Shown here: piece after piece, positions 1 to 64,000 of the stretch
Position numbering within the stretch: position 1 is the stretch's first letter
How the letters are laid out: each line of letters begins with the position of its first letter
Origin: an uncultured Flavobacteriales bacterium
GTDB taxonomy: Bacteria > Bacteroidota > Bacteroidia > Flavobacteriales_D > Sanyastnellaceae
Reading direction: 5' to 3'
Assembly: GCA_905478325.1 (NCBI GenBank)
Contig: CAJQIB010000008.1
Span: forward strand, 62,001-126,000
Length of the DNA: 64,000 nucleotides
The notes under the pieces: model-generated
Told to the model about the DNA's origin: nothing
The model's input: only the letters and a program-made list of their open reading frames with translations
Databases searched by the model: none
Program-made: the position numbers and the translations under genes

Positions 1-63
1 TCATGCTCGCTTTGGATTTGAAAGCGTCAAGACCTCGAGAATCAAAAGAAGACGTCCTCGCTT

Positions 64-1284
64 CTACTTGAAACGGGCGACAAGCAAGGCTGTGTCGTCA
101 AAACGAGGCTCGTCACCTCTGAATGTCTCAACCTCATCTAACAACGCTGCCTGAATCGTTGTAACCGGCATTCCACGGCGCTCACAGATGATATCTTCCA
201 TACGCTGCATGCCAAATGGAATCCCCTCTTCATTCTCCTGTTCCACCAAGCCATCGGTGTAACAAACGAGCGTACTTCCCCGCTGCACCTTTTCGACACC
301 CGATTCAATCGAAGGAATGTCGTGGAACATGCCCAACCCAACAGACCCTAGCATTAGCTGATTTGAAGTGCCATCTGCTGCTGTGAGAACAGGGGGGTTG
401 TGACCGCAGTTCACATAGCGAAACTCACGGGTGGTCCGATAATAAACCCCTGCGAACATGGTGATGTACTTCTCTCCACGCGCATTCTCCATCACCCGCT
501 TATTCAACCTCATGACGGTCCCCTCTAAATCGTCCGGTTCATATTGGAAAATCGCTCGAACATTGGCCTGGAAGTTGGACATCAAGAATGCTGCTGCAAT
601 TCCTTTTCCACTGACATCTGCCATGCAAAATACCAAGCGTTCTTCGTCGACAGAAAACACGTCGTAATAATCACCCCCAACTTCATGGTGAGGCTGGTAG
701 TAGGCCGTAACATCGACATCCGAATCCGCGGGCCATTCGGTCGGAACAAGCAAAGTCTGCATGTCCGCGGCCAACTCCAACTCTCTGCGTGTCGCTTCTT
801 GGATAACCCGTTCTTCCTCCAATCGTTTGTTTTGCAACGCAACGACAAGAACATTGGTCAGCGTTTGGATGAAGTTTAAATGCTTCACAACCGGACTAAC
901 GCCGCGCCCTTCAGAGGTTTCACCTGCGAGTAAATAGGCTAGAGGCATTCCGTCGTGTGTCACAGGAATGACCACATCAAACTGCTGAACTCCTTTTGAA
1001 GAATTGAGAGAAATTCGCCCTTCCTGCTCAAAGAAAGAAGAATCTGTAATCTCTGGAATGTCGCCATCCACGCCTGTTTTCAGCAAGCACCTCCACTCTT
1101 CATCAAACGCGTAAAGAACCAGTCGGTTGATTCCTAGAAATTCCGACAAACTCTCTCGGTACATCTCGAGCAGCTGTTGATCCGTCGCCCGTGAATTGAT
1201 TCCACGCGTAACCTCTAACAAAGCACTGAGCTTGTAGTCCTGAACTTCAAGACGCTGTTCGAGTCGCTGAACGCTATGAGCCAT
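64..1284 (-). CDS. SpoIIE/PP2C-type serine/threonine phosphatase (RsbU-like)
   Basis: A 406-residue protein phosphatase. The C-terminal ~240 residues carry the full SpoIIE/PP2C set: GGDYYD (203-208), ADVSGKG (222-228), GHNPP (294-298), YTDGLVE (342-348) and DDTALLV (396-402), so the two-metal active site looks intact. The first ~150 residues look like a short coiled coil followed by a GAF-like sensor fold; that part is inferred from pattern only. Enzymes of this family usually dephosphorylate an anti-sigma-factor antagonist in partner-switching pathways, but no antagonist or anti-sigma gene is present here, so the target is unknown. The ATG lies 2 nt after the efp stop codon on the same strand, so the two are probably co-transcribed and translationally coupled. 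Confidence 0.85.
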   Translation of the reverse strand: MAHSVQRLEQRLEVQDYKLSALLEVTRGINSRATDQQLLEMYRESLSEFLGINRLVLYAFDEEWRCLLKTGVDGDIPEITDSSFFEQEGRISLNSSKGVQQFDVVIPVTHDGMPLAYLLAGETSEGRGVSPVVKHLNFIQTLTNVLVVALQNKRLEEERVIQEATRRELELAADMQTLLVPTEWPADSDVDVTAYYQPHHEVGGDYYDVFSVDEERLVFCMADVSGKGIAAAFLMSNFQANVRAIFQYEPDDLEGTVMRLNKRVMENARGEKYITMFAGVYYRTTREFRYVNCGHNPPVLTAADGTSNQLMLGSVGLGMFHDIPSIESGVEKVQRGSTLVCYTDGLVEQENEEGIPFGMQRMEDIICERRGMPVTTIQAALLDEVETFRGDEPRFDDTALLVARFK

Positions 1285-1286
1285 GG

Positions 1287-1853
1287 TTACTTCTTAACAC
1301 GCTCGACGTACTCCTTTGTTCGCGTATCGACTTTGACCTTGTCCCCTGTATTGATGAACAAAGGCACCCGGATTTCAACACCCGTATCCGTTGTCGCGGG
1401 CTTCATCGTGTTGGTAGCGGTATCTCCTTTGATTCCCGGTTCGGTGTAGGTAATCTCCGTCTCCACGTGCGTCGGCAAATCACAACTCAACACCCGTTCT
1501 TCAGCAGCGTGAAATTGCAATTTGCACACCAGGCCATCTTTCAGGAACTCGGGGGCATTGATCACAATACTCTGAACCGGAATCTGCTCAAAGGTCTCCA
1601 GATTCATGAAGTAAAAGTTGTCATCATCGTTGTAGATGTATTGGTACTCATGTACCTCTATGCGGATGGGCTCAATTTTCACTCCTGAATTGAAGGTGTG
1701 GTCTACCACTTTCCCTGTTGAGAGATTCTTCAGTTTTGTCCGCACAAAAGCGGCTCCTTTTCCAGGTTTCACGTGAAGAAATTCAATGACCTGCCACAAT
1801 CCATGATTGTGATTCATCACCAACCCGTTTTTTATATCGGCAGTCGTAGCCAT
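1287..1853 (-). CDS. efp: Translation elongation factor P
   Basis: A 188-residue protein of normal EF-P length with the three-domain sequence throughout. EF-P binds between the P and E sites and relieves ribosome stalling at consecutive prolines. The tip-loop residue that is modified in several bacteria is a lysine here (K32 in the PGKGAAF loop). No epmA/epmB or earP modification gene is in the window, so whether K32 is modified cannot be told. The start is the ATG giving MATTADIKNG, the usual Bacteroidota N-terminus. It precedes the PP2C phosphatase gene by 2 nt and follows the tryptophan-rich outer-membrane gene by 27 nt on the same strand. Confidence 0.96.
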   Translation of the reverse strand: MATTADIKNGLVMNHNHGLWQVIEFLHVKPGKGAAFVRTKLKNLSTGKVVDHTFNSGVKIEPIRIEVHEYQYIYNDDDNFYFMNLETFEQIPVQSIVINAPEFLKDGLVCKLQFHAAEERVLSCDLPTHVETEITYTEPGIKGDTATNTMKPATTDTGVEIRVPLFINTGDKVKVDTRTKEYVERVKK

Positions 1854-1880
1854 GGCGTTCTCATTTTCGCTAAGATACCA

Positions 1881-3620
1881 TCACAGCGATACAGTCAGGC
1901 GAAAATCCATTGCTGTTTGCACCGGGCCTTCCGTTGAAAAACCCAAATAGGTATTTGTCAAGCGATCTGACCTCAAAGCACTGTGTCCAGCCCATTGAAC
2001 CGTAAACCAATCATTCAATTGATAAGAAAGCCACCAACTGAGTCGACTACCGGTACCTGTCATGATGCGCGAACCCACTCCATATAGTGTCGGTTCAGAG
2101 CCATAAAGCTGCAGTCCTTCTGCGACTCTCCAACCCGACGCAGCGACTTTCCAGCGCCACTTCACCCCCTTGTCTTCAAGCCAATATGTCAACGCGAACC
2201 CCGATCTCATCGGAGGGTTTTGTGCAGCTACCCAATTCACTTGGACGCGCATTTTGTGTCCTTCCTGGGTCCATTGCCATCTCAAGGCATGACGAAAGCG
2301 GGAGGGAAACCAGCCTTGAACGTCAGATTCAGCATGGCTTTGGAGTTTGTACTGAACCTGAGCATCCGTGTCTACACGCAACTGAATTTTACACTCGAGG
2401 CGCATCGATTTCGTCGTACGATCCAATGCCGATGTTACCGTTTCAGCTCGCCAAGACCCACTCCAATTGGATTGAACGCCCTCCATTTTTTGCCCCCCCA
2501 AAATCAACCGAATGCCTGGGTTGGACTTGGAATCATTCCATCGTAACGCGGGATGAGGATGTTCCTGATGTTTTAAAGAACCATAGACATCCCAATCACG
2601 CCCTAGACTTTGCAACCAGGTCAAATGGACTGCATGGCCCATTGCATGGTGCATGGTCTCCACGGCCCAACGCGTGTTGTTCCAATGTCCCTCCGCATGA
2701 AGCCCTAGCCAGCCGAACCAATGTTTCAAGGAGTCCTTTTGAAGAAACGTGCCCCCCTCTCCAACAATCCCAACAGCCCCCCAATTGGATTGACGGCGCA
2801 CCAATTGTGAGCAACGCAACTCTCGAATGCGTGTCAAGCCATCCGCCGAATTGGCGTCAAGCCATCCAACATTCCGCCATTGAACGGGACCTAAAGCGCC
2901 CTCGTCATGCACATGCCCTGCAACAGAAACACTTGATGCAATGCGCCATTTATTCGCTTCACCTGTCATCGCCAACCCACTCCGATGATTGCTCGATACG
3001 GCTCCCCAAGTCGGGGTCAACCAATGTGCCGTGGGCAATGCTCCGAGGGATTGATTCAACGCGTCATAGGGACTTTGGTCCCACACATTCAACCCCATTC
3101 CCCAGCGCAAAACATGGTCGCCCACCACGAACTGCATTTTTTTCCTAGCCCTCTTAAAGGTCGCAAATCCTGCAATTTGCTCGAGCCCCTTCGATTCTAA
3201 CCCCCGATCTAACCGAAGCGCCCAATGGCCCGACTTCTTTAACCGTACCGATTGACTCCAGCGGCTCTCCATCAAGGCATCTGGCTTCGGAAAAACAACG
3301 CGCGCGTACAAACTACTTGTCCGATTGACCGACTTGCGATCCACTTGCCCTAAAACCCCTGAGCACAGCAGAAGCCAGGAGGCCTCTTCCTGCAGAGAGG
3401 CAATGGATGACGGACGCAATCCTCGAATTGCGCCAGCCTCTTGAGGCACGACCGGCCGGCCATACAGTTCGATGTGATGTACCACACAAGCTGCTTCATC
3501 CGGAGTCCACACACCAAAGACAACCTGTTCTTGCAGAAACCGTTCCAACGCATCTGTTTGTCCAAAAAGACCGGACGGAGAAAGACACAAAAAACAAACA
3601 GCACAACGAACCCAATTCAA
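1881..3620 (-). CDS. Secreted tryptophan-rich outer-membrane protein, probably of the Bacteroidota helix-hairpin-helix family
   Basis: A 579-residue protein. Residues 1-21 form a signal peptide (C/L/F core, ending near LFGQ). Residues ~22-90 are helical and resemble a degenerate ComEA-like helix-hairpin-helix segment as found at the N-terminus of large Bacteroidota outer-membrane proteins. The rest is rich in Trp and alternating hydrophobic residues and contains a GDHVLRWGMGLNVW stretch like the conserved 'GDY..QFGQGL.LW' strand of that family, so a beta-barrel is likely. The start is a TTG at 3620 overlapping the upstream TGA (TTGA); no ATG or GTG lies nearby and the signal peptide begins there. 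Substrate and role are unknown; the family assignment is moderate. Confidence 0.6.
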   Translation of the reverse strand: MNWVRCAVCFLCLSPSGLFGQTDALERFLQEQVVFGVWTPDEAACVVHHIELYGRPVVPQEAGAIRGLRPSSIASLQEEASWLLLCSGVLGQVDRKSVNRTSSLYARVVFPKPDALMESRWSQSVRLKKSGHWALRLDRGLESKGLEQIAGFATFKRARKKMQFVVGDHVLRWGMGLNVWDQSPYDALNQSLGALPTAHWLTPTWGAVSSNHRSGLAMTGEANKWRIASSVSVAGHVHDEGALGPVQWRNVGWLDANSADGLTRIRELRCSQLVRRQSNWGAVGIVGEGGTFLQKDSLKHWFGWLGLHAEGHWNNTRWAVETMHHAMGHAVHLTWLQSLGRDWDVYGSLKHQEHPHPALRWNDSKSNPGIRLILGGQKMEGVQSNWSGSWRAETVTSALDRTTKSMRLECKIQLRVDTDAQVQYKLQSHAESDVQGWFPSRFRHALRWQWTQEGHKMRVQVNWVAAQNPPMRSGFALTYWLEDKGVKWRWKVAASGWRVAEGLQLYGSEPTLYGVGSRIMTGTGSRLSWWLSYQLNDWFTVQWAGHSALRSDRLTNTYLGFSTEGPVQTAMDFRLTVSL

Positions 3621-4348
3621 TTGACCCCTTCTTTAGAATAAGCCCATCTGGCGCGCCATCCTCCCAAGGGGACCGGAGCAAGCCCGACATGCGCAGCAAA
3701 ACCGTCGATGAATACCCGGCAGTTTAACCCCCATATTCGAGGCTGCCATTGACCGCTAAATCCGACATGAATCGCTTCATGACATTGTAGAAACACCTTC
3801 ACCTCAAACGTCCACGCAGGCTCCATCCACTGCCAAAAAAACTGCATCTCTCCACGTTCAAATTCGCGGACAAACAATCCTCCAAAACGCAAATTTGACC
3901 CGGATTGATTGTCAGATGAACGTAGCGGACTTGACCATTCAAGGAAAGGATGCCATGCGTTTGACTCAGCGATAACTCGCCCTTCCATTCTCCAGATCAC
4001 ATGCCAAGCTGCTCGATCATTTCCGGGGTATTCAATGCGACTAGCTCCTCCAAACAACACCAACCCATGCTGCTCTCCCCATGGAATTGAATGCCCCCAA
4101 AGACCGCGAACATTCCGATACGGATTGGCCCAAACACCATCGACACGAATATGCGTTTGCCTTCCCAATGGCAAGGCAAAGCTTGTCGCAAAGGCATCTA
4201 CAGCAGTCCAGTGCTCGAATGCCCAAGAAGACTCCTTCCAATTCAAATGCTCCAAGGGACTAAACCCCGGAAGCTGACCGCATGAGATGACTTCATTTAA
4301 AATGAAACAAACTGACATGCATGTTCTAAAAAACGCTGTATTCTTCAT
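3617..4348 (-). CDS. Secreted tryptophan-rich hypothetical protein
   Basis: I do not recognise this ~243-residue protein. The ATG at 4348 begins a typical signal peptide (MKNTAFFRTCMSVCFILNE..., cleavage near CGQ); an upstream in-frame ATG at 4360 adds only MGSR. The mature part is rich in Trp, Phe and Gly with alternating hydrophobic residues, suggesting beta strands and an outer-membrane or periplasmic location. Its stop overlaps the TTG start of the next gene by 4 nt, so the two secreted proteins are translationally coupled and probably work together. A perfect 13-bp hairpin lies 26 nt upstream of this start. A partner or N-terminal half of the outer-membrane protein downstream is a reasonable guess, not more. 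Confidence 0.55.
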   Translation of the reverse strand: MKNTAFFRTCMSVCFILNEVISCGQLPGFSPLEHLNWKESSWAFEHWTAVDAFATSFALPLGRQTHIRVDGVWANPYRNVRGLWGHSIPWGEQHGLVLFGGASRIEYPGNDRAAWHVIWRMEGRVIAESNAWHPFLEWSSPLRSSDNQSGSNLRFGGLFVREFERGEMQFFWQWMEPAWTFEVKVFLQCHEAIHVGFSGQWQPRIWGLNCRVFIDGFAAHVGLAPVPLGGWRARWAYSKEGVN

Positions 4349-4374
4349 CCGCGATCCCATTCAATCAATGGAAC

Positions 4375-4404
4375 AATTCAGCGGTCGCGTTCGACCGCTG
4401 AATT
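4375..4404 (-). promoter_or_regulatory. Perfect 13-bp inverted repeat ahead of the tryptophan-rich gene pair
   Basis: Left arm 4375-4387 (AATTCAGCGGTCG), 4-nt loop, right arm 4392-4404, with no mismatch. It sits between the ostA-like stop (4519) and the start of the secreted-protein gene (4348), both on the minus strand. No U-run follows on either strand, so it is not a typical intrinsic terminator. It could be an RNA hairpin near the ribosome-binding region of the downstream mRNA, an mRNA end stabiliser for ostA, or an operator. Confidence 0.55.
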
Positions 4405-4518
4405 GCCATCTATTGAGGTCTTGCCTGTTGTTGACCCTGTGCAAACAAACACATATGTCTCGCTACCTAGCACGACGATTTGCGCATGGGGAGGGTTGAT
4501 TTACAGACGAATACAAAT

Positions 4519-6129
4519 TTATTCCGGGAGGTGTGAGTCCGAATCGCTCATTTGACCGGCAATGGAGCTTGGCGGGTCAATCCACTGCAGATTTTCAATG
4601 ATTGGATTGGCTCCAGGGGAATCCCAAGAAAGCCATACACCGGAGGGGTCATCGAGCAACACGATGGTCTTGGCCTCTCCTCCTTCCAAAACAATTTGCA
4701 AGCGACTGCAGGCAGCACGATTGAATTCCCCGCAAGCCGCAGATTCCGATTCCGATTCCGCATCGAAATACACCAACTCGGCATTTCCTGAAATATCAAT
4801 GTCTCGCAGTTTTCCACGCTGAAATTGCCCGAGCAAATCCCTCCCTGCAATTTGCTGATAACAGGAGTCTCCCGCCGGGTTCATCAACCCCACATGGCCC
4901 CATGCGTGGAGTCGATCCGGAGCATTTTCCCGCATGCTCAATGTCACAGAATCAGCCCTCAGGAATTGCCCCTCCAACCACAAATGAGGCGCGTTCCTTA
5001 AATCAATGACACTATCTACCTCATTCCAGATTAGCGTATCGCACAGCGCGATGGCAGCGCCTTGCTCCATTTTTACCCGAGGCCAAGCAAGGATGAATTG
5101 AGCTTCCAACTGCAAGGTATCCGCTTGGAGAAACAGCGTGTCGGAACCACTCGCATCCATCAGTCGTGCAGGTACATTTTCATTCCCATATAAAAAAGAC
5201 GTTCCTCGCGAATACGCCGAAGACTTCTTGAATTGTATCGCCTGCTCACCTTCCAACATCCACTTCCCTGTTGTATCCCGAAGAACGACATGTCCCCAAG
5301 CCTCTCTTGGTGCCAAGGAGTCGGCCGGCAAAACCAAGCTGTCCCCTTGCAGCATCACGTCATCTTGGCGCACCCATGCATTGCCGTCAATCACAGTCCC
5401 ACCAAACCATCCTGAACGGGTGCTCCCGTTATAAAGACCCCGATAGCAATGCATTTCCAACGATGAATCATTGGAAAGGATGATGGATCTCCCTAAAAAC
5501 TGAATGCTTTCTTCTGCTTGAAACAGGTGCAAGGAATCCGATAAAATTCGGTCCTGGGCATCGATGATGGAAACCTCACCTCCCAGCATGAAAACCGCAG
5601 GCTTTTCCACCCATTTTCCCTGTTGAAAATCAATGCGAGTAGCTTCTTGACGTATGACACCGCCTGCGTCAAAATCAACGGTTCGCCGTTCCATGTTGTA
5701 ACGCAGCTTTGGAGCAAACACCTCCCCCAAATCGGCCTTCATAACCACTTCACCATCACTCCCTGACCACGCCTCAACAATTTGAAGCGTCGGATTCATT
5801 TGCATCACGGCAGCCGTCATCGTGCTCTCGGAATCTTCCAAGCGCACGTTTCCCATCGTTTTGAACCGCCCATCATCATAACGCCAGGCACTATCACAGT
5901 AGAGATACATCTCCTTGAATTGCAAGGTGACATCCCCCACAAGTCGCTGTACGTCAGGCTGAACCATGTCCCGAAGTATCACATCCGCTTTTAAAATCTT
6001 AACGCGAGGCGCCGGTCGCACCGAATCTTGAGACGCTTGACCGGAAACTAAAAAAGGCAGCACAAGTGCAGCGATAAGGAGTAGGAGCGGCACTTTCATA
6101 CCCTGATTGATAAAAATATTGAATTTCAT
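4519..6129 (-). CDS. OstA-like LPS-transport protein
   Basis: A 536-residue exported protein of the Bacteroidota OstA-like group, related to the jellyroll repeats of LptA and the LptD N-terminus that form the periplasmic bridge for lipopolysaccharide. A signal peptide occupies roughly residues 11-31 (core LLLLIAALVLPFLV, cleavage after SGQ). The body repeats the pattern 'GDV.L...D..L.CDSA......F...G.V', visible for example as GDVTLQFKEMYLYCDSAW and again in several copies. No C-terminal LptD barrel is present, so it is an LptA-like bridge rather than LptD. The first ATG is 6129; a second ATG at 6099 (MKVPLLLL) gives a more compact signal peptide and may be the true start. It is divergent from tRNA-Leu. 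Confidence 0.8.
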   Translation of the reverse strand: MKFNIFINQGMKVPLLLLIAALVLPFLVSGQASQDSVRPAPRVKILKADVILRDMVQPDVQRLVGDVTLQFKEMYLYCDSAWRYDDGRFKTMGNVRLEDSESTMTAAVMQMNPTLQIVEAWSGSDGEVVMKADLGEVFAPKLRYNMERRTVDFDAGGVIRQEATRIDFQQGKWVEKPAVFMLGGEVSIIDAQDRILSDSLHLFQAEESIQFLGRSIILSNDSSLEMHCYRGLYNGSTRSGWFGGTVIDGNAWVRQDDVMLQGDSLVLPADSLAPREAWGHVVLRDTTGKWMLEGEQAIQFKKSSAYSRGTSFLYGNENVPARLMDASGSDTLFLQADTLQLEAQFILAWPRVKMEQGAAIALCDTLIWNEVDSVIDLRNAPHLWLEGQFLRADSVTLSMRENAPDRLHAWGHVGLMNPAGDSCYQQIAGRDLLGQFQRGKLRDIDISGNAELVYFDAESESESAACGEFNRAACSRLQIVLEGGEAKTIVLLDDPSGVWLSWDSPGANPIIENLQWIDPPSSIAGQMSDSDSHLPE

Positions 6130-6140
6130 CTGCCTGCAAG

Positions 6141-6171
6141 TTCCATCGAAATATTTGGATTCCTACCTTTG
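6141..6171 (+). promoter_or_regulatory. Bacteroidota-type promoter of tRNA-Leu
   Basis: An exact -7 element TACCTTTG (consensus TAnnTTTG) at 6164-6171, with TTC (one base from TTG) at 6141-6143, spacing 20. The expected start is about 14 nt upstream of the mature tRNA end at 6189. Tig, 84 nt beyond the tRNA, may be read from the same promoter. Confidence 0.6.
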
Positions 6172-6188
6172 CACTCCTTCTCAGGACT

Positions 6189-6270
6189 GCGGGTGTGGTG
6201 AAATTGGTAGACACGCTAGATTTAGGATCTAGTGCCGCAAGGTGTGTGGGTTCGAGTCCCTCCACCCGCA
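6189..6270 (+). tRNA. tRNA-Leu (anticodon UAG)
   Basis: Acceptor GCGGGTG (6189-6195) pairs with CACCCGC before discriminator A6270. The D-stem is GTG/CAC, the anticodon stem CTAGA/TCTAG with loop TTTAGGA, so the anticodon is UAG. A long class II variable arm (TGCCGCAAGGTGT) and a TTCGAGT T-loop fit tRNA-Leu. The T-stem (GTGGG/CCCTC) has one U-U mismatch. CCA is not encoded (CAG follows). Confidence 0.95.
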
Positions 6271-6354
6271 CAGCCTGGGAAGAAGCAACATACAACCACG
6301 GAATCAAGAACGAATTTCAGTGCAGATTCGTACCTGACCAATCCCCACTGAACC

Positions 6355-7710
6355 ATGCAAATCAACCGGAACAACATCGATGATTTGACCGCTACTTTGA
6401 CCGTTACTGTTGAACCCAGTGACTACGAAAATCGCGTTGACAAGATTTTAAAGGATTACCGCAAGCAGTCGCAAATCCCTGGCTTTAGAAAAGGGAAGGC
6501 GCCGATGGCGATGATTCGAAAGCAATATGCCACTCCCATTCTCGCCGAGGAGATGAATAAAATCATTTCAGAGCACTTGGGACAGTATATCCAACAGGAA
6601 AAACTAGAAATCCTCGGCAACCCTATTCCACAGACGAATACGGAATCCTCCGGGGACTGGGAAAAACCAAGTTCGTTCACCTTTGCTTATGAGATTGGTC
6701 TAGCCCCAACCATTGACTTGACCTTCGGTCGAAGCGCAAAGTTTCCACGGCACATCATTAAAGTGGACAAGAAGGCCATCGAAGCGAGTGTGACCGACCA
6801 CAAACGGCGACACGGTGCCATCAGCGAGCCGGAAATGGCCAATGACACCGATTTGCTCATGGGGACTTTCACCGAACTCGGATTGGACAACGCTACGTTG
6901 GAAAATGGAATCACCCATGACTCCAACATTGCATTGGAACACTTGGATGACAGGAGAACCAAGAAGAATCTCGTAGGCGCAAAAGTGGGCGACACGTTCG
7001 TAGTGGACCCGCACAAAGTTTCGCACAACCATGACGACTTGGGCAAGTTGCTCGGAATCACCCACGATCAAGCGCATGACATAAAAAGCATGTTCTCATT
7101 TGAGGTCAAGGAAGTCAAACGTCTCGCTCCGCATGAAAACGATCAGGCGCTTTGGGACAAGGTCTTGGGCAAGGATGTCGTGAGCTCTGAAAAGGATTTT
7201 CGCGAAAAAGTTTCTGAGGAGCTGCGCATGCAATTTGACCGTGATGCTGAATTTGTTTTCCGTCGTCGTTTTGCTGTGGATCTCATTGATCACATGAAAA
7301 TTCAGATGCCCGATGCTTTTTTGAAGCGTTGGATTCAGATGTCCAATGAAAAGCCGCTTTCGGACGAGCAATTGGAAAAGGAATACCCCAACTACGCCGA
7401 ATCCATGCGCTGGCAGTTATTGCAACAAGCCGTTATGAAAGATACCGATATGCGCGTATCCACTGAAGAATTGGAGGAGGAAGCGAAACGGGTCATTGGA
7501 GCTCAGTATGCGCAATACGGCATGCCATTGGAAGGTGAAATGCTGGACAACTTCGCGAAGAATGCACTGGCCAACGAAGAAGAGCGTCGCCGCATCGCGG
7601 ACCTCATCATTGAACGGAAGGTCGTCGACAACCTCAAAACCCGCGTCAACATCAAAGAAAAGCAGGTGAGCTACGAAGATTTCGCCAAGCTTGCGGCGGC
7701 TGTGCGTTGA
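6355..7710 (+). CDS. tig: Trigger factor chaperone
   Basis: A 451-residue trigger factor, the ribosome-docked chaperone and prolyl isomerase that meets nascent chains at the exit tunnel. The ribosome-binding signature GFRKGKAP is at residues 43-50 in the N-terminal domain; the remainder follows the family in length, with a weakly conserved middle domain as is usual in Bacteroidota and a helical C-terminal cradle. The tig-clpP-clpX order is the classical proteostasis cluster. It starts 84 nt after tRNA-Leu and is separated from clpP by 119 nt, which contain a separate clpP promoter box. Confidence 0.95.
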   Translation: MQINRNNIDDLTATLTVTVEPSDYENRVDKILKDYRKQSQIPGFRKGKAPMAMIRKQYATPILAEEMNKIISEHLGQYIQQEKLEILGNPIPQTNTESSGDWEKPSSFTFAYEIGLAPTIDLTFGRSAKFPRHIIKVDKKAIEASVTDHKRRHGAISEPEMANDTDLLMGTFTELGLDNATLENGITHDSNIALEHLDDRRTKKNLVGAKVGDTFVVDPHKVSHNHDDLGKLLGITHDQAHDIKSMFSFEVKEVKRLAPHENDQALWDKVLGKDVVSSEKDFREKVSEELRMQFDRDAEFVFRRRFAVDLIDHMKIQMPDAFLKRWIQMSNEKPLSDEQLEKEYPNYAESMRWQLLQQAVMKDTDMRVSTEELEEEAKRVIGAQYAQYGMPLEGEMLDNFAKNALANEEERRRIADLIIERKVVDNLKTRVNIKEKQVSYEDFAKLAAAVR

Positions 7711-7817
7711 GGTGAAAACATCTTTTCGTGGTTCCTGAAGGTGCGCTGTGAATTGAACCGTGTACAAAATTCAAAAGTCTTTGGATAAAGTCCCCGTTAT
7801 GGGAGGCTTTTGCAGTG

Positions 7818-7825
7818 TAATTTTG
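7818..7825 (+). promoter_or_regulatory. -7 promoter box of clpP, implying a leaderless mRNA
   Basis: TAATTTTG matches TAnnTTTG exactly and ends 4 nt before the clpP ATG (7830). A TTA at 7797-7799 gives a weak -33 element at spacing 18. If used, transcription would begin at or next to the A of the start codon. Confidence 0.5.
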
Positions 7826-7829
7826 GGAC

Positions 7830-8507
7830 ATGACAGACCGCAATGAATTCCTGAAGTACGCAGCACAAGACCGCGGACTCAGCAGCCAAACCGTGAGGGA
7901 TTACATTTCTTTCGCCTATGGTGCCGACAACATGACCCGTACCGTAATTGAAGAGCGTCAAATGCCTTTTCGTGAGGTTGATGTCTTTTCACGTTTGATG
8001 GCCGATCGCATCATCTTTTTAGGAACGGCAATCGATGATTACATCGCTAACATCGTCCAAGCTCAGCTCCTCTTTTTGGAATCGACTGACCCAACAAAGG
8101 ACATCCAGATTTACATCAACTCTCCAGGAGGGTCTGTTTATGCTGGGTTGGGCATTTATGACACCATGCAGTATATCCGTCCGGATGTTGCGACTATTTG
8201 CACAGGCATGGCAGCTTCGATGGGAGCTGTTTTGTTGTGTGCAGGAGCAGCAGGCAAACGAACCGGATTGAAGCACAGCCGTGTAATGATTCACCAGCCA
8301 CTCGGAGGGGCCAGTGGACAAGCTTCCGACATTGAGATTACAGCTCGAGAAATTCAAAAGCTTAAAAAGGAACTTTACGACATCATTGCAAGTCATTCGG
8401 GACAAACATCCAAGAAGGTTTGGAACGACTCAGACCGCGACTACTGGATGATTGCCGCCGAAGCAAAGGCGTACGGTATGATCGATGAAGTTCTTGAGCG
8501 CAAATAA
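7830..8507 (+). CDS. clpP: ATP-dependent Clp protease proteolytic subunit
   Basis: A 225-residue ClpP peptidase, the barrel that degrades substrates unfolded by ClpX. The catalytic triad is visible: Ser130 in MAASMGA, His155 in MIHQP and Asp204 in SDRDYWM. Length and the start [10 protein letters not shown] match Bacteroidota ClpP, which carries an N-terminal extension of about 25 residues before the conserved VFSRLM...IIFLG core compared with E. coli. It is followed 27 nt later by its partner clpX. An exact TAnnTTTG box lies 4 nt before the start. Confidence 0.97.
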
Positions 8508-8534
8508 TGCAGCCCACATTCTTTTCGAATCATC

Positions 8535-9749
8535 ATGAGTGAACAGCCCATTAACTGCTCTTTTTGCGGCAGAAGTAAAGACGATGTTACGGTTCTCATT
8601 GCAGGAGTTACGGGCCACATCTGTGACCATTGCATTGAACAGGCCGAAAGCATCATTCGCGAGGAACGCGTGCAGAAATCAACTGCACCCGATCTCGACC
8701 TGAAGATTCCTTCTGAAATCAAGCAGCATCTCGATGAGTACATCATCGGACAAGAAAGTGCGAAGCGTACCATTAGCGTAGCCGTTTATAACCACTACAA
8801 AAGATTGTCCTACACTCCCACAGGGGATGATGTGGAGATTGACAAGGCCAACGTGATCATGATCGGTCAAACTGGCACCGGAAAAACACTGATTGCACGG
8901 TCCATAGCGCGCATGCTTGACGTGCCTTTCTGCATTGCTGACGCGACTGTTTTGACAGAAGCCGGCTACGTTGGTGAAGACGTCGAAAGTGTTCTTTCCC
9001 GCTTGCTTCAAAGTGCTGACTTTGATGTAGAACGTGCAGAACGTGGCATTGTCTTCATTGACGAAATTGACAAAATCGCACGCAAAAGCGACAACCCTTC
9101 CATCACACGTGACGTGAGCGGCGAAGGGGTTCAACAAGCTCTTTTGAAGCTCCTCGAAGGCGCAGATGTGAGCGTTCCACCGCAAGGGGGACGAAAGCAT
9201 CCTGAACAGAAACTCATCAGTATCAACACGAAGAACATCCTGTTCATTTGTGGCGGTGCATTTTCTGGAATAGAACAAATCATCGAACGCCGGATCAAGC
9301 GCTCGTCGATGGGATATCAACAAGATGGGATTTCAATTGAATCCGATGAAATCCTTCAATATGTCGCCCCTGTAGACTTGCGAAGTTTCGGTTTAATTCC
9401 AGAGTTGATTGGTCGTTTTCCAGTCATCACCTACCTGCAAGAGTTAAGCCCTGCTGCCTTGCGACGTATTTTGGTTGAACCCAAAAACGCCTTGTGCAAG
9501 CAGTACATTCGGCTCTTCGAAATGGATGATATTGAACTGAAATTCGAAGGTTCAGGACTTGATTACATGGTTGAAAAAGCCGTGGAATTCAAATTGGGTG
9601 CACGAGGATTGCGAAGCATCATGGAAGCCATTTTGAATGACGCGATGTTTGAAATGCCTGGAACTGAAAACAAAACGTTGACGGTCAACCGCGCCTATGC
9701 GGAAAGCCGGTTCGACGAAGATTCCCAAACTGGCCTCAAGGTGGCCTGA
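8535..9749 (+). CDS. clpX: ClpX AAA+ unfoldase of the ClpXP protease
   Basis: A 404-residue unfoldase. Order of motifs: N-terminal zinc-binding domain with Cys8, Cys11, Cys30 and Cys33; Walker A GQTGTGKT (111-118); pore loop GYVG (144-147); Walker B FIDEID (174-179); then sensor motifs and the C-terminal helical subdomain. All key residues are present. It hands substrates to ClpP, encoded 27 nt upstream, and is followed 8 nt later by mutS, suggesting one operon clpP-clpX-mutS. Confidence 0.97.
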
Positions 9750-9757
9750 CCAGTCAA

Positions 9758-12415
9758 ATGGCCAGGAAGGAAACACCCCTGATGCAGCAATACAATCGGG
9801 TAAAGACCAAATACCCGGATACCTTGCTGCTCTTTCGGGTGGGTGATTTCTATGAAACGTTTGGAGAAGATGCGATCACAGCCTCAGGCGTGCTCAACAT
9901 CGTTTTAACGAAAAGGGGGAACGGCAGTGCTTCAGAAATTGAACTTGCTGGATTTCCGCACCACTCCTTGGATAATTACCTTCCGCGATTGGTTCGCGCT
10001 GGGCACCGGGTTGCTGTGTGTGATCAACTGGAGGACCCAAAGCAGGCGGTTGGAATTGTCAAACGCGGTGTCACCGAACTGGTAACACCCGGAGTCTCCT
10101 ACCACGACCAAGTTCTTCAATCATCGAGCAACAACTATTTGGCCGCGATTCATTGGTCAAAAAAGGGGTGCGGACTTGCGATGCTTGATATTTCGACCGG
10201 AGATTTCAGCGCAGCAGAAGGGTCCGTTGATTTGATCGAAAGACTTCTTCGCGTGCACCAGCCCTCAGAATTACTCTGCTCCAAACCCCTTGAATCAGAA
10301 ATACGAAATCGATTCGGTGCAGATTGGCAACTCAGTCGATTGGATGATTGGGTTTTTAAACAGGATTATGCGGTTGAACGCATCCACAATCAATTTGAAA
10401 GCGGCTCCTTAAAGGGGTTTGGTTTGGCGAACTCAACGCATGCCACCATCGCCTCTGGCGCCATTCTGCACTACCTCGAACACGCACAACATGACCGTCC
10501 AAAACATGTGCGTCACATCCGTAAACTCACGGAAGATGGAACCCTGTGGCTCGATCGGTTTACCATCCGGAACTTAGAAATTCTCCAACCCTCCCACGAG
10601 GACGGCATGTCCTTGGTGAAAACAATGGACCGTACGGGATCTCCAATGGGAGCCCGTTGTCTCCGGCGGTGGCTCGTGATGCCACTCACCGACGTTTCCG
10701 CTATTGAACAGCGCCACGAGGCGGTTGATGTTTTTTTGCAAGAAGAGGAAATGCGTCGTGCGATCAAAGGCCGCTTGTCTTCCATGGGCGACTTGGAGCG
10801 TTTGGCTTCTAAGGCCAGTTCTGGCCGTATCAATCCGCGTGAAATGGTGCAACTGAGGCATGGTCTTCGAAGCACACATGCCATCGCCGACATAACCGCG
10901 GGACAGGATGCACTCATCTCCTACTTGGAGCGTCTGACACCATGTGATGCCCTGCTTCGACGATTGGATACTGAATTGGAAGACGAAGCTCCCTTGTCTG
11001 TGAGCAAAGGGGCTGTGATCAAGCCCGGAGTGAATGAAGAGCTTGACGATCTCCGCAGATTGAAACACGACGCGAAAAGCGCATTGGATGCTATCTGCGA
11101 GCGGGAGACGAAGCGAACAGGAATCTCATCGCTTAAAATTGACTACAACCAAGTATTCGGATACTACCTCGAAGTTCGGAACACCCACAAAGACAAAGTT
11201 CCTGAGGAGTGGATTCGGAAACAGACATTGACCCAAGCTGAACGGTACATCACGGAAGAGCTTAAAGAACTTGAAACCCGCATTTTAGACGCGCAGGAAC
11301 GCTCGGGACGGCTGGAGCAAGCGTGTTATGACAAGCTTGTCCTTGCCGTCGGAGAAGACATTGCAGCGTTACAAGAAAACGCCCTGATCATGGGGCAATT
11401 GGATGTCCTTTCGAGTCTGGCGGAATTGGCCGACTCCGGCAGCTACGTGAGGCCAAGAATGCATTTGGAACACGGTATTCGCATTGCGCAAGGAAGACAT
11501 CCGGTCATCGAACGGGCCCTTCCCCCTGGAGAAACGTACATCGCCAATGATGTCACGCTCGATAGCGAGCATGCACAAATCCTCATGATTACAGGACCCA
11601 ACATGGCTGGAAAATCCGCCTTGTTACGCCAAACGGCCATCATTAGTTTGATGGCACAGATGGGGTCATTCGTGCCAGCTGCTTCTGCCGATTTGGGCGT
11701 TCTGGACCGAATTTTCACCCGCGTGGGAGCCTCAGACAACATTTCTTCAGGCGAATCCACCTTCATGGTGGAGATGAATGAAACGGCCTCCATCCTCAAC
11801 AATCTGACTTCTCGAAGTTTGATTCTTCTTGATGAAATTGGGAGAGGCACAAGCACCTATGATGGAGTGAGTATCGCTTGGGCCATCGCAGAATTTCTTC
11901 ATCAAAACCCCAATACGCGCCCTCTCACCTTGTTTGCAACCCACTACCATGAATTGAATGCCATGCAGGATCGATTTCCTCGCATTCGAAATTTCAATGT
12001 GAGCGTGCGAGAGGTCAATCAACAAATCGTTTTCTTACGAAAATTGGTCGCTGGCGGGAGCAACCATTCATTTGGAATTCATGTCGCCAAATTGGCCGGT
12101 ATGCCCAAGTCCATAGTGCGCAGGTCTGAAGAAGTCCTTCGAGAACTCGAAACCCGCCGAACCGACTGGGATCAATCGACACAGAATGGGACAGGACCAC
12201 AGGTTCAGCGCGTCTCATTGCCAACGGCTTCCGATGTGCAATTGAGCTTTTTTCAACTTGACGACCCCGTTTTAGAACAAGTCAGGGAGCAGATTTTGGA
12301 TTTAAATATTGACACGCTGACTCCATTGGATGCTTTGCTCAAGCTACATGAGATCAAGAAAGCAGTCAGTGGAGCAAGCCCGTCCAACGAAGGGTTATTT
12401 GACTCACAGCCATGA
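9758..12415 (+). CDS. mutS: DNA mismatch repair protein MutS
   Basis: An 885-residue MutS that recognises mispairs and starts mismatch repair. The mismatch-reading Phe-x-Glu motif is F31-Y-E33 in VGDFYETFG; the Walker A motif GPNMAGKS is near residue 612 and Walker B LILLDEIGRGTST near 690. The C-terminus keeps the small dimerisation region ending in LTPLDALLKLHEIK. Length is normal. It starts 8 nt after clpX. The final TGA overlaps the ATG of a short interrupted ORF downstream. MutL is not in the window. Confidence 0.97.
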   Translation: MARKETPLMQQYNRVKTKYPDTLLLFRVGDFYETFGEDAITASGVLNIVLTKRGNGSASEIELAGFPHHSLDNYLPRLVRAGHRVAVCDQLEDPKQAVGIVKRGVTELVTPGVSYHDQVLQSSSNNYLAAIHWSKKGCGLAMLDISTGDFSAAEGSVDLIERLLRVHQPSELLCSKPLESEIRNRFGADWQLSRLDDWVFKQDYAVERIHNQFESGSLKGFGLANSTHATIASGAILHYLEHAQHDRPKHVRHIRKLTEDGTLWLDRFTIRNLEILQPSHEDGMSLVKTMDRTGSPMGARCLRRWLVMPLTDVSAIEQRHEAVDVFLQEEEMRRAIKGRLSSMGDLERLASKASSGRINPREMVQLRHGLRSTHAIADITAGQDALISYLERLTPCDALLRRLDTELEDEAPLSVSKGAVIKPGVNEELDDLRRLKHDAKSALDAICERETKRTGISSLKIDYNQVFGYYLEVRNTHKDKVPEEWIRKQTLTQAERYITEELKELETRILDAQERSGRLEQACYDKLVLAVGEDIAALQENALIMGQLDVLSSLAELADSGSYVRPRMHLEHGIRIAQGRHPVIERALPPGETYIANDVTLDSEHAQILMITGPNMAGKSALLRQTAIISLMAQMGSFVPAASADLGVLDRIFTRVGASDNISSGESTFMVEMNETASILNNLTSRSLILLDEIGRGTSTYDGVSIAWAIAEFLHQNPNTRPLTLFATHYHELNAMQDRFPRIRNFNVSVREVNQQIVFLRKLVAGGSNHSFGIHVAKLAGMPKSIVRRSEEVLRELETRRTDWDQSTQNGTGPQVQRVSLPTASDVQLSFFQLDDPVLEQVREQILDLNIDTLTPLDALLKLHEIKKAVSGASPSNEGLFDSQP

Positions 12416-12609
12416 ATTCAAGAGATCAACTATCGCGTGAGATCATCGCCCCCATTCCAGGCAGCCGCCCGCAAACACACGGTTGGGGACTCGAAGACTA
12501 TCGAAAATTGGTCAGGAAACACCAGGGAAACTAGATTCAAATTGTCGAAACAACTGACGAAAGTGAAATCGTTCCTCGCTTGCTAAAGGCCCTAGGAAAC
12601 ATCACGTGA
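12412..12609 (+). pseudogene. Short ORF overlapping the mutS stop, interrupted by an in-frame TAG
   Basis: An ATG at 12412 overlaps the mutS stop (ATGA) and opens 40 codons (MNSRDQLSREIIAPIPGSRP...). These end at TAG 12532-12534, but the same frame continues for another 24 codons (IQIVETTDESEIVPRLLKAL...) to TGA at 12607-12609. Neither half is recognised. The stretch fills the 220-nt gap between mutS and the convergent ald gene, where nothing else is visible. It may be a decayed small gene, a genuine 40-residue peptide with a chance open continuation, or plain spacer. Confidence 0.3.
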
Positions 12610-12635
12610 CAACGTGACCGCAGGCGGACATTCCG

Positions 12636-13853
12636 TTAAAGTGTCGCCAGCAACAAGTCCAAGTCTTTGTAAGGCAGCTTCGATTCTAAGGCCAATCCAG
12701 GGTGGGTCAAATTGCCATTGAACATGTACACCCCTGATCGCGCGAGCCGATTTTGCTTGACTGAAGCCTCAACACCGCCATCTGCGGCAAACTCAAGCAA
12801 CAAAGGAGCCATGATGTTACTCAACGCCTTCGAAGCGGTTCTACTCACCCGAGAAGGGATATTGGGAACACAGTAATGAATCACGTCCATTTCAATGTAG
12901 GTCGGACGTTCATGTGACGTAATACGGCTTGACTCAAAACAACCTCCCCGGTCAATGGTCACATCGACCACGACTGATCCTTTTTGCATTCCAGCCACCA
13001 TGGGCTCAGAAACGACCATCGGACTGCGCTGGCCTGTTCCTCGAATCGCCCCGATCGCAACATCTGCTGTGCGCAGTGCTTCACTCAGAACTGAAGGCTG
13101 AAGTGTTGACGTCCACAACCGTTGTCCGAGCGCATTTTGCAGCCGAATTAATCGGTTGGGGCTGTCGTCAAATAGTTTAACAGTCGCGCCCAAACCCAAC
13201 GCAGATCGTGCCGCAAATTCACCAACGGTTCCAGCCCCGATAATCACCACCTCGGTCGGAGGAACTCCGGAAACCCCGCCAAACAAAGCACCTCTTCCAT
13301 CCGGTCCTGCGAGCAACTCGCCAGCCATTAATACCGCCGAATTCCCTGCGATTTCGCCCATCGCGCGAACCAAGGGAAAGATGCCATTTTCATTTTGGAT
13401 GAAGTCCCATGCAATGGCCGTAATCTTCTTTGCAGCCAATGCCGCCAACAAGCCTGTTGGCTGAACAGTCCACTGCAATGCACTGATCAATGTCTGACGC
13501 ATCCCCATCAATTCAACCTCCTCCATTGTAGGGGGCTCAACTTTGATGACCATCGCTGTCTGAAAAGCCTGACGCCGATCGTAAACAATGCGTGCTCCTG
13601 ACTCACTGTAATCCGAATCAGAGTAATGCGCTTGCTCTCCCGCGCCCGCTTCAATCAAGACCTGATGGCCTCTCGCTACCAACAGCGCAACCGCCTCAGG
13701 CACCAATGCCACACGTTTTTCCTGCAAACTCTCTTCCTTGGGAATCCCAATGACCAGCTCGCTTGATTTCGACGTGATTTGCAACACTTCTTCCTGAGGA
13801 AGGAGAGCTGCCTCACGCGCTAGAGATTGGATGCCTTTACTTTTTTCGTTCAT
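12636..13853 (-). CDS. ald: Alanine dehydrogenase
   Basis: A 405-residue protein of the alanine dehydrogenase / pyridine nucleotide transhydrogenase family, which interconverts L-alanine and pyruvate plus ammonia with NAD. The family N-terminal motif GIPKEESLQEKRVALVPE is at ~55-72 and the NAD-binding glycine motif IIGAGTVGEFAA near residue 205. The C-terminus ends KLPYKDLDLLLATL as in other Bacteroidota members. An N-terminal extension of ~50 residues, relative to Bacillus Ald, is normal in this phylum. It is convergent with mutS and 29 nt downstream of tsaE on the same strand, following the porX-tsaE-ald order that I recall from other Bacteroidota. Confidence 0.88.
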   Translation of the reverse strand: MNEKSKGIQSLAREAALLPQEEVLQITSKSSELVIGIPKEESLQEKRVALVPEAVALLVARGHQVLIEAGAGEQAHYSDSDYSESGARIVYDRRQAFQTAMVIKVEPPTMEEVELMGMRQTLISALQWTVQPTGLLAALAAKKITAIAWDFIQNENGIFPLVRAMGEIAGNSAVLMAGELLAGPDGRGALFGGVSGVPPTEVVIIGAGTVGEFAARSALGLGATVKLFDDSPNRLIRLQNALGQRLWTSTLQPSVLSEALRTADVAIGAIRGTGQRSPMVVSEPMVAGMQKGSVVVDVTIDRGGCFESSRITSHERPTYIEMDVIHYCVPNIPSRVSRTASKALSNIMAPLLLEFAADGGVEASVKQNRLARSGVYMFNGNLTHPGLALESKLPYKDLDLLLATL

Positions 13854-13882
13854 GTCCGGATGTCAAAGTACTAAATCCAACG

Positions 13883-14377
13883 CTAGGATGCTTGCACTTG
13901 CCAAAGAATCGCTCGACGACCAGGAGAATCCAACGTGTCTTCCACCAATAATTCAAGGAGCAAGGCATCAGGAGGCATCAGTCCGGGAGCCCGTTCAGGC
14001 CATTCCACTAAATTCAAACCATCCGCTTCAAAATACTCGGACAGCCCCAAATCCCACGCTTCTTCTTCACCGCTTAAGCGGTACAAGTCATGATGAAAGA
14101 TGGGCCATTCTCCTGCTTTGTACGCATTGACCAATCCAAATGTCGCGCTAGCCGTTTCTCCATTCACCCCCCAGATTTGGCACAACGCGTTGACCAACGT
14201 GGTCTTGCCTGCCCCCATCGGTCCATGCAACGCCACCACACCGGAATAGCCTCCATGACCAAGCGGTGTTAGCACCTGCTTGAACGCCTCATGTAAACGC
14301 ACCGCTACGGCATCCAATCCCTCAAGTGAATACCAGTCTGAGTCAAAAACTCTTTGTTGTTTTGTGGGTGTGGTCAT
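13883..14377 (-). CDS. tsaE: tRNA threonylcarbamoyladenosine biosynthesis ATPase
   Basis: A 164-residue P-loop ATPase that drives the TsaBDE complex in making t6A37 on ANN-decoding tRNAs. Walker A is GPMGAGKTT (~52-60); the family motifs HHDLYRL and LVEWPE follow at the expected spacing. Length is typical. Its ATG overlaps the porX stop by 4 nt (ATGA), so it is translationally coupled to a secretion regulator with which it has no obvious functional link. tsaB and tsaD are not in the window. Confidence 0.93.
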   Translation of the reverse strand: MTTPTKQQRVFDSDWYSLEGLDAVAVRLHEAFKQVLTPLGHGGYSGVVALHGPMGAGKTTLVNALCQIWGVNGETASATFGLVNAYKAGEWPIFHHDLYRLSGEEEAWDLGLSEYFEADGLNLVEWPERAPGLMPPDALLLELLVEDTLDSPGRRAILWQVQAS

Positions 14378-15948
14378 ACGGATTCAATGGGATCCAACTC
14401 AACCCATGGGATGATCACTTCCTCCAACGAAATGCCCCCGTGTTGAAACGAGTCTTTGAAATTCTGGGCGAAGTGATGGTAGTTGTTGGGATATACCAAA
14501 AAGTCATCTTCTCGCGCAAAAATATACGATGAGCTCACCTGTGGCCGGGGCAATCCAAAGGCTTGCGGATCGCGAACTTCAAACACATCCGAAGCTTTGT
14601 AGCCTAAATTCCTACCGACTTTATACCGCAAGTTGGAATTGGTTTTCCGGTCACCCTTCACTTGGATGGGATTGGACACCCTTACGGTACCGTGATCGGT
14701 GGTGATGACTACACGCGCATTGAATTCCGCCATTTGATCAAACAGCTCTCGAAGGGCGCTATGCTCAAACCATGAAAGCGTGAGCGAACGGTACGCCGCG
14801 TCGTCTTCTGCCAACTCTTTGAGGACGTCCATTTCTGTACGCGCATGAGACAACATATCGACGAAATTGTAAACGACGGCGGTGATATCGTTCTCCTTTG
14901 TTCGATGAAACTGGTCCACCAATTTTCTCCCAGCGGCAAGGTTGGTCACTTTGTGATAGCCTGACTTCCCCTTAAAATCAAGTCGCTTGAGCAGCTGATC
15001 AAATAGCTCTGCCTCATATTTGTTTTTGCTTCCCTCCTGGTCTTCATCTACCCAATATTCAGGATAAACCCGTGCGATCTCTGCAGGAGTTAATCCCGCA
15101 AACAAGGCATTTCGGGCGTATTGGGTTGCCGTCGGTAACATCGAGAAATAGGGTTCTGTGCGAACAACCCGGAAACGATCGAGCAACATGGGTTCGATCA
15201 TCCGCCACTGATCCATCCGAAGGTTGTCAATGACGACGAGATAAACCGGTCGATCAGAACCCGCATCAGCCAGTACTTGTGGCAACCTCTCGGTCAACAA
15301 TTGATGAGACAAGGTCGGATGGTCATCACCCGGTGCCGCCATCCACTCCTCATACGAGGTTTGATAAAACTTCGAAAACTGCCGATCGGCATCTTTGAAT
15401 TGCATCTCCAATACATCCCGCATTCCTGCATCATCGGACCGTTCAAGTTCCAATTTCCAATGCACCAACCGCTCGTAAATTGCGGTCCAATCAGCCGCAT
15501 CCAATCGCCCCATCATCTGCATGGACAACTCACGAAATTCGCGCTGGTAGTCGGTCATCGCCTTTTCACTGACCAATCGCTTTTCATCCAAGTTCTTCTT
15601 TACGGCAAGTAAAATCTGATTGGGATTCACCGGCTTGATCAAGTAATCACTGATTTTGGAACCAATGGCCTCTTCCATGATGTGTTCTTCCTCACTTTTT
15701 GTAATCATAATCACCGGCAGGTGAGGCCGTTTTTCTTTGATACGCTGCAACGTTTCCAATCCGTTCAAGCCAGGCATCTGTTCATCTAGGAAAACCAGGT
15801 CAAAAACCTGTTCTGCAAGCAACTCAAGGGCCTCGACCCCACTGTTAACGGCAGTCACATGAAACCCCTTACCTTCTAAAAAGAGTACGTGTGGACGTAA
15901 GAGTTCAATTTCATCATCCGCCCATAAAATTCGTGGAGTTCGCTGCAT
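14374..15948 (-). CDS. porX: PorX, response regulator with PglZ effector domain (type 9 secretion)
   Basis: A ~524-residue protein with a CheY-like receiver (phospho-acceptor Asp55 in VFLDEQMPG; acidic pair in WADDE), a helical linker, and a PglZ/alkaline-phosphatase-superfamily domain with VVIDNLRMDQW, TATQYARNALFAGL and VITTDHGTV, where the metal ligands and nucleophile Thr are expected. In Porphyromonas and Flavobacterium PorX controls type 9 secretion genes with its kinase PorY and a sigma factor. PorY is not in the window. The start is ATG 15948 (MQRTPRILWADDE); a TTG 21 nt upstream lies inside a promoter box. It is coupled to tsaE. Confidence 0.93.
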   Translation of the reverse strand: MQRTPRILWADDEIELLRPHVLFLEGKGFHVTAVNSGVEALELLAEQVFDLVFLDEQMPGLNGLETLQRIKEKRPHLPVIMITKSEEEHIMEEAIGSKISDYLIKPVNPNQILLAVKKNLDEKRLVSEKAMTDYQREFRELSMQMMGRLDAADWTAIYERLVHWKLELERSDDAGMRDVLEMQFKDADRQFSKFYQTSYEEWMAAPGDDHPTLSHQLLTERLPQVLADAGSDRPVYLVVIDNLRMDQWRMIEPMLLDRFRVVRTEPYFSMLPTATQYARNALFAGLTPAEIARVYPEYWVDEDQEGSKNKYEAELFDQLLKRLDFKGKSGYHKVTNLAAGRKLVDQFHRTKENDITAVVYNFVDMLSHARTEMDVLKELAEDDAAYRSLTLSWFEHSALRELFDQMAEFNARVVITTDHGTVRVSNPIQVKGDRKTNSNLRYKVGRNLGYKASDVFEVRDPQAFGLPRPQVSSSYIFAREDDFLVYPNNYHHFAQNFKDSFQHGGISLEEVIIPWVELDPIESV

Positions 15949-15966
15949 CGTTTCAAAGTGTCTGTT

Positions 15967-15995
15967 CAAAGGTAAGTCCGAGGTGGTCGCAACAA
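15967..15995 (-). promoter_or_regulatory. Consensus promoter of porX
   Basis: Minus-strand TTG at 15995-15993, spacer 18, exact -7 box TACCTTTG at 15974-15967. The expected transcript starts near 15963, giving a leader of about 15 nt before the porX ATG at 15948. It also rules out the TTG at 15969 as the start codon. Confidence 0.65.
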
Positions 15996-16051
15996 GTTAT
16001 CTTGCGGCAATTCTCAACGCAGTTGCTCCCCATTTCTTATCTGGCCCGAAG

Positions 16052-17284
16052 ATGCTGAATCACAACAAACACAAAATTCTCAACGATCCGGTTTACGGAT
16101 TCATTACAATCCAGCACGCACTCACGTTTGATCTATTGGATCATCCGCACATGCAACGACTCCGTCGCATCTCACAACTCGGGCTTTCACACCTTGTTTA
16201 TCCAGGGGCCGTGCACAACAGGTTTCATCATGCCATCGGTGCCATGCACTTGATGCAAGAGGCGATTTCTGTGTTGCGATCGAAAGGTGTAGAAATTAAC
16301 GAAGTCGAATCAGAAGGTGCCTGCGCAGCCATCTTGTTGCATGACATCGGTCATGGACCCTTTAGTCATGCTTTGGAGCACAGCATTGTCACAGGAGTCA
16401 ACCACGAGGACATTTCTGTTCTGATCATGAACCGCCTCAACGAAGAAATGCATGGAGCGTTAGATACAGCCATCGCTATTTTCAATGACCATCACCCCAA
16501 GCGGTTTCTACACCAACTGATTTCGTCCCAATTGGACATGGACCGGTTGGACTACTTGTCCCGTGATAGTTTTTATTCGGGCGTTGCCGAGGGCCGTGTG
16601 GGAAGTGAGCGCATCATCAAAATGCTGGCGGTCGAGAATGGACAATTGGTCGTTGAAGAAAAGGGCATTTATTCGATAGAGAAATTCGTCATGGCACGGC
16701 GGCTGATGTACTGGCAGGTTTACCTGCATCGAACGGTTCTTTGTGCAGAATTCATGCTGATGTCCGCACTCAAAAGAGCCAAGCATGTCGCACAAACGGA
16801 CGCCACATTGTTCTCTACCCCGGCCTTGCATATTTTCTTGCACGAGTCACTCGATAAAGCGCGGTTCATGGCAGACCCGAGTATTCTAGACCGCTTTTGT
16901 CAATTGGATGATAGCGACATCCTTTGCGCCTTGAAAGCATGGCAGCATCATTCCGACCCCATCTTGAGTGACTTGAGTCGTCGCATCATCAACAGGGACT
17001 TGTTTCAAATCGAACTGCGTTCCCAAGCGTTCTCAAAGGACGAGTTGGACACTCAACTTGAACGCGTGGCTAAAGCACTCAGCCTCTCCATGGAGGATGC
17101 CAGTTACTTTGTAATCAGCGAGCGTATCGACAATCGCATCTATGAGTCTGGCGGCATCAATATCCGGTTTAAGGACGGAAGCATCCAAGATTTTGGAGAT
17201 GCCTCAGATCACTGGAACAGAGAAAACTTGACCACGTTAGTGGTCAAGTCTTTCCTCTGTTATCCAAAAAATTTAAAGGCCTAA
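16052..17284 (+). CDS. HD-domain phosphohydrolase (dNTPase-like)
   Basis: A ~410-residue HD-superfamily protein. Metal-binding residues are visible: H59/H60 in NRFHHAIGAMH, the HD pair in LLHDIGHGPFSHALEH (~97-110), and the later LDMDRLDYL aspartates. It is related to dGTP triphosphohydrolases and other nucleotide HD hydrolases; the substrate has not been assigned here. The ATG at 16052 gives MLNHNKHKILNDPVYGF, matching the usual N-terminus (NDPVYGFI) of Bacteroidota homologues; an upstream GTG at 15983 would overlap the porX promoter region. It is divergent from porX and convergent with rng. Confidence 0.85.
   Translation: MLNHNKHKILNDPVYGFITIQHALTFDLLDHPHMQRLRRISQLGLSHLVYPGAVHNRFHHAIGAMHLMQEAISVLRSKGVEINEVESEGACAAILLHDIGHGPFSHALEHSIVTGVNHEDISVLIMNRLNEEMHGALDTAIAIFNDHHPKRFLHQLISSQLDMDRLDYLSRDSFYSGVAEGRVGSERIIKMLAVENGQLVVEEKGIYSIEKFVMARRLMYWQVYLHRTVLCAEFMLMSALKRAKHVAQTDATLFSTPALHIFLHESLDKARFMADPSILDRFCQLDDSDILCALKAWQHHSDPILSDLSRRIINRDLFQIELRSQAFSKDELDTQLERVAKALSLSMEDASYFVISERIDNRIYESGGINIRFKDGSIQDFGDASDHWNRENLTTLVVKSFLCYPKNLKA
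17226..17249 (-). terminator. Probable terminator hairpin for rng, inside the HD-gene 3' end
   Basis: A perfect 10-bp stem (ACTTGACCAC, loop GTTA, GTGGTCAAGT) lies in the last codons of the HD gene. On the minus strand it is followed by TTTTCTCTGTT, a fair U-rich tract, 56 nt after the rng stop. On the plus strand CTTTCCTCTGTTAT follows, so it could act in both directions. Confidence 0.45.
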
Positions 17285-17304
17285 GCAATCAATAGCACAC
17301 GCTA

Positions 17305-18855
17305 TCAAACGGCCAACTCTTCTCCGAGCTTATTGTAGAGGTGGTATTCGAGCAATTCAAGTGAAGAATTTGATTCCACGTGAATTTTTACATCATACTT
17401 TCTCTGCCAAGCCCGTAGAATCGACTTGATCCATCCTTGTTTGATGTACGATTCTACCATCGGATGAAGCATAATCGTCAGACGACGATGCCCTTCACCC
17501 TCAACGAGGTAGCTAATGCTGTTTTCGATGGTGTCGGTCACGAGAATTGAAGACTGAACAGCTCCCGTACCTGAGCACGTTGGACACTTTTCAGAAGTCT
17601 TAATCGTCGCCACTGGCCGAACCCTTTGTCGTGTCATCTCAACCACACCAAATCGGCTAGGAGCTAAGATGTTATGCTTGGCCTTGTCAGCTTGCATCGC
17701 CTCCTTGAGCGCATCTGTCAGTTGCTTGTTGTGCTCTCGCTTCGCCATATCGATGAAATCGATACAGATGATGCCTCCCATGTCACGCAACCTCAAAATG
17801 CGCGCAATTTCACTCACACACTCAAGATTGGTCTGAAGTGCATTCTCTTCTTGATCCTTCGCTCCCGCTTTCCGTCCACCACTGTTCACGTCAATAACGT
17901 GCATGGCTTCTGTTTGCTCAACGATCAAATAGGCTCCACTCTTGAGGTTCACCTGAGTACTAAACGCCGCCTTAATCTGACGATGAATGGAAAGCGTATT
18001 GAACAAATCCTTGTCCTTACTCACACTCACGATTCCTTCTTTATCAGGAGCAATCGCATGCAAATAGGTCTTCACTTCATCCGCAAGGATTGCATCGTTG
18101 ACACGGATGTTGGTACAATCCGCTGTCAATACATCCCGCAAAACAGCACTCGTTTTGTTCAATTCGCCCAAAACACGCTTTCCAGGCTTGGCATTCTTCA
18201 ATCGCTTGTGCAATTCAGCCCAACGATTTACCAAATCCTCCAAATCTGTATGCAAGTCAGCAGCTCCTTTTTCTTCAGCGACCGTACGCACAATGATTCC
18301 GAAGCCCGGAGGCCGAATACTCTGCATCAGTCGCTTCAAACGGGTACGCTCCTTCTCGCCCTTAATTCTTCCTGATAGAGAAACCTTTTCACTAAACGGA
18401 ACCAAAACCAAATAACGCCCGGGCAAAGTCACCTCCGCCGTTAATCGGGGCCCTTTGGAGCTTATCGGTTCTTTCGAAACTTGTACCAACACCAATTGGG
18501 AAGAAGACACTTCGTCTTTGATCTTCCCGCGTTTGTCAATCTCCGCTTCTCGCTTAAAGTTTCCCAAATCTGCAACGGGCTGTTTCCCTTGCATTACGCG
18601 CTTTACATACTGCTGCTGGGTCCGATAGTATGGCCCCAAATCCAAGTAATGTAAAAAAGCATCCCGCTCATGACCCACGTCTACAAAAGCCGCGTTCAAA
18701 CTAGGCAATACTTTCCTTACACGGCCGAGAAAAATATCTCCAACCGCAAACCCATTGCTGCCTTGATCCCGATGTAACTCAACGAGTTGTCCATCTTCCA
18801 TCAAGGCAATCTCCACCTCACCCGAGATGGAATTGATTACCAATTCTTTGCTCAC
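17305..18855 (-). CDS. rng: Ribonuclease G/E family endoribonuclease
   Basis: A ~516-residue RNase G-type enzyme for rRNA maturation and mRNA turnover. An S1 RNA-binding domain (VGDIFLGRVRKV..., ~38-125) is followed by the catalytic core with VDVNSGGRKAG and CIDFIDM, which hold the metal-binding Asp residues, and the Zn-link CPTCSGTG. No long C-terminal scaffold is present, so it is RNase G-like. The start is most likely GTG 18855 (VSKELVINS, matching family N-termini S.ELIINA); a GTG at 18909 would read through a hairpin. It lies downstream of the ribosomal miniprotein gene. Confidence 0.93.
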   Translation of the reverse strand: MSKELVINSISGEVEIALMEDGQLVELHRDQGSNGFAVGDIFLGRVRKVLPSLNAAFVDVGHERDAFLHYLDLGPYYRTQQQYVKRVMQGKQPVADLGNFKREAEIDKRGKIKDEVSSSQLVLVQVSKEPISSKGPRLTAEVTLPGRYLVLVPFSEKVSLSGRIKGEKERTRLKRLMQSIRPPGFGIIVRTVAEEKGAADLHTDLEDLVNRWAELHKRLKNAKPGKRVLGELNKTSAVLRDVLTADCTNIRVNDAILADEVKTYLHAIAPDKEGIVSVSKDKDLFNTLSIHRQIKAAFSTQVNLKSGAYLIVEQTEAMHVIDVNSGGRKAGAKDQEENALQTNLECVSEIARILRLRDMGGIICIDFIDMAKREHNKQLTDALKEAMQADKAKHNILAPSRFGVVEMTRQRVRPVATIKTSEKCPTCSGTGAVQSSILVTDTIENSISYLVEGEGHRRLTIMLHPMVESYIKQGWIKSILRAWQRKYDVKIHVESNSSLELLEYHLYNKLGEELAV

Positions 18856-18887
18856 GCAGGAACTGGATGAAACGCAAGGAAGCGCCC

Positions 18888-18920
18888 CATTCGGGTGAGC
18901 ACTATGCACTCACCCGAATG
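18888..18920 (-). promoter_or_regulatory. Perfect 12-bp hairpin between the ribosomal miniprotein gene and rng
   Basis: Arms 18888-18899 (CATTCGGGTGAG) and 18909-18920 pair perfectly around a 9-nt loop. It starts 2 nt past the miniprotein stop and ends 32 nt before the rng GTG. No U-run follows on the minus strand, so a simple terminator is unlikely. An rng 5'-UTR control hairpin, an RNase processing site, or a protective 3' end for the upstream mRNA would all fit. Confidence 0.55.
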
Positions 18921-18922
18921 AA

Positions 18923-19012
18923 TCACTTCTTCTTGTGCCGATTTTTGCGCAATCTTTTCTTCCGCTTGTGCGTCGACATCTTATGACGCTTCCGTTTTTT
19001 ACCGCTTGGCAT
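18923..19012 (-). CDS. 29-residue AURKAIP1/COX24-type ribosomal miniprotein (bL38-like)
   Basis: An ORF of 29 codons plus stop, reading MPSGKKRKRHKMSTHKRKKR then LRKNRHKKK: over half Lys/Arg/His. It matches the tiny AURKAIP1/COX24-domain protein conserved across Bacteroidota, which I recall being found on the Flavobacterium ribosome (named bL38) and whose mitochondrial relative is mS38. It is easily missed because of its size. Context supports it: it sits between a TPR gene and rng on the same strand. The ATG is 19012-19010; the TPR gene stop lies just upstream (19024). Confidence 0.88.
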   Translation of the reverse strand: MPSGKKRKRHKMSTHKRKKRLRKNRHKKK

Positions 19013-19023
19013 GATCGTTAAAT

Positions 19024-19638
19024 TTATTCGTTTGATCCAGAGGACTCTCCGGATTCTAATCGTGTGATAAAGTCCAAAACTCGGGCAGAGATAATCGTAT
19101 CCGGGGCATAAGGTAAGTATTGCTGGTAACGAATCACAGCCGCTTCCGTTTTGCCCATTGCTTCATAGCAACGTGCTGTAAAGAAAAGACCATTGGTATA
19201 GGTGTCATCCGCATCCATGCACGCTTCAAAACCAACAACAGCTCGGTCATATGCTCCCTCCTCCATATCCAACATGGCCAATTGCCATGTAGCTTCAACG
19301 TGACCTGGCTCAATCATCAACGCTTCGCTAAAACGCTCACGCGCTTTATCCAGCTGACCTGACTGAATACCAAAAACCCCTAACCAAACCACAGCATCGA
19401 CTTCGGGTTCCTCTTGCTCGGCTAGAGCACGCAACTCCAAAATACCCTCCATCGGGTTGGCTCCAGAAACTTTTTCCACTGCAATCGCAACAGGGTCATC
19501 CGACAAAGCAGCATCCGCTGAAGCCATCTCTGTCATTGCAGGCGCAGCAGATTCAGGCTGCCTTGGCATCCAGAGCACAAACGCAATCAGCGCTGCACCA
19601 ATAATAACGGTAGCTATTTGCCCTGTCTTATTGCGCAT
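19024..19638 (-). CDS. Membrane-anchored tetratricopeptide-repeat protein
   Basis: A ~204-residue protein with one N-terminal transmembrane segment (residues ~7-24, IATVIIGAALIAFVLWM) and a periplasm-facing domain with about three TPR units (for example VVWLGVFGIQSGQLDKARER and ATWQLAMLDMEEGAYDRAV). The true ATG is 19638 (MRNKTGQIA), 3 nt after the HU stop; a TTG just upstream is not needed. It lies in the HU-TPR-miniprotein-rng operon. TPRs suggest a protein-protein scaffold; the partner is unknown. Confidence 0.8.
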   Translation of the reverse strand: MRNKTGQIATVIIGAALIAFVLWMPRQPESAAPAMTEMASADAALSDDPVAIAVEKVSGANPMEGILELRALAEQEEPEVDAVVWLGVFGIQSGQLDKARERFSEALMIEPGHVEATWQLAMLDMEEGAYDRAVVGFEACMDADDTYTNGLFFTARCYEAMGKTEAAVIRYQQYLPYAPDTIISARVLDFITRLESGESSGSNE

Positions 19639-19641
19639 CAA

Positions 19642-19932
19642 TTATTTGACTTTGACTTGTGTCTTAACGTTTTCCACAAACTCTTTCGCTGGCTTAAACG
19701 ATGGAATATTGTGAGCGGGAATCTGAATCGATTGCTTCGCTAAAATATTACGTCCTGTTTTGGCCGCCCGCGTTTTGACTACAAAACTGCCAAAACCACG
19801 TAGATAAACATTCTCACCCGACTCTAAACCGTCGCGTATAGAGCGCATAAATGCTTCAACCGTCGATTGAACATCGTGCTTTTCCATCCCTGTTTGCTCG
19901 GCAATTTTGCCAACAATATCTGCTTTCGTCAT
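19642..19932 (-). CDS. HU/IHF-family DNA-binding protein
   Basis: A 96-residue histone-like protein that bends and compacts DNA. The start MTKADIVGKIAEQTGM is typical; the beta-arm region has RGFGSF (~45-50), then a GRNILAKQSIQIPAHNIPSFKPAKEF segment (family signature GRNP..G..I.IPA, here with A-K-Q replacing the usual P/G). It heads a minus-strand operon with the TPR gene (3 nt gap). A promoter with an exact -7 box lies 59 nt upstream of the start. It is divergent from mutY. Confidence 0.92.
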   Translation of the reverse strand: MTKADIVGKIAEQTGMEKHDVQSTVEAFMRSIRDGLESGENVYLRGFGSFVVKTRAAKTGRNILAKQSIQIPAHNIPSFKPAKEFVENVKTQVKVK

Positions 19933-19990
19933 CTTGCTTTACTACGTTTGTCTGTCTCAAAAAAAGAAACCCTATTCTCGTTTAGGGGTG

Positions 19991-20020
19991 CAAAAATACG
20001 TCGAATGACCTGAATACGAA
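19991..20020 (-). promoter_or_regulatory. Promoter of the HU operon
   Basis: Minus-strand TTC at 20020-20018 (one base from TTG), spacer 19, exact -7 box TATTTTTG at 19998-19991. The predicted start is near 19987, giving a leader of about 55 nt before the HU ATG. Confidence 0.55.
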
Positions 20021-20026
20021 ACCTTC

Positions 20027-21139
20027 ATGCATCCCAAAACAGCTTTTTCCGATGACGCGGTCCAAATGATGCCTCGAAGAGAACTTCACGAGTGGTATTT
20101 GAAGCATGAACGCCCCCTCCCGTGGAGGGAAAATCCCCGCCCATATGAAACCTGGCTCTGCGAGGTTATTATGCAGCAAACCCGCATCGATCAAGGGACT
20201 GCTTACTGGCAGAAGTTCGTAAATCGATGGCCTGACTTTCGTTCATTGGCCAACGCAAGTGTTGACGACGTTTTAAAAGAATGGCAAGGACTTGGTTATT
20301 ACAGTCGAGCTCGAAATTTGCACAAAACAGCTCAAATTATCCATACAGACTTCCCAAATAGCCACCCAACAGCGCTTAACGACTGGTTATCCATGCCCGG
20401 CATAGGCCCATATACTGCCGCAGCCATCTGTTCAATCTGTTTTGACACCCCTGTGGCGGCAATCGACGGAAATGTGTTGCGCGTACTGAGTCGGTTTTTG
20501 GGGATTCACGAACCAATCGATCGGCCATCGGGCAGAAAACCGCTGGAAGAATTTGCGAACGCTTGGGTAGACCCTGAAAATCCCGGAAGGCACAATCAAG
20601 CGATTATGGAATTGGGCGCGCTGACCTGCACTCCTCATGCACCGGACTGTGCAAATTGCCCTTTGCAAAATGCGTGTGCGAGCCAGCAGATGCCCCATGA
20701 AAAAGGAAATATACCACCGTTCAAACAAGGCAAAACCAAGGTGCTCGATGTCGCGTTGAACTTCCACGTGATTGTTCATGACAAGCGTGTTCTGATGTGT
20801 AAACGGCCTGACAACGGTGTTTGGGGAGGCCTCTGGGCCTTTCCGTCAGCAGAGCACCCCTTTCAGAATCAAGCGGAGCCCTTCGATGTCCCTGAAGCAT
20901 TGGGAAACCAACTGGTAGCGAAGGGACCCTGCGGATCACCCGTCAAGCACCTTCTGAGCCACCGGAGGCTGCATGTACAGTTTTGGCTTTGGGAAAGCCC
21001 TCTCAAAAACACGTCCAATCTGGGCGATTGGAAAACATGGGAGGACGCCGAGGCACTTGCCCTTCCAAGGGTCCTCGAGCGCTCTTGGGAAGATGTGAAG
21101 AAATCAGCTTCGCAGAACGCGTCTACAACCACTGCTTGA
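20027..21139 (+). CDS. mutY: A/G-specific adenine DNA glycosylase
   Basis: A 370-residue glycosylase that removes adenine mispaired with 8-oxoguanine. Glu46 (LCEVIMQQT) and Asp147 (AAIDGNV) are the catalytic pair; the helix-hairpin-helix is MPGIGPYTAAAI; the 4Fe-4S ligands are C201, C208, C211 and C217 with the exact C-x6-C-x2-C-x5-C spacing. The C-terminal third is the NUDIX-like domain that reads 8-oxoG (FHVIVHDKRVLMCKR...GLWAFP). It is divergent from HU and 14 nt upstream of ssb, the usual mutY-ssb-gldE-gldD order of Bacteroidota. Confidence 0.96.
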   Translation: MHPKTAFSDDAVQMMPRRELHEWYLKHERPLPWRENPRPYETWLCEVIMQQTRIDQGTAYWQKFVNRWPDFRSLANASVDDVLKEWQGLGYYSRARNLHKTAQIIHTDFPNSHPTALNDWLSMPGIGPYTAAAICSICFDTPVAAIDGNVLRVLSRFLGIHEPIDRPSGRKPLEEFANAWVDPENPGRHNQAIMELGALTCTPHAPDCANCPLQNACASQQMPHEKGNIPPFKQGKTKVLDVALNFHVIVHDKRVLMCKRPDNGVWGGLWAFPSAEHPFQNQAEPFDVPEALGNQLVAKGPCGSPVKHLLSHRRLHVQFWLWESPLKNTSNLGDWKTWEDAEALALPRVLERSWEDVKKSASQNASTTTA

Positions 21140-21141
21140 CG

Positions 21142-21149
21142 TAAATTTG
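21142..21149 (+). promoter_or_regulatory. -7 promoter box of ssb, implying a leaderless mRNA
   Basis: TAAATTTG matches TAnnTTTG exactly and ends 4 nt before the ssb ATG (21154). No convincing -33 TTG is seen at the usual spacing. It would allow ssb-gldE-gldD to be transcribed apart from mutY. Confidence 0.45.
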
Positions 21150-21153
21150 ATTC

Positions 21154-21672
21154 ATGGCTGGAGTCAACAAAGTAATCTTGGTAGGCAACTTGGGCAAGGA
21201 CCCTGAGATGCGCTATACCCCAAACGGAGTTCCCGTTTGCTCATTCCCAATGGCAACGTCCGAATCATACAAAGACCGCAATTCTGGAGAGCGTATTACG
21301 CAAACCGAATGGCACAACATTGTGATTTGGAGAGGCATGGCCGAAACAGCTGAAAAGTATCTTCATAAAGGTTCTCAAGTCTTCATTGAGGGTAAAATCA
21401 AAACCCGTTCATGGGAAGACCAGTCAGGGCAAAAACGATACACGACAGAGATCATCGCTGACGTCATGCAATTGCTCGATCGTCCCGGAACTGGTGGCGC
21501 TGGCGCTTCAGAGAGCCAGGCATCCATGAAGCCCGCTGCTCAAGTCCAAGCGGCAGAAAGCAATTCTTCAGACCCGGCTCCCGATCATGACGCAAGTGCC
21601 GTAACGGCCTCTGCAACACCAGCTCACGTGGCGAGCGCTCCTGAAGGCGATGCATCAGACCTGCCATTTTGA
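21154..21672 (+). CDS. ssb: Single-stranded DNA-binding protein
   Basis: A 172-residue SSB. Residues 1-110 form the OB fold (start [44 protein letters not shown]). A Ala/Ser/Glu-rich disordered linker follows, and the acidic tip ends in DLPF, the tail that binds repair and replication partners. Length is normal. It sits between mutY and gldE. Confidence 0.97.
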
Positions 21673-21700
21673 GGGAATTGATTGATTTGAAAACCCAACT

Positions 21701-23053
21701 GTGAGCGTCCTACTCTCGCTTTTCTTTTCTGCTAACTCGTGGGCACTTATGGACTTTGTACCCATTGGAGCGATTGCCGTCCTCCTTCTTTTAAGTGCCT
21801 TGATCTCTGGCTCTGAGGTGGCCTTTTTTAGTCTCTCTCCCGCCGACTTGCAGGATCTTGAAAGCGCAAGAGACCAAGAGCAGTCCGTCAAAGCCCAAAG
21901 GGTCCTCGAGCTGCTTGAAAAACCTGATTCTGTTCGGGCCCCGAGGCATTTATTGGCGACCATTTTGGTATTAAATAACGTGATCAACATTGTCATTATT
22001 TTGATCTCAACACTGGTCATGGAACGCTTTTTTCCTTCATCCGAAATGGAAGAATGGATGAAGTGGACACTTCATATTGGCGCGGTTACTTTCTTGATTT
22101 TACTCTTCGGAGAAGTCATTCCTAAAGTCTATTCCTCAACCAATCGCGTTCAATTTGCGCAATTCATGGCCGGGCCGCTGATCATCGCCAGGAACATACT
22201 CACCCCTGTTTGGAGGCCACTCGTGAGACTTGGAGGTTGGGTCAGCCGTCGTGTTGAAGTTCCCTCCAAAGACCTTTCCATGGAGGATCTCGAACAAGCT
22301 CTTCAACTCACCGATGATGACGACCGCTCAGATGAAGAGCAGCGAATTCTCGAAGGGATTGTCGCATTAGGTAGCAAAGACGCCAAACAGGTCATGACCG
22401 CACGAACGGACATGGAGTCCATTTCAACGGATGACACCTGGAATCAATTGCGCGCACAAATCATTGAATCTGGCTATTCCCGAATACCTGTTCACGAAGG
22501 ATCGCAAGACGAGATTCAAGGGATCTTGCATGTCAAGGACTTGCTCCCCCATTTGAATGAACAGGAGTTGGATTGGCAAACGCATGTACGCCCGGCCTAC
22601 TTCGTTCCTGAGAACAAGAAGATTGACGATTTGATGCGGGAGTTTCAAGAGAGACGGACCCACATCGCTATTGTTGTAGACGAATATGGCGGCACGAGCG
22701 GGGTGATCACCCTCGAGGATATCATCGAAGAAATTGTGGGTGAAATTTCGGACGAGTTCGATGCCGAAGAGATTGCGTATTCTCGATTGGACGAGCAGAC
22801 CTTCATCATTGAAGCGAAAACAGCACTGATCGATGTCTACCGAATTCTTGATATGGAAGACCAACCTTGGGAAGCGGTTAAAGGTGAAAGCGATACGTTG
22901 GGGGGATTCATTACTGAGCAAGCAGGACGGATTTTAAGGACCGGTGAATTCATTGTTTTTGAAAAGGTGGAATTAAAAGTTGATGCGGCAACACCGCGCA
23001 AATTGATGCGGATTAAAATTTCTCTGCCTGAAGATTTCAAGCGTGATGAATAG
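21701..23053 (+). CDS. gldE: Gliding motility-associated protein GldE (CNNM/CBS family)
   Basis: A 450-residue membrane protein with a DUF21 (CNNM) domain (several membrane spans in residues ~20-165, with LLSALISGSEVAFFSLSP), a CBS pair (~215-350; DEYGGTSGVITLEDIIEEIVGEI) and a C-terminal CorC_HlyC transporter-associated domain. Flavobacterium GldE supports GldD and gliding/type 9 secretion; its biochemical activity is unknown, with CNNM relatives linked to Mg export. Context decides between paralogues: it lies between ssb and gldD and overlaps gldD. The GTG at 21701 adds a hydrophobic N-terminus; an ATG ~30 codons later is an alternative. Confidence 0.88.
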   Translation: MSVLLSLFFSANSWALMDFVPIGAIAVLLLLSALISGSEVAFFSLSPADLQDLESARDQEQSVKAQRVLELLEKPDSVRAPRHLLATILVLNNVINIVIILISTLVMERFFPSSEMEEWMKWTLHIGAVTFLILLFGEVIPKVYSSTNRVQFAQFMAGPLIIARNILTPVWRPLVRLGGWVSRRVEVPSKDLSMEDLEQALQLTDDDDRSDEEQRILEGIVALGSKDAKQVMTARTDMESISTDDTWNQLRAQIIESGYSRIPVHEGSQDEIQGILHVKDLLPHLNEQELDWQTHVRPAYFVPENKKIDDLMREFQERRTHIAIVVDEYGGTSGVITLEDIIEEIVGEISDEFDAEEIAYSRLDEQTFIIEAKTALIDVYRILDMEDQPWEAVKGESDTLGGFITEQAGRILRTGEFIVFEKVELKVDAATPRKLMRIKISLPEDFKRDE

Positions 23054-23636
23054 CATCGCAGGCCTTCATCAACTTGCTTTTTGTTTGTTAGCAGCTTTGT
23101 TCATTGGCTGCGGTGAAGACCCCCTCCCAAAGCCTAGGGGTTATTTTAGAATCGAAACACCGCCAGCGACTTACACGCCATACATCCTTCCCTGCGGGCC
23201 ACAATTCGAAGTTCCATCCCACGCAAAAATCGAGTTGATTGCTTTGGACTCCCCTGACCAAGCGTGTTGGTACAACCTCGTATTCCCCTCCTTTTCGGCA
23301 AAGTTGCATTGCACTTTAATTCGACTGCGTGACCCCGCCGACTTCATGTCTTTGGTGGACGAAGCACATCAGATGGTCTTCAGCCACGAATCTAAAACTT
23401 CAGGCATTCAGACCCATGCATTCGATCTTCCCGAGAACAAGGTGAGCGGACTGGTTTTTGATTTGGAAGGACCGGTGGCATCGCCCTTGCAATTTTTTGC
23501 TTCAGACAGTACAACCCATTTTTTACGAGGGTCCCTGTATTTCCAACACGTTCCAAATCCTGACAGCATCGGTCCCGCATTGGATTATGTGCGGCAAGAC
23601 ATTGTTCACATGATTGAAACCCTACAATGGAAATGA
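23046..23636 (+). CDS. gldD: Gliding motility lipoprotein GldD
   Basis: A ~196-residue lipoprotein: the signal peptide ends at the lipobox FIGC (Cys ~22), followed by the GldD-type region PKPRGYFRIETPPATY. GldD is a membrane lipoprotein needed for gliding and type 9 secretion in Flavobacterium. The ATG at 23046 overlaps the gldE stop (8 nt) and the 3' end overlaps coaX by 10 nt, so gldE-gldD-coaX are tightly coupled. Confidence 0.9.
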   Translation: MNSIAGLHQLAFCLLAALFIGCGEDPLPKPRGYFRIETPPATYTPYILPCGPQFEVPSHAKIELIALDSPDQACWYNLVFPSFSAKLHCTLIRLRDPADFMSLVDEAHQMVFSHESKTSGIQTHAFDLPENKVSGLVFDLEGPVASPLQFFASDSTTHFLRGSLYFQHVPNPDSIGPALDYVRQDIVHMIETLQWK

Positions 23637-24400
23637 AACGAGGACTTCATTGGATTCTTGACATCGGGAACACACGTACAAAATTGGCTGCGTTTCAAGA
23701 CGGTGAACTCACCGAAATCTGGGTGAATGAAGCAGCGGAACACATCGCCAATGCAGCCATTGAAGCCTTGGCATTGCCCTCCCGTATGCTCATCGCTGCA
23801 TCCGGAATGACTCCTGACTTTTGGTCAGATTGGAATGCCCGATGGAACCAGACTCATCCACATCCAGAAGCACTGATATACCTGACTTCCGCTATGAAAT
23901 TGGGATTCGATGTGCATTACGAAAGCATGGAGACCGTAGGGCTCGATCGACTGGCCAATGCTGCTGCTGTCATTCACATCGACGCCACCGCCCATTGGAT
24001 GGTGGTTGACTTGGGAACATGCCTCACAGTGGACGCTGTCGAGGACCAATCCTTCATCGGAGGTGCCATCTCTCCGGGGATTGACCTGCGTCTGCGCTCG
24101 ATGTATGCCGGCACGCATTCCCTCCCCTATCCAGAAAATTGGCGCGAGCTCGGAAATGACGGAATCGCCATGCACATTGGAAACGACACCCTCTCCAGTC
24201 TTCTTGCTGGATCCATTGGTGGAATCAACGCTGAAATTCATGGACGAATCGCTGCGTTTAAGAAACATTGGCCCGAGATCCGCGTTGCGGTAACAGGCGG
24301 AGACGCTTCTTTCTTGGAAGTCGAAGATCCAAGCCCCATTTTTGCCGACCCAAACCTCACTTGGAAGGGGTATCACCAAATTCTTCAAAGCGTTGAATAA
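23627..24400 (+). CDS. coaX: Type III pantothenate kinase
   Basis: A 257-residue ASKHA-fold kinase for the first step of coenzyme A synthesis (pantothenate to 4'-phosphopantothenate). Phosphate-binding motif LDIGNTRTK (11-19), the VGLDRLANA motif (~104-112), DLGTCLTVD (~126-134) and GGAISPGIDLR are all present. The first ATG (23627) overlaps gldD by 10 nt; a second ATG two codons on is equivalent. A coaX-OMP-TPR-lptC order follows, as I recall it from other Bacteroidota. Confidence 0.95.
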   Translation: MEMKRGLHWILDIGNTRTKLAAFQDGELTEIWVNEAAEHIANAAIEALALPSRMLIAASGMTPDFWSDWNARWNQTHPHPEALIYLTSAMKLGFDVHYESMETVGLDRLANAAAVIHIDATAHWMVVDLGTCLTVDAVEDQSFIGGAISPGIDLRLRSMYAGTHSLPYPENWRELGNDGIAMHIGNDTLSSLLAGSIGGINAEIHGRIAAFKKHWPEIRVAVTGGDASFLEVEDPSPIFADPNLTWKGYHQILQSVE

Positions 24401-24446
24401 CGTTGACCATTTACTCGTTCGCTCTGTAACTTTTGCTCAATTTGAG

Positions 24447-25889
24447 TTGCGATTTGGCACGATCAAAAATGCCTTTTCGGCGCTGGTTATGCTCCTCATG
24501 TGTGTCCCTGTGATTGGACAAAATGCGGAGCTCTCTCCCTATTCACGCTTTGGGTTTGGCCTGATTGGTTCGCTGCAATCTCCTGTCCATGCCGGCATGG
24601 GTGGAATGGAATCCGTCCTGACGACGAGCTTTCAATTCAATCCCAACAATCCCGCTTCCGCTTCCGCTTTGAGCCAAACGACATTCCAAGGCTCAGCAGT
24701 GACCACGCATTTACAAATGCGCCAGGGAGATGAAGCGAAAGCCACGGCTCTTTTCGGCTCATCGGGCCCATTGGGATTGGCCATCAAGAAGCAAGGAGGG
24801 AAAAACACACTCATCTTAGGGGTATCGCCTTTTAGCAATTCCGGATTTGCTCTCTCTCGTAATTCTGAGACAGACGGTGTCGGCAGCGTCCAAGAACGGT
24901 ACAACGGCGAGGGAGGCTTGAGTAAAGCGCACATTGGATGGGCTAGAACCATCCGCAGTCGCGGTTACGTTTCAGCAGGAGTAGCAGACAGTGTTTTGAT
25001 TCAGACCAATACATTGCATTTGGGTATTCAGACTCAATACTTGTTCGGTGCAGTAAGCCGCACATCAACATTGAATGTGATCGATCCCACATTTTTAGAC
25101 CACCGCTCTGTCATTGACATGAAGCACCGCTCCATTGCTCCTGACCTCGGCTTGATCTACAATCATCTTTTGTTTGCGCGCTACAACGATGACCTTTCAT
25201 TTGAGAAGAGTGCTTCATTGCGCATAGGTGGAAGATTTACCCCCCAGACCACCTTGTTTAGCGAGATTTCACATCTTGATGAAACAACGCAAAACCTAGG
25301 AGGCATCGACATCCCTCTGGATACAGCCCTTTACATCCCAACCGAAAGCGTTTCAGGCCAAATGCCAACTTCGTGGAATCTAGGCGCCTCCTTGATTTTT
25401 GCTCATGCCAACGGGAGACATTTAGGGGCCGGCGTAGAATACACCGAAACGCAGTGGGACCGAGTTGAATATACTGTCAAGGAGCTGGAGTCGGAGCGAG
25501 TTGAGCCAGGGTTCCACCCGACGCTTAGTCCCGATGGGATGAACTGGGTGCGGTCACGCATATTTCGCGCAGGCGCTGAATGGACTTTAGGCAACACCGA
25601 ACAAAGACATCCAACATGGGGGAAAGCCAACTACCGGATCGGAATCTCGTTCATCCAACAGCCTTACCAAATTGAGGGCTCTCAACTCGTGTCACGAACT
25701 GTTTCAGGTGGGTTTAGCTTGCCTTTGATTGGGAGCCGTTCTATGAGTCGTCTGCACTTCGGCATGGAACTTGGAGAGCGGTATACAGAAGACGCTGGTC
25801 TCAACGAAAACTTCACTCGAATACACATTGGATTTTCGTTGATGCCGTTCTTCAAGAACAACTGGTTGAGAGAACGTTTGTACGATTGA
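24447..25889 (+). CDS. Outer-membrane beta-barrel protein (FadL-like fold likely)
   Basis: A ~480-residue exported protein conserved after coaX in Bacteroidota. A signal peptide ends at VIGQ and the mature N-terminus SPYSRFGFGLIG...HAGMGGM....NPNNPASASAL resembles the N-terminal plug region of FadL/PorV-type barrels. The rest alternates polar and hydrophobic residues with many Gly/aromatic strand ends and a strand-like C-terminus. The start is uncertain: TTG 24447 gives a full signal peptide (MRFGTIKNAFSALVMLLM...), ATG 24489 a shortened one. Function is unknown; hydrophobic-compound uptake or surface assembly are guesses. Confidence 0.7.
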   Translation: MRFGTIKNAFSALVMLLMCVPVIGQNAELSPYSRFGFGLIGSLQSPVHAGMGGMESVLTTSFQFNPNNPASASALSQTTFQGSAVTTHLQMRQGDEAKATALFGSSGPLGLAIKKQGGKNTLILGVSPFSNSGFALSRNSETDGVGSVQERYNGEGGLSKAHIGWARTIRSRGYVSAGVADSVLIQTNTLHLGIQTQYLFGAVSRTSTLNVIDPTFLDHRSVIDMKHRSIAPDLGLIYNHLLFARYNDDLSFEKSASLRIGGRFTPQTTLFSEISHLDETTQNLGGIDIPLDTALYIPTESVSGQMPTSWNLGASLIFAHANGRHLGAGVEYTETQWDRVEYTVKELESERVEPGFHPTLSPDGMNWVRSRIFRAGAEWTLGNTEQRHPTWGKANYRIGISFIQQPYQIEGSQLVSRTVSGGFSLPLIGSRSMSRLHFGMELGERYTEDAGLNENFTRIHIGFSLMPFFKNNWLRERLYD

Positions 25890-25899
25890 ACAGAGAAAG

Positions 25900-27297
25900 A
25901 TGAGAAGCATGAAGAAGGAACTGATTTTTATGATCGCATTGCTCATTGCGATTCCCCAATTGACTTTGGGCCAATCACGCTATGGAGATACCGAGGAACA
26001 GCAGCTGCTTTGTAAGGAGGCACTCAGTGTCTATGTGAGCTACAAGAAGCAAAAGAATTATGACGAGGCTTACATCCAATGGTTAAAGGCCTGTGATGTA
26101 TGCCCGGCGACTGCTCGGGAAGGACTGTATTCTGATGGGATTCGCTTCTTGAAAAATGAGGTTAAAAAAGCGACGAGCCTCGAAGACTCAGCACGTGTAG
26201 CCTCTCTAACGGATAGCATATTCCTGCTTTATGACCAACGCATGGAATTGTATCCAGCGACCAAGAAGCGTCCCAACAACAGGTGCTTCATCCTTGGCTA
26301 CAAAGCCTCTGATTTTTACAAGTTCAACAGGGATGACCCCACAACGGCTAACGCATGGTTTAAGGAGAGCATCGATTGCTTGAAAGAACAAACGTCAGCC
26401 GCTGTTTTGAGTCAATACTATGTCACTTCTTTTTATGCTATGAAGGCGTTGGAAGGTGACTCTGCAAAAGAAAAACTCGGTGAAATGTTGACTGAGTATT
26501 TGGTTTTGACCGATTACATCGAGTCGAACATCGCGAATGCGGTCGATGCTGAAGACACCAAAACTGCCACTGGCTTTCAAAAGGCCAAGAAGAATATTGA
26601 TGAAGTGTTCATCGCCATTGCACAATGTGAGGACATGGTTCCAGTCCTGAGCGCAAAAATCGCCAGCGATTCGAGCAACATGGATTTGAAGCAAAAAGTG
26701 CTTCGTTTGTTGAATCAAAAGGACTGCTCAGACAACGATCTCTATCTACCTGTCGCTGAGGCAGTTCACAATCAAGAGCCAAGTCATCCTTCTGCTTTCG
26801 CGATTGGGACTGAGCAATCCAAAGTAGAAAACTTCACTGAAGCCTTGCGCTACATGGAGCAGGCCGTTGAGCTTTGCGCCGGTTGCACTGAAATGGAAAC
26901 ATACTTGCTCAAAACAGGAAAGATTGCCTCCTTCTTAGGTAAGACAGCTGCTGCAAGGAGTTATGCTCAAGAAGTACTCAGCATTAATAGCGAAAGCGCA
27001 GATGCCCTGATGTTGATCGGAGACGCGATTGCCGGCGCTGCATCAAAATGTAACGACGGTGCCTTAGGAAGCCGTTTGGCATACTTGCGCGCTTGCGACT
27101 ACTATCAGCGAGCTGTGAACAAAGGGAACGAAGAAACTGCTGCGAAAGCCCGTAAGAAATTAAGCGCCAACAGCAAGCAATTCCCTAGCATGGAAGAGAT
27201 TTTCGCAGTCGGGAAAAGCAAAGGAGACAACATCCAAATCCCAACGATTTCGGGATGCCCTTGTTCTGGTGAAAGCACCGTCATCCGTGTACGATAA
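25900..27297 (+). CDS. Periplasmic tetratricopeptide-repeat protein
   Basis: A 465-residue protein with a signal peptide (core IFMIALLIAIPQLTLG, cleaved before Q) and a long helical body with TPR-like repeats, clearest at ~305-345 (FAIGTEQSKVENFTEALRYM) and ~360-430. Pairs of Cys recur (for example CDVCP, CAGC, CPCSG). The ATG is 10 nt after the preceding barrel gene; a second ATG three codons on is equivalent. Conserved in place between the coaX-linked barrel and lptC, it may be an assembly partner of either. Confidence 0.75.
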   Translation: MRSMKKELIFMIALLIAIPQLTLGQSRYGDTEEQQLLCKEALSVYVSYKKQKNYDEAYIQWLKACDVCPATAREGLYSDGIRFLKNEVKKATSLEDSARVASLTDSIFLLYDQRMELYPATKKRPNNRCFILGYKASDFYKFNRDDPTTANAWFKESIDCLKEQTSAAVLSQYYVTSFYAMKALEGDSAKEKLGEMLTEYLVLTDYIESNIANAVDAEDTKTATGFQKAKKNIDEVFIAIAQCEDMVPVLSAKIASDSSNMDLKQKVLRLLNQKDCSDNDLYLPVAEAVHNQEPSHPSAFAIGTEQSKVENFTEALRYMEQAVELCAGCTEMETYLLKTGKIASFLGKTAAARSYAQEVLSINSESADALMLIGDAIAGAASKCNDGALGSRLAYLRACDYYQRAVNKGNEETAAKARKKLSANSKQFPSMEEIFAVGKSKGDNIQIPTISGCPCSGESTVIRVR

Positions 27298-27316
27298 TCG
27301 ATCTAATCGATTCAGA

Positions 27317-27871
27317 ATGGGGCACGTTTCAGTGCTTTTCTTCTTACTGAGTTGCTCTAATTCTGATGCGGAATTAACGGCATTTGCAGCGTCGGATGAA
27401 GCGCCGGTTCAGCAGATTGAAAATGGGCGTTTTCAGTACTCTGAAAAAGGTGAAATCATCCATGTCTTAACAGCGAATATCCTTCGTCGCGTCGAAAAGG
27501 GCACGGCTGAAACTTCGGAGGACGTCGTTGAGGTCCGGGATGGTTTTGAATTGTTCATGGGTGGCGATGAGAATGACTTCGAGGCGCACATGCAAGCGCA
27601 GACAGGTTGGCTCGATGAGAAAAACCTTCGACTCGTGGCGGAAGACAAGGTCGTTCTCCGCAACATCTCAGGCGATATTCTCGAAACTGAATACCTGGTC
27701 TGGGCGGAAGATTCTGATCGCGTGTGGACCAATCGTCCTGTAATGATCACGAGCAAAGACGGCATTCTCTATGGAGAGGGGCTTGAGTCAGACGCTCGTT
27801 TTGAAAACTACCGCATCCTTCATCCTTCAGGAGAAATCATTTTAGAAGGCATGGAACTCACTGCGCCGTGA
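27317..27871 (+). CDS. lptC: LPS export protein LptC
   Basis: A ~184-residue LptC, the bitopic protein that receives LPS from LptB2FG in the inner membrane and passes it to the periplasmic bridge. The N-terminus (MGHVSVLFFLLSCSNSD) looks like a lipoprotein signal (lipobox LLSC), common for Bacteroidota LptC. The body has the jellyroll repeats (ENGRFQYSEKGEIIHVLTA; LVAEDKVVLRNISGDILETE). A GTG 48 nt upstream inside the TPR gene would be the longer choice, but the ATG gives the export signal directly. LptB is encoded 31 kb away in this window. Confidence 0.85.
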   Translation: MGHVSVLFFLLSCSNSDAELTAFAASDEAPVQQIENGRFQYSEKGEIIHVLTANILRRVEKGTAETSEDVVEVRDGFELFMGGDENDFEAHMQAQTGWLDEKNLRLVAEDKVVLRNISGDILETEYLVWAEDSDRVWTNRPVMITSKDGILYGEGLESDARFENYRILHPSGEIILEGMELTAP

Positions 27872-27904
27872 TCCCGTTTCGAAAAATATTTTAACTTTCT
27901 CCCA

Positions 27905-28132
27905 ATGGATATCAATCGGGCAATTCAAGTCAGCAAAGCCGCAGAAAAATTTTGGATCTTGATCGTAGCCGCCACCATAGGTGTTACCATCTGGTACATC
28001 GTTCAATATGGTTGGGAGCAACAAAAGCAAACCCTCGTGCTTCCTGCTATTGCCATTGCATGGTATGGTTTTCGACGCTTTTTTCGCAAAAAACTGGAAC
28101 GAGATCTTGAAAGTCAAAACGCGAACACGTGA
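27905..28132 (+). CDS. Small two-span membrane protein
   Basis: A 75-residue protein with two hydrophobic spans (~18-35, ILIVAATIGVTIWYIV, and ~45-60, LVLPAIAIAWYGF) and a basic end (RRFFRKKLERD). A protein of this shape between lptC and the CNNM gene is, as I recall, conserved across Bacteroidota, which argues it is real. Function unknown. A TAACTTTC box (7 of 8 to the -7 consensus) ends 5 nt before its ATG. Confidence 0.7.
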   Translation: MDINRAIQVSKAAEKFWILIVAATIGVTIWYIVQYGWEQQKQTLVLPAIAIAWYGFRRFFRKKLERDLESQNANT

Positions 28133-28160
28133 AAACGAAACCCCGCTTAAAAGTTTTGCG

Positions 28161-28168
28161 TAGGTTTG
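28161..28168 (+). promoter_or_regulatory. -7 box upstream of the CNNM gene
   Basis: TAGGTTTG matches TAnnTTTG exactly, 15 nt before the ATG at 28184. No TTG at the usual -33 spacing was seen, so support is partial. Confidence 0.3.
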
Positions 28169-28183
28169 ATGTAATCCCACTCC

Positions 28184-29482
28184 ATGGATCCTGACCCCGC
28201 GAGTTCGTTCATCATCATTGGCATTTCCCTTTTGGCCTCTGCCTTTTTTTCAGGCATGGAGATTGCCTTTGTTTCAGCAAATCGCTTGCAAATCGAATTG
28301 GATTCGAAGCAGAGCTGGAGAGGCCGTTTGTTGGCGCACCTGGCCAGCAAACCCCAACAATTTATCGCCACCATGTTGGTTGGAAACAACCTTGCCTTGG
28401 TTTTCTGCGGACTCGAGTCTGGTGGACTCATTAGCGAGTGGCTATTTCACGTTTCAGACTGGCCACAAGCCCAGTATCCCATCTTAGCCTTGGCTGTACA
28501 AACGGGCATCACAACGGTTGTCATCCTTGTCTTGGCGGAGTTCATACCCAAGGCACTTTTCCATGCAAATCCGAACTTCTGGCTGCGCTTGTTTGCCGTG
28601 CCTTTGACCATACTGCACTACATCATGGCCATACCAGGGGCATTTGTCGTGTGGCTCAGTCGCCTGGCGATTCGACTGGTTGGAAAGAAACATGCGACAG
28701 ACCCCATCAATGGCCAACAAATGGGCGCCACTGACCTGGATCATTTCATCCGAGAGGTCAGCGGGCGAATGGAACCCGAACAAGAGCTCGAGCATGAGCT
28801 ACAGATCATGCAAAACGCGCTTGAGTTCAACAAAGTCATTGCTCGCGACTGCCTGATTCCCCGAAACGAAGTCGTTGCCGTAGATATGGAGACGTCCTTG
28901 GACGAAGTCCGAGAGCTCTTTGTTTCATCAGGCTTGTCAAAAATCGTAGTCTACAAAGGGGACATCGACCAAACGATTGGTTATGTCCATTCCAAAGATT
29001 TGTTTAAAAATCCGACCTCCGTAAAAAGCATTCTGCATCCGACTTTTGTCGTTCCAGAGCCAATGCCAGCGAGTGATGTTTTACGCCGTTTCATTCAAAG
29101 AAAGCGTCATTTGGCCATCGTTGTCGATGAATTTGGAGGCACTTCGGGCATCCTCACGATGGAAGACATCATGGAACAGTTGATTGGCGACATCGAGGAT
29201 GAGCATGATATCGAAGATCTGATTGAAGAGCAAATCGAACCAGGCTATTGGCGCTTTTCCGCCCGGTTAGACGTCGAAGATTTAAACGAGAAATTCGACT
29301 TAAATCTTCCCGCTATGGATGCCTATGAAACCCTTGGAGGGCTCATGATACATCACGTTGAAGACATCCCAGAGCCTGGATTTACCCTCGAATTGGATAC
29401 GTGTACTATGACGGTTGAAGATGTCAGTAGTAGTAAAATCCAGACCATTTTGATACGGACCCAAGAACACGGATCCGCATGA
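28184..29482 (+). CDS. CNNM/CorB-family transporter-like membrane protein (DUF21-CBS-CorC_HlyC)
   Basis: A 432-residue paralogue of GldE with the same architecture: a DUF21 membrane domain (~1-180; SAFFSGMEIAFVSAN), a CBS pair (~200-340; DEFGGTSGILTMEDIMEQLIGDI) and the C-terminal CorC_HlyC domain (YWRFSARLDVEDLNEKF...YETLGGL). Relatives are implicated in Mg2+/Co2+ efflux; 'hemolysin' labels are historical. It keeps the usual place between the lptC cluster and the PpiD-like gene. Substrate not determined. Confidence 0.88.
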   Translation: MDPDPASSFIIIGISLLASAFFSGMEIAFVSANRLQIELDSKQSWRGRLLAHLASKPQQFIATMLVGNNLALVFCGLESGGLISEWLFHVSDWPQAQYPILALAVQTGITTVVILVLAEFIPKALFHANPNFWLRLFAVPLTILHYIMAIPGAFVVWLSRLAIRLVGKKHATDPINGQQMGATDLDHFIREVSGRMEPEQELEHELQIMQNALEFNKVIARDCLIPRNEVVAVDMETSLDEVRELFVSSGLSKIVVYKGDIDQTIGYVHSKDLFKNPTSVKSILHPTFVVPEPMPASDVLRRFIQRKRHLAIVVDEFGGTSGILTMEDIMEQLIGDIEDEHDIEDLIEEQIEPGYWRFSARLDVEDLNEKFDLNLPAMDAYETLGGLMIHHVEDIPEPGFTLELDTCTMTVEDVSSSKIQTILIRTQEHGSA

Positions 29483-29597
29483 AAAACATAAAAACAACCC
29501 CGTTCGTTGTCATCTTACAACGACAACCTCGCTTGCAGTTCAACGCATTGCGTGATTTCCCTTATCTTCGCGAACCTTTATTAGAAGTCGATTTACC

Positions 29598-31658
29598 ATG
29601 TCAATGATTGAAAAAATCCGCAACCGTCAAGGCTTGCTCATCGTTATGATCGGATTTGGAATGCTAGGTTTCCTCGTTCCTTATGACGCCGTTATGGCCT
29701 TAATTGGCCAAGGTGGAAACCGCGATGTTGGAGAAGTCAACGGACGCGAAATCTCCGCCTTAGAATACCAATCCGAACTGCAAGAACGCCGTCGGCTTGG
29801 CTTTAACGGAGATCAACTGAGTGAAGAAGTCTGGAATGACCTGACTACAGGTATCATTCTCAATGATGATTTCGATGCACTCGGACTGACCGTTTCAGAC
29901 AACGAATATCAAGAAATGCTATTCGGCTCTGGGTTCTCACCGTATATGAATCGAGCGTTCTATTCCAACTCCGAAAACAAGCAATTCTGGCAGCAGAATT
30001 TCGGGGCCATGTTGAATACGCCAAAAGGGAAGTCCGATTTCATGGCGTATAAAGCCCTCATTTCGGATAAGAGAGTTCGCGAGAAGTACGACAATATGGT
30101 GAATGCCGGCATTTACGCCAATAGCCTCGAAGGAGAAGCGGATTATTTGCAAGCCAACCGCAAGGTCACCTTTCAATACGTCCTCAAGTCGTATGCAAGC
30201 ATACCAGATAGCACAGTCTCTGTAAGCGACTCCGATGTGAAGTCATTTTACAACGCGCACAAATCTGATGTTGAATACAAGGAGACCGATGGTCGCAGTG
30301 TAACCTATGCACGAATCGCCGTGAAGGCTTCCGCTGACGATGCCCTTGCAATCGAAGCTGACTTGAATTCCTTGAAAACCGTTTGGGAGTCAACTGCAGA
30401 AAGTGACAGCCAATTTGTTGCTACGGTAAACGAAGCTCCTTTTCAACCGATGTCGCTAAAATTCAGCGATGTTGAGACGGATGTGAATGAAGCGACCTTC
30501 TTTGATTCGAAGGAAGGTGATTTGGTTGGTCCATACCTCAAAAATCAATCCTACCGTTTGGCGCGCGTGATGTCATTCAGCAGCGAACCAGACAGCGTTT
30601 CTTGTCGTCACATTTTGTTGCAGGCTACCAACCCTTCTGACGCTTCTGAAATGGATGCGCTCATGGCACGTGCTGATAGCTTGAAACGGGCCCTTCGCCG
30701 GGGTGCCAAGTTTGAAAATTTGGTAACCGAATTTAGCAGTGACCCGGGATCGATGGCGACAGGTGGTTTCTATGATTTCTTCACACGTGGCCGAATGACG
30801 AAGGCATTTGAGGATTTTTGTTTCGAAAATAAGCCGGGCAAAATCGGAGCGGTAAAAACACAGTATGGAGTTCACCTCATCGAGGTCATGGAGCATACGG
30901 CATCTAAGAGCCGTGTTTCCATTGCTATGATTGAACGCCCATTGGAACCGTCGTCTGAAACTTCGCGTTCAGCCTACAGTGCTGCAAGTGAGTTTGCCAT
31001 TAGCACCAGCGACAAGGAATCCTTCATGCAGTCCGCTGGAGAAGCTGGATACCCTACGAACATTGCTAAAGATATTCGCCGTCAGGCCAATTCCGTTTCT
31101 GGATTGCGTAGTGCTCGCGAACTCGTGTCTTGGTCATTCAACGCAGTGGAAGGAGAGGTCTCCAACCCTATTTTGATTGATGACACATACGTCGTTGCTT
31201 TTCTTGATCAAGTGTCTAAAAATGGTGTCCCAGCATTTGACCATGTTGAAGATCGTATGCGCACCGGAGCGATCCGAGAAGCAAAAGCGAATCTCTACGC
31301 GGACCTCATGGCAACCGGAACCATGGAGGAAGTGGCAGCAGCCATTGGAGGACAGGTTCTCACAGCATCAGATGTGGCTTTGAAGTTTCCAACACTGAAG
31401 GGTGCTGGAGCTCTTCCTGAGCCTGAGGTCGTTGGTACAGCCTTCGCAATTGAAGTTGGCAATATGTCACAACCGCTCATCGGAGCCAATGGCGTGTGGG
31501 TGGTTGCTCCTTCTTCGATTCGAGAAGCGGCTGAAAAAACAGACTTCCTCTCAGAACAATCAAGTGCTTTGGCCCGTGCACGAGGTGCGGCAACATTGCG
31601 CATTTCAAATGCAATGCTCGAGGCTGCCGATCTTGAGGACAATCGCGGAGCGAACTAA
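29598..31658 (+). CDS. PpiD/SurA-type periplasmic peptidyl-prolyl isomerase
   Basis: A 686-residue membrane-anchored foldase: a single N-terminal transmembrane helix (~12-36, GLLIVMIGFGMLGFLVPY), a SurA_N-like chaperone region (VGEVNGREISALEYQSELQERR), and a PpiC/parvulin domain at ~335-435 (SCRHILLQATNPSDASE...FSSDPGSMATGGFYDFF...TQYGVHLIEV). It should assist folding of envelope proteins after Sec export. Size and order match Bacteroidota PpiD-like proteins. It is preceded by a 115-nt gap with a weak promoter-like TATCTTCG and ends at a strong bidirectional terminator. Confidence 0.88.
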   Translation: MSMIEKIRNRQGLLIVMIGFGMLGFLVPYDAVMALIGQGGNRDVGEVNGREISALEYQSELQERRRLGFNGDQLSEEVWNDLTTGIILNDDFDALGLTVSDNEYQEMLFGSGFSPYMNRAFYSNSENKQFWQQNFGAMLNTPKGKSDFMAYKALISDKRVREKYDNMVNAGIYANSLEGEADYLQANRKVTFQYVLKSYASIPDSTVSVSDSDVKSFYNAHKSDVEYKETDGRSVTYARIAVKASADDALAIEADLNSLKTVWESTAESDSQFVATVNEAPFQPMSLKFSDVETDVNEATFFDSKEGDLVGPYLKNQSYRLARVMSFSSEPDSVSCRHILLQATNPSDASEMDALMARADSLKRALRRGAKFENLVTEFSSDPGSMATGGFYDFFTRGRMTKAFEDFCFENKPGKIGAVKTQYGVHLIEVMEHTASKSRVSIAMIERPLEPSSETSRSAYSAASEFAISTSDKESFMQSAGEAGYPTNIAKDIRRQANSVSGLRSARELVSWSFNAVEGEVSNPILIDDTYVVAFLDQVSKNGVPAFDHVEDRMRTGAIREAKANLYADLMATGTMEEVAAAIGGQVLTASDVALKFPTLKGAGALPEPEVVGTAFAIEVGNMSQPLIGANGVWVVAPSSIREAAEKTDFLSEQSSALARARGAATLRISNAMLEAADLEDNRGAN

Positions 31659-31678
31659 GCCAACGTTTTTTCCGAATG

Positions 31679-31704
31679 AAAAGGCCCGCTTTAGCGGGCC
31701 TTTT
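31679..31704. terminator. Bidirectional intrinsic terminator shared by the PpiD-like gene and queA
   Basis: An 11-bp perfect stem (AAAAGGCCCGC, loop TTTA, GCGGGCCTTTT) followed by TTTTTGTTTT on the plus strand and, by symmetry, a U-rich tract on the minus strand. It closes the plus-strand operon 20 nt after the foldase stop, and it also holds the last codons of queA, whose TAA stop lies in the loop. Confidence 0.9.
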
Positions 31705-32938
31705 TGTTTTCTATCTCCAGGTAGCTTCCGTCTCCATAACTCAGGAATCGAAATCCGTCCTTCAACGCCTCTTCGTAGACTCGCTTCCAACGCTCGCCAA
31801 TAGCAGCTGCCACCAAGCAGAGCAAGGTGCTCTTGGGTAAGTGAAAATTCGTCACCAAGGCTTGACATGATCGAATACGGTAGGTCGGGACCATCATGAT
31901 GGATGTATGGAACGTCCAATCTTGACCTTGCAATTGATCCATTGCCCAACTCATTGCTTTGGCCATGTCCCAATTCAGCGTTTCGTCAAGCGAATGCAAC
32001 TCATTTGCCCACTCCCATTGACCCAAACCTTCGGGTTGTTCGCCATTCTTTTTCCATTTTAAAGCAAGCCAATACAAGCTCTCCAAGGTGCGAAGAGTCG
32101 TCGTTCCTGTCACAACACGATGCACACCCTCTTTGGCCAAATTCGCCAGGGATTCAAACGAAACCACACAGTGTTCTCCATGCATCACATGGTCGACAAC
32201 CACACCGGTCGTCAGAGGTTTAAACGTTCCTGCGCCGACATGCAAGGTGACGGAATGCAGCGTCCCCGCTTCGCGCAGTTTGGCCAATAACGGCTCGTCA
32301 TAATGCAATCCTGCAGTTGGAGCGGCTACCGATCCAGGCACTTCTGCATAAACGGTTTGATAATCCTGAGCGTCTTGAACCTCATCTTTTCGACGCATGT
32401 AAGGCGGCAATGGGGTATTGCCTAACATTTCCAAGAGCTCTCCCCAAGTTGTGTTACCCCCTTCCTCTCCCCATTCAAAGCGCACTTGCCGCGTTCCTTC
32501 CTCGATTTCATGCAATTGCGCTTGAACATTCCATTTGGCTCGTTCTCCCTCACCTTGCAAGGATGCTTTCCCATCGCGCCACCGTCTGGCCCCACGGACC
32601 AAACAACGCCAAATTAAGGGCTCTGTACAGCACAACGCCTGTTCCATTGTCATTCCGACGGGTTCCAATAGAAATAGCTCTAGTCGGCCTCCAGTGGGTT
32701 TTTGCAACATCAATCTCGCTCTGATGACCCGCGTGTCGTTGACCCACAATTGAAATCCTTTCGGAAGAAGGCCAGGAAGGTCCTCAAATGTTCCGGCGGA
32801 AGCAATCTTGGATTCAGAAACATGCAACAGCCGTGCACGCGATCGAGGCTCCAACGGGTGCAACGCTATCGCCGCTTCGGGCAAATCATAATCAAAGGCA
32901 TCTGAATCCAGCTGCAACAGGGGTTGAATCTCTTTCAC
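31691..32938 (-). CDS. queA: S-adenosylmethionine:tRNA ribosyltransferase-isomerase
   Basis: A 415-residue QueA, which transfers the ribosyl part of SAM to preQ1 at position 34 of GUN tRNAs, forming epoxyqueuosine. The N-terminus FDYDLPEAAIALHPLEPRSRARLL and LWVNDTRVIRARL, then TLHVGAGTFKPL and HGEHC motifs are typical. At 415 residues it is longer than E. coli QueA (~356), as in other Bacteroidota. The start is a GTG at 32938; no in-frame ATG lies close. An exact -7 box ends 4 nt before it. Its 3' end is inside the shared terminator. Confidence 0.93.
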   Translation of the reverse strand: MKEIQPLLQLDSDAFDYDLPEAAIALHPLEPRSRARLLHVSESKIASAGTFEDLPGLLPKGFQLWVNDTRVIRARLMLQKPTGGRLELFLLEPVGMTMEQALCCTEPLIWRCLVRGARRWRDGKASLQGEGERAKWNVQAQLHEIEEGTRQVRFEWGEEGGNTTWGELLEMLGNTPLPPYMRRKDEVQDAQDYQTVYAEVPGSVAAPTAGLHYDEPLLAKLREAGTLHSVTLHVGAGTFKPLTTGVVVDHVMHGEHCVVSFESLANLAKEGVHRVVTGTTTLRTLESLYWLALKWKKNGEQPEGLGQWEWANELHSLDETLNWDMAKAMSWAMDQLQGQDWTFHTSIMMVPTYRIRSCQALVTNFHLPKSTLLCLVAAAIGERWKRVYEEALKDGFRFLSYGDGSYLEIENKKAR

Positions 32939-32942
32939 ATAA

Positions 32943-32950
32943 CAAAAATA
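32943..32950 (-). promoter_or_regulatory. -7 promoter box of queA, implying a leaderless mRNA
   Basis: Minus-strand TATTTTTG matches TAnnTTTG exactly and ends 4 nt before the queA GTG. TTTTG at 32971-32967 gives a -33 element at spacing 16, slightly short. The first transcribed base would be at or beside the start codon. Confidence 0.5.
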
Positions 32951-33008
32951 GCAGGTAACAGCACCTCAAAAGCTAGAATCGCATCCTCAGTTCATTACTT
33001 TCGTGTCA

Positions 33009-33968
33009 ATGTCAAAGAAACTGGTCATCGGAGCCGCCGGGCAATTGGGTATCGAATTGGTCCTTGCCCTGCAATCAAAGCACGGAGTTGATTCCATTCA
33101 TATCGCGGACATCCGCGTTCCTGAAAACGAACAACTTTTAAAAAGCACCTTTCTTCATCTCGACGCTACTGACGAAGGCGCCATGCACAAAGTCCTCGAA
33201 GAGGGCCAGTATGAGGAGGTGTATCACCTTGCCGCCATGTTGAGCGCAACGGGAGAGAAAAGACCCTTAGCCGCTTGGGATTTGAACATGCAATCACTGC
33301 TCAATGTCCTTGAAGCTGCGAAAGAAGGTTGGATTGAGCGGGTTTTCTGGCCCAGCTCCATCGCCGTATTCGGACCATCTACGCCCAAGACGAATGTCCC
33401 TCAAGATGCTGTTCTAGATCCGACAACGGTCTATGGTATTTCAAAGCAAGCTGGTGAATACTGGTGTCGATACTACCATGAGAAATACGGCATTGATGTT
33501 CGCAGCTTGCGCTATCCTGGACTGATCGGCCACCGTTCCGTCCCGGGAGGAGGCACCACCGATTACGCCGTCGAGATTTATGAATATGCCGCCTCGAAAA
33601 AGCCCTACACCTGCTTTTTGAAAGCAGACCAAGCGTTGCCTATGATGTACATGGACGACGCCGTTCGCGCAACCATGGAATTGATGGCCGCACCCAAGGA
33701 AAATATTCGAATTCGAACCTCGTACAATCTGCATGCTATGAGTTTCACTCCTGCAGAAGTTGGAGAGAGTATTCGGCAATTGATCCCTGAGTTCGACCTG
33801 AATTATGACCCGGATCACCGTCAGGCCATTGCGACGACGTGGCCTGAATCCATCGACGACCATGCCGCCAGTGCCGATTGGGGCTGGAAACCGGAGTTGA
33901 ATCTGGACGCCATGACCAAGGTGATGTTGGAAGCCTACCAAAGCCGTGTCATTCACATTGCACCCTGA
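33009..33968 (+). CDS. NAD-dependent epimerase-type L-threonine 3-dehydrogenase
   Basis: A ~319-residue short-chain/extended Rossmann protein: GAAGQLG (8-14) binds NAD; a Ser in WPSSIAVFG and the YGISK pair (Tyr ~141, Lys ~145) form the SDR active site; the LRYPGLIG and GGGTTDYAVEIY segments are those of the Bacteroidota/eukaryotic-type threonine dehydrogenase that oxidises threonine to 2-amino-3-ketobutyrate. A general sugar epimerase is the alternative. The ATG at 33009 is preferred to a GTG 6 nt upstream. It is divergent from queA; a TACTTTCG box (7 of 8) ends 5 nt before the ATG. Confidence 0.85.
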   Translation: MSKKLVIGAAGQLGIELVLALQSKHGVDSIHIADIRVPENEQLLKSTFLHLDATDEGAMHKVLEEGQYEEVYHLAAMLSATGEKRPLAAWDLNMQSLLNVLEAAKEGWIERVFWPSSIAVFGPSTPKTNVPQDAVLDPTTVYGISKQAGEYWCRYYHEKYGIDVRSLRYPGLIGHRSVPGGGTTDYAVEIYEYAASKKPYTCFLKADQALPMMYMDDAVRATMELMAAPKENIRIRTSYNLHAMSFTPAEVGESIRQLIPEFDLNYDPDHRQAIATTWPESIDDHAASADWGWKPELNLDAMTKVMLEAYQSRVIHIAP

Positions 33969-34016
33969 AGTAAAGTCTTCAACTTACCCGCTGCGCTAAC
34001 GTCGGATGGTTTTTCT

Positions 34017-34045
34017 TTGCTTTCTTCATCGCACAACTTGATTTG
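34017..34045 (+). promoter_or_regulatory. Promoter of cysS, implying a leaderless mRNA
   Basis: TTG at 34017-34019, spacer 18, then TTGATTTG at 34038-34045 (7 of 8 to TAnnTTTG), ending 4 nt before the cysS ATG (34050). Both elements are at consensus spacing, which makes this one of the better leaderless candidates in the window. Confidence 0.5.
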
Positions 34046-34049
34046 ACGC

Positions 34050-35528
34050 ATGCAACCCTTGTACATTCAAAATAGCCTCTCTCGTAAAAAGGAGCTTTTC
34101 GTCCCTTTGAATCCTCCGTACGTTGGCATGTATGTGTGCGGTCCAACCGTTTATAGCAACGTGCATTTGGGCAATGTCCGAACGTTCCTGACGTTCGATA
34201 TCGTCTATCGATACCTGACATTCTTGGGCTACCAAGTCCGCTATGTCCGGAACATTACAGATGTTGGTCACCTGACGGGTGATTCAGAAGACGGGGAAGA
34301 TAAAATTGGCAAGAAGGCGCGCTTAGAGAATTTGGAACCGATGGAAATCGTACAGAAGTACACCAATGACTTCCACGACGTCACACGCGTTTTCAACATG
34401 ATCTCGCCATCGATCGAGCCAAGTGCGACAGGGCACATCGTGGAGCAAATCGAAATGATTCAAAAAATCCTTGAACGCGGCTACGGATATGAATCCAACG
34501 GTAGTGTCTATTTCAATGTTCGGAAGTTCAGCGAAGACTTCCCTTATGGCGAATTATCAGGGCGACGCATTGATGACCAATTGAGCAATACACGCTCACT
34601 CGATGGTCAAGATGAAAAGAACGATCCGCTTGACTTTGCCCTTTGGAAAAAAGCGGATGCCTCGCACCTCATGAAATGGCCGTCTCCGTGGAGTGAAGGA
34701 TTTCCAGGATGGCATTTAGAATGCTCTGTTATGAGCACAAAGTATCTCGGAACAACCTTTGACATTCATGGTGGAGGCATGGACCTCAAGTTCCCTCACC
34801 ACGAATGTGAAATCGCCCAAAACGTGGGAGCACATGGTGGGAGCAGCCCAGTCAATTATTGGATGCACGGCAACATGCTTACCGTCAATGGACGAAAAAT
34901 GGCGAAGTCTGAAGGCAATGGCTTCACTCCTGAGGAATTGATTACTGGCAATCACCCTTTGCTTGAACGCGGCTATTCCGCTATGACCGTGCGCTTTTTC
35001 ATGCTCCAAGGACATTACGCCAGTACGTTGGACTTCTCCAATGATGCGTTACAAGCCGCTGAAAAAGGCTTAGAACGATTGGTAACGGCCATGTCCAAGC
35101 TTGCCGATTTACCTGTCACAGCTTCACCAGAAGGAAGCGACGCGGACATCACAAGTCTCTTCGATCGTTGCGCACAGGCCATGGGAGATGATTTCAACAC
35201 GCCCATTTTGATTAGCGTGCTATTCGATGCGGTCAAGTTGATCAACAATGTCACTTCTGGAAAAATGGCAATCTCCTCTGCGCAACGACAGGAGTTGAAA
35301 GAGGGAATGGAAGGGTATGTCTTTGATGTGCTCGGCTTGAAGGTGGAAGAAAAAACACGTCAAGACGGTGGAGATACCGATGCCCTCATGGGGCTTTTGG
35401 TTGAACTCCGAGGCAACGCAAAAACAAATAAAGACTGGGCTACTGCGGATACCATTCGGGACACGCTGAGTCAACTAGGCATCACAATTATGGATGGAAA
35501 AGACGGGAGTACATGGAAAAAAGACTAA
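34050..35528 (+). CDS. cysS: Cysteinyl-tRNA synthetase
   Basis: A 492-residue class I synthetase that charges tRNA-Cys. The zinc/cysteine site has Cys30 (VCGPTVY), Cys and His in GWHLECSVMS and HHECEIAQN; the HIGH motif is HLGN (39-42) and KMSKS is KMAKSEGN (~284). Length and domain order are normal. The M28 gene begins inside its last codons (16-nt overlap). Confidence 0.97.
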   Translation: MQPLYIQNSLSRKKELFVPLNPPYVGMYVCGPTVYSNVHLGNVRTFLTFDIVYRYLTFLGYQVRYVRNITDVGHLTGDSEDGEDKIGKKARLENLEPMEIVQKYTNDFHDVTRVFNMISPSIEPSATGHIVEQIEMIQKILERGYGYESNGSVYFNVRKFSEDFPYGELSGRRIDDQLSNTRSLDGQDEKNDPLDFALWKKADASHLMKWPSPWSEGFPGWHLECSVMSTKYLGTTFDIHGGGMDLKFPHHECEIAQNVGAHGGSSPVNYWMHGNMLTVNGRKMAKSEGNGFTPEELITGNHPLLERGYSAMTVRFFMLQGHYASTLDFSNDALQAAEKGLERLVTAMSKLADLPVTASPEGSDADITSLFDRCAQAMGDDFNTPILISVLFDAVKLINNVTSGKMAISSAQRQELKEGMEGYVFDVLGLKVEEKTRQDGGDTDALMGLLVELRGNAKTNKDWATADTIRDTLSQLGITIMDGKDGSTWKKD

Positions 35529-36526
35529 CCGAAGCATCCCATTCATTCGGAAAGCTGAGCGGCATTCTTTTCATGGCACTCACGCTGTTTTCGTGTGGTA
35601 CCGATGAACCTAAGAAACCCGTTTTAGACTTGAATCCTCGGGTTTCTGCTCCTGCATTCAATGCGGATTCCGCTTATGCATATATCGCGGAACAAGTTGC
35701 TTTTGGTCCCCGTGTACCCAACTCACCTGAACATGTGGCATGTGGAGATTGGTTGTCTGCTGAATTGACCCGTCACGGAGCTGAGGTCACAGAGCAAATA
35801 GGACGTGTTCGTGCGTATGACGGATCCATCTTGAACATTCGAAATATCATCGGGTCATTCTTGCCAGACGCAAAAGAACGCGTCATGCTCTATGCCCATT
35901 GGGACACGCGGCCATACGCAGATAAGGACACGGTCAGAATGAGAGAGCCCATTGACGGGGCAAATGACGGGGGATCGGGGGTCGGCGTATTGCTTGAAAT
36001 AGCGCGTGTATTGGGTCTGGATAGCTTGGACTATGGCGTGGATATCATTCTATTCGATGCCGAGGACTACGGCACGCCAGAATGGGCTGAAAAAGGCCAA
36101 AACAACATGCTGACTTGGTGCTTGGGAAGTCAGTTTTGGGTCAATCAACCCCACCGTGTAGGATACCAAGCAAAGTATGGCATCCTATTGGATATGGTTG
36201 GTGCGAAGGGAGCCGTCTTTAACAAAGAAGGCACTTCAATGGCCTATGCTCCAGCAACCGTCAAAAAGGTTTGGAACGCAGCTCAAGCGTTGGGATATGG
36301 AGAATACTTTCAAAATGAAGTGACCCCACAAACCGTTGATGACAATCTCTTCGTTTCTGAGCTCGGAGGCATTCCTTCCGCCAACATTGTCCATTATCAA
36401 GTTCAAGTAATTCCAATGGGCTACGGTCCATTTCATCACACACATGCGGACAACATGGATGTTATTGACCGCAATCCGTTGAATGCAGTAGGGAATACGA
36501 TTCTTGACGTTCTTTGGAACGATTGA
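35513..36526 (+). CDS. M28-family zinc lipoprotein, probably glutaminyl-peptide cyclotransferase-like
   Basis: A 337-residue lipoprotein (lipobox LFSC, Cys28) with an M28 peptidase/glutaminyl cyclase fold. Metal and catalytic residues are visible: His129 and Asp131 in YAHWDTRPYAD, Asp152 in GANDGGSG, Glu184-Asp185 in FDAEDYG, and the late HTHADNMD. The FGPRVPNSPEHVACGDWL segment resembles type II-like glutaminyl cyclases of Bacteroidota, which cap N-terminal Gln as pyroglutamate after signal-peptide cleavage; an aminopeptidase is the alternative. It overlaps cysS by 16 nt, so the two are coupled. Confidence 0.85.
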   Translation: MEKRLTEASHSFGKLSGILFMALTLFSCGTDEPKKPVLDLNPRVSAPAFNADSAYAYIAEQVAFGPRVPNSPEHVACGDWLSAELTRHGAEVTEQIGRVRAYDGSILNIRNIIGSFLPDAKERVMLYAHWDTRPYADKDTVRMREPIDGANDGGSGVGVLLEIARVLGLDSLDYGVDIILFDAEDYGTPEWAEKGQNNMLTWCLGSQFWVNQPHRVGYQAKYGILLDMVGAKGAVFNKEGTSMAYAPATVKKVWNAAQALGYGEYFQNEVTPQTVDDNLFVSELGGIPSANIVHYQVQVIPMGYGPFHHTHADNMDVIDRNPLNAVGNTILDVLWND

Positions 36527-36585
36527 ATCCACTGGCTTCTTTTGCGCTCTTTCATGTGAACAATTTTTCGAGGACTCGGATTTGA

Positions 36586-38391
36586 ATGATGCCCTCGCGG
36601 GGTAAGTTGTACTTGCTTATGCTGCGCTTTTTCAATACCACCTCCGTCGCCTTTGTTCTGCTATTTCTGCAGCTCATCGTGCACCCTTGCGCCGCTCAAG
36701 ATGCCGCTTCCATTGAAGCCGCACAAATGCTCCATCGCGGGGACTCGCTGCTGAACCTCGGCAAGCCCGTTGCAGCACTTTCCATGTTCCGAGGTGCTGA
36801 AGAACGCTCTTTTGATCCGTGTCTCATCGCACGCGCTCGCATCGGAATCGCTGAAGTTCATGTAGAAAGTCAAAATCCAGCACAAGCCAGCTCCGCATTG
36901 AATCTTGCCAGTTCAGGTCTCCTAGCGTGCAGTGCTTCAGACCGTCTAGCTCTGACATTATTGGCTGCCGATCTTTGGCTAGCGCTGCAAAAGGAAGAAC
37001 GCGCCAGTGCCGTTCTCAGGCGGGAATTGAAAATGCAGCCTGACCACCTTTTGCTGCATTCTCGGATGGCTGAAATCGCTTTTATCGCCGGGGATTGGAC
37101 ACGGTCACGAAACGCTTTGGCATTTTGCTTAGCCAGCACAGACCCGTCTCGAACAAATGAGCAACACGCGAAGTGGCTGAGCTACACGATCCAATTGGAT
37201 ATCATCGAAAACAACGCCTCAAACGATAGCCTTGTTACTTCATTCGAAACACTTATTGCTAAAATTCCATTGGAAAAAGCACAGGCACAACGCGAGCAGA
37301 TCTATGGTTTGGTTGCCCTTCAGGGCAATCACCTAAAAGCATTTGAGTGGGCAAAAACCATCTTGAAATTCACGCCGAAGAAAGCCAAGGATCAAGTGGC
37401 CTTGGCCCAACTTCGCCTTGCCAGGTCAGCACATCGCGCTCACCGGCCGTTGGAAGCTGTCATTGGGTTTCATGAAGCCGTCAAAGCAGCCCGGTCATCC
37501 AATGACATGACGCTTTTGGCCGAAGCGCTGCGGCATCGTGCAGAATTCGAAATGGACCGTGCCAATTACAGCGACGCACTCGTCGCTATGCTCGAAGTCG
37601 ATAGTATCAAGACAACCTTACTCGCGGGATTGCAATCCACAGGGAACCGGCAAGTAAGAGGTTTTACCGAACAGCTCCTCCCTGAACCAGATCCGTTTGA
37701 ACGAGCCGTTTTGGATTTGGAACAAAAACAGGCTCGACGTCCAGACCTCGGTGCATGGCCATGGATTGCCGCATTCTTAGCCATCGGACTCATCGCTCTC
37801 AATCGCAGCTACCGAACGGCACAAAACGCACTCAAAAAAGAAAGGCGCCGGCTGATTCGTCTTCGAAGCTTAGTCCCTACCGATCGCTTGCCTCACGCTG
37901 CCAGTGACGCATTGCCGGCAGCCATTGAAGAGCCCTTGAGCAATAGTAGCCTCATGCCCAATGGCGCCTTTGTCTTCACGCGCGATGACAATCCCGCTCC
38001 ACAATCCATTCAAGCCTTTATGAGTGAACTGGACGAAGACATTCAATCGGCCATTGCCTGGGATCTAGGGAACGATTTGCAGTTTACAATTGGACCTGAC
38101 GTTCGGGTTGCCTTGCGCAACCTCCTTCGAGGTTTTCTCGAATTGTCTCATGATGAACAGCCCGTGAATGTTCAAATTGAACAAATGGATTCCCATTGGA
38201 AATTCAGTCTGAGCAGCGACCACACAGAGGCTTCTAAGGCACTTCGCGGATTGTTTTATGGCAAAGACGCCTTGGCATCATCTCGCTGGAATGAACTCCA
38301 CGCGCAGTTGCGCAGATTGACCGGTAAAATTCAAATAGAACGGGTTTCTCCGGTAAGAGAAAAGCTCAGTGTCATTCTACCAACGACCTAA
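36586..38391 (+). CDS. TPR membrane protein with a degenerate histidine-kinase-like C-terminus
   Basis: A 601-residue protein. A signal sequence (~15-37) precedes a long helical TPR-type periplasmic region (~40-340); one transmembrane helix (~389-405, PWIAAFLAIGLIALN) leads to a basic coiled coil (KKERRRLIRLR). This is the layout of Bacteroidota TPR-sensor kinases, but no phospho-acceptor His box is seen. The C-terminal ~100 residues keep the outline of an HATPase domain (DVRVALRNLLRGFLELS where an N-box would be; ending IQIERVSPVREKLSVILP) without the N, G1 or G2 motifs. It is probably a catalytically dead kinase relative; its output is unknown. It is convergent with pheS. Confidence 0.7.
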   Translation: MMPSRGKLYLLMLRFFNTTSVAFVLLFLQLIVHPCAAQDAASIEAAQMLHRGDSLLNLGKPVAALSMFRGAEERSFDPCLIARARIGIAEVHVESQNPAQASSALNLASSGLLACSASDRLALTLLAADLWLALQKEERASAVLRRELKMQPDHLLLHSRMAEIAFIAGDWTRSRNALAFCLASTDPSRTNEQHAKWLSYTIQLDIIENNASNDSLVTSFETLIAKIPLEKAQAQREQIYGLVALQGNHLKAFEWAKTILKFTPKKAKDQVALAQLRLARSAHRAHRPLEAVIGFHEAVKAARSSNDMTLLAEALRHRAEFEMDRANYSDALVAMLEVDSIKTTLLAGLQSTGNRQVRGFTEQLLPEPDPFERAVLDLEQKQARRPDLGAWPWIAAFLAIGLIALNRSYRTAQNALKKERRRLIRLRSLVPTDRLPHAASDALPAAIEEPLSNSSLMPNGAFVFTRDDNPAPQSIQAFMSELDEDIQSAIAWDLGNDLQFTIGPDVRVALRNLLRGFLELSHDEQPVNVQIEQMDSHWKFSLSSDHTEASKALRGLFYGKDALASSRWNELHAQLRRLTGKIQIERVSPVREKLSVILPTT

Positions 38392-38402
38392 GCAAGATCC
38401 GT

Positions 38403-39425
38403 TCAGTATTGCCCTTTGAATTGGTCCAAAAAGCGTGCATCATTTTCGAAAAATGCACGCAAATCACCAATCTGATAGCGCAGCATCGTAATGCGCTCAA
38501 CTCCCATTCCAAAGGCATAGCCTGAGTACTTCCGTGAATCAATTCCAGCGGCTTCCAACACATTGGGATCCACCATTCCACAGCCCAAGATTTCCAACCA
38601 GCCGGTGCCCTTGGTAATGCGTTTATCGACCTCTGTTTCCAACCCCCAATAGACATCCACTTCTGCGCTCGGCTCAGTGAAAGGGAAATAGGATGGACGC
38701 AATCGAATGCGCGTTTCAGGACCGAAAAATTCTTGAGCGAAAAGCAGCAACGTTTGCTTCAAGTCAGCAAAAGACACGCCTTCATCGATGTAGAGTCCTT
38801 CAATTTGATGGAACATGCAATGTGCTCTTGCACTGATGGCCTCGTTTCGAAAAACCCGACCCGGCATGATCAACCGCATCGGAGGCTCGTGTTGTTCCAT
38901 TTCACGCACTTGAACAGACGATGTATGGGTGCGCAAGAGCAAATCCGGATTGCGATCGACAAAAAAGGTGTCCTGCATGTCACGAGCCGGATGTTCTTCT
39001 GGAAAGTTTAACCCACTGAACACGTGCCAATCATCCTCAATTTCAGGACCTTCTGACACAATGAATCCCATCCGTTCAAAAATCCCGATGATCTCGCGCC
39101 GAACGACGCTCAGAGGATGATGTGTCCCTATGCCTCGCCCTCCCGCTGGACGCGTTAAATCCTCTCCAGAGCTGCCAGACCCCGACTGTCCAGCACCTTG
39201 GGATGCTACAGATTCGATCCGCTCTTCAATGGATCCTTTCAATTCATTCAGCAATTTGCCCAGCTCTCGCTTCTCTTCGTTTGGCGCTTCCTTAAAAGCC
39301 GCCATCAAATCCTTCATGCGTCCCTTTCTACCCAACCAGGCAATGCGAAATGCCTCTGCTGCCTCAGTGTCCGGCAAATCCGCAGCGGAAGTTTCCGCCA
39401 ACAATGCTATCAATTGATCCCGCAT
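38403..39425 (-). CDS. pheS: Phenylalanyl-tRNA synthetase alpha subunit
   Basis: A 340-residue class II synthetase alpha chain: N-terminal coiled coil that binds tRNA (~1-90), then the catalytic core with motif 2 (MFHQIEGLYIDEG) and motif 3 (YAFGMGVERITML). It forms an alpha2beta2 enzyme with PheT, whose gene is 1.8 kb away on the opposite strand; separated pheS and pheT are common in Bacteroidota. It follows the lipoprotein cyclophilin gene by 7 nt. Confidence 0.97.
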   Translation of the reverse strand: MRDQLIALLAETSAADLPDTEAAEAFRIAWLGRKGRMKDLMAAFKEAPNEEKRELGKLLNELKGSIEERIESVASQGAGQSGSGSSGEDLTRPAGGRGIGTHHPLSVVRREIIGIFERMGFIVSEGPEIEDDWHVFSGLNFPEEHPARDMQDTFFVDRNPDLLLRTHTSSVQVREMEQHEPPMRLIMPGRVFRNEAISARAHCMFHQIEGLYIDEGVSFADLKQTLLLFAQEFFGPETRIRLRPSYFPFTEPSAEVDVYWGLETEVDKRITKGTGWLEILGCGMVDPNVLEAAGIDSRKYSGYAFGMGVERITMLRYQIGDLRAFFENDARFLDQFKGQY

Positions 39426-39432
39426 CGATTCT

Positions 39433-40167
39433 TCAATTGATTAACTCCATGGACATTCTTTCTTCCTTCACAGGTCGATCCCCAGCAGCTGTTTGGACGG
39501 CTGCAATGGAGTCAACAATGTCAAGTCCAGAAATGACATATCCGAAAACTGTGTATTGGTTATCTAAAAAAGGAGTGCCTCCTTCAGTAGAATACCGTGC
39601 AATTGATTCCGCAGAGTATTCAAAAGCTCCTCCTTGCTCGTAGCCAAATTCTTTTTTTCCACTTTGGATATCCTGATTCACTCGTGCTTGTACCTGCATC
39701 AACTCCTTTTCAGAAAAAGAGCGCCCCTGAACCAAATAAAACTGGCTGCCTGAAGAGGCCCTCTTCGGGTTCGCTCCATCACCTTGGCGGGCTGCTGCAA
39801 GAGCGCCTTTGAAGTGCAAGTTGTCCGTTCGGATTTCCTGAGGAACGGTATAACCCGGCCCTCCTGAACCCAAACGACTTGATCGCGTGGCCAGTTTACT
39901 TTCGGGGTCACCCCCTTGAATCATGAAGTCTTTGATGACGCGGTGGAACTGCAAACTGTCATAAAAACCCGTTTCCACCAACTGAATAAAATTATCTCGG
40001 TGTCCAGGAGTCGAATCAGAAAGCGCCACAACCATGTCGCCGAAAGAAGTGTGAATGATGACTTGGCGCGGCCCTTCGGGCCCCTTTTCATTGCATCCCG
40101 AAGCGGAAATCAATCCGAATGCGAGAAAGAACCAACCGATAAGACCAATGATGTGCTTGATTTTCAT
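39433..40167 (-). CDS. Lipoprotein cyclophilin-type peptidyl-prolyl isomerase
   Basis: A 244-residue lipoprotein (lipobox ASGC, Cys25) with a cyclophilin domain: FHRVIKDFMIQGGDP is the catalytic strand carrying Arg, and SSGSQFYLVQG matches the family 'GSQFFI' motif. An insertion of ~60 residues (SEKELMQVQARVNQDIQSGKK...) separates this from the last strand (NQYTVFGYVISGLDIVD), a known Bacteroidota variant. It should aid proline isomerisation in the periplasm. It lies upstream of pheS. Confidence 0.92.
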   Translation of the reverse strand: MKIKHIIGLIGWFFLAFGLISASGCNEKGPEGPRQVIIHTSFGDMVVALSDSTPGHRDNFIQLVETGFYDSLQFHRVIKDFMIQGGDPESKLATRSSRLGSGGPGYTVPQEIRTDNLHFKGALAAARQGDGANPKRASSGSQFYLVQGRSFSEKELMQVQARVNQDIQSGKKEFGYEQGGAFEYSAESIARYSTEGGTPFLDNQYTVFGYVISGLDIVDSIAAVQTAAGDRPVKEERMSMELIN

Positions 40168-40204
40168 GACTTTTTGAAGATATTTGGAGACTCATCCTTG
40201 CCTG

Positions 40205-40212
40205 CAAAGTTA
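40205..40212 (-). promoter_or_regulatory. -7 box upstream of the cyclophilin gene
   Basis: Minus-strand TAACTTTG matches TAnnTTTG exactly, 37 nt before the cyclophilin ATG. No TTG is found at the preferred -33 spacing. Confidence 0.35.
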
Positions 40213-40221
40213 GATTGTCCA

Positions 40222-40599
40222 ATGCGAAAGACCCACATCCTCCTTCCGATAAGCTTATTGCTTGTGTTTTTTGGCTTCTCAAGCTGCCATGAAGTGGAAG
40301 AAACGATCGCCAACGTGGTCGTTCTCAATGACCTCGGGTCCCCAGTGCAAGGTGCAACCGTGCGACTGTATGCCTTCGGTTCTGTTGACGAAGATTTCGT
40401 TGGGGAACCTCGCTTCGACACAACAGCGGTTTCAAATGCGGCAGGTTTGGTGAGTTTTAACTTCTCATCCTTCTATGTAGAGGGGCAAGCTGGATTTGCT
40501 GTCTTGGACATTGAAGCCACGAAAGCATCCTTGTACGGAACCGGTCTGATTAAGATTGAAGAAGAACTCACCAACGAGGCCACGATCTTCATTGAATGA
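40222..40599 (+). CDS. Small lipoprotein with a carboxypeptidase-regulatory-like (Ig) domain
   Basis: A 125-residue lipoprotein: signal peptide MRKTHILLPISLLLVFFGFS then lipobox Cys22. The mature part is one beta-sandwich resembling the CarboxypepD_reg-like fold (VVVLNDLGSPVQGATVRLYAF, TTAVSNAAGLVSFNF). The ATG at 40222 is chosen because it starts the signal peptide; the frame stays open upstream by chance. It is divergent from the cyclophilin and convergent with the next gene. Function unknown, likely surface or periplasmic. Confidence 0.75.
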   Translation: MRKTHILLPISLLLVFFGFSSCHEVEETIANVVVLNDLGSPVQGATVRLYAFGSVDEDFVGEPRFDTTAVSNAAGLVSFNFSSFYVEGQAGFAVLDIEATKASLYGTGLIKIEEELTNEATIFIE

Positions 40600-40614
40600 T
40601 CAATATGAAGCAGA

Positions 40615-40980
40615 TCACTTCTGCTTTTCAGCCTTTTCGTCTCCTTCAATCCAAGCGGAGAAATATTCAACAAGAGCGCGGCGCATGAGCAACTCTTGTT
40701 CTTGTTCTGTGACCGCAGGTATGGGCTGCAATTGCTTAAAATGAGGCCATCCATCGTCGTCCTGACGCACCTCTTCGTAATACCCCATTGGAGCTAGGAG
40801 CGTGCAAATGCCCACATGCATCACCTCCAACTTCTCATCTTTTTTGAACGGTTGATACCCCTGGGCGCATTCCTGCAGCCCAACAGTAAATACCATCGTG
40901 GTCAAATCGGGTGGCTCTCCAAATCGAGCCTCCATCAATTTTTCAAGTCGGACCCACTGGTTTTCGAATGCGTAATCCAT
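40615..40980 (-). CDS. Conserved Bacteroidota hypothetical protein
   Basis: A 121-residue soluble protein of a family I recall seeing widely in Bacteroidota without a function: start MDYAFENQWVRLEKLMEARFGE, then LTTMVFTVGLQECAQG, MHVGICTLLAPMGYYEE and DDDGWPHF. It is helical with an acidic/basic C-terminus. The ATG at 40980 is preferred; the frame is open further upstream only because it reads through tRNA-Pro. The gene lies 51 nt downstream of that tRNA on the same strand, so they may share a transcript. Confidence 0.7.
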   Translation of the reverse strand: MDYAFENQWVRLEKLMEARFGEPPDLTTMVFTVGLQECAQGYQPFKKDEKLEVMHVGICTLLAPMGYYEEVRQDDDGWPHFKQLQPIPAVTEQEQELLMRRALVEYFSAWIEGDEKAEKQK

Positions 40981-41031
40981 GGTTGATTCCGAATGTGGTA
41001 AAGATCCCGGAGCTCTCACTCCGGGATTCAT

Positions 41032-41107
41032 TGGTCGGGATGACTGGACTTGAACCAGCGACCACACGTCCCCCAGACGCGTACTCTACCAACTGAGCTA
41101 CATCCCG
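41032..41107 (-). tRNA. tRNA-Pro (anticodon GGG)
   Basis: Acceptor CGGGATG pairs with CATCCCG; D-arm GCTCAGTTGGTAGAGT; anticodon stem CGCGT/ACGTG with loop CTGGGGG, giving GGG; T-arm GCTGG TTCAAGT CCAGT. Discriminator A is followed by an encoded CCA (41034-41032 on the minus strand). Total 76 nt. Confidence 0.95.
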
Positions 41108-41146
41108 ATGATTGTTCGTTCATCACACGATGTGATAAACGGAGGG

Positions 41147-41174
41147 CGAAGTTACTCAACTTTCTTTTTTGCAA
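41147..41174 (-). promoter_or_regulatory. Promoter of tRNA-Pro
   Basis: Minus-strand TTG at 41174-41172, spacer 17, TAACTTCG at 41154-41147 (7 of 8 to TAnnTTTG). The start would be about 35 nt before the mature 5' end at 41107. The 161-nt gap up to pheT also holds a possible plus-strand pheT promoter (TTG 41215, TAACTTTA 41240-41247, spacing 22). Confidence 0.45.
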
Positions 41175-41268
41175 CAGCGTGAATTGAAATTCTCTAAACC
41201 AAAAGTGCAGTTCATTGTGGTCTAGCCCTTGAGACCTACTAACTTTACTGCGTTGAACCTGAATTGCA

Positions 41269-43761
41269 ATGAAAATTTCATACCGCTGGCTGCAAGAATT
41301 GCTTCCAACCAACAAGTCTGCCGAAGACGCAGCGGCTGTCTTGACGGCAACCGGGTTAGAAGTTGAGGGCATTGAATCCGTGGACGATGTCCCCGGTGGG
41401 CTCAGAGGACTCATTGTGGGTCGAATAGATTCCTGTGAAAAGCATCCCGATGCGGACCGCCTTCAGGTGTGCCAAGTGAATATCGGGAGTGATGAACCCC
41501 TCCAAATCGTTTGTGGCGCAGCAAATGCACGGGCCGGTTTGCATGTCATCGTGGCACAAGTGGGAGCAACTTTGCACCCTACAAAGGGAGAGCCCTTCCC
41601 AATCAAAAAAGGAAAAATTCGAGGCCAAGCGTCATTGGGAATGCTCTGTGCGGAAGACGAAATTGGAGTTGGTGAAGGCCACGACGGCATCATCGAATTG
41701 GAGCCAACGTGGAACCCTGGAACAACCGCAGCTGACGTTTACGCCATTCAGGTCGATCACGTCTTAGAAATCGGACTCACTCCTAACCGGACTGATGGCA
41801 TGAGCCACTGGGGAGTTGCGCGTGATTTAAGAGCGGGGCTAACCCATGGAACCGTCGAAGGATGCCAAGAAGATACTGGAGACATCGTGTTACCGGAATT
41901 CCGGCCCTTGGCTGCCGCATCCAACTCTGGGGAAATCAAACTATTCGTAGATTATCCTGAAGGATGTGCTGCCTATTACGGATTGCTTTTAGAAGGCATT
42001 TCGGTTGGTCCTTCCCCTGTGAAAGTTCAACGGAGACTCCGAGCCATCGGCATTGCTCCTCAGAACAATGTAGTAGACGCAACGAATTATGTCCTTCATG
42101 AAATGGGACAGCCCTTGCACGCCTTTGATGCTGACTCAATTGCTGGCGGGGAAGTCCATGTGCGGAGAGCCGCGAAGGGTGAAAAGCTCACGACCTTGGA
42201 TGGTGTTGAGCGCGCACTACATGGAGATGACATGGTCATCGCAGACACAGACAAGGCGCTTTGCTTAGCCGGTGTATACGGAGGCCAAGACAGCGGCGTA
42301 AGTGATTCTACACACCGCGTTTTATTGGAGTCAGCCTGTTTTGACCCCGTTGTTGTCCGCAAAATGGCGAGGCGTCACGGACTCTCAACCGATGCCTCTT
42401 TTCGATTCGAGCGTGGCGTAGACCCCCTTTCAGTTCGCAACGCCATAGAGCGTGCCGCATTCCTTCTCGAATCGTGGTCTGGAGCAGATCCAGCTAAAGT
42501 GATCGAGGCTGAAGGACTGGCACTGCCGATTGCCTCAAACATTGCGCTTGACTGGGCCTACCTCACCACAATGGTTGGAATTGAATTGGACAAAAAGCGC
42601 GTTCTGGACATCTTAAAAGACCTGGATATCGAGACCACCGCACAGAACGAAAAAGGCATCACCGTGAGCGTTCCCGCCTACCGCCGAGATGTAACGCGGC
42701 CAGCCGACCTCGTTGAAGAAATTTTGCGCATCCATGGCTTCGACAAGATCCCCATGCCGAAGCGCATTTCATCCGCCATGCAGGTTCGTGGAGAGGTGAA
42801 CGCGGAACGGTTTCGGAATCAAATTGCTAACACCTTGGTAGGAAGAGGGTTTCAAGAGATCATGAGCAATTCCATGACCAAGTTGTCCTATGCGGAGGCC
42901 TTGATCAACGATTTATCAGATGAAGAGATTAACGCAAAGGATCACATTGCTTTGCTCAATCCGTTGAGTGCCGATTTGGGCGCTATGCGCCAATCTCTCC
43001 TTTTTCAAGGATTGGAAGTGATTGCACGTAACAGAAACTTCCAGCATCCCGATTTGCGGTTGTTCGAACTCGGCAGAACGTACCGGAGGCATTCGGGACA
43101 GGATTCCGACGCTTCCGATTTGACCACACATTTTGAAGAAACCGAGAGGCTTTCCTTGTGGATGACAGGACGAACCAATCCAGAAAACTGGAACCAGGAC
43201 ACGGGTTCAGTGGATTTTTATCAATTAAAGGAAGAAGCCGTCACGATTTTAGATGCTCTCGGAATTCAAGGCCGCAGTGAAACCGTAGCCAACACAGGTG
43301 TTTTATCCGATGGTATCGACCTGTACAAAGGAGATATACGGTTAGGCCGTATGGGCGTTGTCAATCCCCAAGTCACAGCATTGTGCGATGTGCAACAGCC
43401 TGTCTTTTGGGCCGATTTTCTTCTGGAGCCTTTGCTCATGGTTTCCAGTCGCAGCACAATCCAAGCAAAGGATCTCCCTAAGTTCCCGAGCGTCCGCCGT
43501 GATTTATCCCTGCTGTTGGAGAAAGGAACGTCGTTCGGAGCCATTCGCGATGCGGCTTGGCAAGCCGAAAAGCACCTGTTAAAGCGGGTTGGATTATTCG
43601 ACGTCTATGAAGGCGATAACCTGGATGCCAACCACGTTTCTTATGCGATATCCCTGACTTTGCAGGACGAGAGAAAAACACTCACAGACAAACGCATCGA
43701 TCAGTGCGTTCAACGTATTCTTGAGTCGATTATGAACCTTACAGGAGCCAAACTCAGGTGA
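41269..43761 (+). CDS. pheT: Phenylalanyl-tRNA synthetase beta subunit
   Basis: An 830-residue beta chain. Domains in order: start MKISYRWLQELLPTNKS; tRNA-binding OB domain (~40-150); B3/B4 editing domain with ATNYVLHEMGQPLHAFDAD; B5 domain (~410-480); catalytic-like core; and the C-terminal ferredoxin-fold anticodon-binding domain (FPSVRRDLSLLL...). Length is normal. It ends in a GTGA overlap with the acyltransferase gene. Confidence 0.97.
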   Translation: MKISYRWLQELLPTNKSAEDAAAVLTATGLEVEGIESVDDVPGGLRGLIVGRIDSCEKHPDADRLQVCQVNIGSDEPLQIVCGAANARAGLHVIVAQVGATLHPTKGEPFPIKKGKIRGQASLGMLCAEDEIGVGEGHDGIIELEPTWNPGTTAADVYAIQVDHVLEIGLTPNRTDGMSHWGVARDLRAGLTHGTVEGCQEDTGDIVLPEFRPLAAASNSGEIKLFVDYPEGCAAYYGLLLEGISVGPSPVKVQRRLRAIGIAPQNNVVDATNYVLHEMGQPLHAFDADSIAGGEVHVRRAAKGEKLTTLDGVERALHGDDMVIADTDKALCLAGVYGGQDSGVSDSTHRVLLESACFDPVVVRKMARRHGLSTDASFRFERGVDPLSVRNAIERAAFLLESWSGADPAKVIEAEGLALPIASNIALDWAYLTTMVGIELDKKRVLDILKDLDIETTAQNEKGITVSVPAYRRDVTRPADLVEEILRIHGFDKIPMPKRISSAMQVRGEVNAERFRNQIANTLVGRGFQEIMSNSMTKLSYAEALINDLSDEEINAKDHIALLNPLSADLGAMRQSLLFQGLEVIARNRNFQHPDLRLFELGRTYRRHSGQDSDASDLTTHFEETERLSLWMTGRTNPENWNQDTGSVDFYQLKEEAVTILDALGIQGRSETVANTGVLSDGIDLYKGDIRLGRMGVVNPQVTALCDVQQPVFWADFLLEPLLMVSSRSTIQAKDLPKFPSVRRDLSLLLEKGTSFGAIRDAAWQAEKHLLKRVGLFDVYEGDNLDANHVSYAISLTLQDERKTLTDKRIDQCVQRILESIMNLTGAKLR

Positions 43762-45089
43762 AGAAGACATTTCACGACGAACCTCCGGTTCAGAAAACCT
43801 CTGTGGGCTATGGCCTTGCCATTCACCTCGTCCGGTCTGCTGTTTCGCGTTTCCATCGAATGGAGGATGCTGAGGGCAGCGACCTAATCCCCGGCACAAG
43901 TGTTCCGATGATCATGGTCTCGAACCATCAAAACGGATTGATGGACCCGCTCATTAGCTGCACGCTCGCTGCGAACCATCAAATTCATTGGCTCACACGA
44001 GCAGATATTTTCAAAAAGCCGCTCATTCGAAAATTGCTCTTCAGCTTCAATCAGATGCCCATTTTTCGGCAGCGTGATCGACTGAGTGATGCCAAAGAAC
44101 GAAACAAAAGAATTTTTGAAATCTGCATTGACCGGCTGAGTATAGGATCCACCATTGGGCTTTTCCCCGAAGGGAACCACCAAGCAATGAAAACGCTTCG
44201 TCCATTGAAACGAGGTGTCGCCGATATGGTCGCATTGTCTTTGCGGCGTAATCCCGAGATGGACAATCTTGTTCTATTGCCGATAGGCATTGACTACGAG
44301 CAAGCTGACGCCATGCAGCGTAGGCTTCGATACCGCGTTGGAAAACCCATCCCTTTCAAGGATCTCTTTGATTCAGAAAGCGAAGAATTCGATCAAAAAT
44401 CCTTGTTGGATCGCATTTATTCGGCCTTGGACAACCTCATGGTCAACCTTCAACCGGAAGAACGCTACCCCATTCTCATTGACTTTGTTCGTGCCATGCG
44501 AACCACTGAGCTTGCACACAGCGAATGGAAAGATGTTCAACGACTTACAAGACGATTCCGTTCGCTGGAAGCATCCGACTGGATGGGCATCGAAGAAGCA
44601 CATCAACAACTGATTGCCTCCGGAATTCTTGACGCAGCGCGGCCAGAAGACCTGAGTCTGGACGAGCATTCCAGCAGGTCATCCAAGTGGTTTACCTGGT
44701 TACTCGCTCCACTTGCTTTTATAGGCGGCCTCCCGTCCTTTCCGCTCGCCTATATTATCCAACAGCAAAGCCAAAAACGAGTCAAAGAAGTGGCCTTCAT
44801 GAGCACTTTCAAAATGTCGACAAGCATGTTTTTGTTCCCCTTTTATTGGTGGGTTCAATCCTTTGCTGTCGCGCTGATTGTCGGTGCTTTTAGCGACGGA
44901 TGGAGCTGGACAGCCATGTTTGGCTGGTATACCTTTAATCTAGTAGGAAGCCGAATCGCGGGGTTTTGGTATGGTTTGTATCTCGACTGGAAAGGGATGG
45001 TACAGGCACGAAAGATTTGGAATGACCCTACGTCCAAGCAGATTTGGTCCAACTACGTCCACGCCATTCGAAGCGTGATTTCTGAATAA
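43758..45089 (+). CDS. PlsC-family glycerophospholipid acyltransferase
   Basis: A 443-residue membrane protein. The acyltransferase active site is NHQNGLMDP (His57...Asp63) and the second motif is FPEGNHQ (~135). The His-Asp spacing is one residue longer than the usual H-x4-D, as in other Bacteroidota members with NHQNA.MD. Two to three hydrophobic segments follow (~312-335, ~357-385). It probably acylates a glycerophosphate intermediate in membrane lipid synthesis. The GTG start overlaps the pheT TGA. Confidence 0.82.
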   Translation: MKKTFHDEPPVQKTSVGYGLAIHLVRSAVSRFHRMEDAEGSDLIPGTSVPMIMVSNHQNGLMDPLISCTLAANHQIHWLTRADIFKKPLIRKLLFSFNQMPIFRQRDRLSDAKERNKRIFEICIDRLSIGSTIGLFPEGNHQAMKTLRPLKRGVADMVALSLRRNPEMDNLVLLPIGIDYEQADAMQRRLRYRVGKPIPFKDLFDSESEEFDQKSLLDRIYSALDNLMVNLQPEERYPILIDFVRAMRTTELAHSEWKDVQRLTRRFRSLEASDWMGIEEAHQQLIASGILDAARPEDLSLDEHSSRSSKWFTWLLAPLAFIGGLPSFPLAYIIQQQSQKRVKEVAFMSTFKMSTSMFLFPFYWWVQSFAVALIVGAFSDGWSWTAMFGWYTFNLVGSRIAGFWYGLYLDWKGMVQARKIWNDPTSKQIWSNYVHAIRSVISE

Positions 45090-45095
45090 TTCTCG

Positions 45096-46184
45096 ATGAG
45101 CCAAGCTTCCAACCGACCTAACAATTCGTATCGCATTCAAGGAATGCAGCACATAGGCGTCGCCGTGACCAACATGGATCGGTCCCTGAAGTTGTACCGT
45201 CAACTCTTCGGAATGGACATTCCCTTTTTTGACTCGGTACAGGAAGCTCCGTTGATGGACAGTCACACGCGGGGTGAGACCATCCTCAAGCGGGCAAGTA
45301 TGGTGCTGAATCTCCAAGGAGGCTGTGCATTCGAAGTATTGCAGCCAACCTCTTTTGAGCCTAAACCGGCTTCATGGGAGGTCGGCCTCGGAGATCTTGG
45401 GATTGCAGTGGTTCAGATGAAAACGAAGGACATTGTCCGAATGCACAAGCACGCGCTTCAATTCGATGATGTGACCTGTGACGACGAACTCACCCGCACC
45501 CCTTGGGGTGCCCCCACCTTCTTCTTGAACGATCTAGACGGCAATGTTTTTCAAATTTTAGAGGCTTCAGATTCCTTTGCTAAAACAGGCCATGCATCGG
45601 GAGGCGTATTGGGGTGTACAATCGGTGTTTCTGACATGGAAGCCTCACTGAAATTGTACGCGACCACCCTCGGCTATAGTGAAGTTCTGTACGATGAGAC
45701 TGCCGTACAATGTGATTGGTCACACCGCCCTTATGGTTCTGAAAACTACCGCCGTGTGCGCTTGACGCAACCCAACCCTGGATCCGGCGGGTTTGGGCCA
45801 CTGACCGGTCGGACCTTTATCGAGCTGGTGCAAGCGAAAGACCGCTCAGGCCGATTTATTTTCGAAGACCGCATTTGGTGCGATACGGGGTTTGCTCACC
45901 TCGGCTTCGATGTTCGCGGTATGGAAACACTCGGTAAAACCTTGTCTACAGAAGGGTTTGGATTCCGCTGCGACACTTCAGACGCCATTGGAATGGGTGA
46001 AACTAAAGTCCACTGCACCTACATCGACGATCCCGACGAATGTTGGTTGGAAATGATTGAAGTCTACAAAATTCCAATTATCGAGAAATGGGGTTTGTTT
46101 CTGGATGTTCAAAAACGCGGTGCTGATGAGTCGCTTCCTCGCTGGATGCTGCACGCGTTGAAGTTCAGTCGGATTCGCGATTGA
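45096..46184 (+). CDS. VOC-family (glyoxalase/dioxygenase fold) protein with two domains
   Basis: A 362-residue protein built from four beta-alpha-beta-beta-beta modules, i.e. two VOC domains: MQHIGVAVTNMDRSLKLYRQL (H19), ...FFLNDLDGNVFQILE (Glu ~152), GVSDMEASLKLYATTLGY, and FAHLGFDV...WLEMIEV (His ~267, Glu ~314). These could form one or two metal sites. The second domain begins CTIGVS, lacking the expected metal His, so one site may be altered. It is too divergent for 4-hydroxyphenylpyruvate dioxygenase. The substrate is unknown. It lies 6 nt after the acyltransferase. Confidence 0.75.
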   Translation: MSQASNRPNNSYRIQGMQHIGVAVTNMDRSLKLYRQLFGMDIPFFDSVQEAPLMDSHTRGETILKRASMVLNLQGGCAFEVLQPTSFEPKPASWEVGLGDLGIAVVQMKTKDIVRMHKHALQFDDVTCDDELTRTPWGAPTFFLNDLDGNVFQILEASDSFAKTGHASGGVLGCTIGVSDMEASLKLYATTLGYSEVLYDETAVQCDWSHRPYGSENYRRVRLTQPNPGSGGFGPLTGRTFIELVQAKDRSGRFIFEDRIWCDTGFAHLGFDVRGMETLGKTLSTEGFGFRCDTSDAIGMGETKVHCTYIDDPDECWLEMIEVYKIPIIEKWGLFLDVQKRGADESLPRWMLHALKFSRIRD

Positions 46185-46191
46185 CGCATTG

Positions 46192-46219
46192 ATTACAATT
46201 CCTTCACAATCTCTTCACA
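46192..46219 (+). promoter_or_regulatory. Three TTCACA-like repeats with 11-bp period, candidate PhoB/PhoP-type binding site
   Basis: ATTACA (46192), TTCACA (46203) and TTCACA (46214) are spaced exactly 11 bp, so one face of the helix. The last two also read as CTTCACA-ATCT-CTTCACA, the 7-4-7 layout of an E. coli Pho box, and fit the Bacillus PhoP box TT(A/C/T)A(C/T)A with 5-bp spacers. The site sits directly upstream of the PhoB-like regulator and suggests autoregulation. Confidence 0.5.
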
Positions 46220-46263
46220 TGGACGACACGATAGAAATTGAATCTTTAAGCGAAGACTCCCAC

Positions 46264-46941
46264 ATGCTCAAGCAGACGATATTATTGGTCGATGACGAAC
46301 CGGATATTCTAGAATTCATTGGGTTCAACCTGATGCAAGCTGGATACGATGTGCGGAGCGCGAACAATGGTCAAGAAGGATTGGAATTGGCCTTAAAGAT
46401 CCAGCCTGACTTAATCCTATTGGATGTCATGATGCCCAAAATGGATGGCATTGAAGCCTGTATCCAAATTCGAAAAGAACCTTCATTGTCTCATTGTCTG
46501 GTGGCCTTCTTAACAGCTAGAGGTGAGGACTACAGCCAAGTCGCAGGTTTTGATTCCGGTGCAGACGACTACATTCTTAAGTCCATCAAGCCGCGCGTTT
46601 TGACCAGCCGAATCAAAGCTCTGCTCCGTCGTGCAAAAAACATTCCATCTGAATTACAGCTCAGAGAACACAATGGTATTTCCATTGATCGAGAACGCTA
46701 TTTGGTCATTCAAAACGGCAAGAAAATCAACCTCCCCAAAAAGGAATTTGAATTGCTGAGCTTACTGTGGTCTCAGCCTGGGAAGGTCTTCAATCGCGAT
46801 AAGATTTTAACTTCAGTTTGGGGGAATGACGTGATTGTTGGTGACCGCACCATCGATGTCCACGTCCGTAAACTTCGATCCAAATTTGGGGCCAACTGCA
46901 TAGAAACAGTGAAGGGCGTTGGCTATAAATTCGACTCGTGA
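46264..46941 (+). CDS. PhoB/OmpR-family response regulator
   Basis: A ~225-residue regulator: receiver domain (acidic pair VDDEPD, phospho-acceptor Asp54 in LILLDVMMPKMDG, Lys in YILKSIKP) and an OmpR/PhoB winged helix (LPKKEFELLSLLWSQPGKV...DRTIDVHVRKLRSKFG...VKGVGYKF). The ATG at 46264 gives MLKQTILLVDDEPDI, the usual family N-terminus; the ATG at 46219 would add 15 acidic residues and would place the start codon inside the TTCACA repeats. Coupled by GTGA to its kinase. The phosphate (Pho) role is inferred from the family and the repeats. Confidence 0.88.
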   Translation: MLKQTILLVDDEPDILEFIGFNLMQAGYDVRSANNGQEGLELALKIQPDLILLDVMMPKMDGIEACIQIRKEPSLSHCLVAFLTARGEDYSQVAGFDSGADDYILKSIKPRVLTSRIKALLRRAKNIPSELQLREHNGISIDRERYLVIQNGKKINLPKKEFELLSLLWSQPGKVFNRDKILTSVWGNDVIVGDRTIDVHVRKLRSKFGANCIETVKGVGYKFDS

Positions 46942-48005
46942 ATTCTGAACTAACTCCAAAAGAAGTTGCCCAAAAAACTTCTCCAATCATCGCTGCTCTG
47001 AGTGCGATTGCCTGCTTTGGTCTGCTGCACGCATTGGACTCAATTCACCTGTGGGCAATGGCCATTTTAGTTGGTCTCGTTATGGAGTACGTGAGCTCTA
47101 TGCTCATTGAATGGTCCGTAAATAAATTCGTCTACAATCGCGTTCAAATGCTCTCTGAAGCCATAACCAAGGTGCAAGAAAGCAGTGGTGCCCAAGTGCA
47201 AATAATCGCATCGGCGGAGAATCAGGATGACAATGTCGATCTGGTTGAATGGGCCAATCAGCAAGTCGAATCCATCCAGAAGATGCATGCGAAAGATAAT
47301 TTCCGGAAAGAATTTATCGGCAATTTGGCACATGAACTCAAAACGCCTCTCTTCAATATTCAAGGCTTTGTGCTAACGCTCTTGGAGAGTGATTTGGAAA
47401 ACAAAGAGCTGAACCGAAAGTTCCTGTCCAAGGCTGCAAAAAACATTTCTAGGATGGCCGAACTGCTCGAAGATTTGGACACCATTGCACGTTTGGAGTC
47501 TTCTAGTTTCGAGATGCGGCTGGAACCGCATAGCATCACTTCAATGATTCGCGATTCCTTCGAAAGTGTAGAAGCCAAAGCGCAAAAACACGGCATTTCG
47601 TTGTCTCATTCCATTGAATCCGCCATCGAAGATGAGCCCATGGTGCTCTGTGGCGGGAGTCAAATGCGTCAGGTTCTAGTCAATTTAATGGGGAACTCCA
47701 TCCACTATGGTAAACCCGAGGGGTCCACACACGTGGCGCTTTCAGTCAAAGACCAGTTCGTTGAAATCGTGATTGAGGACGATGGCATTGGAATCTCTGA
47801 AGAAGATCAAGTCCGCATCTACGAACGATTTTATCGTGTGGACCGAAGCCGCTCGCGCAATTCGGGAGGATCTGGACTGGGCTTGGCGATTGTCAAGCAC
47901 ATCTTGGAAGCGCATGGTCAAGACATTGAGGTCGCGTCGAAAATCGGAGAAGGGACGCGTTTCTCCTTTCATCTTCAGCGCATTCCAGCCGTTGCAATCG
48001 CCTAA
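46938..48005 (+). CDS. PhoR-like sensor histidine kinase
   Basis: A 355-residue kinase with two N-terminal membrane spans (~16-34 and ~40-56) and almost no periplasmic loop, a short cytoplasmic linker, HisKA with phospho-acceptor His132 (FIGNLAHELKTPLF), and an HATPase domain (N-box LVNLMGNSIHYG, G1 EDDGIGI, F-box ERFYRVD, G2 GGSGLGLAIVKHI). All catalytic motifs are intact. The lack of a sensor domain fits PhoR-type kinases that read a transporter. The GTG start overlaps the regulator stop. Confidence 0.9.
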   Translation: MNSELTPKEVAQKTSPIIAALSAIACFGLLHALDSIHLWAMAILVGLVMEYVSSMLIEWSVNKFVYNRVQMLSEAITKVQESSGAQVQIIASAENQDDNVDLVEWANQQVESIQKMHAKDNFRKEFIGNLAHELKTPLFNIQGFVLTLLESDLENKELNRKFLSKAAKNISRMAELLEDLDTIARLESSSFEMRLEPHSITSMIRDSFESVEAKAQKHGISLSHSIESAIEDEPMVLCGGSQMRQVLVNLMGNSIHYGKPEGSTHVALSVKDQFVEIVIEDDGIGISEEDQVRIYERFYRVDRSRSRNSGGSGLGLAIVKHILEAHGQDIEVASKIGEGTRFSFHLQRIPAVAIA

Positions 48006-48007
48006 CC

Positions 48008-48676
48008 TCAGCGTTGGAGCATGCCTGAACCCGCTGCATTGACATAGGGGTTGGAGGCCTTTTCGGCACCGATCGTCGTCGATGGACCATGTCCCGGCCA
48101 CACTTCGAAGGAATCGGGCAGTGCAAAAAGTTGATTTTCGATACTCTTCGCAAGGACCGCTCCGTCTCCACCGGGAAGATCCGTGCGCCCCACACTCCCC
48201 TGGAACAGCACATCCCCCCCAATAACCCACTCTTGCTCGTGATTCACAAAGACCACATGTCCTGCTGAGTGACCCGGAGCACAACGCACTTCTAAACGGT
48301 GCATTCCACACGAAATCTGACTCCCATGGCTCCCTAAATCAGGCCCACGATCAGGCAACGGATCCATTTGCACCCCATATAGTTCGGCAGCCCTCGGAGC
48401 TTGGTCCCACGTCAGATTATCCGCAGGATGCAAGCGGGGTGAGACACCCCATTGGTCAAAGACCCAAGCCAAACCCAGAACATGATCCAAATGAGCGTGG
48501 GTAAGAACACATTGTACAACCTCAACGCCAAGCAATTCACACTGCGTTTTAAATTCATTCCGCTCTGCAGCATTGCTCATCCCTGGGTCAAAAACGGTCG
48601 CGTCACCGTTGCCGTGATCAAGTAAATATGTCTGTTCACCAAAAGCGTTGAACGTAAATGTGTGGAGTTGGCTCAT
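48008..48676 (-). CDS. Metallo-beta-lactamase-fold hydrolase (glyoxalase II-like)
   Basis: A 222-residue hydrolase. The metal site is THAHLDH (His60, His62, Asp64, His65), then His in CAPGHSAGH, Asp in VIGGDVLFQGSVGRTDLPGG, and the final WPGHG. The SVGR-DLPGG segment is that of the YcbL/GloB-like branch acting on S-acyl glutathione-type or related thioesters; the substrate here is unproven. The ATG at 48676 (MSQLHTFTFNAFGEQTYLL) matches family N-termini. Divergent starts are only 21 nt apart from the next gene. Confidence 0.9.
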   Translation of the reverse strand: MSQLHTFTFNAFGEQTYLLDHGNGDATVFDPGMSNAAERNEFKTQCELLGVEVVQCVLTHAHLDHVLGLAWVFDQWGVSPRLHPADNLTWDQAPRAAELYGVQMDPLPDRGPDLGSHGSQISCGMHRLEVRCAPGHSAGHVVFVNHEQEWVIGGDVLFQGSVGRTDLPGGDGAVLAKSIENQLFALPDSFEVWPGHGPSTTIGAEKASNPYVNAAGSGMLQR

Positions 48677-48697
48677 CAGGCAGTAATTTCGGGTTGC

Positions 48698-51600
48698 ATG
48701 CGATCGCAAAGCTATCTCAATCGGTTGATTCTCCTTGCCCTGATGTTTTTTCATGGCGTCACCGGTATGCGAGGGCAATTCCATGATGGATCCAATGTAG
48801 AATTCGGAAAGAACCGCGTTCAATACCAATCATTCGATTGGCAGTACTTCCCCATTGATGGAGCAGAAGTGTACTACTATCAAGGAGGAAAGGCACTCGC
48901 CTCTCATGTGGTCATTGACGCTCCTCGTTGGATCAAAGATGTCGAAGAACTTCTAGACCGAACCATTGAGAAACCCCTTCAATTCTTAGTATTCAACAAG
49001 CAAGAAGATTTTAGACAATCCAATATTGGTGGTTCCAGTACCGAAGACGAGAACATCGGAGGAACGGCCCTATTGGTAGGTTCCAAGATTTTTCTTTTCG
49101 GAAAAGGTGAGAGCGCATTGCTGGAAAAGGACGTTAAAAAAGGACTCGCAGAGTTACTCTTCAATCAAACGATGAACGGAGGTTCATGGCAAGATGCCTT
49201 GCGCAACAACTCGGCCATGAGTTTTCCGGGATGGTATACCGAAGGGCTTTACTCCTATGTCAGCGGCCCCTGGTCAACTGAGGTTTCCATGCATGTCAAG
49301 GATGCCGCACGTTGCGGATTGATCCATGATGCCTCACGTGCAACAGAAATCAATGCTCCTTGGGTTGGGCATGCCATTTGGAAGTACATCGCTGATGTGT
49401 TCGGCGAACCCGTTATCGCCAATGTTTTATACATGACACGGGTCACCCGGAGCATCGAACAGGGCATTCAATATGCCACTGGAATGAGTTTGGACATGTT
49501 GTTTGCAGAAGCGAGCCAATACCACCTTTCCGGGACGACAACCCCGGAGTTCCTTCCCCCTTTGATCTCTAAAAAAGACCTGAGACGTTCACAAACGATG
49601 GGTGGAGACATTCCTTTCAACCTGAAGAAACACCTGCAATACAGGACATTTTCGATGCATCCTGACGGTCAACGCGCTGTTCTTGTCACCGAAGAGCGGG
49701 GGCAAATCACCCTGTGGTACGTTGATTTAATTGCAGGAACCAAGAAACGTATTGGCCGACATGGGCATAAGATTGACCGTGTGCAAAATGATACCTATCC
49801 CGTCATTGCTTGGCACCCAAAAGGCCGAATATTGACCTATACGCTCGAAGAAAAAGGCAGCAACTTCTTAGTGAATGTGGACTTGACTTCGTTGGAATCG
49901 GAACGCAAGGAGCTCTTCCAAATTGATAAGGTTTTGAGCATGGCTTATGCTCCGGATGGAATGACCATGATCTGGAGTGCGATGAGAAACGGCCAGTCAG
50001 ACTTGTACCGTTATCAGGTCCTGAGCAACAATCAGCGGCCTCTTTGGACAGACCCCTTTGATGATCTCGACCCTGTCATCTCAGCCGATGGAAGTACCAT
50101 TTGGTTCGCATCAAACCGACCGAACACCGACTTGACTCTCTCCCATCAATTGGGACAGCCCATCGCCAAAACACACGATCTCTTTGCCCTGGATTGGGAC
50201 GCTGAAACCCCCTCATTAACCCATTGGGTTCAAACACCCGAAGCTGACGAACGCCAGCCCCAAATTCAAAGCGAAAAAACCATCTCATTCTTGACGCATC
50301 ACCCCGATGGGAGTCAAGATCGTTCCATCTGCTGGCGGGATAGTAGCATTGCCTCGATTGATACGACCATCCATTACCGGTGGTTCACCCAGACCCGAAT
50401 TGCCGAAACGTTGGAAGAGCCGATCGTGCGTTTTCAGGAAGTCCCTTCAATTGAATCGGTGCTCACCACGACGCTTTTACACGGCCACCTCTACTGGAGA
50501 TTGCAAGAACATGAAGCGGAAGACTTTGAAGGGCAAACACGTCAATCCAAGTCTTTCGAACCCATGCAAACCCTCGAGTTGGATTGGGATTGGTCCCCGA
50601 ACGTTACAGAAGCCGATTTTCGGGCCTACGCTTTTGGACCTTGGAAGCCTGCAGGAAAAAAGACCGGTTCCAACGAGGCATCCCCCGAAAATAGAGTTGC
50701 GGAGAACGCTGGAGGAAGTACCGATCCATATGCTTCGCCTTTTGTCCTTCCCAAGCCGCGTAATTATCGGTTGAATTACGCCATCGAATCCGTTAAAGCT
50801 CAACTGGACAATTCCTTTGGCAACAGCTTCTACCAACCTTATAGTGGCGCGATTGCATTGCAACCGGGGCTTGGCGGATTGACCATGACCTCAATCTCTG
50901 ACTTGTTTGAGGATAGGCGATTTACGGTTGGGTTTCGTCTTGCAGGTAGCTTGGAAAATAGCACCTACGCCATGGCATATTCCGATCTTGCAAAGCGGTG
51001 GGACAAAACATGGAGCTTAGAGAGACAGGGCATTACGCAGGCGTCCAATGGCAATCAAAGTCTCATCAAGACGCACATCCATCTATTGCGTCACCGCCTC
51101 ACGTATCCATTTGATGAAGTCAGGAGCCTCCGCCTTCAAGGCGTTATGCGGTTGGACCGGAATGTTCCGCTTTCGATCGACGCTTACAACCTCAGAGCAG
51201 GGACGTCATTCACCACACAATGGGGTGCTGAAATCGCCTATGTTTTCGACAGTTCACGCAAACGAAGTTTGAACATCCGCGAAGGAACACGCTACCGTAT
51301 TTGGGCCGAATATTTACTCACTGAATTCAATAGTGACAACACCTTTGGGACTTTCGGTTTTGATTTCAGGCATTACAAACCTCTTTTTCGCGACATTATT
51401 TTTGCTGTACGGGCAGCTGGAAACTGGTCTTTGGGCAGTCAAAAACTCCTTCATTTTATGGGCGGAGTTGATAACGTTCTGTCCTTAAAAGGGCCCGCGT
51501 CATCTCCGATTGACCCCAATACAGCCTATGCTTTTCAGACCCAATCAACTCCAATTCGCGGTTTCCAGCAAAACGTGCGCAATGGATCGAACATGGCATT

Positions 51601-51946
51601 GGTCAATGCTGAAGTGCGGATTCCTATTTGGTCTACCCTTTCCAGTCAATCGGTCGAATCTGATTTATTGGAGCATCTTCAGTGGGTTGGGTTTGCGGAC
51701 GTCGGCTCAGCTTGGAACGGCAAGCACCCCTATGACACCGCCAATACATTTAACCAGATTACGGTAACCCAAAACCCCATCACGGTCACCATCGACAACA
51801 ACCGCGAACCCATCATTTGGGGAACTGGTTTTGGACTGCGGTCCTACCTGTTCGGCTATTGGGTTCGAGCTGATTGGTGCTGGGGGGTTGACGACAGTCG
51901 TTGGCAAGACCGCTTGTTTGTACTCTCACTCAACTTGGACTTCTAA
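48698..51946 (+). CDS. Large outer-membrane protein: peptidase-MA-like, TolB-propeller and D15-barrel regions
   Basis: A ~1082-residue exported protein (signal peptide ~1-26, ending GMRGQ). Residues ~35-290 resemble a peptidase MA (M1-like) fold, with LQFLVFNKQEDFRQSNIG and the GWYTEGLYSYVSGPWS segment, but with no HExxH zinc motif. Residues ~310-480 carry TolB-like WD40/beta-propeller repeats (MHPDGQRAVLVTEERGQITLWYVD; APDGMTMIWSAMRNGQSDLYRY; ADGSTIWFASNRPNTDL). The C-terminal ~350 residues look like a BamA/D15-type barrel ending in a strand with terminal Phe (FVLSLNLDF). It is a Bacteroidota-specific fusion whose role is not known; an envelope assembly factor is plausible. Confidence 0.8.
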   Translation: MRSQSYLNRLILLALMFFHGVTGMRGQFHDGSNVEFGKNRVQYQSFDWQYFPIDGAEVYYYQGGKALASHVVIDAPRWIKDVEELLDRTIEKPLQFLVFNKQEDFRQSNIGGSSTEDENIGGTALLVGSKIFLFGKGESALLEKDVKKGLAELLFNQTMNGGSWQDALRNNSAMSFPGWYTEGLYSYVSGPWSTEVSMHVKDAARCGLIHDASRATEINAPWVGHAIWKYIADVFGEPVIANVLYMTRVTRSIEQGIQYATGMSLDMLFAEASQYHLSGTTTPEFLPPLISKKDLRRSQTMGGDIPFNLKKHLQYRTFSMHPDGQRAVLVTEERGQITLWYVDLIAGTKKRIGRHGHKIDRVQNDTYPVIAWHPKGRILTYTLEEKGSNFLVNVDLTSLESERKELFQIDKVLSMAYAPDGMTMIWSAMRNGQSDLYRYQVLSNNQRPLWTDPFDDLDPVISADGSTIWFASNRPNTDLTLSHQLGQPIAKTHDLFALDWDAETPSLTHWVQTPEADERQPQIQSEKTISFLTHHPDGSQDRSICWRDSSIASIDTTIHYRWFTQTRIAETLEEPIVRFQEVPSIESVLTTTLLHGHLYWRLQEHEAEDFEGQTRQSKSFEPMQTLELDWDWSPNVTEADFRAYAFGPWKPAGKKTGSNEASPENRVAENAGGSTDPYASPFVLPKPRNYRLNYAIESVKAQLDNSFGNSFYQPYSGAIALQPGLGGLTMTSISDLFEDRRFTVGFRLAGSLENSTYAMAYSDLAKRWDKTWSLERQGITQASNGNQSLIKTHIHLLRHRLTYPFDEVRSLRLQGVMRLDRNVPLSIDAYNLRAGTSFTTQWGAEIAYVFDSSRKRSLNIREGTRYRIWAEYLLTEFNSDNTFGTFGFDFRHYKPLFRDIIFAVRAAGNWSLGSQKLLHFMGGVDNVLSLKGPASSPIDPNTAYAFQTQSTPIRGFQQNVRNGSNMALVNAEVRIPIWSTLSSQSVESDLLEHLQWVGFADVGSAWNGKHPYDTANTFNQITVTQNPITVTIDNNREPIIWGTGFGLRSYLFGYWVRADWCWGVDDSRWQDRLFVLSLNLDF

Positions 51947-51956
51947 ATTTATAAGC

Positions 51957-52352
51957 ATGGACATCAGCACTGCACTTCTTTTGTTGGCCATCGGCCTCAT
52001 CGCCGGAATCGCCGCGGGCTTTGTCGGCATAGGTGGCGGCATGATCATTGTTCCCGCTTTGGTTTTTGGTCTGGGTATGACCCAACACATGGCTCAGGGA
52101 ACCTCGCTCGCTATGATGCTTCCTCCCATTGGGATATTGGGCGTCATGAATTACGCGAAAGCAGGCGAAATCAACATCAACTATGCGCTCTTGTTGGCGC
52201 TCACATTTATCCTTGGCGCTTGGCTGGGTAGCCGTTGGTCTTTAAAAATTAACGCGTCAATCGTACGCTTAATTTTCGCTGTTTTCATGGTGTTAGCGGC
52301 CATTCGCATGGCTATAAAATCAATCACAGAGCTGAGTGACCCAATGGGTTGA
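51957..52352 (+). CDS. Half-length TauE/SafE-family membrane protein
   Basis: A 131-residue protein with about four membrane spans and the TauE/SafE signature GFVGIGGGMIIVPALVF (~22-38) plus the GTSLAMM repeat element. Full TauE/SafE permeases have about 250 residues and an internal duplication, so this is one half; it probably works as a homodimer, like other short Bacteroidota members. The family exports sulfite or organosulfonates; the substrate here is unknown. A TAAATTTA box ends 5 nt before the ATG. It is convergent with recQ. Confidence 0.85.
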   Translation: MDISTALLLLAIGLIAGIAAGFVGIGGGMIIVPALVFGLGMTQHMAQGTSLAMMLPPIGILGVMNYAKAGEININYALLLALTFILGAWLGSRWSLKINASIVRLIFAVFMVLAAIRMAIKSITELSDPMG

Positions 52353-52359
52353 CTCGCGA

Positions 52360-54558
52360 TTAATTAGCAAATACGCTGAGAAACTTGATGCGTGCCAAAC
52401 GCATCTCCTCCTCACTGTAAGCATCTCCGTATTCTTGAATGAGTGCCTCGACACCTTCATCTTCGGAGTCCTTGAGGAAGTCAAACAATTCGTCCAGGCT
52501 GTCATCATCAAGGGTTTGATCCAAGATGTAGTCCAAATTCACGCGGGTTCCTGCAGAAACAATCCCTTCTATTTCATCCAACAAGTCAGCACGGCTCATA
52601 TTGAGATCCCGTGCGATATCAGCCAGCTCAATCTTACGGTCTATGCGCTGAATGATGTGCACTTTATTGGATGAACGGCTCGATGATGAGCGCACCAACA
52701 AGTCAGAATCGCGTTCGATCCCCTCATCTTCAACGTAGCCCTTAACCAGCTTCAAAAATGGGCCTCCATACTTCTTGGCTTTCCCTGTTCCAACCCCAGA
52801 AATTCGCAGCAACTCATCTTCCGTAATGGGATAGTGAATGGCCATTTCATCCAATGAGATGTCTTGGAAAATCACATACGGTGGAAGAGACTCTTTATCC
52901 GCCAACTCCTTTCGCAAAGTGGTCAGAAGCGTTCTCAATTTCGTATCCAATGCTCCTCCTTCCCCTGAGCGCGTTTGGCTCATTGAATCCATAAAATCAA
53001 CATCAGAAAAGTCACGTTCTTTTGCAACGATCACAGGCTTGGGATTGGTCAAAAAAGCCATCCCTCGATCCGTGATTTTCAACGTGCCATAGGTCTCAAT
53101 TTCCTTTCGGATCAATCCGAGCACGAGCATCTGACGAATAATTCCGTTCCAATGACGCGGTTTTTGATCCTCCCCTCGTTTCCAAAAGGAACTCTCAGTG
53201 CCCTTGTAGTCTTGAATCTCCCGGTTTTCTTCTCCGCACAGAACGCCCGTAATAAAAGGCGACCGGAATTTCTGCTTGTGCTCAAGAATCAAACTCAGTA
53301 TCAAATGGACTTCTTCTTGACCATCGCGCATCTTAGGCGGATTCGCCATGTTGTCGCAATTCATAGCCCCCGGTCCGTTGACCTCATCAAATTCTTCTCC
53401 AAAATAATGGAGCAGGAATTTCCTACGCGACATAGAAGTCTCGGCATACGCCATGACCTCTTGTAACAGTTGATGACCAATTTCTTGTTCAGCTAGCGGC
53501 TTTCCTTGTAAGAATTTCTCAAGCTTTTCAATGTCTCGGTGCGAATAGAATGCGATGCAATGCCCTTCTCCACCGTCTCTCCCTGCTCTTCCAGTCTCCT
53601 GATAGTAACTCTCCAAAGACTTGGGCATATCATAGTGAATCACAAACCGCACGTCCGGCTTGTCAATTCCCATCCCAAAAGCAATGGTCGCAACGATGAT
53701 GTCAACATCCTGCATCAAGAACTGGTCTTGAATTCTGCTTCGTTGATGCGCATCCATTCCGGCATGATACCCCAACGCCTTGATGCCGTTTACTTGCAAC
53801 AGCTCCGCAATCTCTTCAACTTTCTTTCGACTTAAGCAGTAGATAATGCCACTTTTCCCCGCGTGCTTCTTTGCATGGCGCACAATCTGCTTCATCGCGT
53901 CCTTTTTGGCGCGTATCTCATAAAAGAGGTTCTCTCGATTGAATGAAGCTTTGAAAAGCATCGCATCCTTCATCTCCAGGTTTTTCTGGATGTCAGTTTG
54001 CACTTTAGGAGTGGCCGTGGCTGTTAAAGCAATGATCGGGACATCAGCGATTTGCTTCACGATGGCTCGGATTCGTCTGTACTCCGGGCGGAAGTCATGT
54101 CCCCACTCCGAAATACAATGTGCCTCATCGACCGCAACAAAACTGATTCGAATGCTCTTTAGGAAATTGATGTTGTCCTCCTTGGTCAAGCTCTCAGGAG
54201 CAACATAGAGCAGCTTTGTCAAACCCGTAGACACGTCTTCCCGCACCTGCAAGGCGTCAGCCTTGGACAAACTTGAATTTAGAAAGTGCGCAATGGAATC
54301 TTTTTCGTGGTGGCCACGAATGGCATCCACCTGATTTTTCATCAAGGCGATCAAAGGAGAAACCACAATGGCCGTTCCTTCCAACATCAGCGCGGGCAAT
54401 TGATAGCATAGTGACTTACCCCCACCAGTAGGCATGATGACAAAGGAGTCCTGGCCGCGTAAAACGCATTCCACGACTTCTTCTTGCTCGCCCTTGAATT
54501 CATTAAACCCAAAGAATCGGCTGAGCGCCACTGAGGGCGACATTTCCGCTGTATTCAT
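52360..54558 (-). CDS. recQ: ATP-dependent DNA helicase RecQ
   Basis: A ~732-residue helicase. Walker A MPTGGGKS (~42-48), DEAH in VAVDEAHCISEWGHDFRPEY (~142-147) and motif VI YYQETGRAGRDG are intact. The RecQ-C zinc motif is degenerate: MSRRKFLLHYFGEEF...GAMNCDNMANP keeps one of the four usual Cys. A winged helix, an HRDC domain (~515-600) and a ~110-residue acidic C-terminal extension follow. Start is ATG 54558 (MNTAEMSPS). Despite the lost zinc site, the length and motor suggest function. Confidence 0.95.
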   Translation of the reverse strand: MNTAEMSPSVALSRFFGFNEFKGEQEEVVECVLRGQDSFVIMPTGGGKSLCYQLPALMLEGTAIVVSPLIALMKNQVDAIRGHHEKDSIAHFLNSSLSKADALQVREDVSTGLTKLLYVAPESLTKEDNINFLKSIRISFVAVDEAHCISEWGHDFRPEYRRIRAIVKQIADVPIIALTATATPKVQTDIQKNLEMKDAMLFKASFNRENLFYEIRAKKDAMKQIVRHAKKHAGKSGIIYCLSRKKVEEIAELLQVNGIKALGYHAGMDAHQRSRIQDQFLMQDVDIIVATIAFGMGIDKPDVRFVIHYDMPKSLESYYQETGRAGRDGGEGHCIAFYSHRDIEKLEKFLQGKPLAEQEIGHQLLQEVMAYAETSMSRRKFLLHYFGEEFDEVNGPGAMNCDNMANPPKMRDGQEEVHLILSLILEHKQKFRSPFITGVLCGEENREIQDYKGTESSFWKRGEDQKPRHWNGIIRQMLVLGLIRKEIETYGTLKITDRGMAFLTNPKPVIVAKERDFSDVDFMDSMSQTRSGEGGALDTKLRTLLTTLRKELADKESLPPYVIFQDISLDEMAIHYPITEDELLRISGVGTGKAKKYGGPFLKLVKGYVEDEGIERDSDLLVRSSSSRSSNKVHIIQRIDRKIELADIARDLNMSRADLLDEIEGIVSAGTRVNLDYILDQTLDDDSLDELFDFLKDSEDEGVEALIQEYGDAYSEEEMRLARIKFLSVFAN

Positions 54559-54599
54559 CAATCAGACATTTGGTGCCGGTTTTCACCGGACGAAAGTTT

Positions 54600-54607
54600 T
54601 AGCTTTG
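54600..54607 (+). promoter_or_regulatory. -7 box upstream of the sugar-phosphate isomerase
   Basis: TAGCTTTG matches TAnnTTTG exactly, 67 nt before the TTG start at 54675. The nearest TTG lies 27 nt upstream, beyond the usual spacing, so the -33 element is weak. Confidence 0.35.
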
Positions 54608-54674
54608 CGCTACTGAAAGATACACAACTTATCCCCGAATTCGACACGCAATCTAACGCTTCAACTCTACGCAC

Positions 54675-55646
54675 TTGAATACGCCTTCACCAAAGCTCTC
54701 CATTTTAGAACGGGCACGCCTGACTCTTCAATTGGAGAGTAATGCCGTCCGTCAACTAATGACGCAGCTCAATGATGACTTCGAGTCGGTCGTATCGCAT
54801 CTTTTGCAATTCAAGGGCAGGGTGATTATCACCGGAATTGGCAAGAGTGGTATCATCGCTCAAAAGCTCGTTGCCACATTCAATTCAACCGGGACACCGG
54901 CCGTCTTCATGCACGCAGCCGATGCAATCCACGGAGACTTGGGCCTTGTGCAAAAAGAAGACGTGGTTTTGTGCATTTCAAAAAGCGGCAATTCCCCTGA
55001 GATCAAGGCGCTCACCCCCCTGATTCATAGCCTGGGTGCGCCGTTGATTGGAATGGTCGGCAACACCGATTCACATCTAGCACTTCAAAGCCGTTGGGTA
55101 TTGGACGCTACAGTAGAAAAGGAAGCCTGTCCATTGGACTTGGCCCCAACGTCAAGCACAACCGCTCAAATGGCCTTGGGCGATGCCCTAGCAACCTGTC
55201 TCATGGAGGCTCGAGGTTTTCGCGGAGAGGACTTTGCTCAAGTTCACCCAGGAGGAGCACTTGGCAAACGACTTTATGTTCGGTTGGCAGACTTGGTTTC
55301 AACAGACAGAAAGCCACAAGTCGATGTCACCACATCACTTCAGGAGTCCGTCCTTGAAATGAGCGCTGGACGTTGTGGAGCTACCGCCGTAATGGACGGG
55401 AACACGCTCGTTGGCATCATCACCGATGGAGACATCCGTCGCTCCATTGAAAAAGGACTTTCCCCGCGCACTCCTGCACGAGACATCATGTCGACCTCAC
55501 CAAAGACGATGGAATCCAACCAATTGGCCGTTGAAGCATTCCAATGCATGGAATCCACATCCATCACACAAATCGTAGTGCTTGAGCAGGGACACTACCA
55601 GGGCATGGTCCATTTGCATGACATCCTAAAAGAAGGGATTTATTAA
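54675..55646 (+). CDS. kdsD: KpsF/GutQ (KdsD-type) arabinose-5-phosphate isomerase
   Basis: A 323-residue SIS-domain isomerase converting ribulose 5-phosphate to arabinose 5-phosphate, the first step of Kdo synthesis for LPS. SIS motifs are VIITGIGKSGIIAQKLVATFNSTG and HGDLGLV...CISKSGNSPE; a CBS pair (~200-323; GITDGDIRRSIEKG) follows. The start is a TTG (MNTPSPKLSI); the next Met is residue 29, inside the conserved helix. It is divergent from recQ and 16 nt upstream of tatC. Confidence 0.88.
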   Translation: MNTPSPKLSILERARLTLQLESNAVRQLMTQLNDDFESVVSHLLQFKGRVIITGIGKSGIIAQKLVATFNSTGTPAVFMHAADAIHGDLGLVQKEDVVLCISKSGNSPEIKALTPLIHSLGAPLIGMVGNTDSHLALQSRWVLDATVEKEACPLDLAPTSSTTAQMALGDALATCLMEARGFRGEDFAQVHPGGALGKRLYVRLADLVSTDRKPQVDVTTSLQESVLEMSAGRCGATAVMDGNTLVGIITDGDIRRSIEKGLSPRTPARDIMSTSPKTMESNQLAVEAFQCMESTSITQIVVLEQGHYQGMVHLHDILKEGIY

Positions 55647-55662
55647 TCCGTCAGCATCCACC

Positions 55663-56493
55663 ATGGCATTGGATCAACCCACAGAGAAAAAAACCGAGGA
55701 AGCCGAGATGGGCTTTTTGGACCATTTGGAAGAATTGCGCAAACGACTCTTTTGGTCGGCTGTCTTCATTCTTTCGGCAGGAATCACCCTGTTTATCTGC
55801 AAGTCTTGGCTTTTTGAAACGGTGCTTTTCGGTCCACGACGGATAGATTTTGCGAGTTTTAGAGCGTGGTGCTGGTTGTCGGAAACCATCGGTGCTGGAC
55901 AAACACTGTGTGTTCAAGAGATTCGCTATGAGCTGATCAATACCACCATGCTGGGGAATTTCACCACGCACATCCTTGTCTCTGCAATCGGAGGCTTCAT
56001 CATCGCATTTCCTCTTGTCTTTTGGCAAGGCTGGCTGTTCATTCGGCCCGCGCTGAAAATGGCAGAAGTCAAAGCAGCCAACGGCATCGGCCTGAGCTCT
56101 TCCGCCTTGTTTTTCACTGGAGTCGCTTTTGGCTACTGGGTCATCGCCCCCCTGTCATTGCAATTTCTCGGCAACTATGAACTCGGAGATGTGGAAGCTC
56201 GGATTTCCGTGATGTCCTATATGAAGACCATCGCCTCCATTACTTTGGCCGCTGGATTGATCTTTCAACTCCCTGTAGTGGTCTACTTCCTCAGCCGAGC
56301 AGGGCTGGTCACTCCTGAAATCCTCAAGTCGTACCGACGACACGCCTTGGTCGCTATATTGGTTATCGCCGCAGTGATCACTCCTCCGGATTTAACCAGC
56401 CAAGTGCTCGTCGCTTTGCCTGTATTGGTGCTCTACGAAGTGAGCATCGTCATTTCTCGACGCGTGATCAAACGAAATGCTGAACGCGCCTAA
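55663..56493 (+). CDS. tatC: Sec-independent protein translocase TatC
   Basis: A 276-residue polytopic protein, the receptor of the twin-arginine pathway for folded proteins. The N-terminal signature MGFLDHLEELRKRLFWS (15-31), the IGGFIIAFPLVFWQGWLFIRPAL segment and the SYRRHALVAILVIAAVITPPD motif are all present, with about six spans. A ~45-residue insertion after the first span (FGPRRIDFASFRAWCWLSETI...) is larger than in E. coli and is seen in Bacteroidota. No tatA/E gene is in the window. Confidence 0.95.
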   Translation: MALDQPTEKKTEEAEMGFLDHLEELRKRLFWSAVFILSAGITLFICKSWLFETVLFGPRRIDFASFRAWCWLSETIGAGQTLCVQEIRYELINTTMLGNFTTHILVSAIGGFIIAFPLVFWQGWLFIRPALKMAEVKAANGIGLSSSALFFTGVAFGYWVIAPLSLQFLGNYELGDVEARISVMSYMKTIASITLAAGLIFQLPVVVYFLSRAGLVTPEILKSYRRHALVAILVIAAVITPPDLTSQVLVALPVLVLYEVSIVISRRVIKRNAERA

Positions 56494-56498
56494 TCTTG

Positions 56499-58961
56499 AT
56501 GAAGCCCCCGATTCTCTTATTGATTCTCATCTGCCTGGGCTCCATCACCGGGTGGTCTCAAAACACGACTGTTTCAGGGCGCGTATTTGATGTGAGCAAT
56601 GGGAGAGCGCTTCCGTATGTCAATGTATCATTCAGCGCGTCAGGAGAAGGCGTCGCAACCAATGAAAACGGAGAGTATTTTCTGACCACACCCCGACGCC
56701 CTGGCATGCTTTACGTTAGTTTTTTGGGATATGGCAGCCAGTCGTTGAATGTTACCCGAGGCATCAAGCAGAAGCAAAACATTGCGTTGGAACCCCGTCA
56801 AATCGCATTGATTGCAGCTGAAGTCCGTCCTGATCCAGACGCCGTAAATCCCGCCAAACCTTTTATGCAGAGGGTTTTGGAGGCCAAAGCACAAAACGAT
56901 CCTTCACGGCTCCCTGCTGCGAAACAAAAAACGTTTACCCGCATTGAGTTAGACGTTAATGATATCAGCGAAGAGCAAAGAACACGGTGGTATTGGGGAC
57001 CGTTTTCTTGGGTGTTCGATTACATGGACAGTTCTGAAGTGAGAACGGCGCTCCCACTCATGATCGGGGAGTCCATTGGGACTGTTCATACTGCACGTAA
57101 TCCAACGCGTAAACAAGCCATTATTGAAGCGGCTCAAATGAGCGGACGGATCACCGGAGGAGATAATCCATCTGAATTGAATGCCCGTTTTCCAGAGATC
57201 AATCTCTATCAGAATCGCTTGTTGATGCTGAACCGGGCCTTCACTTCACCGCTGCATGATCGAGGAAATGCGCACTACCGGTATTACATACTCGACACGC
57301 TCGACATCAATGAACGTGCGGCAATCCACCTCGCCTTTGTCCCGAAGCGTAAGGGAGAACTGACATTCGAAGGCGAATTGTGGATTGACACGTTGAGTCT
57401 TTCTCTTGCCCGTGTTGAGGCGAATCTTAGTGAATCGGCCAACGTCAACTATGTCCGTTCATTTAGCTGGGAACAAGAATTCCAATCCGTACAGAAAGAC
57501 GCCGACACCGCAGTAGCTTGGATGTTGTCCCACGAATCCATGCTCATTGACATGAGCCTCACTGATCGGACACTCGGAGCGTATCTCCGGCGTACAATTG
57601 ACTTTAGCGAAAGCGCTTGGGCAGATGCCTGGCCCGATTCAGTTTGGACGGGTGGTCGCGATATGATATTCGCTGTCAATTCCACAGCCGTTTCCGAATC
57701 TGACTGGTCGGAATTGCGGCCCAAGCCGCTTTTGGAAAGAGAAAGCCGCATCTATGAAATGGTGGATTCCGTTCAAAACATGCAGGCCTATCGTTGGGTC
57801 AAAAAACTAGGCTATCTGGGGGCTACAGGATATGTGATGACCGGCCCTTTGGAATGGGGGGCATGGTGGTCCGCCTACACGACAAACCCCACTGAAGGCG
57901 ATCGGTACCGACTGGATCTGCGGACTTCGAATGCATTCAGCAAACGTTTCATGCCGGGCATTTTCGTCGCATACGGCACGTTGGACCACCGTTGGAAGTC
58001 CGGAATTAATCTTCGGTTTATCCTCCGGAAATCGCCGCGCACCGAAGCTAATTTCGAAATCAAAAGAGATGTAGAGCAATTTGGGATGAACGGATTGCTC
58101 GACCAAGGGGAAGTCTTCACTTCTCTGCTCAGAACAGGTTCGATCGCCCCACTGTCAGAAGTTATTCGCGCTGAGGCCAGCCTCTTGCATGAATTCGGAA
58201 AGGGGTTTAGTGGATTTGTGGAAGGCCGTCATCGCCGAGTTGCCGCCATTGGTGACTGGGACTTTAAAGATCCTGAAGACGGTTCTCCCCTTGATCAATT
58301 GATCACAACGGAATTCACCGGTATACTCCGATACGCTTTCCAAGAGCGATTCGTCAGTGGAGAATTTGAGCGCATCAGCTTGGGTACGGAGTGGCCCATT
58401 GTTACCGGAACGGCAACGTGGGGACTGCCTGGAGTTCTTGGCTCGCAATACAACTACCTCCGATCAACGCTCGACGCTGAAGACGTTGCGCGCATCGGAC
58501 TGGTTGGACGCGTTGAGTGGTTGGCGCAAGCAGGAAAGTACTGGGGGTCGGCTCCATACCCTTTGATGGAAGTGGTCGCTGCAAGTGGAACGTACTTCAT
58601 GACTCCCGAGTCGTTCAACCTGTTAAACCCCCTTGAATTGGTCACCGACGAGTGGGTCAAAGCCTCCGTAGAATGGCACCTCGAAGGGTTTTTCCTCAAC
58701 CACATTCCATTGCTTCGCCGAATCGGCCTCAGAGAGGTCGCGGGAGTGAAATCAATCGTGGGGAGTTGGGATGCAAAGCACGAAGGTTTGGTGGCACTTC
58801 GCGACGGAACAAATGGAATATCAGCGCCTTATACCGAGTGCTCATTGGGCATTGAAAACATCTTTCGCTTTCTTCGAATAGATGCTGTTTGGCGCACAGA
58901 CCGGGAGTTTGGGACTGCCGATAGCTGGGGAATTCGAATCGGATTCGCTGCTGAAATTTGA
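56499..58961 (+). CDS. DUF5686 outer-membrane protein with N-terminal carboxypeptidase-regulatory-like domain
   Basis: An ~820-residue exported protein: signal peptide (core [14 protein letters not shown], cleaved before WSQ), a CarboxypepD_reg-like domain (~24-100; [21 protein letters not shown]...[12 protein letters not shown]), a conserved DUF5686 middle region ([12 protein letters not shown]-type segment at ~260; the [22 protein letters not shown] segment) and a C-terminal barrel-like part. ATG 56499 is chosen over the TTG just before it. It lies in the kdsD-tatC-DUF5686-lptB order, which I recall as conserved in this phylum. Its role is unknown; a TonB-independent barrel is likely. Confidence 0.8.
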
Positions 58962-58987
58962 ACCATTCGCATTCCGAAACGCCCGAT

Positions 58988-58995
58988 TACCTTTA
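58988..58995 (+). promoter_or_regulatory. -7-like box of lptB
   Basis: TACCTTTA (7 of 8 to TAnnTTTG) ends 4 nt before ATG 59000; TTC at 58966-58968 gives a -33 element at spacing 19. It would give lptB its own leaderless transcript inside the operon and favours ATG 59000 as start. Confidence 0.4.
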
Positions 58996-58999
58996 CACC

Positions 59000-59755
59000 A
59001 TGGATCCACAGTCTGAGAAACCCATGAAATTACACGCTCGCGGTCTGGTCAAGCATTATGGTCAGCGTCGGGTAGTGGATGGCGTTTCGTTGGAAGTGAT
59101 GCAAGGTGAAGTGGTGGGATTGCTCGGTCCCAATGGAGCTGGAAAGACGACCAGCTTTTATGCGGTGGTGGGATTGGTGCAGGCGGATGCTGGCCATGTT
59201 TTTCTCGATGACCGTGAAATTACATCCATGCCCATGTACCAGAGAAGTCGATTGGGCTTAGGGTATTTGCCTCAAGAGGCCTCCATTTTTCGAAAACTGA
59301 GTGTCGAAGACAACATCGCGGCCATTCTCGAATTGCAGCCGTTGTCCATCAAAGAGCAGACGGATAAATTGGAGTCGTTGCTCGCTGAATTTGGATTGGA
59401 AAAAGTCCGGAAGTCCCGCGGCGATGTTCTCAGTGGGGGAGAAAGAAGACGCACCGAGATAGCACGAGCTCTTGCGACCGATCCTAAATTTATTTTACTC
59501 GACGAACCATTTGCCGGCGTGGATCCAATTGCAGTGGAAGACATCCAACGGATTGTCAATCAACTGCGGTCGAAAAACATCGGAATTCTCATCACGGACC
59601 ACAATGTTCAAGAGACGCTGCACATCACCGACCGGGCTTATTTGCTCTTTGAAGGGCGCATCCTAAAACACGGTACTGCGGATGAATTGGCTTCCGATGA
59701 GCAGGTGAGACGGGTGTATCTCGGTCAGAACTTCGAGCTTCGCCAGCGGTCTTAA
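59000..59755 (+). CDS. lptB: LPS export ABC transporter ATP-binding protein LptB
   Basis: A ~251-residue ABC ATPase powering LPS extraction with LptFG. Walker [10 protein letters not shown] (43-51), Q-loop, signature [15 protein letters not shown], Walker [11 protein letters not shown] and H-loop ITDHN are all intact. Start options: TTG 58958, overlapping the DUF5686 stop; ATG 59000 (MDPQSEKP); and ATG 59024 ([13 protein letters not shown]), which aligns with the first residue of homologues. The stop overlaps that of ribE. Confidence 0.93.
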
Positions 59756-60360
59756 GCCTCAGACTCTCCCGCCTGAGCTTGGCTCCACATGCGGGCAACG
59801 TATTTCCCGACAATATCAAACTCAATGTTGACCGGCACGCCCGGTTTCAGTTGGCCCAAGTTGGTGTGCTCCCACGTGTAGGGAATGATTGCGACGCTAA
59901 ACCCACCCGCTGAAGAGTCTACCACGGTCAAGCTAATGCCGTTGATGGTGATGGATCCCTTGGGAACCGTCATGAACTCTGGAGACGTCTCATGGCGAAA
60001 CGAAAGTTTCCAGCTACCATTCAAGTCAATCACCGATTCCAAAATAGCCGTGGTGTCAACGTGGCCCTGCACAATGTGTCCATCGAGTCGATCGCCAACA
60101 CGCGTGCACCGTTCTAAATTCACCTTGCCTCCGACAATCCACGATTTCAAATTGGTTCGTTCAAGCGTTTCAGCGATGGCAGTAACGGTATACCGCCCCC
60201 CTTCTACTTCTACAACTGTCAAACAGACACCGTCGTGTGCAACGCTCTGGTCGATATGCAATTCATCGGCAAACGGGGCACTCAATGTGAAGTGAACATT
60301 GGTGTCTTCTTGTGCGATGTGTTCCAATCGCCCCATTCCTTCTATAATTCCTGTAAACAT
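59752..60360 (-). CDS. ribE: Riboflavin synthase alpha chain
   Basis: A 202-residue enzyme converting two 6,7-dimethyl-8-ribityllumazine molecules to riboflavin. The two lumazine-binding repeats start [14 protein letters not shown] and [22 protein letters not shown], as in the family. Length is normal. It is convergent with lptB, sharing the palindromic TTAA as both stop codons, and is 9 nt downstream of the T9SS cargo gene on the same strand. No FMN riboswitch sequence was recognised. Confidence 0.95.
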
Positions 60361-60369
60361 CTCAAGGTA

Positions 60370-63096
60370 TTAATCTACACCAGGTGAAACACCTTGCATC
60401 AAATGAAGTTCACCCGAAAACTTTTCTTCAACGATGCCTGTCAATCGAATTGTAAAAACTCGAACAGTGTAATAGTACACACCGTCAGCCGCGAGCAGTG
60501 TCGAAGACGTGTTTCCTGCCTGGTGTTCCCCTGTCCATGCAATCGCAGGGTTGTCTGTCTGAAACACGAGTTCTCCCAACCGATTGAAAATCCGAGCGTC
60601 TACATGGTCGATGAATTTCCACGGAAATGCCTGGAACGTGTCATTCAATCCATCGCCATTTGGACTGAACACATTGGGCAAGAAATAAAAGGGGCAATTG
60701 TCCACACAAATGGTATCGCTCATGGCACTTTCATTTTGACGCAACGTTCCGTCAGGTCCCGGCAACAAGCTGTCCCGTGCCGTCAAAGCAAAGCAACCGG
60801 CCAACGTCCCCAACGCTCCATCTTCATTCCACACAAAGCTGCTCAACAGGGGGTCGTCCCACGTTTCAAATGGCTCTAAGGGCTCTCCCAACGTTGGAGC
60901 CCAATACAATCGATATCCTTGAACATCGTCCGCACACCCCACAACATCTGCCCATTCCATAATATTCACTTCATCAGCGCAATCGGAGTCCAATGAAAAC
61001 ACTGGAGGGCATGGGGGAGTGAGATCAAAGGGCTGACCACATGCTTCTTGACTCCAATTTAAAAGCGTCTGGGGAATGCCGTCCCCTTCAAAACCTCCCG
61101 ATGTTTCTACACGATAACAGTAGGTCGTATTGTTTACCAAACCGGAGTCCACATAGACATTAAACTCGCTATCCGCAATCCATTGGAATGTCCCGAACTC
61201 GTCCGCTCGATAAATCCGGTAAGTTGTGTTGCTCCAAGGAACGTCCGTTTCAACTCTCAAGGTGAGGCGGTTGTCATCGGGTTCCAACGTGAGCCAGGGA
61301 GAAGAAGCCGGCGATGAAACACCAATCTCACCGGTTCCGCTGATTCCGCGGACACGGTATGTCCACGCTGTCGATTCTGAGTCCATGGAGTCATGCAACC
61401 ACAGAGTGTCTGGAGAATTCAGATACGGTCCAGAGTTGGTTTGGTGCAAAAGCACTTCGCTCGTGTTTGACTCGCCTACTGGTCGGCCCAACACCTCATA
61501 GAAATACGGCCCCGGGAAAACCACGGTATCAGCATCGGTCGGAGGCGACCAACCCAATTGCACCGCTCCCAAAAGTGCATCGGTTGATTCCACCGAAACT
61601 TTGGTCATCACAGGAACATCCTTTGCAATGGTTGCGCAAATGGGGTCACTGGCCAACGATTCACCGCTACCGGGCCATTCTGTCACGATGCGGTAACAAT
61701 AGGTCGCTCCATAGGAAAGCGTTGAGGAATCAACCCACACCGTATTGCTCAGGCCGTCCACTTGCGCGATCAAATCAAAGCCAATGGACTCCGGAATTCC
61801 TGTTTCACAGCTTCCTGGCGACCATTCCAATGAATCAATCCTTCGGTAAATAAGGTATGTGCCTTGTTCCACTTTCCAATCCGGCAGATCGTCCAAACAC
61901 GTATGCGTACTCCATTCTACGATGACACTGTTGCCCGCCGGAGTGGCCTCTTGCACCTCAACAGCCGGAGCGATGACGCGAATTTGAACCGTTTCCAAAT
62001 CCATCAAGGTCACTTGGTTGTTGTTGTCCTCAGCCCGTACAACCAGCTGATAGGGTTGTGCACGCACCTCCGCACATTCTGGCGACCAAACAAACTGTCC
62101 AATCCCTGCTCCTAAATCACTAAAAACAGCTGGGTTCTCCACCTCCGAAAGCGGACCTCCAATCGCATCTAAATCCAATACATCTCCATCTGGATCCTCC
62201 GCATTGAATACCATGGTCAAGAAAGACCCAGCGACAATGCACGTATCCGCCACCGACTCCAGTTCAGGTGGACGATTCTGACACACCTGAACAGAAATCT
62301 GCATATCACGAACCACCTCGCCAACCATGATCAATTGTCCATTCACGTCTCGCCATTCTCGAATCCGAATCGCGACGTTGTATTCCCCCGCGATTTGAGG
62401 CGTTTCCCAAACCAAATCTCCGTAAACGGGATCGATGCTAAACACGTCTGCTGCAGGGCTCACGGCATCGGGCAAGACGTAATCGGGAATGGGTTCGCTC
62501 TCGAAACCTCTGCACGCTATAAGGTCATAACTCAGGATATCTCCATCGGGATCGTGGGCTCCCGGATTGTGAATCCACGGTTGGAAGAGACAGGCGTTTT
62601 GTTGGGCGGGGTTTAACAACTGCACCGAGTTGTTGTGTCCCGCTTGCGGATCAATGATCAATAGCGTTCGAATGGAGAAAGGCACATCAACAGACCCTGG
62701 AATATTCAGAACGCCGTCATTTCGGTTGGGGTCTTCCACTAAAATCTCATAGATCCCAGGACCTCCATAGGTATGCTGCTCCCGATACTGATTGATTTGA
62801 ACATCGTTGTCCAAAAACTGCTCCGACTCACGCTCCAAACTGTCTACGGGAGCTCCATTTTCATCTCCCCAATACAGATACAACCAGGGCCTATCTGCAA
62901 TGGCGTTGGTCTTTGTGTAGGTTGTAATCAGGATTTCATACGTCAACCCTTCCACATGGGAATACGTGATTTCACCCGCTCGATTGTGGGTTGCTTGAGC
63001 AGACCATGACACCCCCATTGCGAAGAGCAATAAGGTCCATCGGAGCTGTGACCAGCTCAACGAAGACCATCCGAAGTGAATTCTTGCAAAATGCAT
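60370..63096 (-). CDS. Secreted T9SS cargo with type-B C-terminal sorting domain
   Basis: A ~908-residue exported protein. The signal peptide starts at ATG 63096 (MHFARIHFGWSS...; core LLLFAMGVSWSAQA). The body is a string of Ig/fibronectin-III-like domains (AHDPDGDILSYDL and AEDPDGDVLDLDA mark cadherin/Ig-type calcium motifs; 'TYCYRVETS' and 'TYCYRIVTEW' mark FN3 units). The last ~100 residues (NVFSPNGDGLNDTF ... YYYTVRVF...FSGELHLMQG) are the gliding-motility/type-B sorting domain recognised by the type 9 secretion system. It is probably displayed or released at the cell surface. Function unknown. Confidence 0.85.
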   Translation of the reverse strand: MHFARIHFGWSSLSWSQLRWTLLLFAMGVSWSAQATHNRAGEITYSHVEGLTYEILITTYTKTNAIADRPWLYLYWGDENGAPVDSLERESEQFLDNDVQINQYREQHTYGGPGIYEILVEDPNRNDGVLNIPGSVDVPFSIRTLLIIDPQAGHNNSVQLLNPAQQNACLFQPWIHNPGAHDPDGDILSYDLIACRGFESEPIPDYVLPDAVSPAADVFSIDPVYGDLVWETPQIAGEYNVAIRIREWRDVNGQLIMVGEVVRDMQISVQVCQNRPPELESVADTCIVAGSFLTMVFNAEDPDGDVLDLDAIGGPLSEVENPAVFSDLGAGIGQFVWSPECAEVRAQPYQLVVRAEDNNNQVTLMDLETVQIRVIAPAVEVQEATPAGNSVIVEWSTHTCLDDLPDWKVEQGTYLIYRRIDSLEWSPGSCETGIPESIGFDLIAQVDGLSNTVWVDSSTLSYGATYCYRIVTEWPGSGESLASDPICATIAKDVPVMTKVSVESTDALLGAVQLGWSPPTDADTVVFPGPYFYEVLGRPVGESNTSEVLLHQTNSGPYLNSPDTLWLHDSMDSESTAWTYRVRGISGTGEIGVSSPASSPWLTLEPDDNRLTLRVETDVPWSNTTYRIYRADEFGTFQWIADSEFNVYVDSGLVNNTTYCYRVETSGGFEGDGIPQTLLNWSQEACGQPFDLTPPCPPVFSLDSDCADEVNIMEWADVVGCADDVQGYRLYWAPTLGEPLEPFETWDDPLLSSFVWNEDGALGTLAGCFALTARDSLLPGPDGTLRQNESAMSDTICVDNCPFYFLPNVFSPNGDGLNDTFQAFPWKFIDHVDARIFNRLGELVFQTDNPAIAWTGEHQAGNTSSTLLAADGVYYYTVRVFTIRLTGIVEEKFSGELHLMQGVSPGVD

Positions 63097-63148
63097 CCGC
63101 TCCTGCAAGTTAGGACATGCAAAGCATCCGTTACCTTTGCTCCTGCAA
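63093..63148 (+). repeat. Duplicated element in the divergent cargo/pdxA control region
   Basis: GCATCCG followed by CTCCTGCAA occurs at 63093-63108. The same two blocks recur at 63124-63148 but separated by 9 extra bases, which contain the -7 box TTACCTTTG. The copies are 40 bp apart measured on the GCTCCTGCAA block. This could be a pair of operators flanking the divergent promoters, or a duplication that built a promoter. Confidence 0.5.
63132..63139 (+). promoter_or_regulatory. -7 promoter box of pdxA
   Basis: TACCTTTG matches TAnnTTTG exactly and ends 9 nt before the pdxA ATG (63149); TTA at 63110-63112 gives a weak -33 element at spacing 19. The mRNA leader would be only about 5 nt. Confidence 0.5.
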
Positions 63149-64000
63149 ATGGTATCTAAAAAAAACCCAACGCTCGTCGGATTTAGCGCCGGCGATCCCA
63201 ATGGCATCGGAATTGAAGCCATCGTTCGTACGTTTCAAGACGAACGGATGTTCCAAGAGGCGACTCCTGTTTTATATGCAACCAAGAATTTGGTTGAAGC
63301 CGCTCTTGAAATAACCGGACTCGAAAGAACCCTACCATGGGCGATGGTCGAAAACGCTGAAGCCGCGAAAAAAGACCAGCTCAATGTGGTCTCAATCCAA
63401 CCTGATCCCTGGACTTTGGATTGGGGGAATGTGACTGCGGAGGCCGGTGGATTCGCCATGGCGTCATTGGATCATGTCGTCCAGGATTTGGCCGCAACGA
63501 AGGTGGAAGTCTTGGTCACAGCACCCATCCACAAAGAAGCGATGCGCAAGAGCGCATTTCAGTTTCCTGGTCACACGGAATATTTAGCCAACATCGCTAA
63601 CGTAGACGAAGTCCTCATGCTCCTAGTCGCTGGCGATTTACGTGTAGGTATATGCACAGGACACATCGCACTGAAGGATGTCTCCTCAGCATTGAAAAGT
63701 GATTTGATCGTCAAAAAAGCGAATCTGATGCACGACGCATTGCTGAAGGATTTTGGCATTCCGAATCCACGTATTGCGATCCTTGGCCTAAATCCACACG
63801 CCAGTGACAATGGTTTGATGGGAGACGAGGAGAATCAGATTATCGCACCCGCCGTTCGTGAATTGAGTGATTCCGGGAAGATTGTGATGGGTCCATATGC
63901 CGCAGATGGGTTTTTCGGCTCCGGTGCACACCGTAAATTCGACGGTGTCCTCGCCATGTATCACGACCAAGGACTCGCCCCTTTCAAAGCCATGAGTTTT
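63149..64000 (+). CDS. pdxA: 4-hydroxythreonine-4-phosphate dehydrogenase, 3'-truncated by the window
   Basis: The first 284 codons of a PdxA, which oxidises 4-phosphohydroxy-L-threonine in vitamin B6 synthesis. The start MVSKKNPTLVGFSAGDPNGIGIEAIV, VTAPIHKEAM, FPGHTEYLA (metal His), ICTGHIALKDV, LGLNPHASDNG and MYHDQGLAPFK are all signature segments. Family length is ~330-350, so some 50-60 residues lie beyond 64000. ATG 63149 follows the GDPNGIG N-terminus of homologues. It is divergent from the T9SS cargo gene. Confidence 0.93.
   Translation, partial: MVSKKNPTLVGFSAGDPNGIGIEAIVRTFQDERMFQEATPVLYATKNLVEAALEITGLERTLPWAMVENAEAAKKDQLNVVSIQPDPWTLDWGNVTAEAGGFAMASLDHVVQDLAATKVEVLVTAPIHKEAMRKSAFQFPGHTEYLANIANVDEVLMLLVAGDLRVGICTGHIALKDVSSALKSDLIVKKANLMHDALLKDFGIPNPRIAILGLNPHASDNGLMGDEENQIIAPAVRELSDSGKIVMGPYAADGFFGSGAHRKFDGVLAMYHDQGLAPFKAMSF

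Follow-up and report, generated by a model that had tools for sequence, protein, structure and literature searches.

The tandem repeat in front of a PhoB-like regulator gene is probably an autoregulatory Pho box of that adjacent regulator, giving positive feedback together with the induction of PHO4-like transporter and porin genes. The repeat was identified in a stretch of 64,000 nucleotides of bacterial DNA, referred to throughout as the window. In kind it would most likely be an ordinary autoregulatory Pho box, and what is new is most likely its description for the Bacteroidota; the literature that we covered on a Bacteroidetes or Flavobacterium Pho box, with most subscription journals outside this coverage, yielded no 11-bp box or promoter phasing. 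Autoregulation and a candidate Bacteroidota Pho box had both been proposed by an earlier sequence-only reading of the window, and both proposals gain support from conservation in relatives and from boxes before phosphate genes. The result would provide a concrete Pho box for a major marine phylum, with a consensus and a promoter geometry in whole helical turns, as well as a first target list consisting of phoBR, PHO4-like and porin genes, Na/Pi cotransporters, pst where present and perhaps secreted lamin-tail proteins. A further question that follows from it is how a PhoBR pair senses phosphate where PhoU and Pst were not found.

The repeat in the window

The repeat sits between the stop codon of a VOC-fold gene (46184) and the gene for an OmpR-family regulator, with the conserved domain of the latter located beyond 46264; a histidine kinase gene comes next (Table 1). 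The spacing of exactly 11 bp between successive starts of ATTACA, TTCACA and TTCACA, as claimed by the sequence-only reading, is borne out, as is the role it gave to the A at 46219, which ends the third unit and also serves as the A of an ATG.

Table 1. Features of the regulator locus in the window (columns: feature, positions, strand, remarks)
Upstream VOC/glyoxalase-fold gene	45096..46184	+	relative present in 41/90 family regulator loci (some flanks short)
Possible weak fourth box unit, TTGACG, in phase	46181..46186	+	2.0 bits; overlaps the upstream gene's stop; function not claimed
Box unit 1, ATTACA	46192..46197	+	weak, 1.5 bits; scoring matrix includes own locus
Core 19-bp site, units 2 and 3	46202-46220	+	17.5 bits with own locus in training; 14.9 bits with the genus left out
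Box unit 2, TTCACA	46203..46208	+	7.7 bits; scoring matrix includes own locus
Box unit 3, TTCACA	46214..46219	+	9.9 bits; scoring matrix includes own locus
Candidate -7 element, AATCTTTA	46241..46248	+	degenerate TAnnTTTG, 4 of 6 fixed letters; below the match threshold used for the group
PhoB-like OmpR-family response regulator	46264..46941	+	Response_reg + Trans_reg_C; likely start 46264
PhoR-like histidine kinase	46938..48005	+	HisKA + HATPase_c, domain matches

A search for tandem TTCACA-N5-TTCACA, suggested with the original claim, did not lift the repeat above chance as a bare string in either the window or the genome. With up to two mismatches, three copies were found in the window versus 9.2 expected from shuffles, and the exact pattern TTHACA-N5-TTYACA occurs twice in the 2.375-Mb genome versus once in the reversed control, the second copy (L002) falling inside a 653-aa frame. 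Allowing one mismatch, the whole genome holds 15 places versus 5 in the reversed control, and 13 of the 15 are in open frames; the window site is one of these 13 only by virtue of a longer frame that begins with a TTG at 46189. The two intergenic matches (L009 and L011) do not stand before phosphate genes as far as seen. One of them, L011 (G000:C27:79000-79016), lies between a hydrolase gene and, diverging from it, a pair of genes that look mraZ/rsmH-like by eye, and is a possible further target. Since the bare string does not go beyond chance, conservation across relatives was used to decide. Scored with a matrix from which the genus had been left out, the window site is the top position on the + strand of the window, and when both strands are considered it comes second, after an antisense match in a ClpX-like frame (15.9 bits; gene name assigned by eye). 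This antisense match, at 8573-8555 on the minus strand with 14.7-15.9 bits, is a gauge of the chance background.

Conservation in relatives

At E <= 1e-70, 90 of the 101 family genomes have an ortholog of the regulator, among them 13 of the 14 genus genomes. The upstream DNA of these orthologs was compared along with that of 80 named Bacteroidota loci from the genome collection, of which 66 were kept after 12 duplicates of the family set and two loci that were too short had been removed. Two loci at contig ends (L051 and L098) are excluded from every upstream count, and the named and family sets are not fully independent, since some of the 66 (e.g. L150) apparently belong to the same genus or family.

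Without any motif assumed, identical 5-mer pairs were counted in the ortholog upstreams at spacings of 6-30, and a single spacing, 11 bp, stands out. The 75 family sequences from outside the genus have 63 pairs at this spacing (13 at most elsewhere), the 66 further named loci have 35 (14 at most) and the 12 genus members have 8 (4 at most). The likelihood of an unsupervised two-unit motif, evaluated for periods 8-15, also peaks at 11 in each of the three sets (229.5 versus at most 104.9 at other periods for the family outside the genus, 141.2 versus at most 63.0 for the named loci and 88.0 versus at most 56.5 for the genus). The consensus over 87 sequences is cTTAACAT-N3-cTTAACAT; the motif search reached TTAAC when started flat or from C, G or T, and did not reach it from A starts. 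Among unit variants, TTCACA and TTTACA are preferred in the window's genus and GTTA-type units in some Flavobacteriaceae. The upstream regions of the orthologs carry, in other words, the tandem direct repeats of 11-bp period that are a mark of Pho boxes.

A box of at least 8 bits lies upstream of the regulator in 12/12 genus sequences, in 52/64 sequences from the rest of the family (genus g14 apart) and in 29/66 named loci, the other 37 of which score below 8 bits under a matrix that was trained on the family. Control stretches of equal length inside genes gave two such matches in total. The 12 misses in the rest of the family comprise all 11 g10 sequences scored and one more, with the box missing or decayed. 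In genus g14 none of 12 regulators has an upstream box of at least 8 bits; at these loci (L090-L096, L100, L101, L103, L107 and L109) the regulator abuts the preceding gene, leaving no intergenic promoter, and autoregulation of the regulator seems to have been lost. Across the upstream regions compared, the repeats are kept in relatives, contrary to the lack of conservation that the sequence-only reading had named as speaking against its box, and judged by this conservation the window repeat is more than chance.

Spacing to the promoter

The Bacteroidota -7 consensus, TAnnTTTG, is taken from PMC6847099, and distances were measured from the best box, starting where its final TTAAC ends, to a TAnnTTTG match with five of the six fixed letters. 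These distances cluster at 10, 21-22 and 32-33 bp, i.e. in whole 11-bp steps. The 52 box-bearing family sequences have 18 matches at 10 bp, 11 at 21-22 bp and 8 at 32-33 bp, the genus (n=12) has six at 20-22 bp, and the box-bearing named loci (n=29) have 11 at 21-22 bp and three at 10 bp. Shuffling of the tails covered the classes at 9-11 and 20-23 bp and gave mean counts of 0.1-1.2; for the named loci, the observed count at 9-11 bp does not exceed the highest shuffled count (3 vs 3).

In the window, TTTA of the -7 candidate begins 25 bp past the last box unit. TTTG, TTTA or TTCG is found 23-25 bp past the last unit in 8/12 genus orthologs, and one relative (G107) has TTTG at the place of the window's degenerate element. 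A fixed helical phase to the core promoter, a further mark of Pho boxes, is found for the group, with the window's own element degenerate.

The strict pattern TTAAC-N6-TTAAC-N9..11-TAnnTTYG has 15 matches in the 101 family genomes, one each in 15 genomes, and 7 in the reversed control; all 15 adjoin the regulator gene. For a while this pattern, present at the regulator promoter only, suggested a regulon of a single promoter, an idea given up once looser sites were found in 7 of 10 relatives (in those ten, the reversed control was equally or more frequent).

Phosphate-transport genes with the same box

A test matrix trained on regulator promoters alone was scored against 312 control upstream regions, in which the two best control scores belonged to regulator genes inside the control stretches (L336 and L337) and were set aside. 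The window genome encodes two PHO4-like genes (24.4 and 31.2 bits, under the Pfam cut-off of 33.7), whose promoters score 18.5 and 14.8 bits, values reached by none of the 312 controls with L336 and L337 aside. The first gene has CGTAACATTAACTTAACAT 57 bp before its start and the second (L307) has GGTAACTTTTGCTTAACAC 26 bp before its start, for which the start aligned with relatives was taken and not the frame's first; one of the two is followed by a Porin_O_P porin. In the genus, 8/8 PHO4-like genes score at least 9.9 bits, a level attained by at most 4/312 controls; they come from five of the six genomes searched, the sixth having no PHO4-like match. Their boxes average 13.6 bits with spacing 11 and no more than 4.6 with any other spacing in the range 8 to 16.

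Among the 16 Na/Pi cotransporter upstreams scored, eight reach at least 12.7 bits and G009 reaches 9.8, five are at background, and two are weak on the gene strand, on which the control ranking is based, and high on the other (G034, 5.6 bits; G016, 6.3 bits). The pstS gene is rare (5/249 order genomes at E <= 1e-30), and of its five upstreams in relatives three score at least 10.7 bits, one is weak (2.6) and one is at background. Left out of the scoring of phosphate-gene upstreams were G045, with 31 bp upstream, and L292 and L298, at a contig start and with no match. By eye, the pstS promoter of G060 has four tandem box units and then 10 bp to TACTTTTG. G060 is also the only one of the 101 family genomes with a PhoU frame of PhoU size, the 366-aa frame of G082 being left aside; at L283/L300/L301 (G060:C14) its pst operon stands beside a PhoU match in a 225-aa frame.

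The sequence-only reading had made its case depend on similar boxes before other phosphate genes. They were found at PHO4-like genes, at eight of 16 scored Na/Pi cotransporter genes and at three of five pstS genes; at alkaline-phosphatase-like PF01663 genes no obvious box was seen by eye before the starts taken. Phosphate-acquisition promoters of the window's own genome and of its relatives thus include carriers of the box, as expected of a Pho box.

The regulator-kinase pair and its start codon

The two best models for the window regulator are the NCBIfam PhoB equivalogs TIGR02154 and NF053854, and it stays under the cut-offs of both (205 vs 296.2 and 199.5 vs 270), as do the four orthologs tested from Flavobacterium, Aquimarina, Bacteroidales and Alistipes records. 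The kinase does not pass the PhoR cut-off, its best kinase score being that for PnpS (242.9 vs 400).

Gene order, compared over flanks of 0.7-3 kb, links the pair to phosphate transporters in relatives, as expected of PhoBR. The G088 cluster consists, in sequence, of VOC, regulator, kinase, PHO4-like and Porin_O_P genes, in three Aquimarina loci a PHO4 transporter directly precedes the regulator (L193, the one tested by Pfam, 101.8 bits), and in L183 and, partly, L155 the preceding gene is a Na/Pi cotransporter. In all, a phosphate transporter adjoins the pair in 6/170 loci from three lineages (G088, L193, L201, L224, L183 and L155), the Aquimarina transporter having been compared with the 80 named loci only. 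No phosphate transporter stands beside the pair in the window within the genes examined. An 11-bp box was also observed between the kinase and the PHO4-like transporter at L310 and L018 (G088:C49). Elsewhere in the window, a frame at 51831-52352 matches the TauE/SafE profile over its C-terminal half only (123-237 of 237), and a plasmid search gave two short matches and nothing more.

The neighbours of the pair in Flavobacterium luminosum (L202) are a TonB receptor (PF07715, PF13715, PF14905) and a PF04101 glycosyltransferase, relatives of which occur at 20/80 named loci, L202 included. Because these flanks share the domain sets of Fjoh_0545 and Fjoh_0541, the window pair is likely an ortholog of F. 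johnsoniae phoBR; compared by reported domains, the F. johnsoniae cluster of pf04101 glycosyltransferase, phoR, phoB and pf07715/13715/14905 TonB receptor in the accessible part of PMC8115612 matches L202. The low-phosphate response table of that paper gives 3.06 (p 9e-20) for phoB, and no significant change for phoR (0.76, p 0.056) or the neighbouring oprP (-1.3, p 0.25). In the same accessible part, plant-associated Bacteroidetes are described as lacking Pst, LTD-domain nucleases are found in the low-phosphate table for F. johnsoniae, and the account of the PHO regulon includes no binding site (PMC8115612).

The regulator had been proposed to start at 46264 and not at 46219. In favour of this, an in-frame start codon at the box edge is lacking in 8/12 genus orthologs, and in five of these the box is followed by a stop codon in frame. 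An ATG near the conserved domain is present in all 12. Against it, the frame is open from a box-edge start in the window, L017 and L018 (ATG) and L029 (GTG), and in G107 it is likewise open from the box edge, with GTG in place of ATG where the window has 46264. For the N-terminal extension, the codon-position counts (4, 2, 4 vs 12, 4, 20) are too small to settle the start. Taken over the orthologs, a start at 46264 is likely.

Proposed mechanism and scope

Under low phosphate, the partner kinase would phosphorylate the PhoB-like regulator, which would then bind the successive repeats head-to-tail, one subunit per 11 bp and on one face of the helix. The bound regulator would help the Bacteroidota RNA polymerase to start at a -7 element of the TAnnTTTG type, which in the genus would lie one 11-bp step beyond the commonest family distance. 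The expected outcome is positive feedback on phoBR and induction of the PHO4-like transporter and porin genes that have the same box. That it is the adjacent regulator that binds, that binding activates and does not repress, and that phosphate is the signal are points we infer from the arrangement of the sequences.

Parts of the classical phosphate-sensing machinery were not found. The window genome, which is 98.87% complete, has no PhoU domain as searched with PF01895, none of its 35 matches to TIGR00972 (PstB) is over the cut-off, and PstS has no match at E <= 1e-30. The PhoU domain is present in 0/14 genus genomes, and 18 of the 20 family genomes that do have a PhoU match show it in a frame of 565-755 aa; Pfam confirmed two of these long proteins as Na/Pi cotransporters, and tblastn gave a match to such a cotransporter for 18 of the 19 loci fetched. 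With no PhoU domain and no PstB over the cut-off, the window genome lacks a Pho system of the E. coli type, in which PhoBR is coupled to PhoU and PstSCAB encoded in the same genome. The missing PhoU and PstB had at first suggested that the pair has no link to phosphate, a conclusion that was reversed by the boxes before Na/Pi, pst and PHO4-like genes.

More tentatively, the conserved pair may run a phosphate regulon across much of the Bacteroidota through a -7-phased TTAACA box of 11-bp period, lineages without PstSCAB and PhoU included, an extension that we regard as possible rather than probable. In such lineages the kinase would have to read phosphate in some other way, e.g. through PHO4-like or Na/Pi transporters.

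Known systems and alternative readings

The PhoP box of B. subtilis consists of TTAACA-like direct repeats with an 11-bp period, and phoPR is autoregulated; this system differs from the present one in its RNA polymerase promoter and in the presence of Pst. In the E. coli Pho box, 11-bp tandem repeats replace the upstream promoter element and PhoB is autoregulated, but the unit is CTGTCAT-like, not TTAACA, and sensing depends on Pst and PhoU, parts not found in the window genome. The 11-bp, TTAACA-like geometry is common to other OmpR-type regulators, such as WalR and ArcA, and by eye the TGTTAT/TGTTAC units of some Flavobacteriaceae overlap WalR/ArcA-type TGTWAH or TTAA units. The likeness to PhoB and PhoP sites with which the box had been introduced is real as regards the 11-bp period; WalR and ArcA have this geometry too, so geometry alone proves little.

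The box could accordingly be the regulator's own site while the regulator itself serves core envelope or redox functions in the manner of WalR or ArcA, with phosphate genes a minor part of a broad regulon. We consider this unlikely, even though the regulator is kept in nearly all family and genus genomes, PhoU being found in none of the genus genomes, and box-like repeats also occur before secreted lamin-tail-domain proteins and other genes. A published counterpart, going by its description, is the PhoPR pair of Riemerella anatipestifer, likewise of the Flavobacteriales, with a TTTAACA-type motif (its most conserved letters) and, ahead of the phoPR operon, a 35-nt stretch that PhoP binds, as shown by EMSA (PMC9603813). 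Its motif is likened to that of ArcA, 41 of 50 candidate direct targets are said to be in the membrane, several are tied to aerotolerance, and the main text, in its accessible part, names no pst, porin or alkaline phosphatase (PMC9603813). An 11-bp period, -7 phasing and phosphate-transporter targets, which mark the present box, are not mentioned there for the Riemerella motif. Against a mainly envelope or redox role, box scores at PHO4-like, Na/Pi and pstS promoters far exceed those of control genes, the pair has phosphate transporters as neighbours in three lineages, and low-phosphate responses are reported for F. johnsoniae phoB, whose cluster matches L202 (PMC8115612), and for Riemerella phoPR, up in phosphate starvation (PMC9603813).

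That the box is bound by a different OmpR-family regulator and not by the adjacent one is very improbable. Related regulators do prefer similar repeats, and binding by the adjacent regulator is our deduction. The strict pattern nevertheless adjoins the regulator gene at every one of its 15 matches, and self-promoter binding is reported for Riemerella PhoP (PMC9603813). A chance repeat or coding-sequence relic, with the regulator starting at 46219 or upstream, has the least to be said for it, since the string counts at chance level and the in-frame extension open in the window, L017, L018, L029 and G107 are strongly outweighed by the 11-bp period in three sets, the -7 phasing, the transfer to phosphate-gene promoters and the lack of a box-edge start in most genus orthologs.

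Further box-like repeats

A search of the genus for TTYACA-N5-TTMACA gave 30 places in 18/22 genomes, of which nine are at the expected regulator promoter (the window's included), 13 are in frames and eight are elsewhere. Four of these eight, TTCACA-type 11-bp repeats in four genus genomes (L251, L254, L255 and L257), stand at or just past the end of what is apparently the same gene, whose protein has an N-terminus resembling MNxSPKIIQLD or MxNAPKV. Secreted genes, too, are preceded by box-like repeats, many of them on the opposite strand (L229, L234, L236, L238, L241, L242 and L247), and both of the secreted genes searched, at L229 (via L279) and L236, encode lamin-tail-domain proteins. Three of these places (L229, L238 and L247) adjoin rnhB, with a Na/Pi cotransporter some kilobases further.
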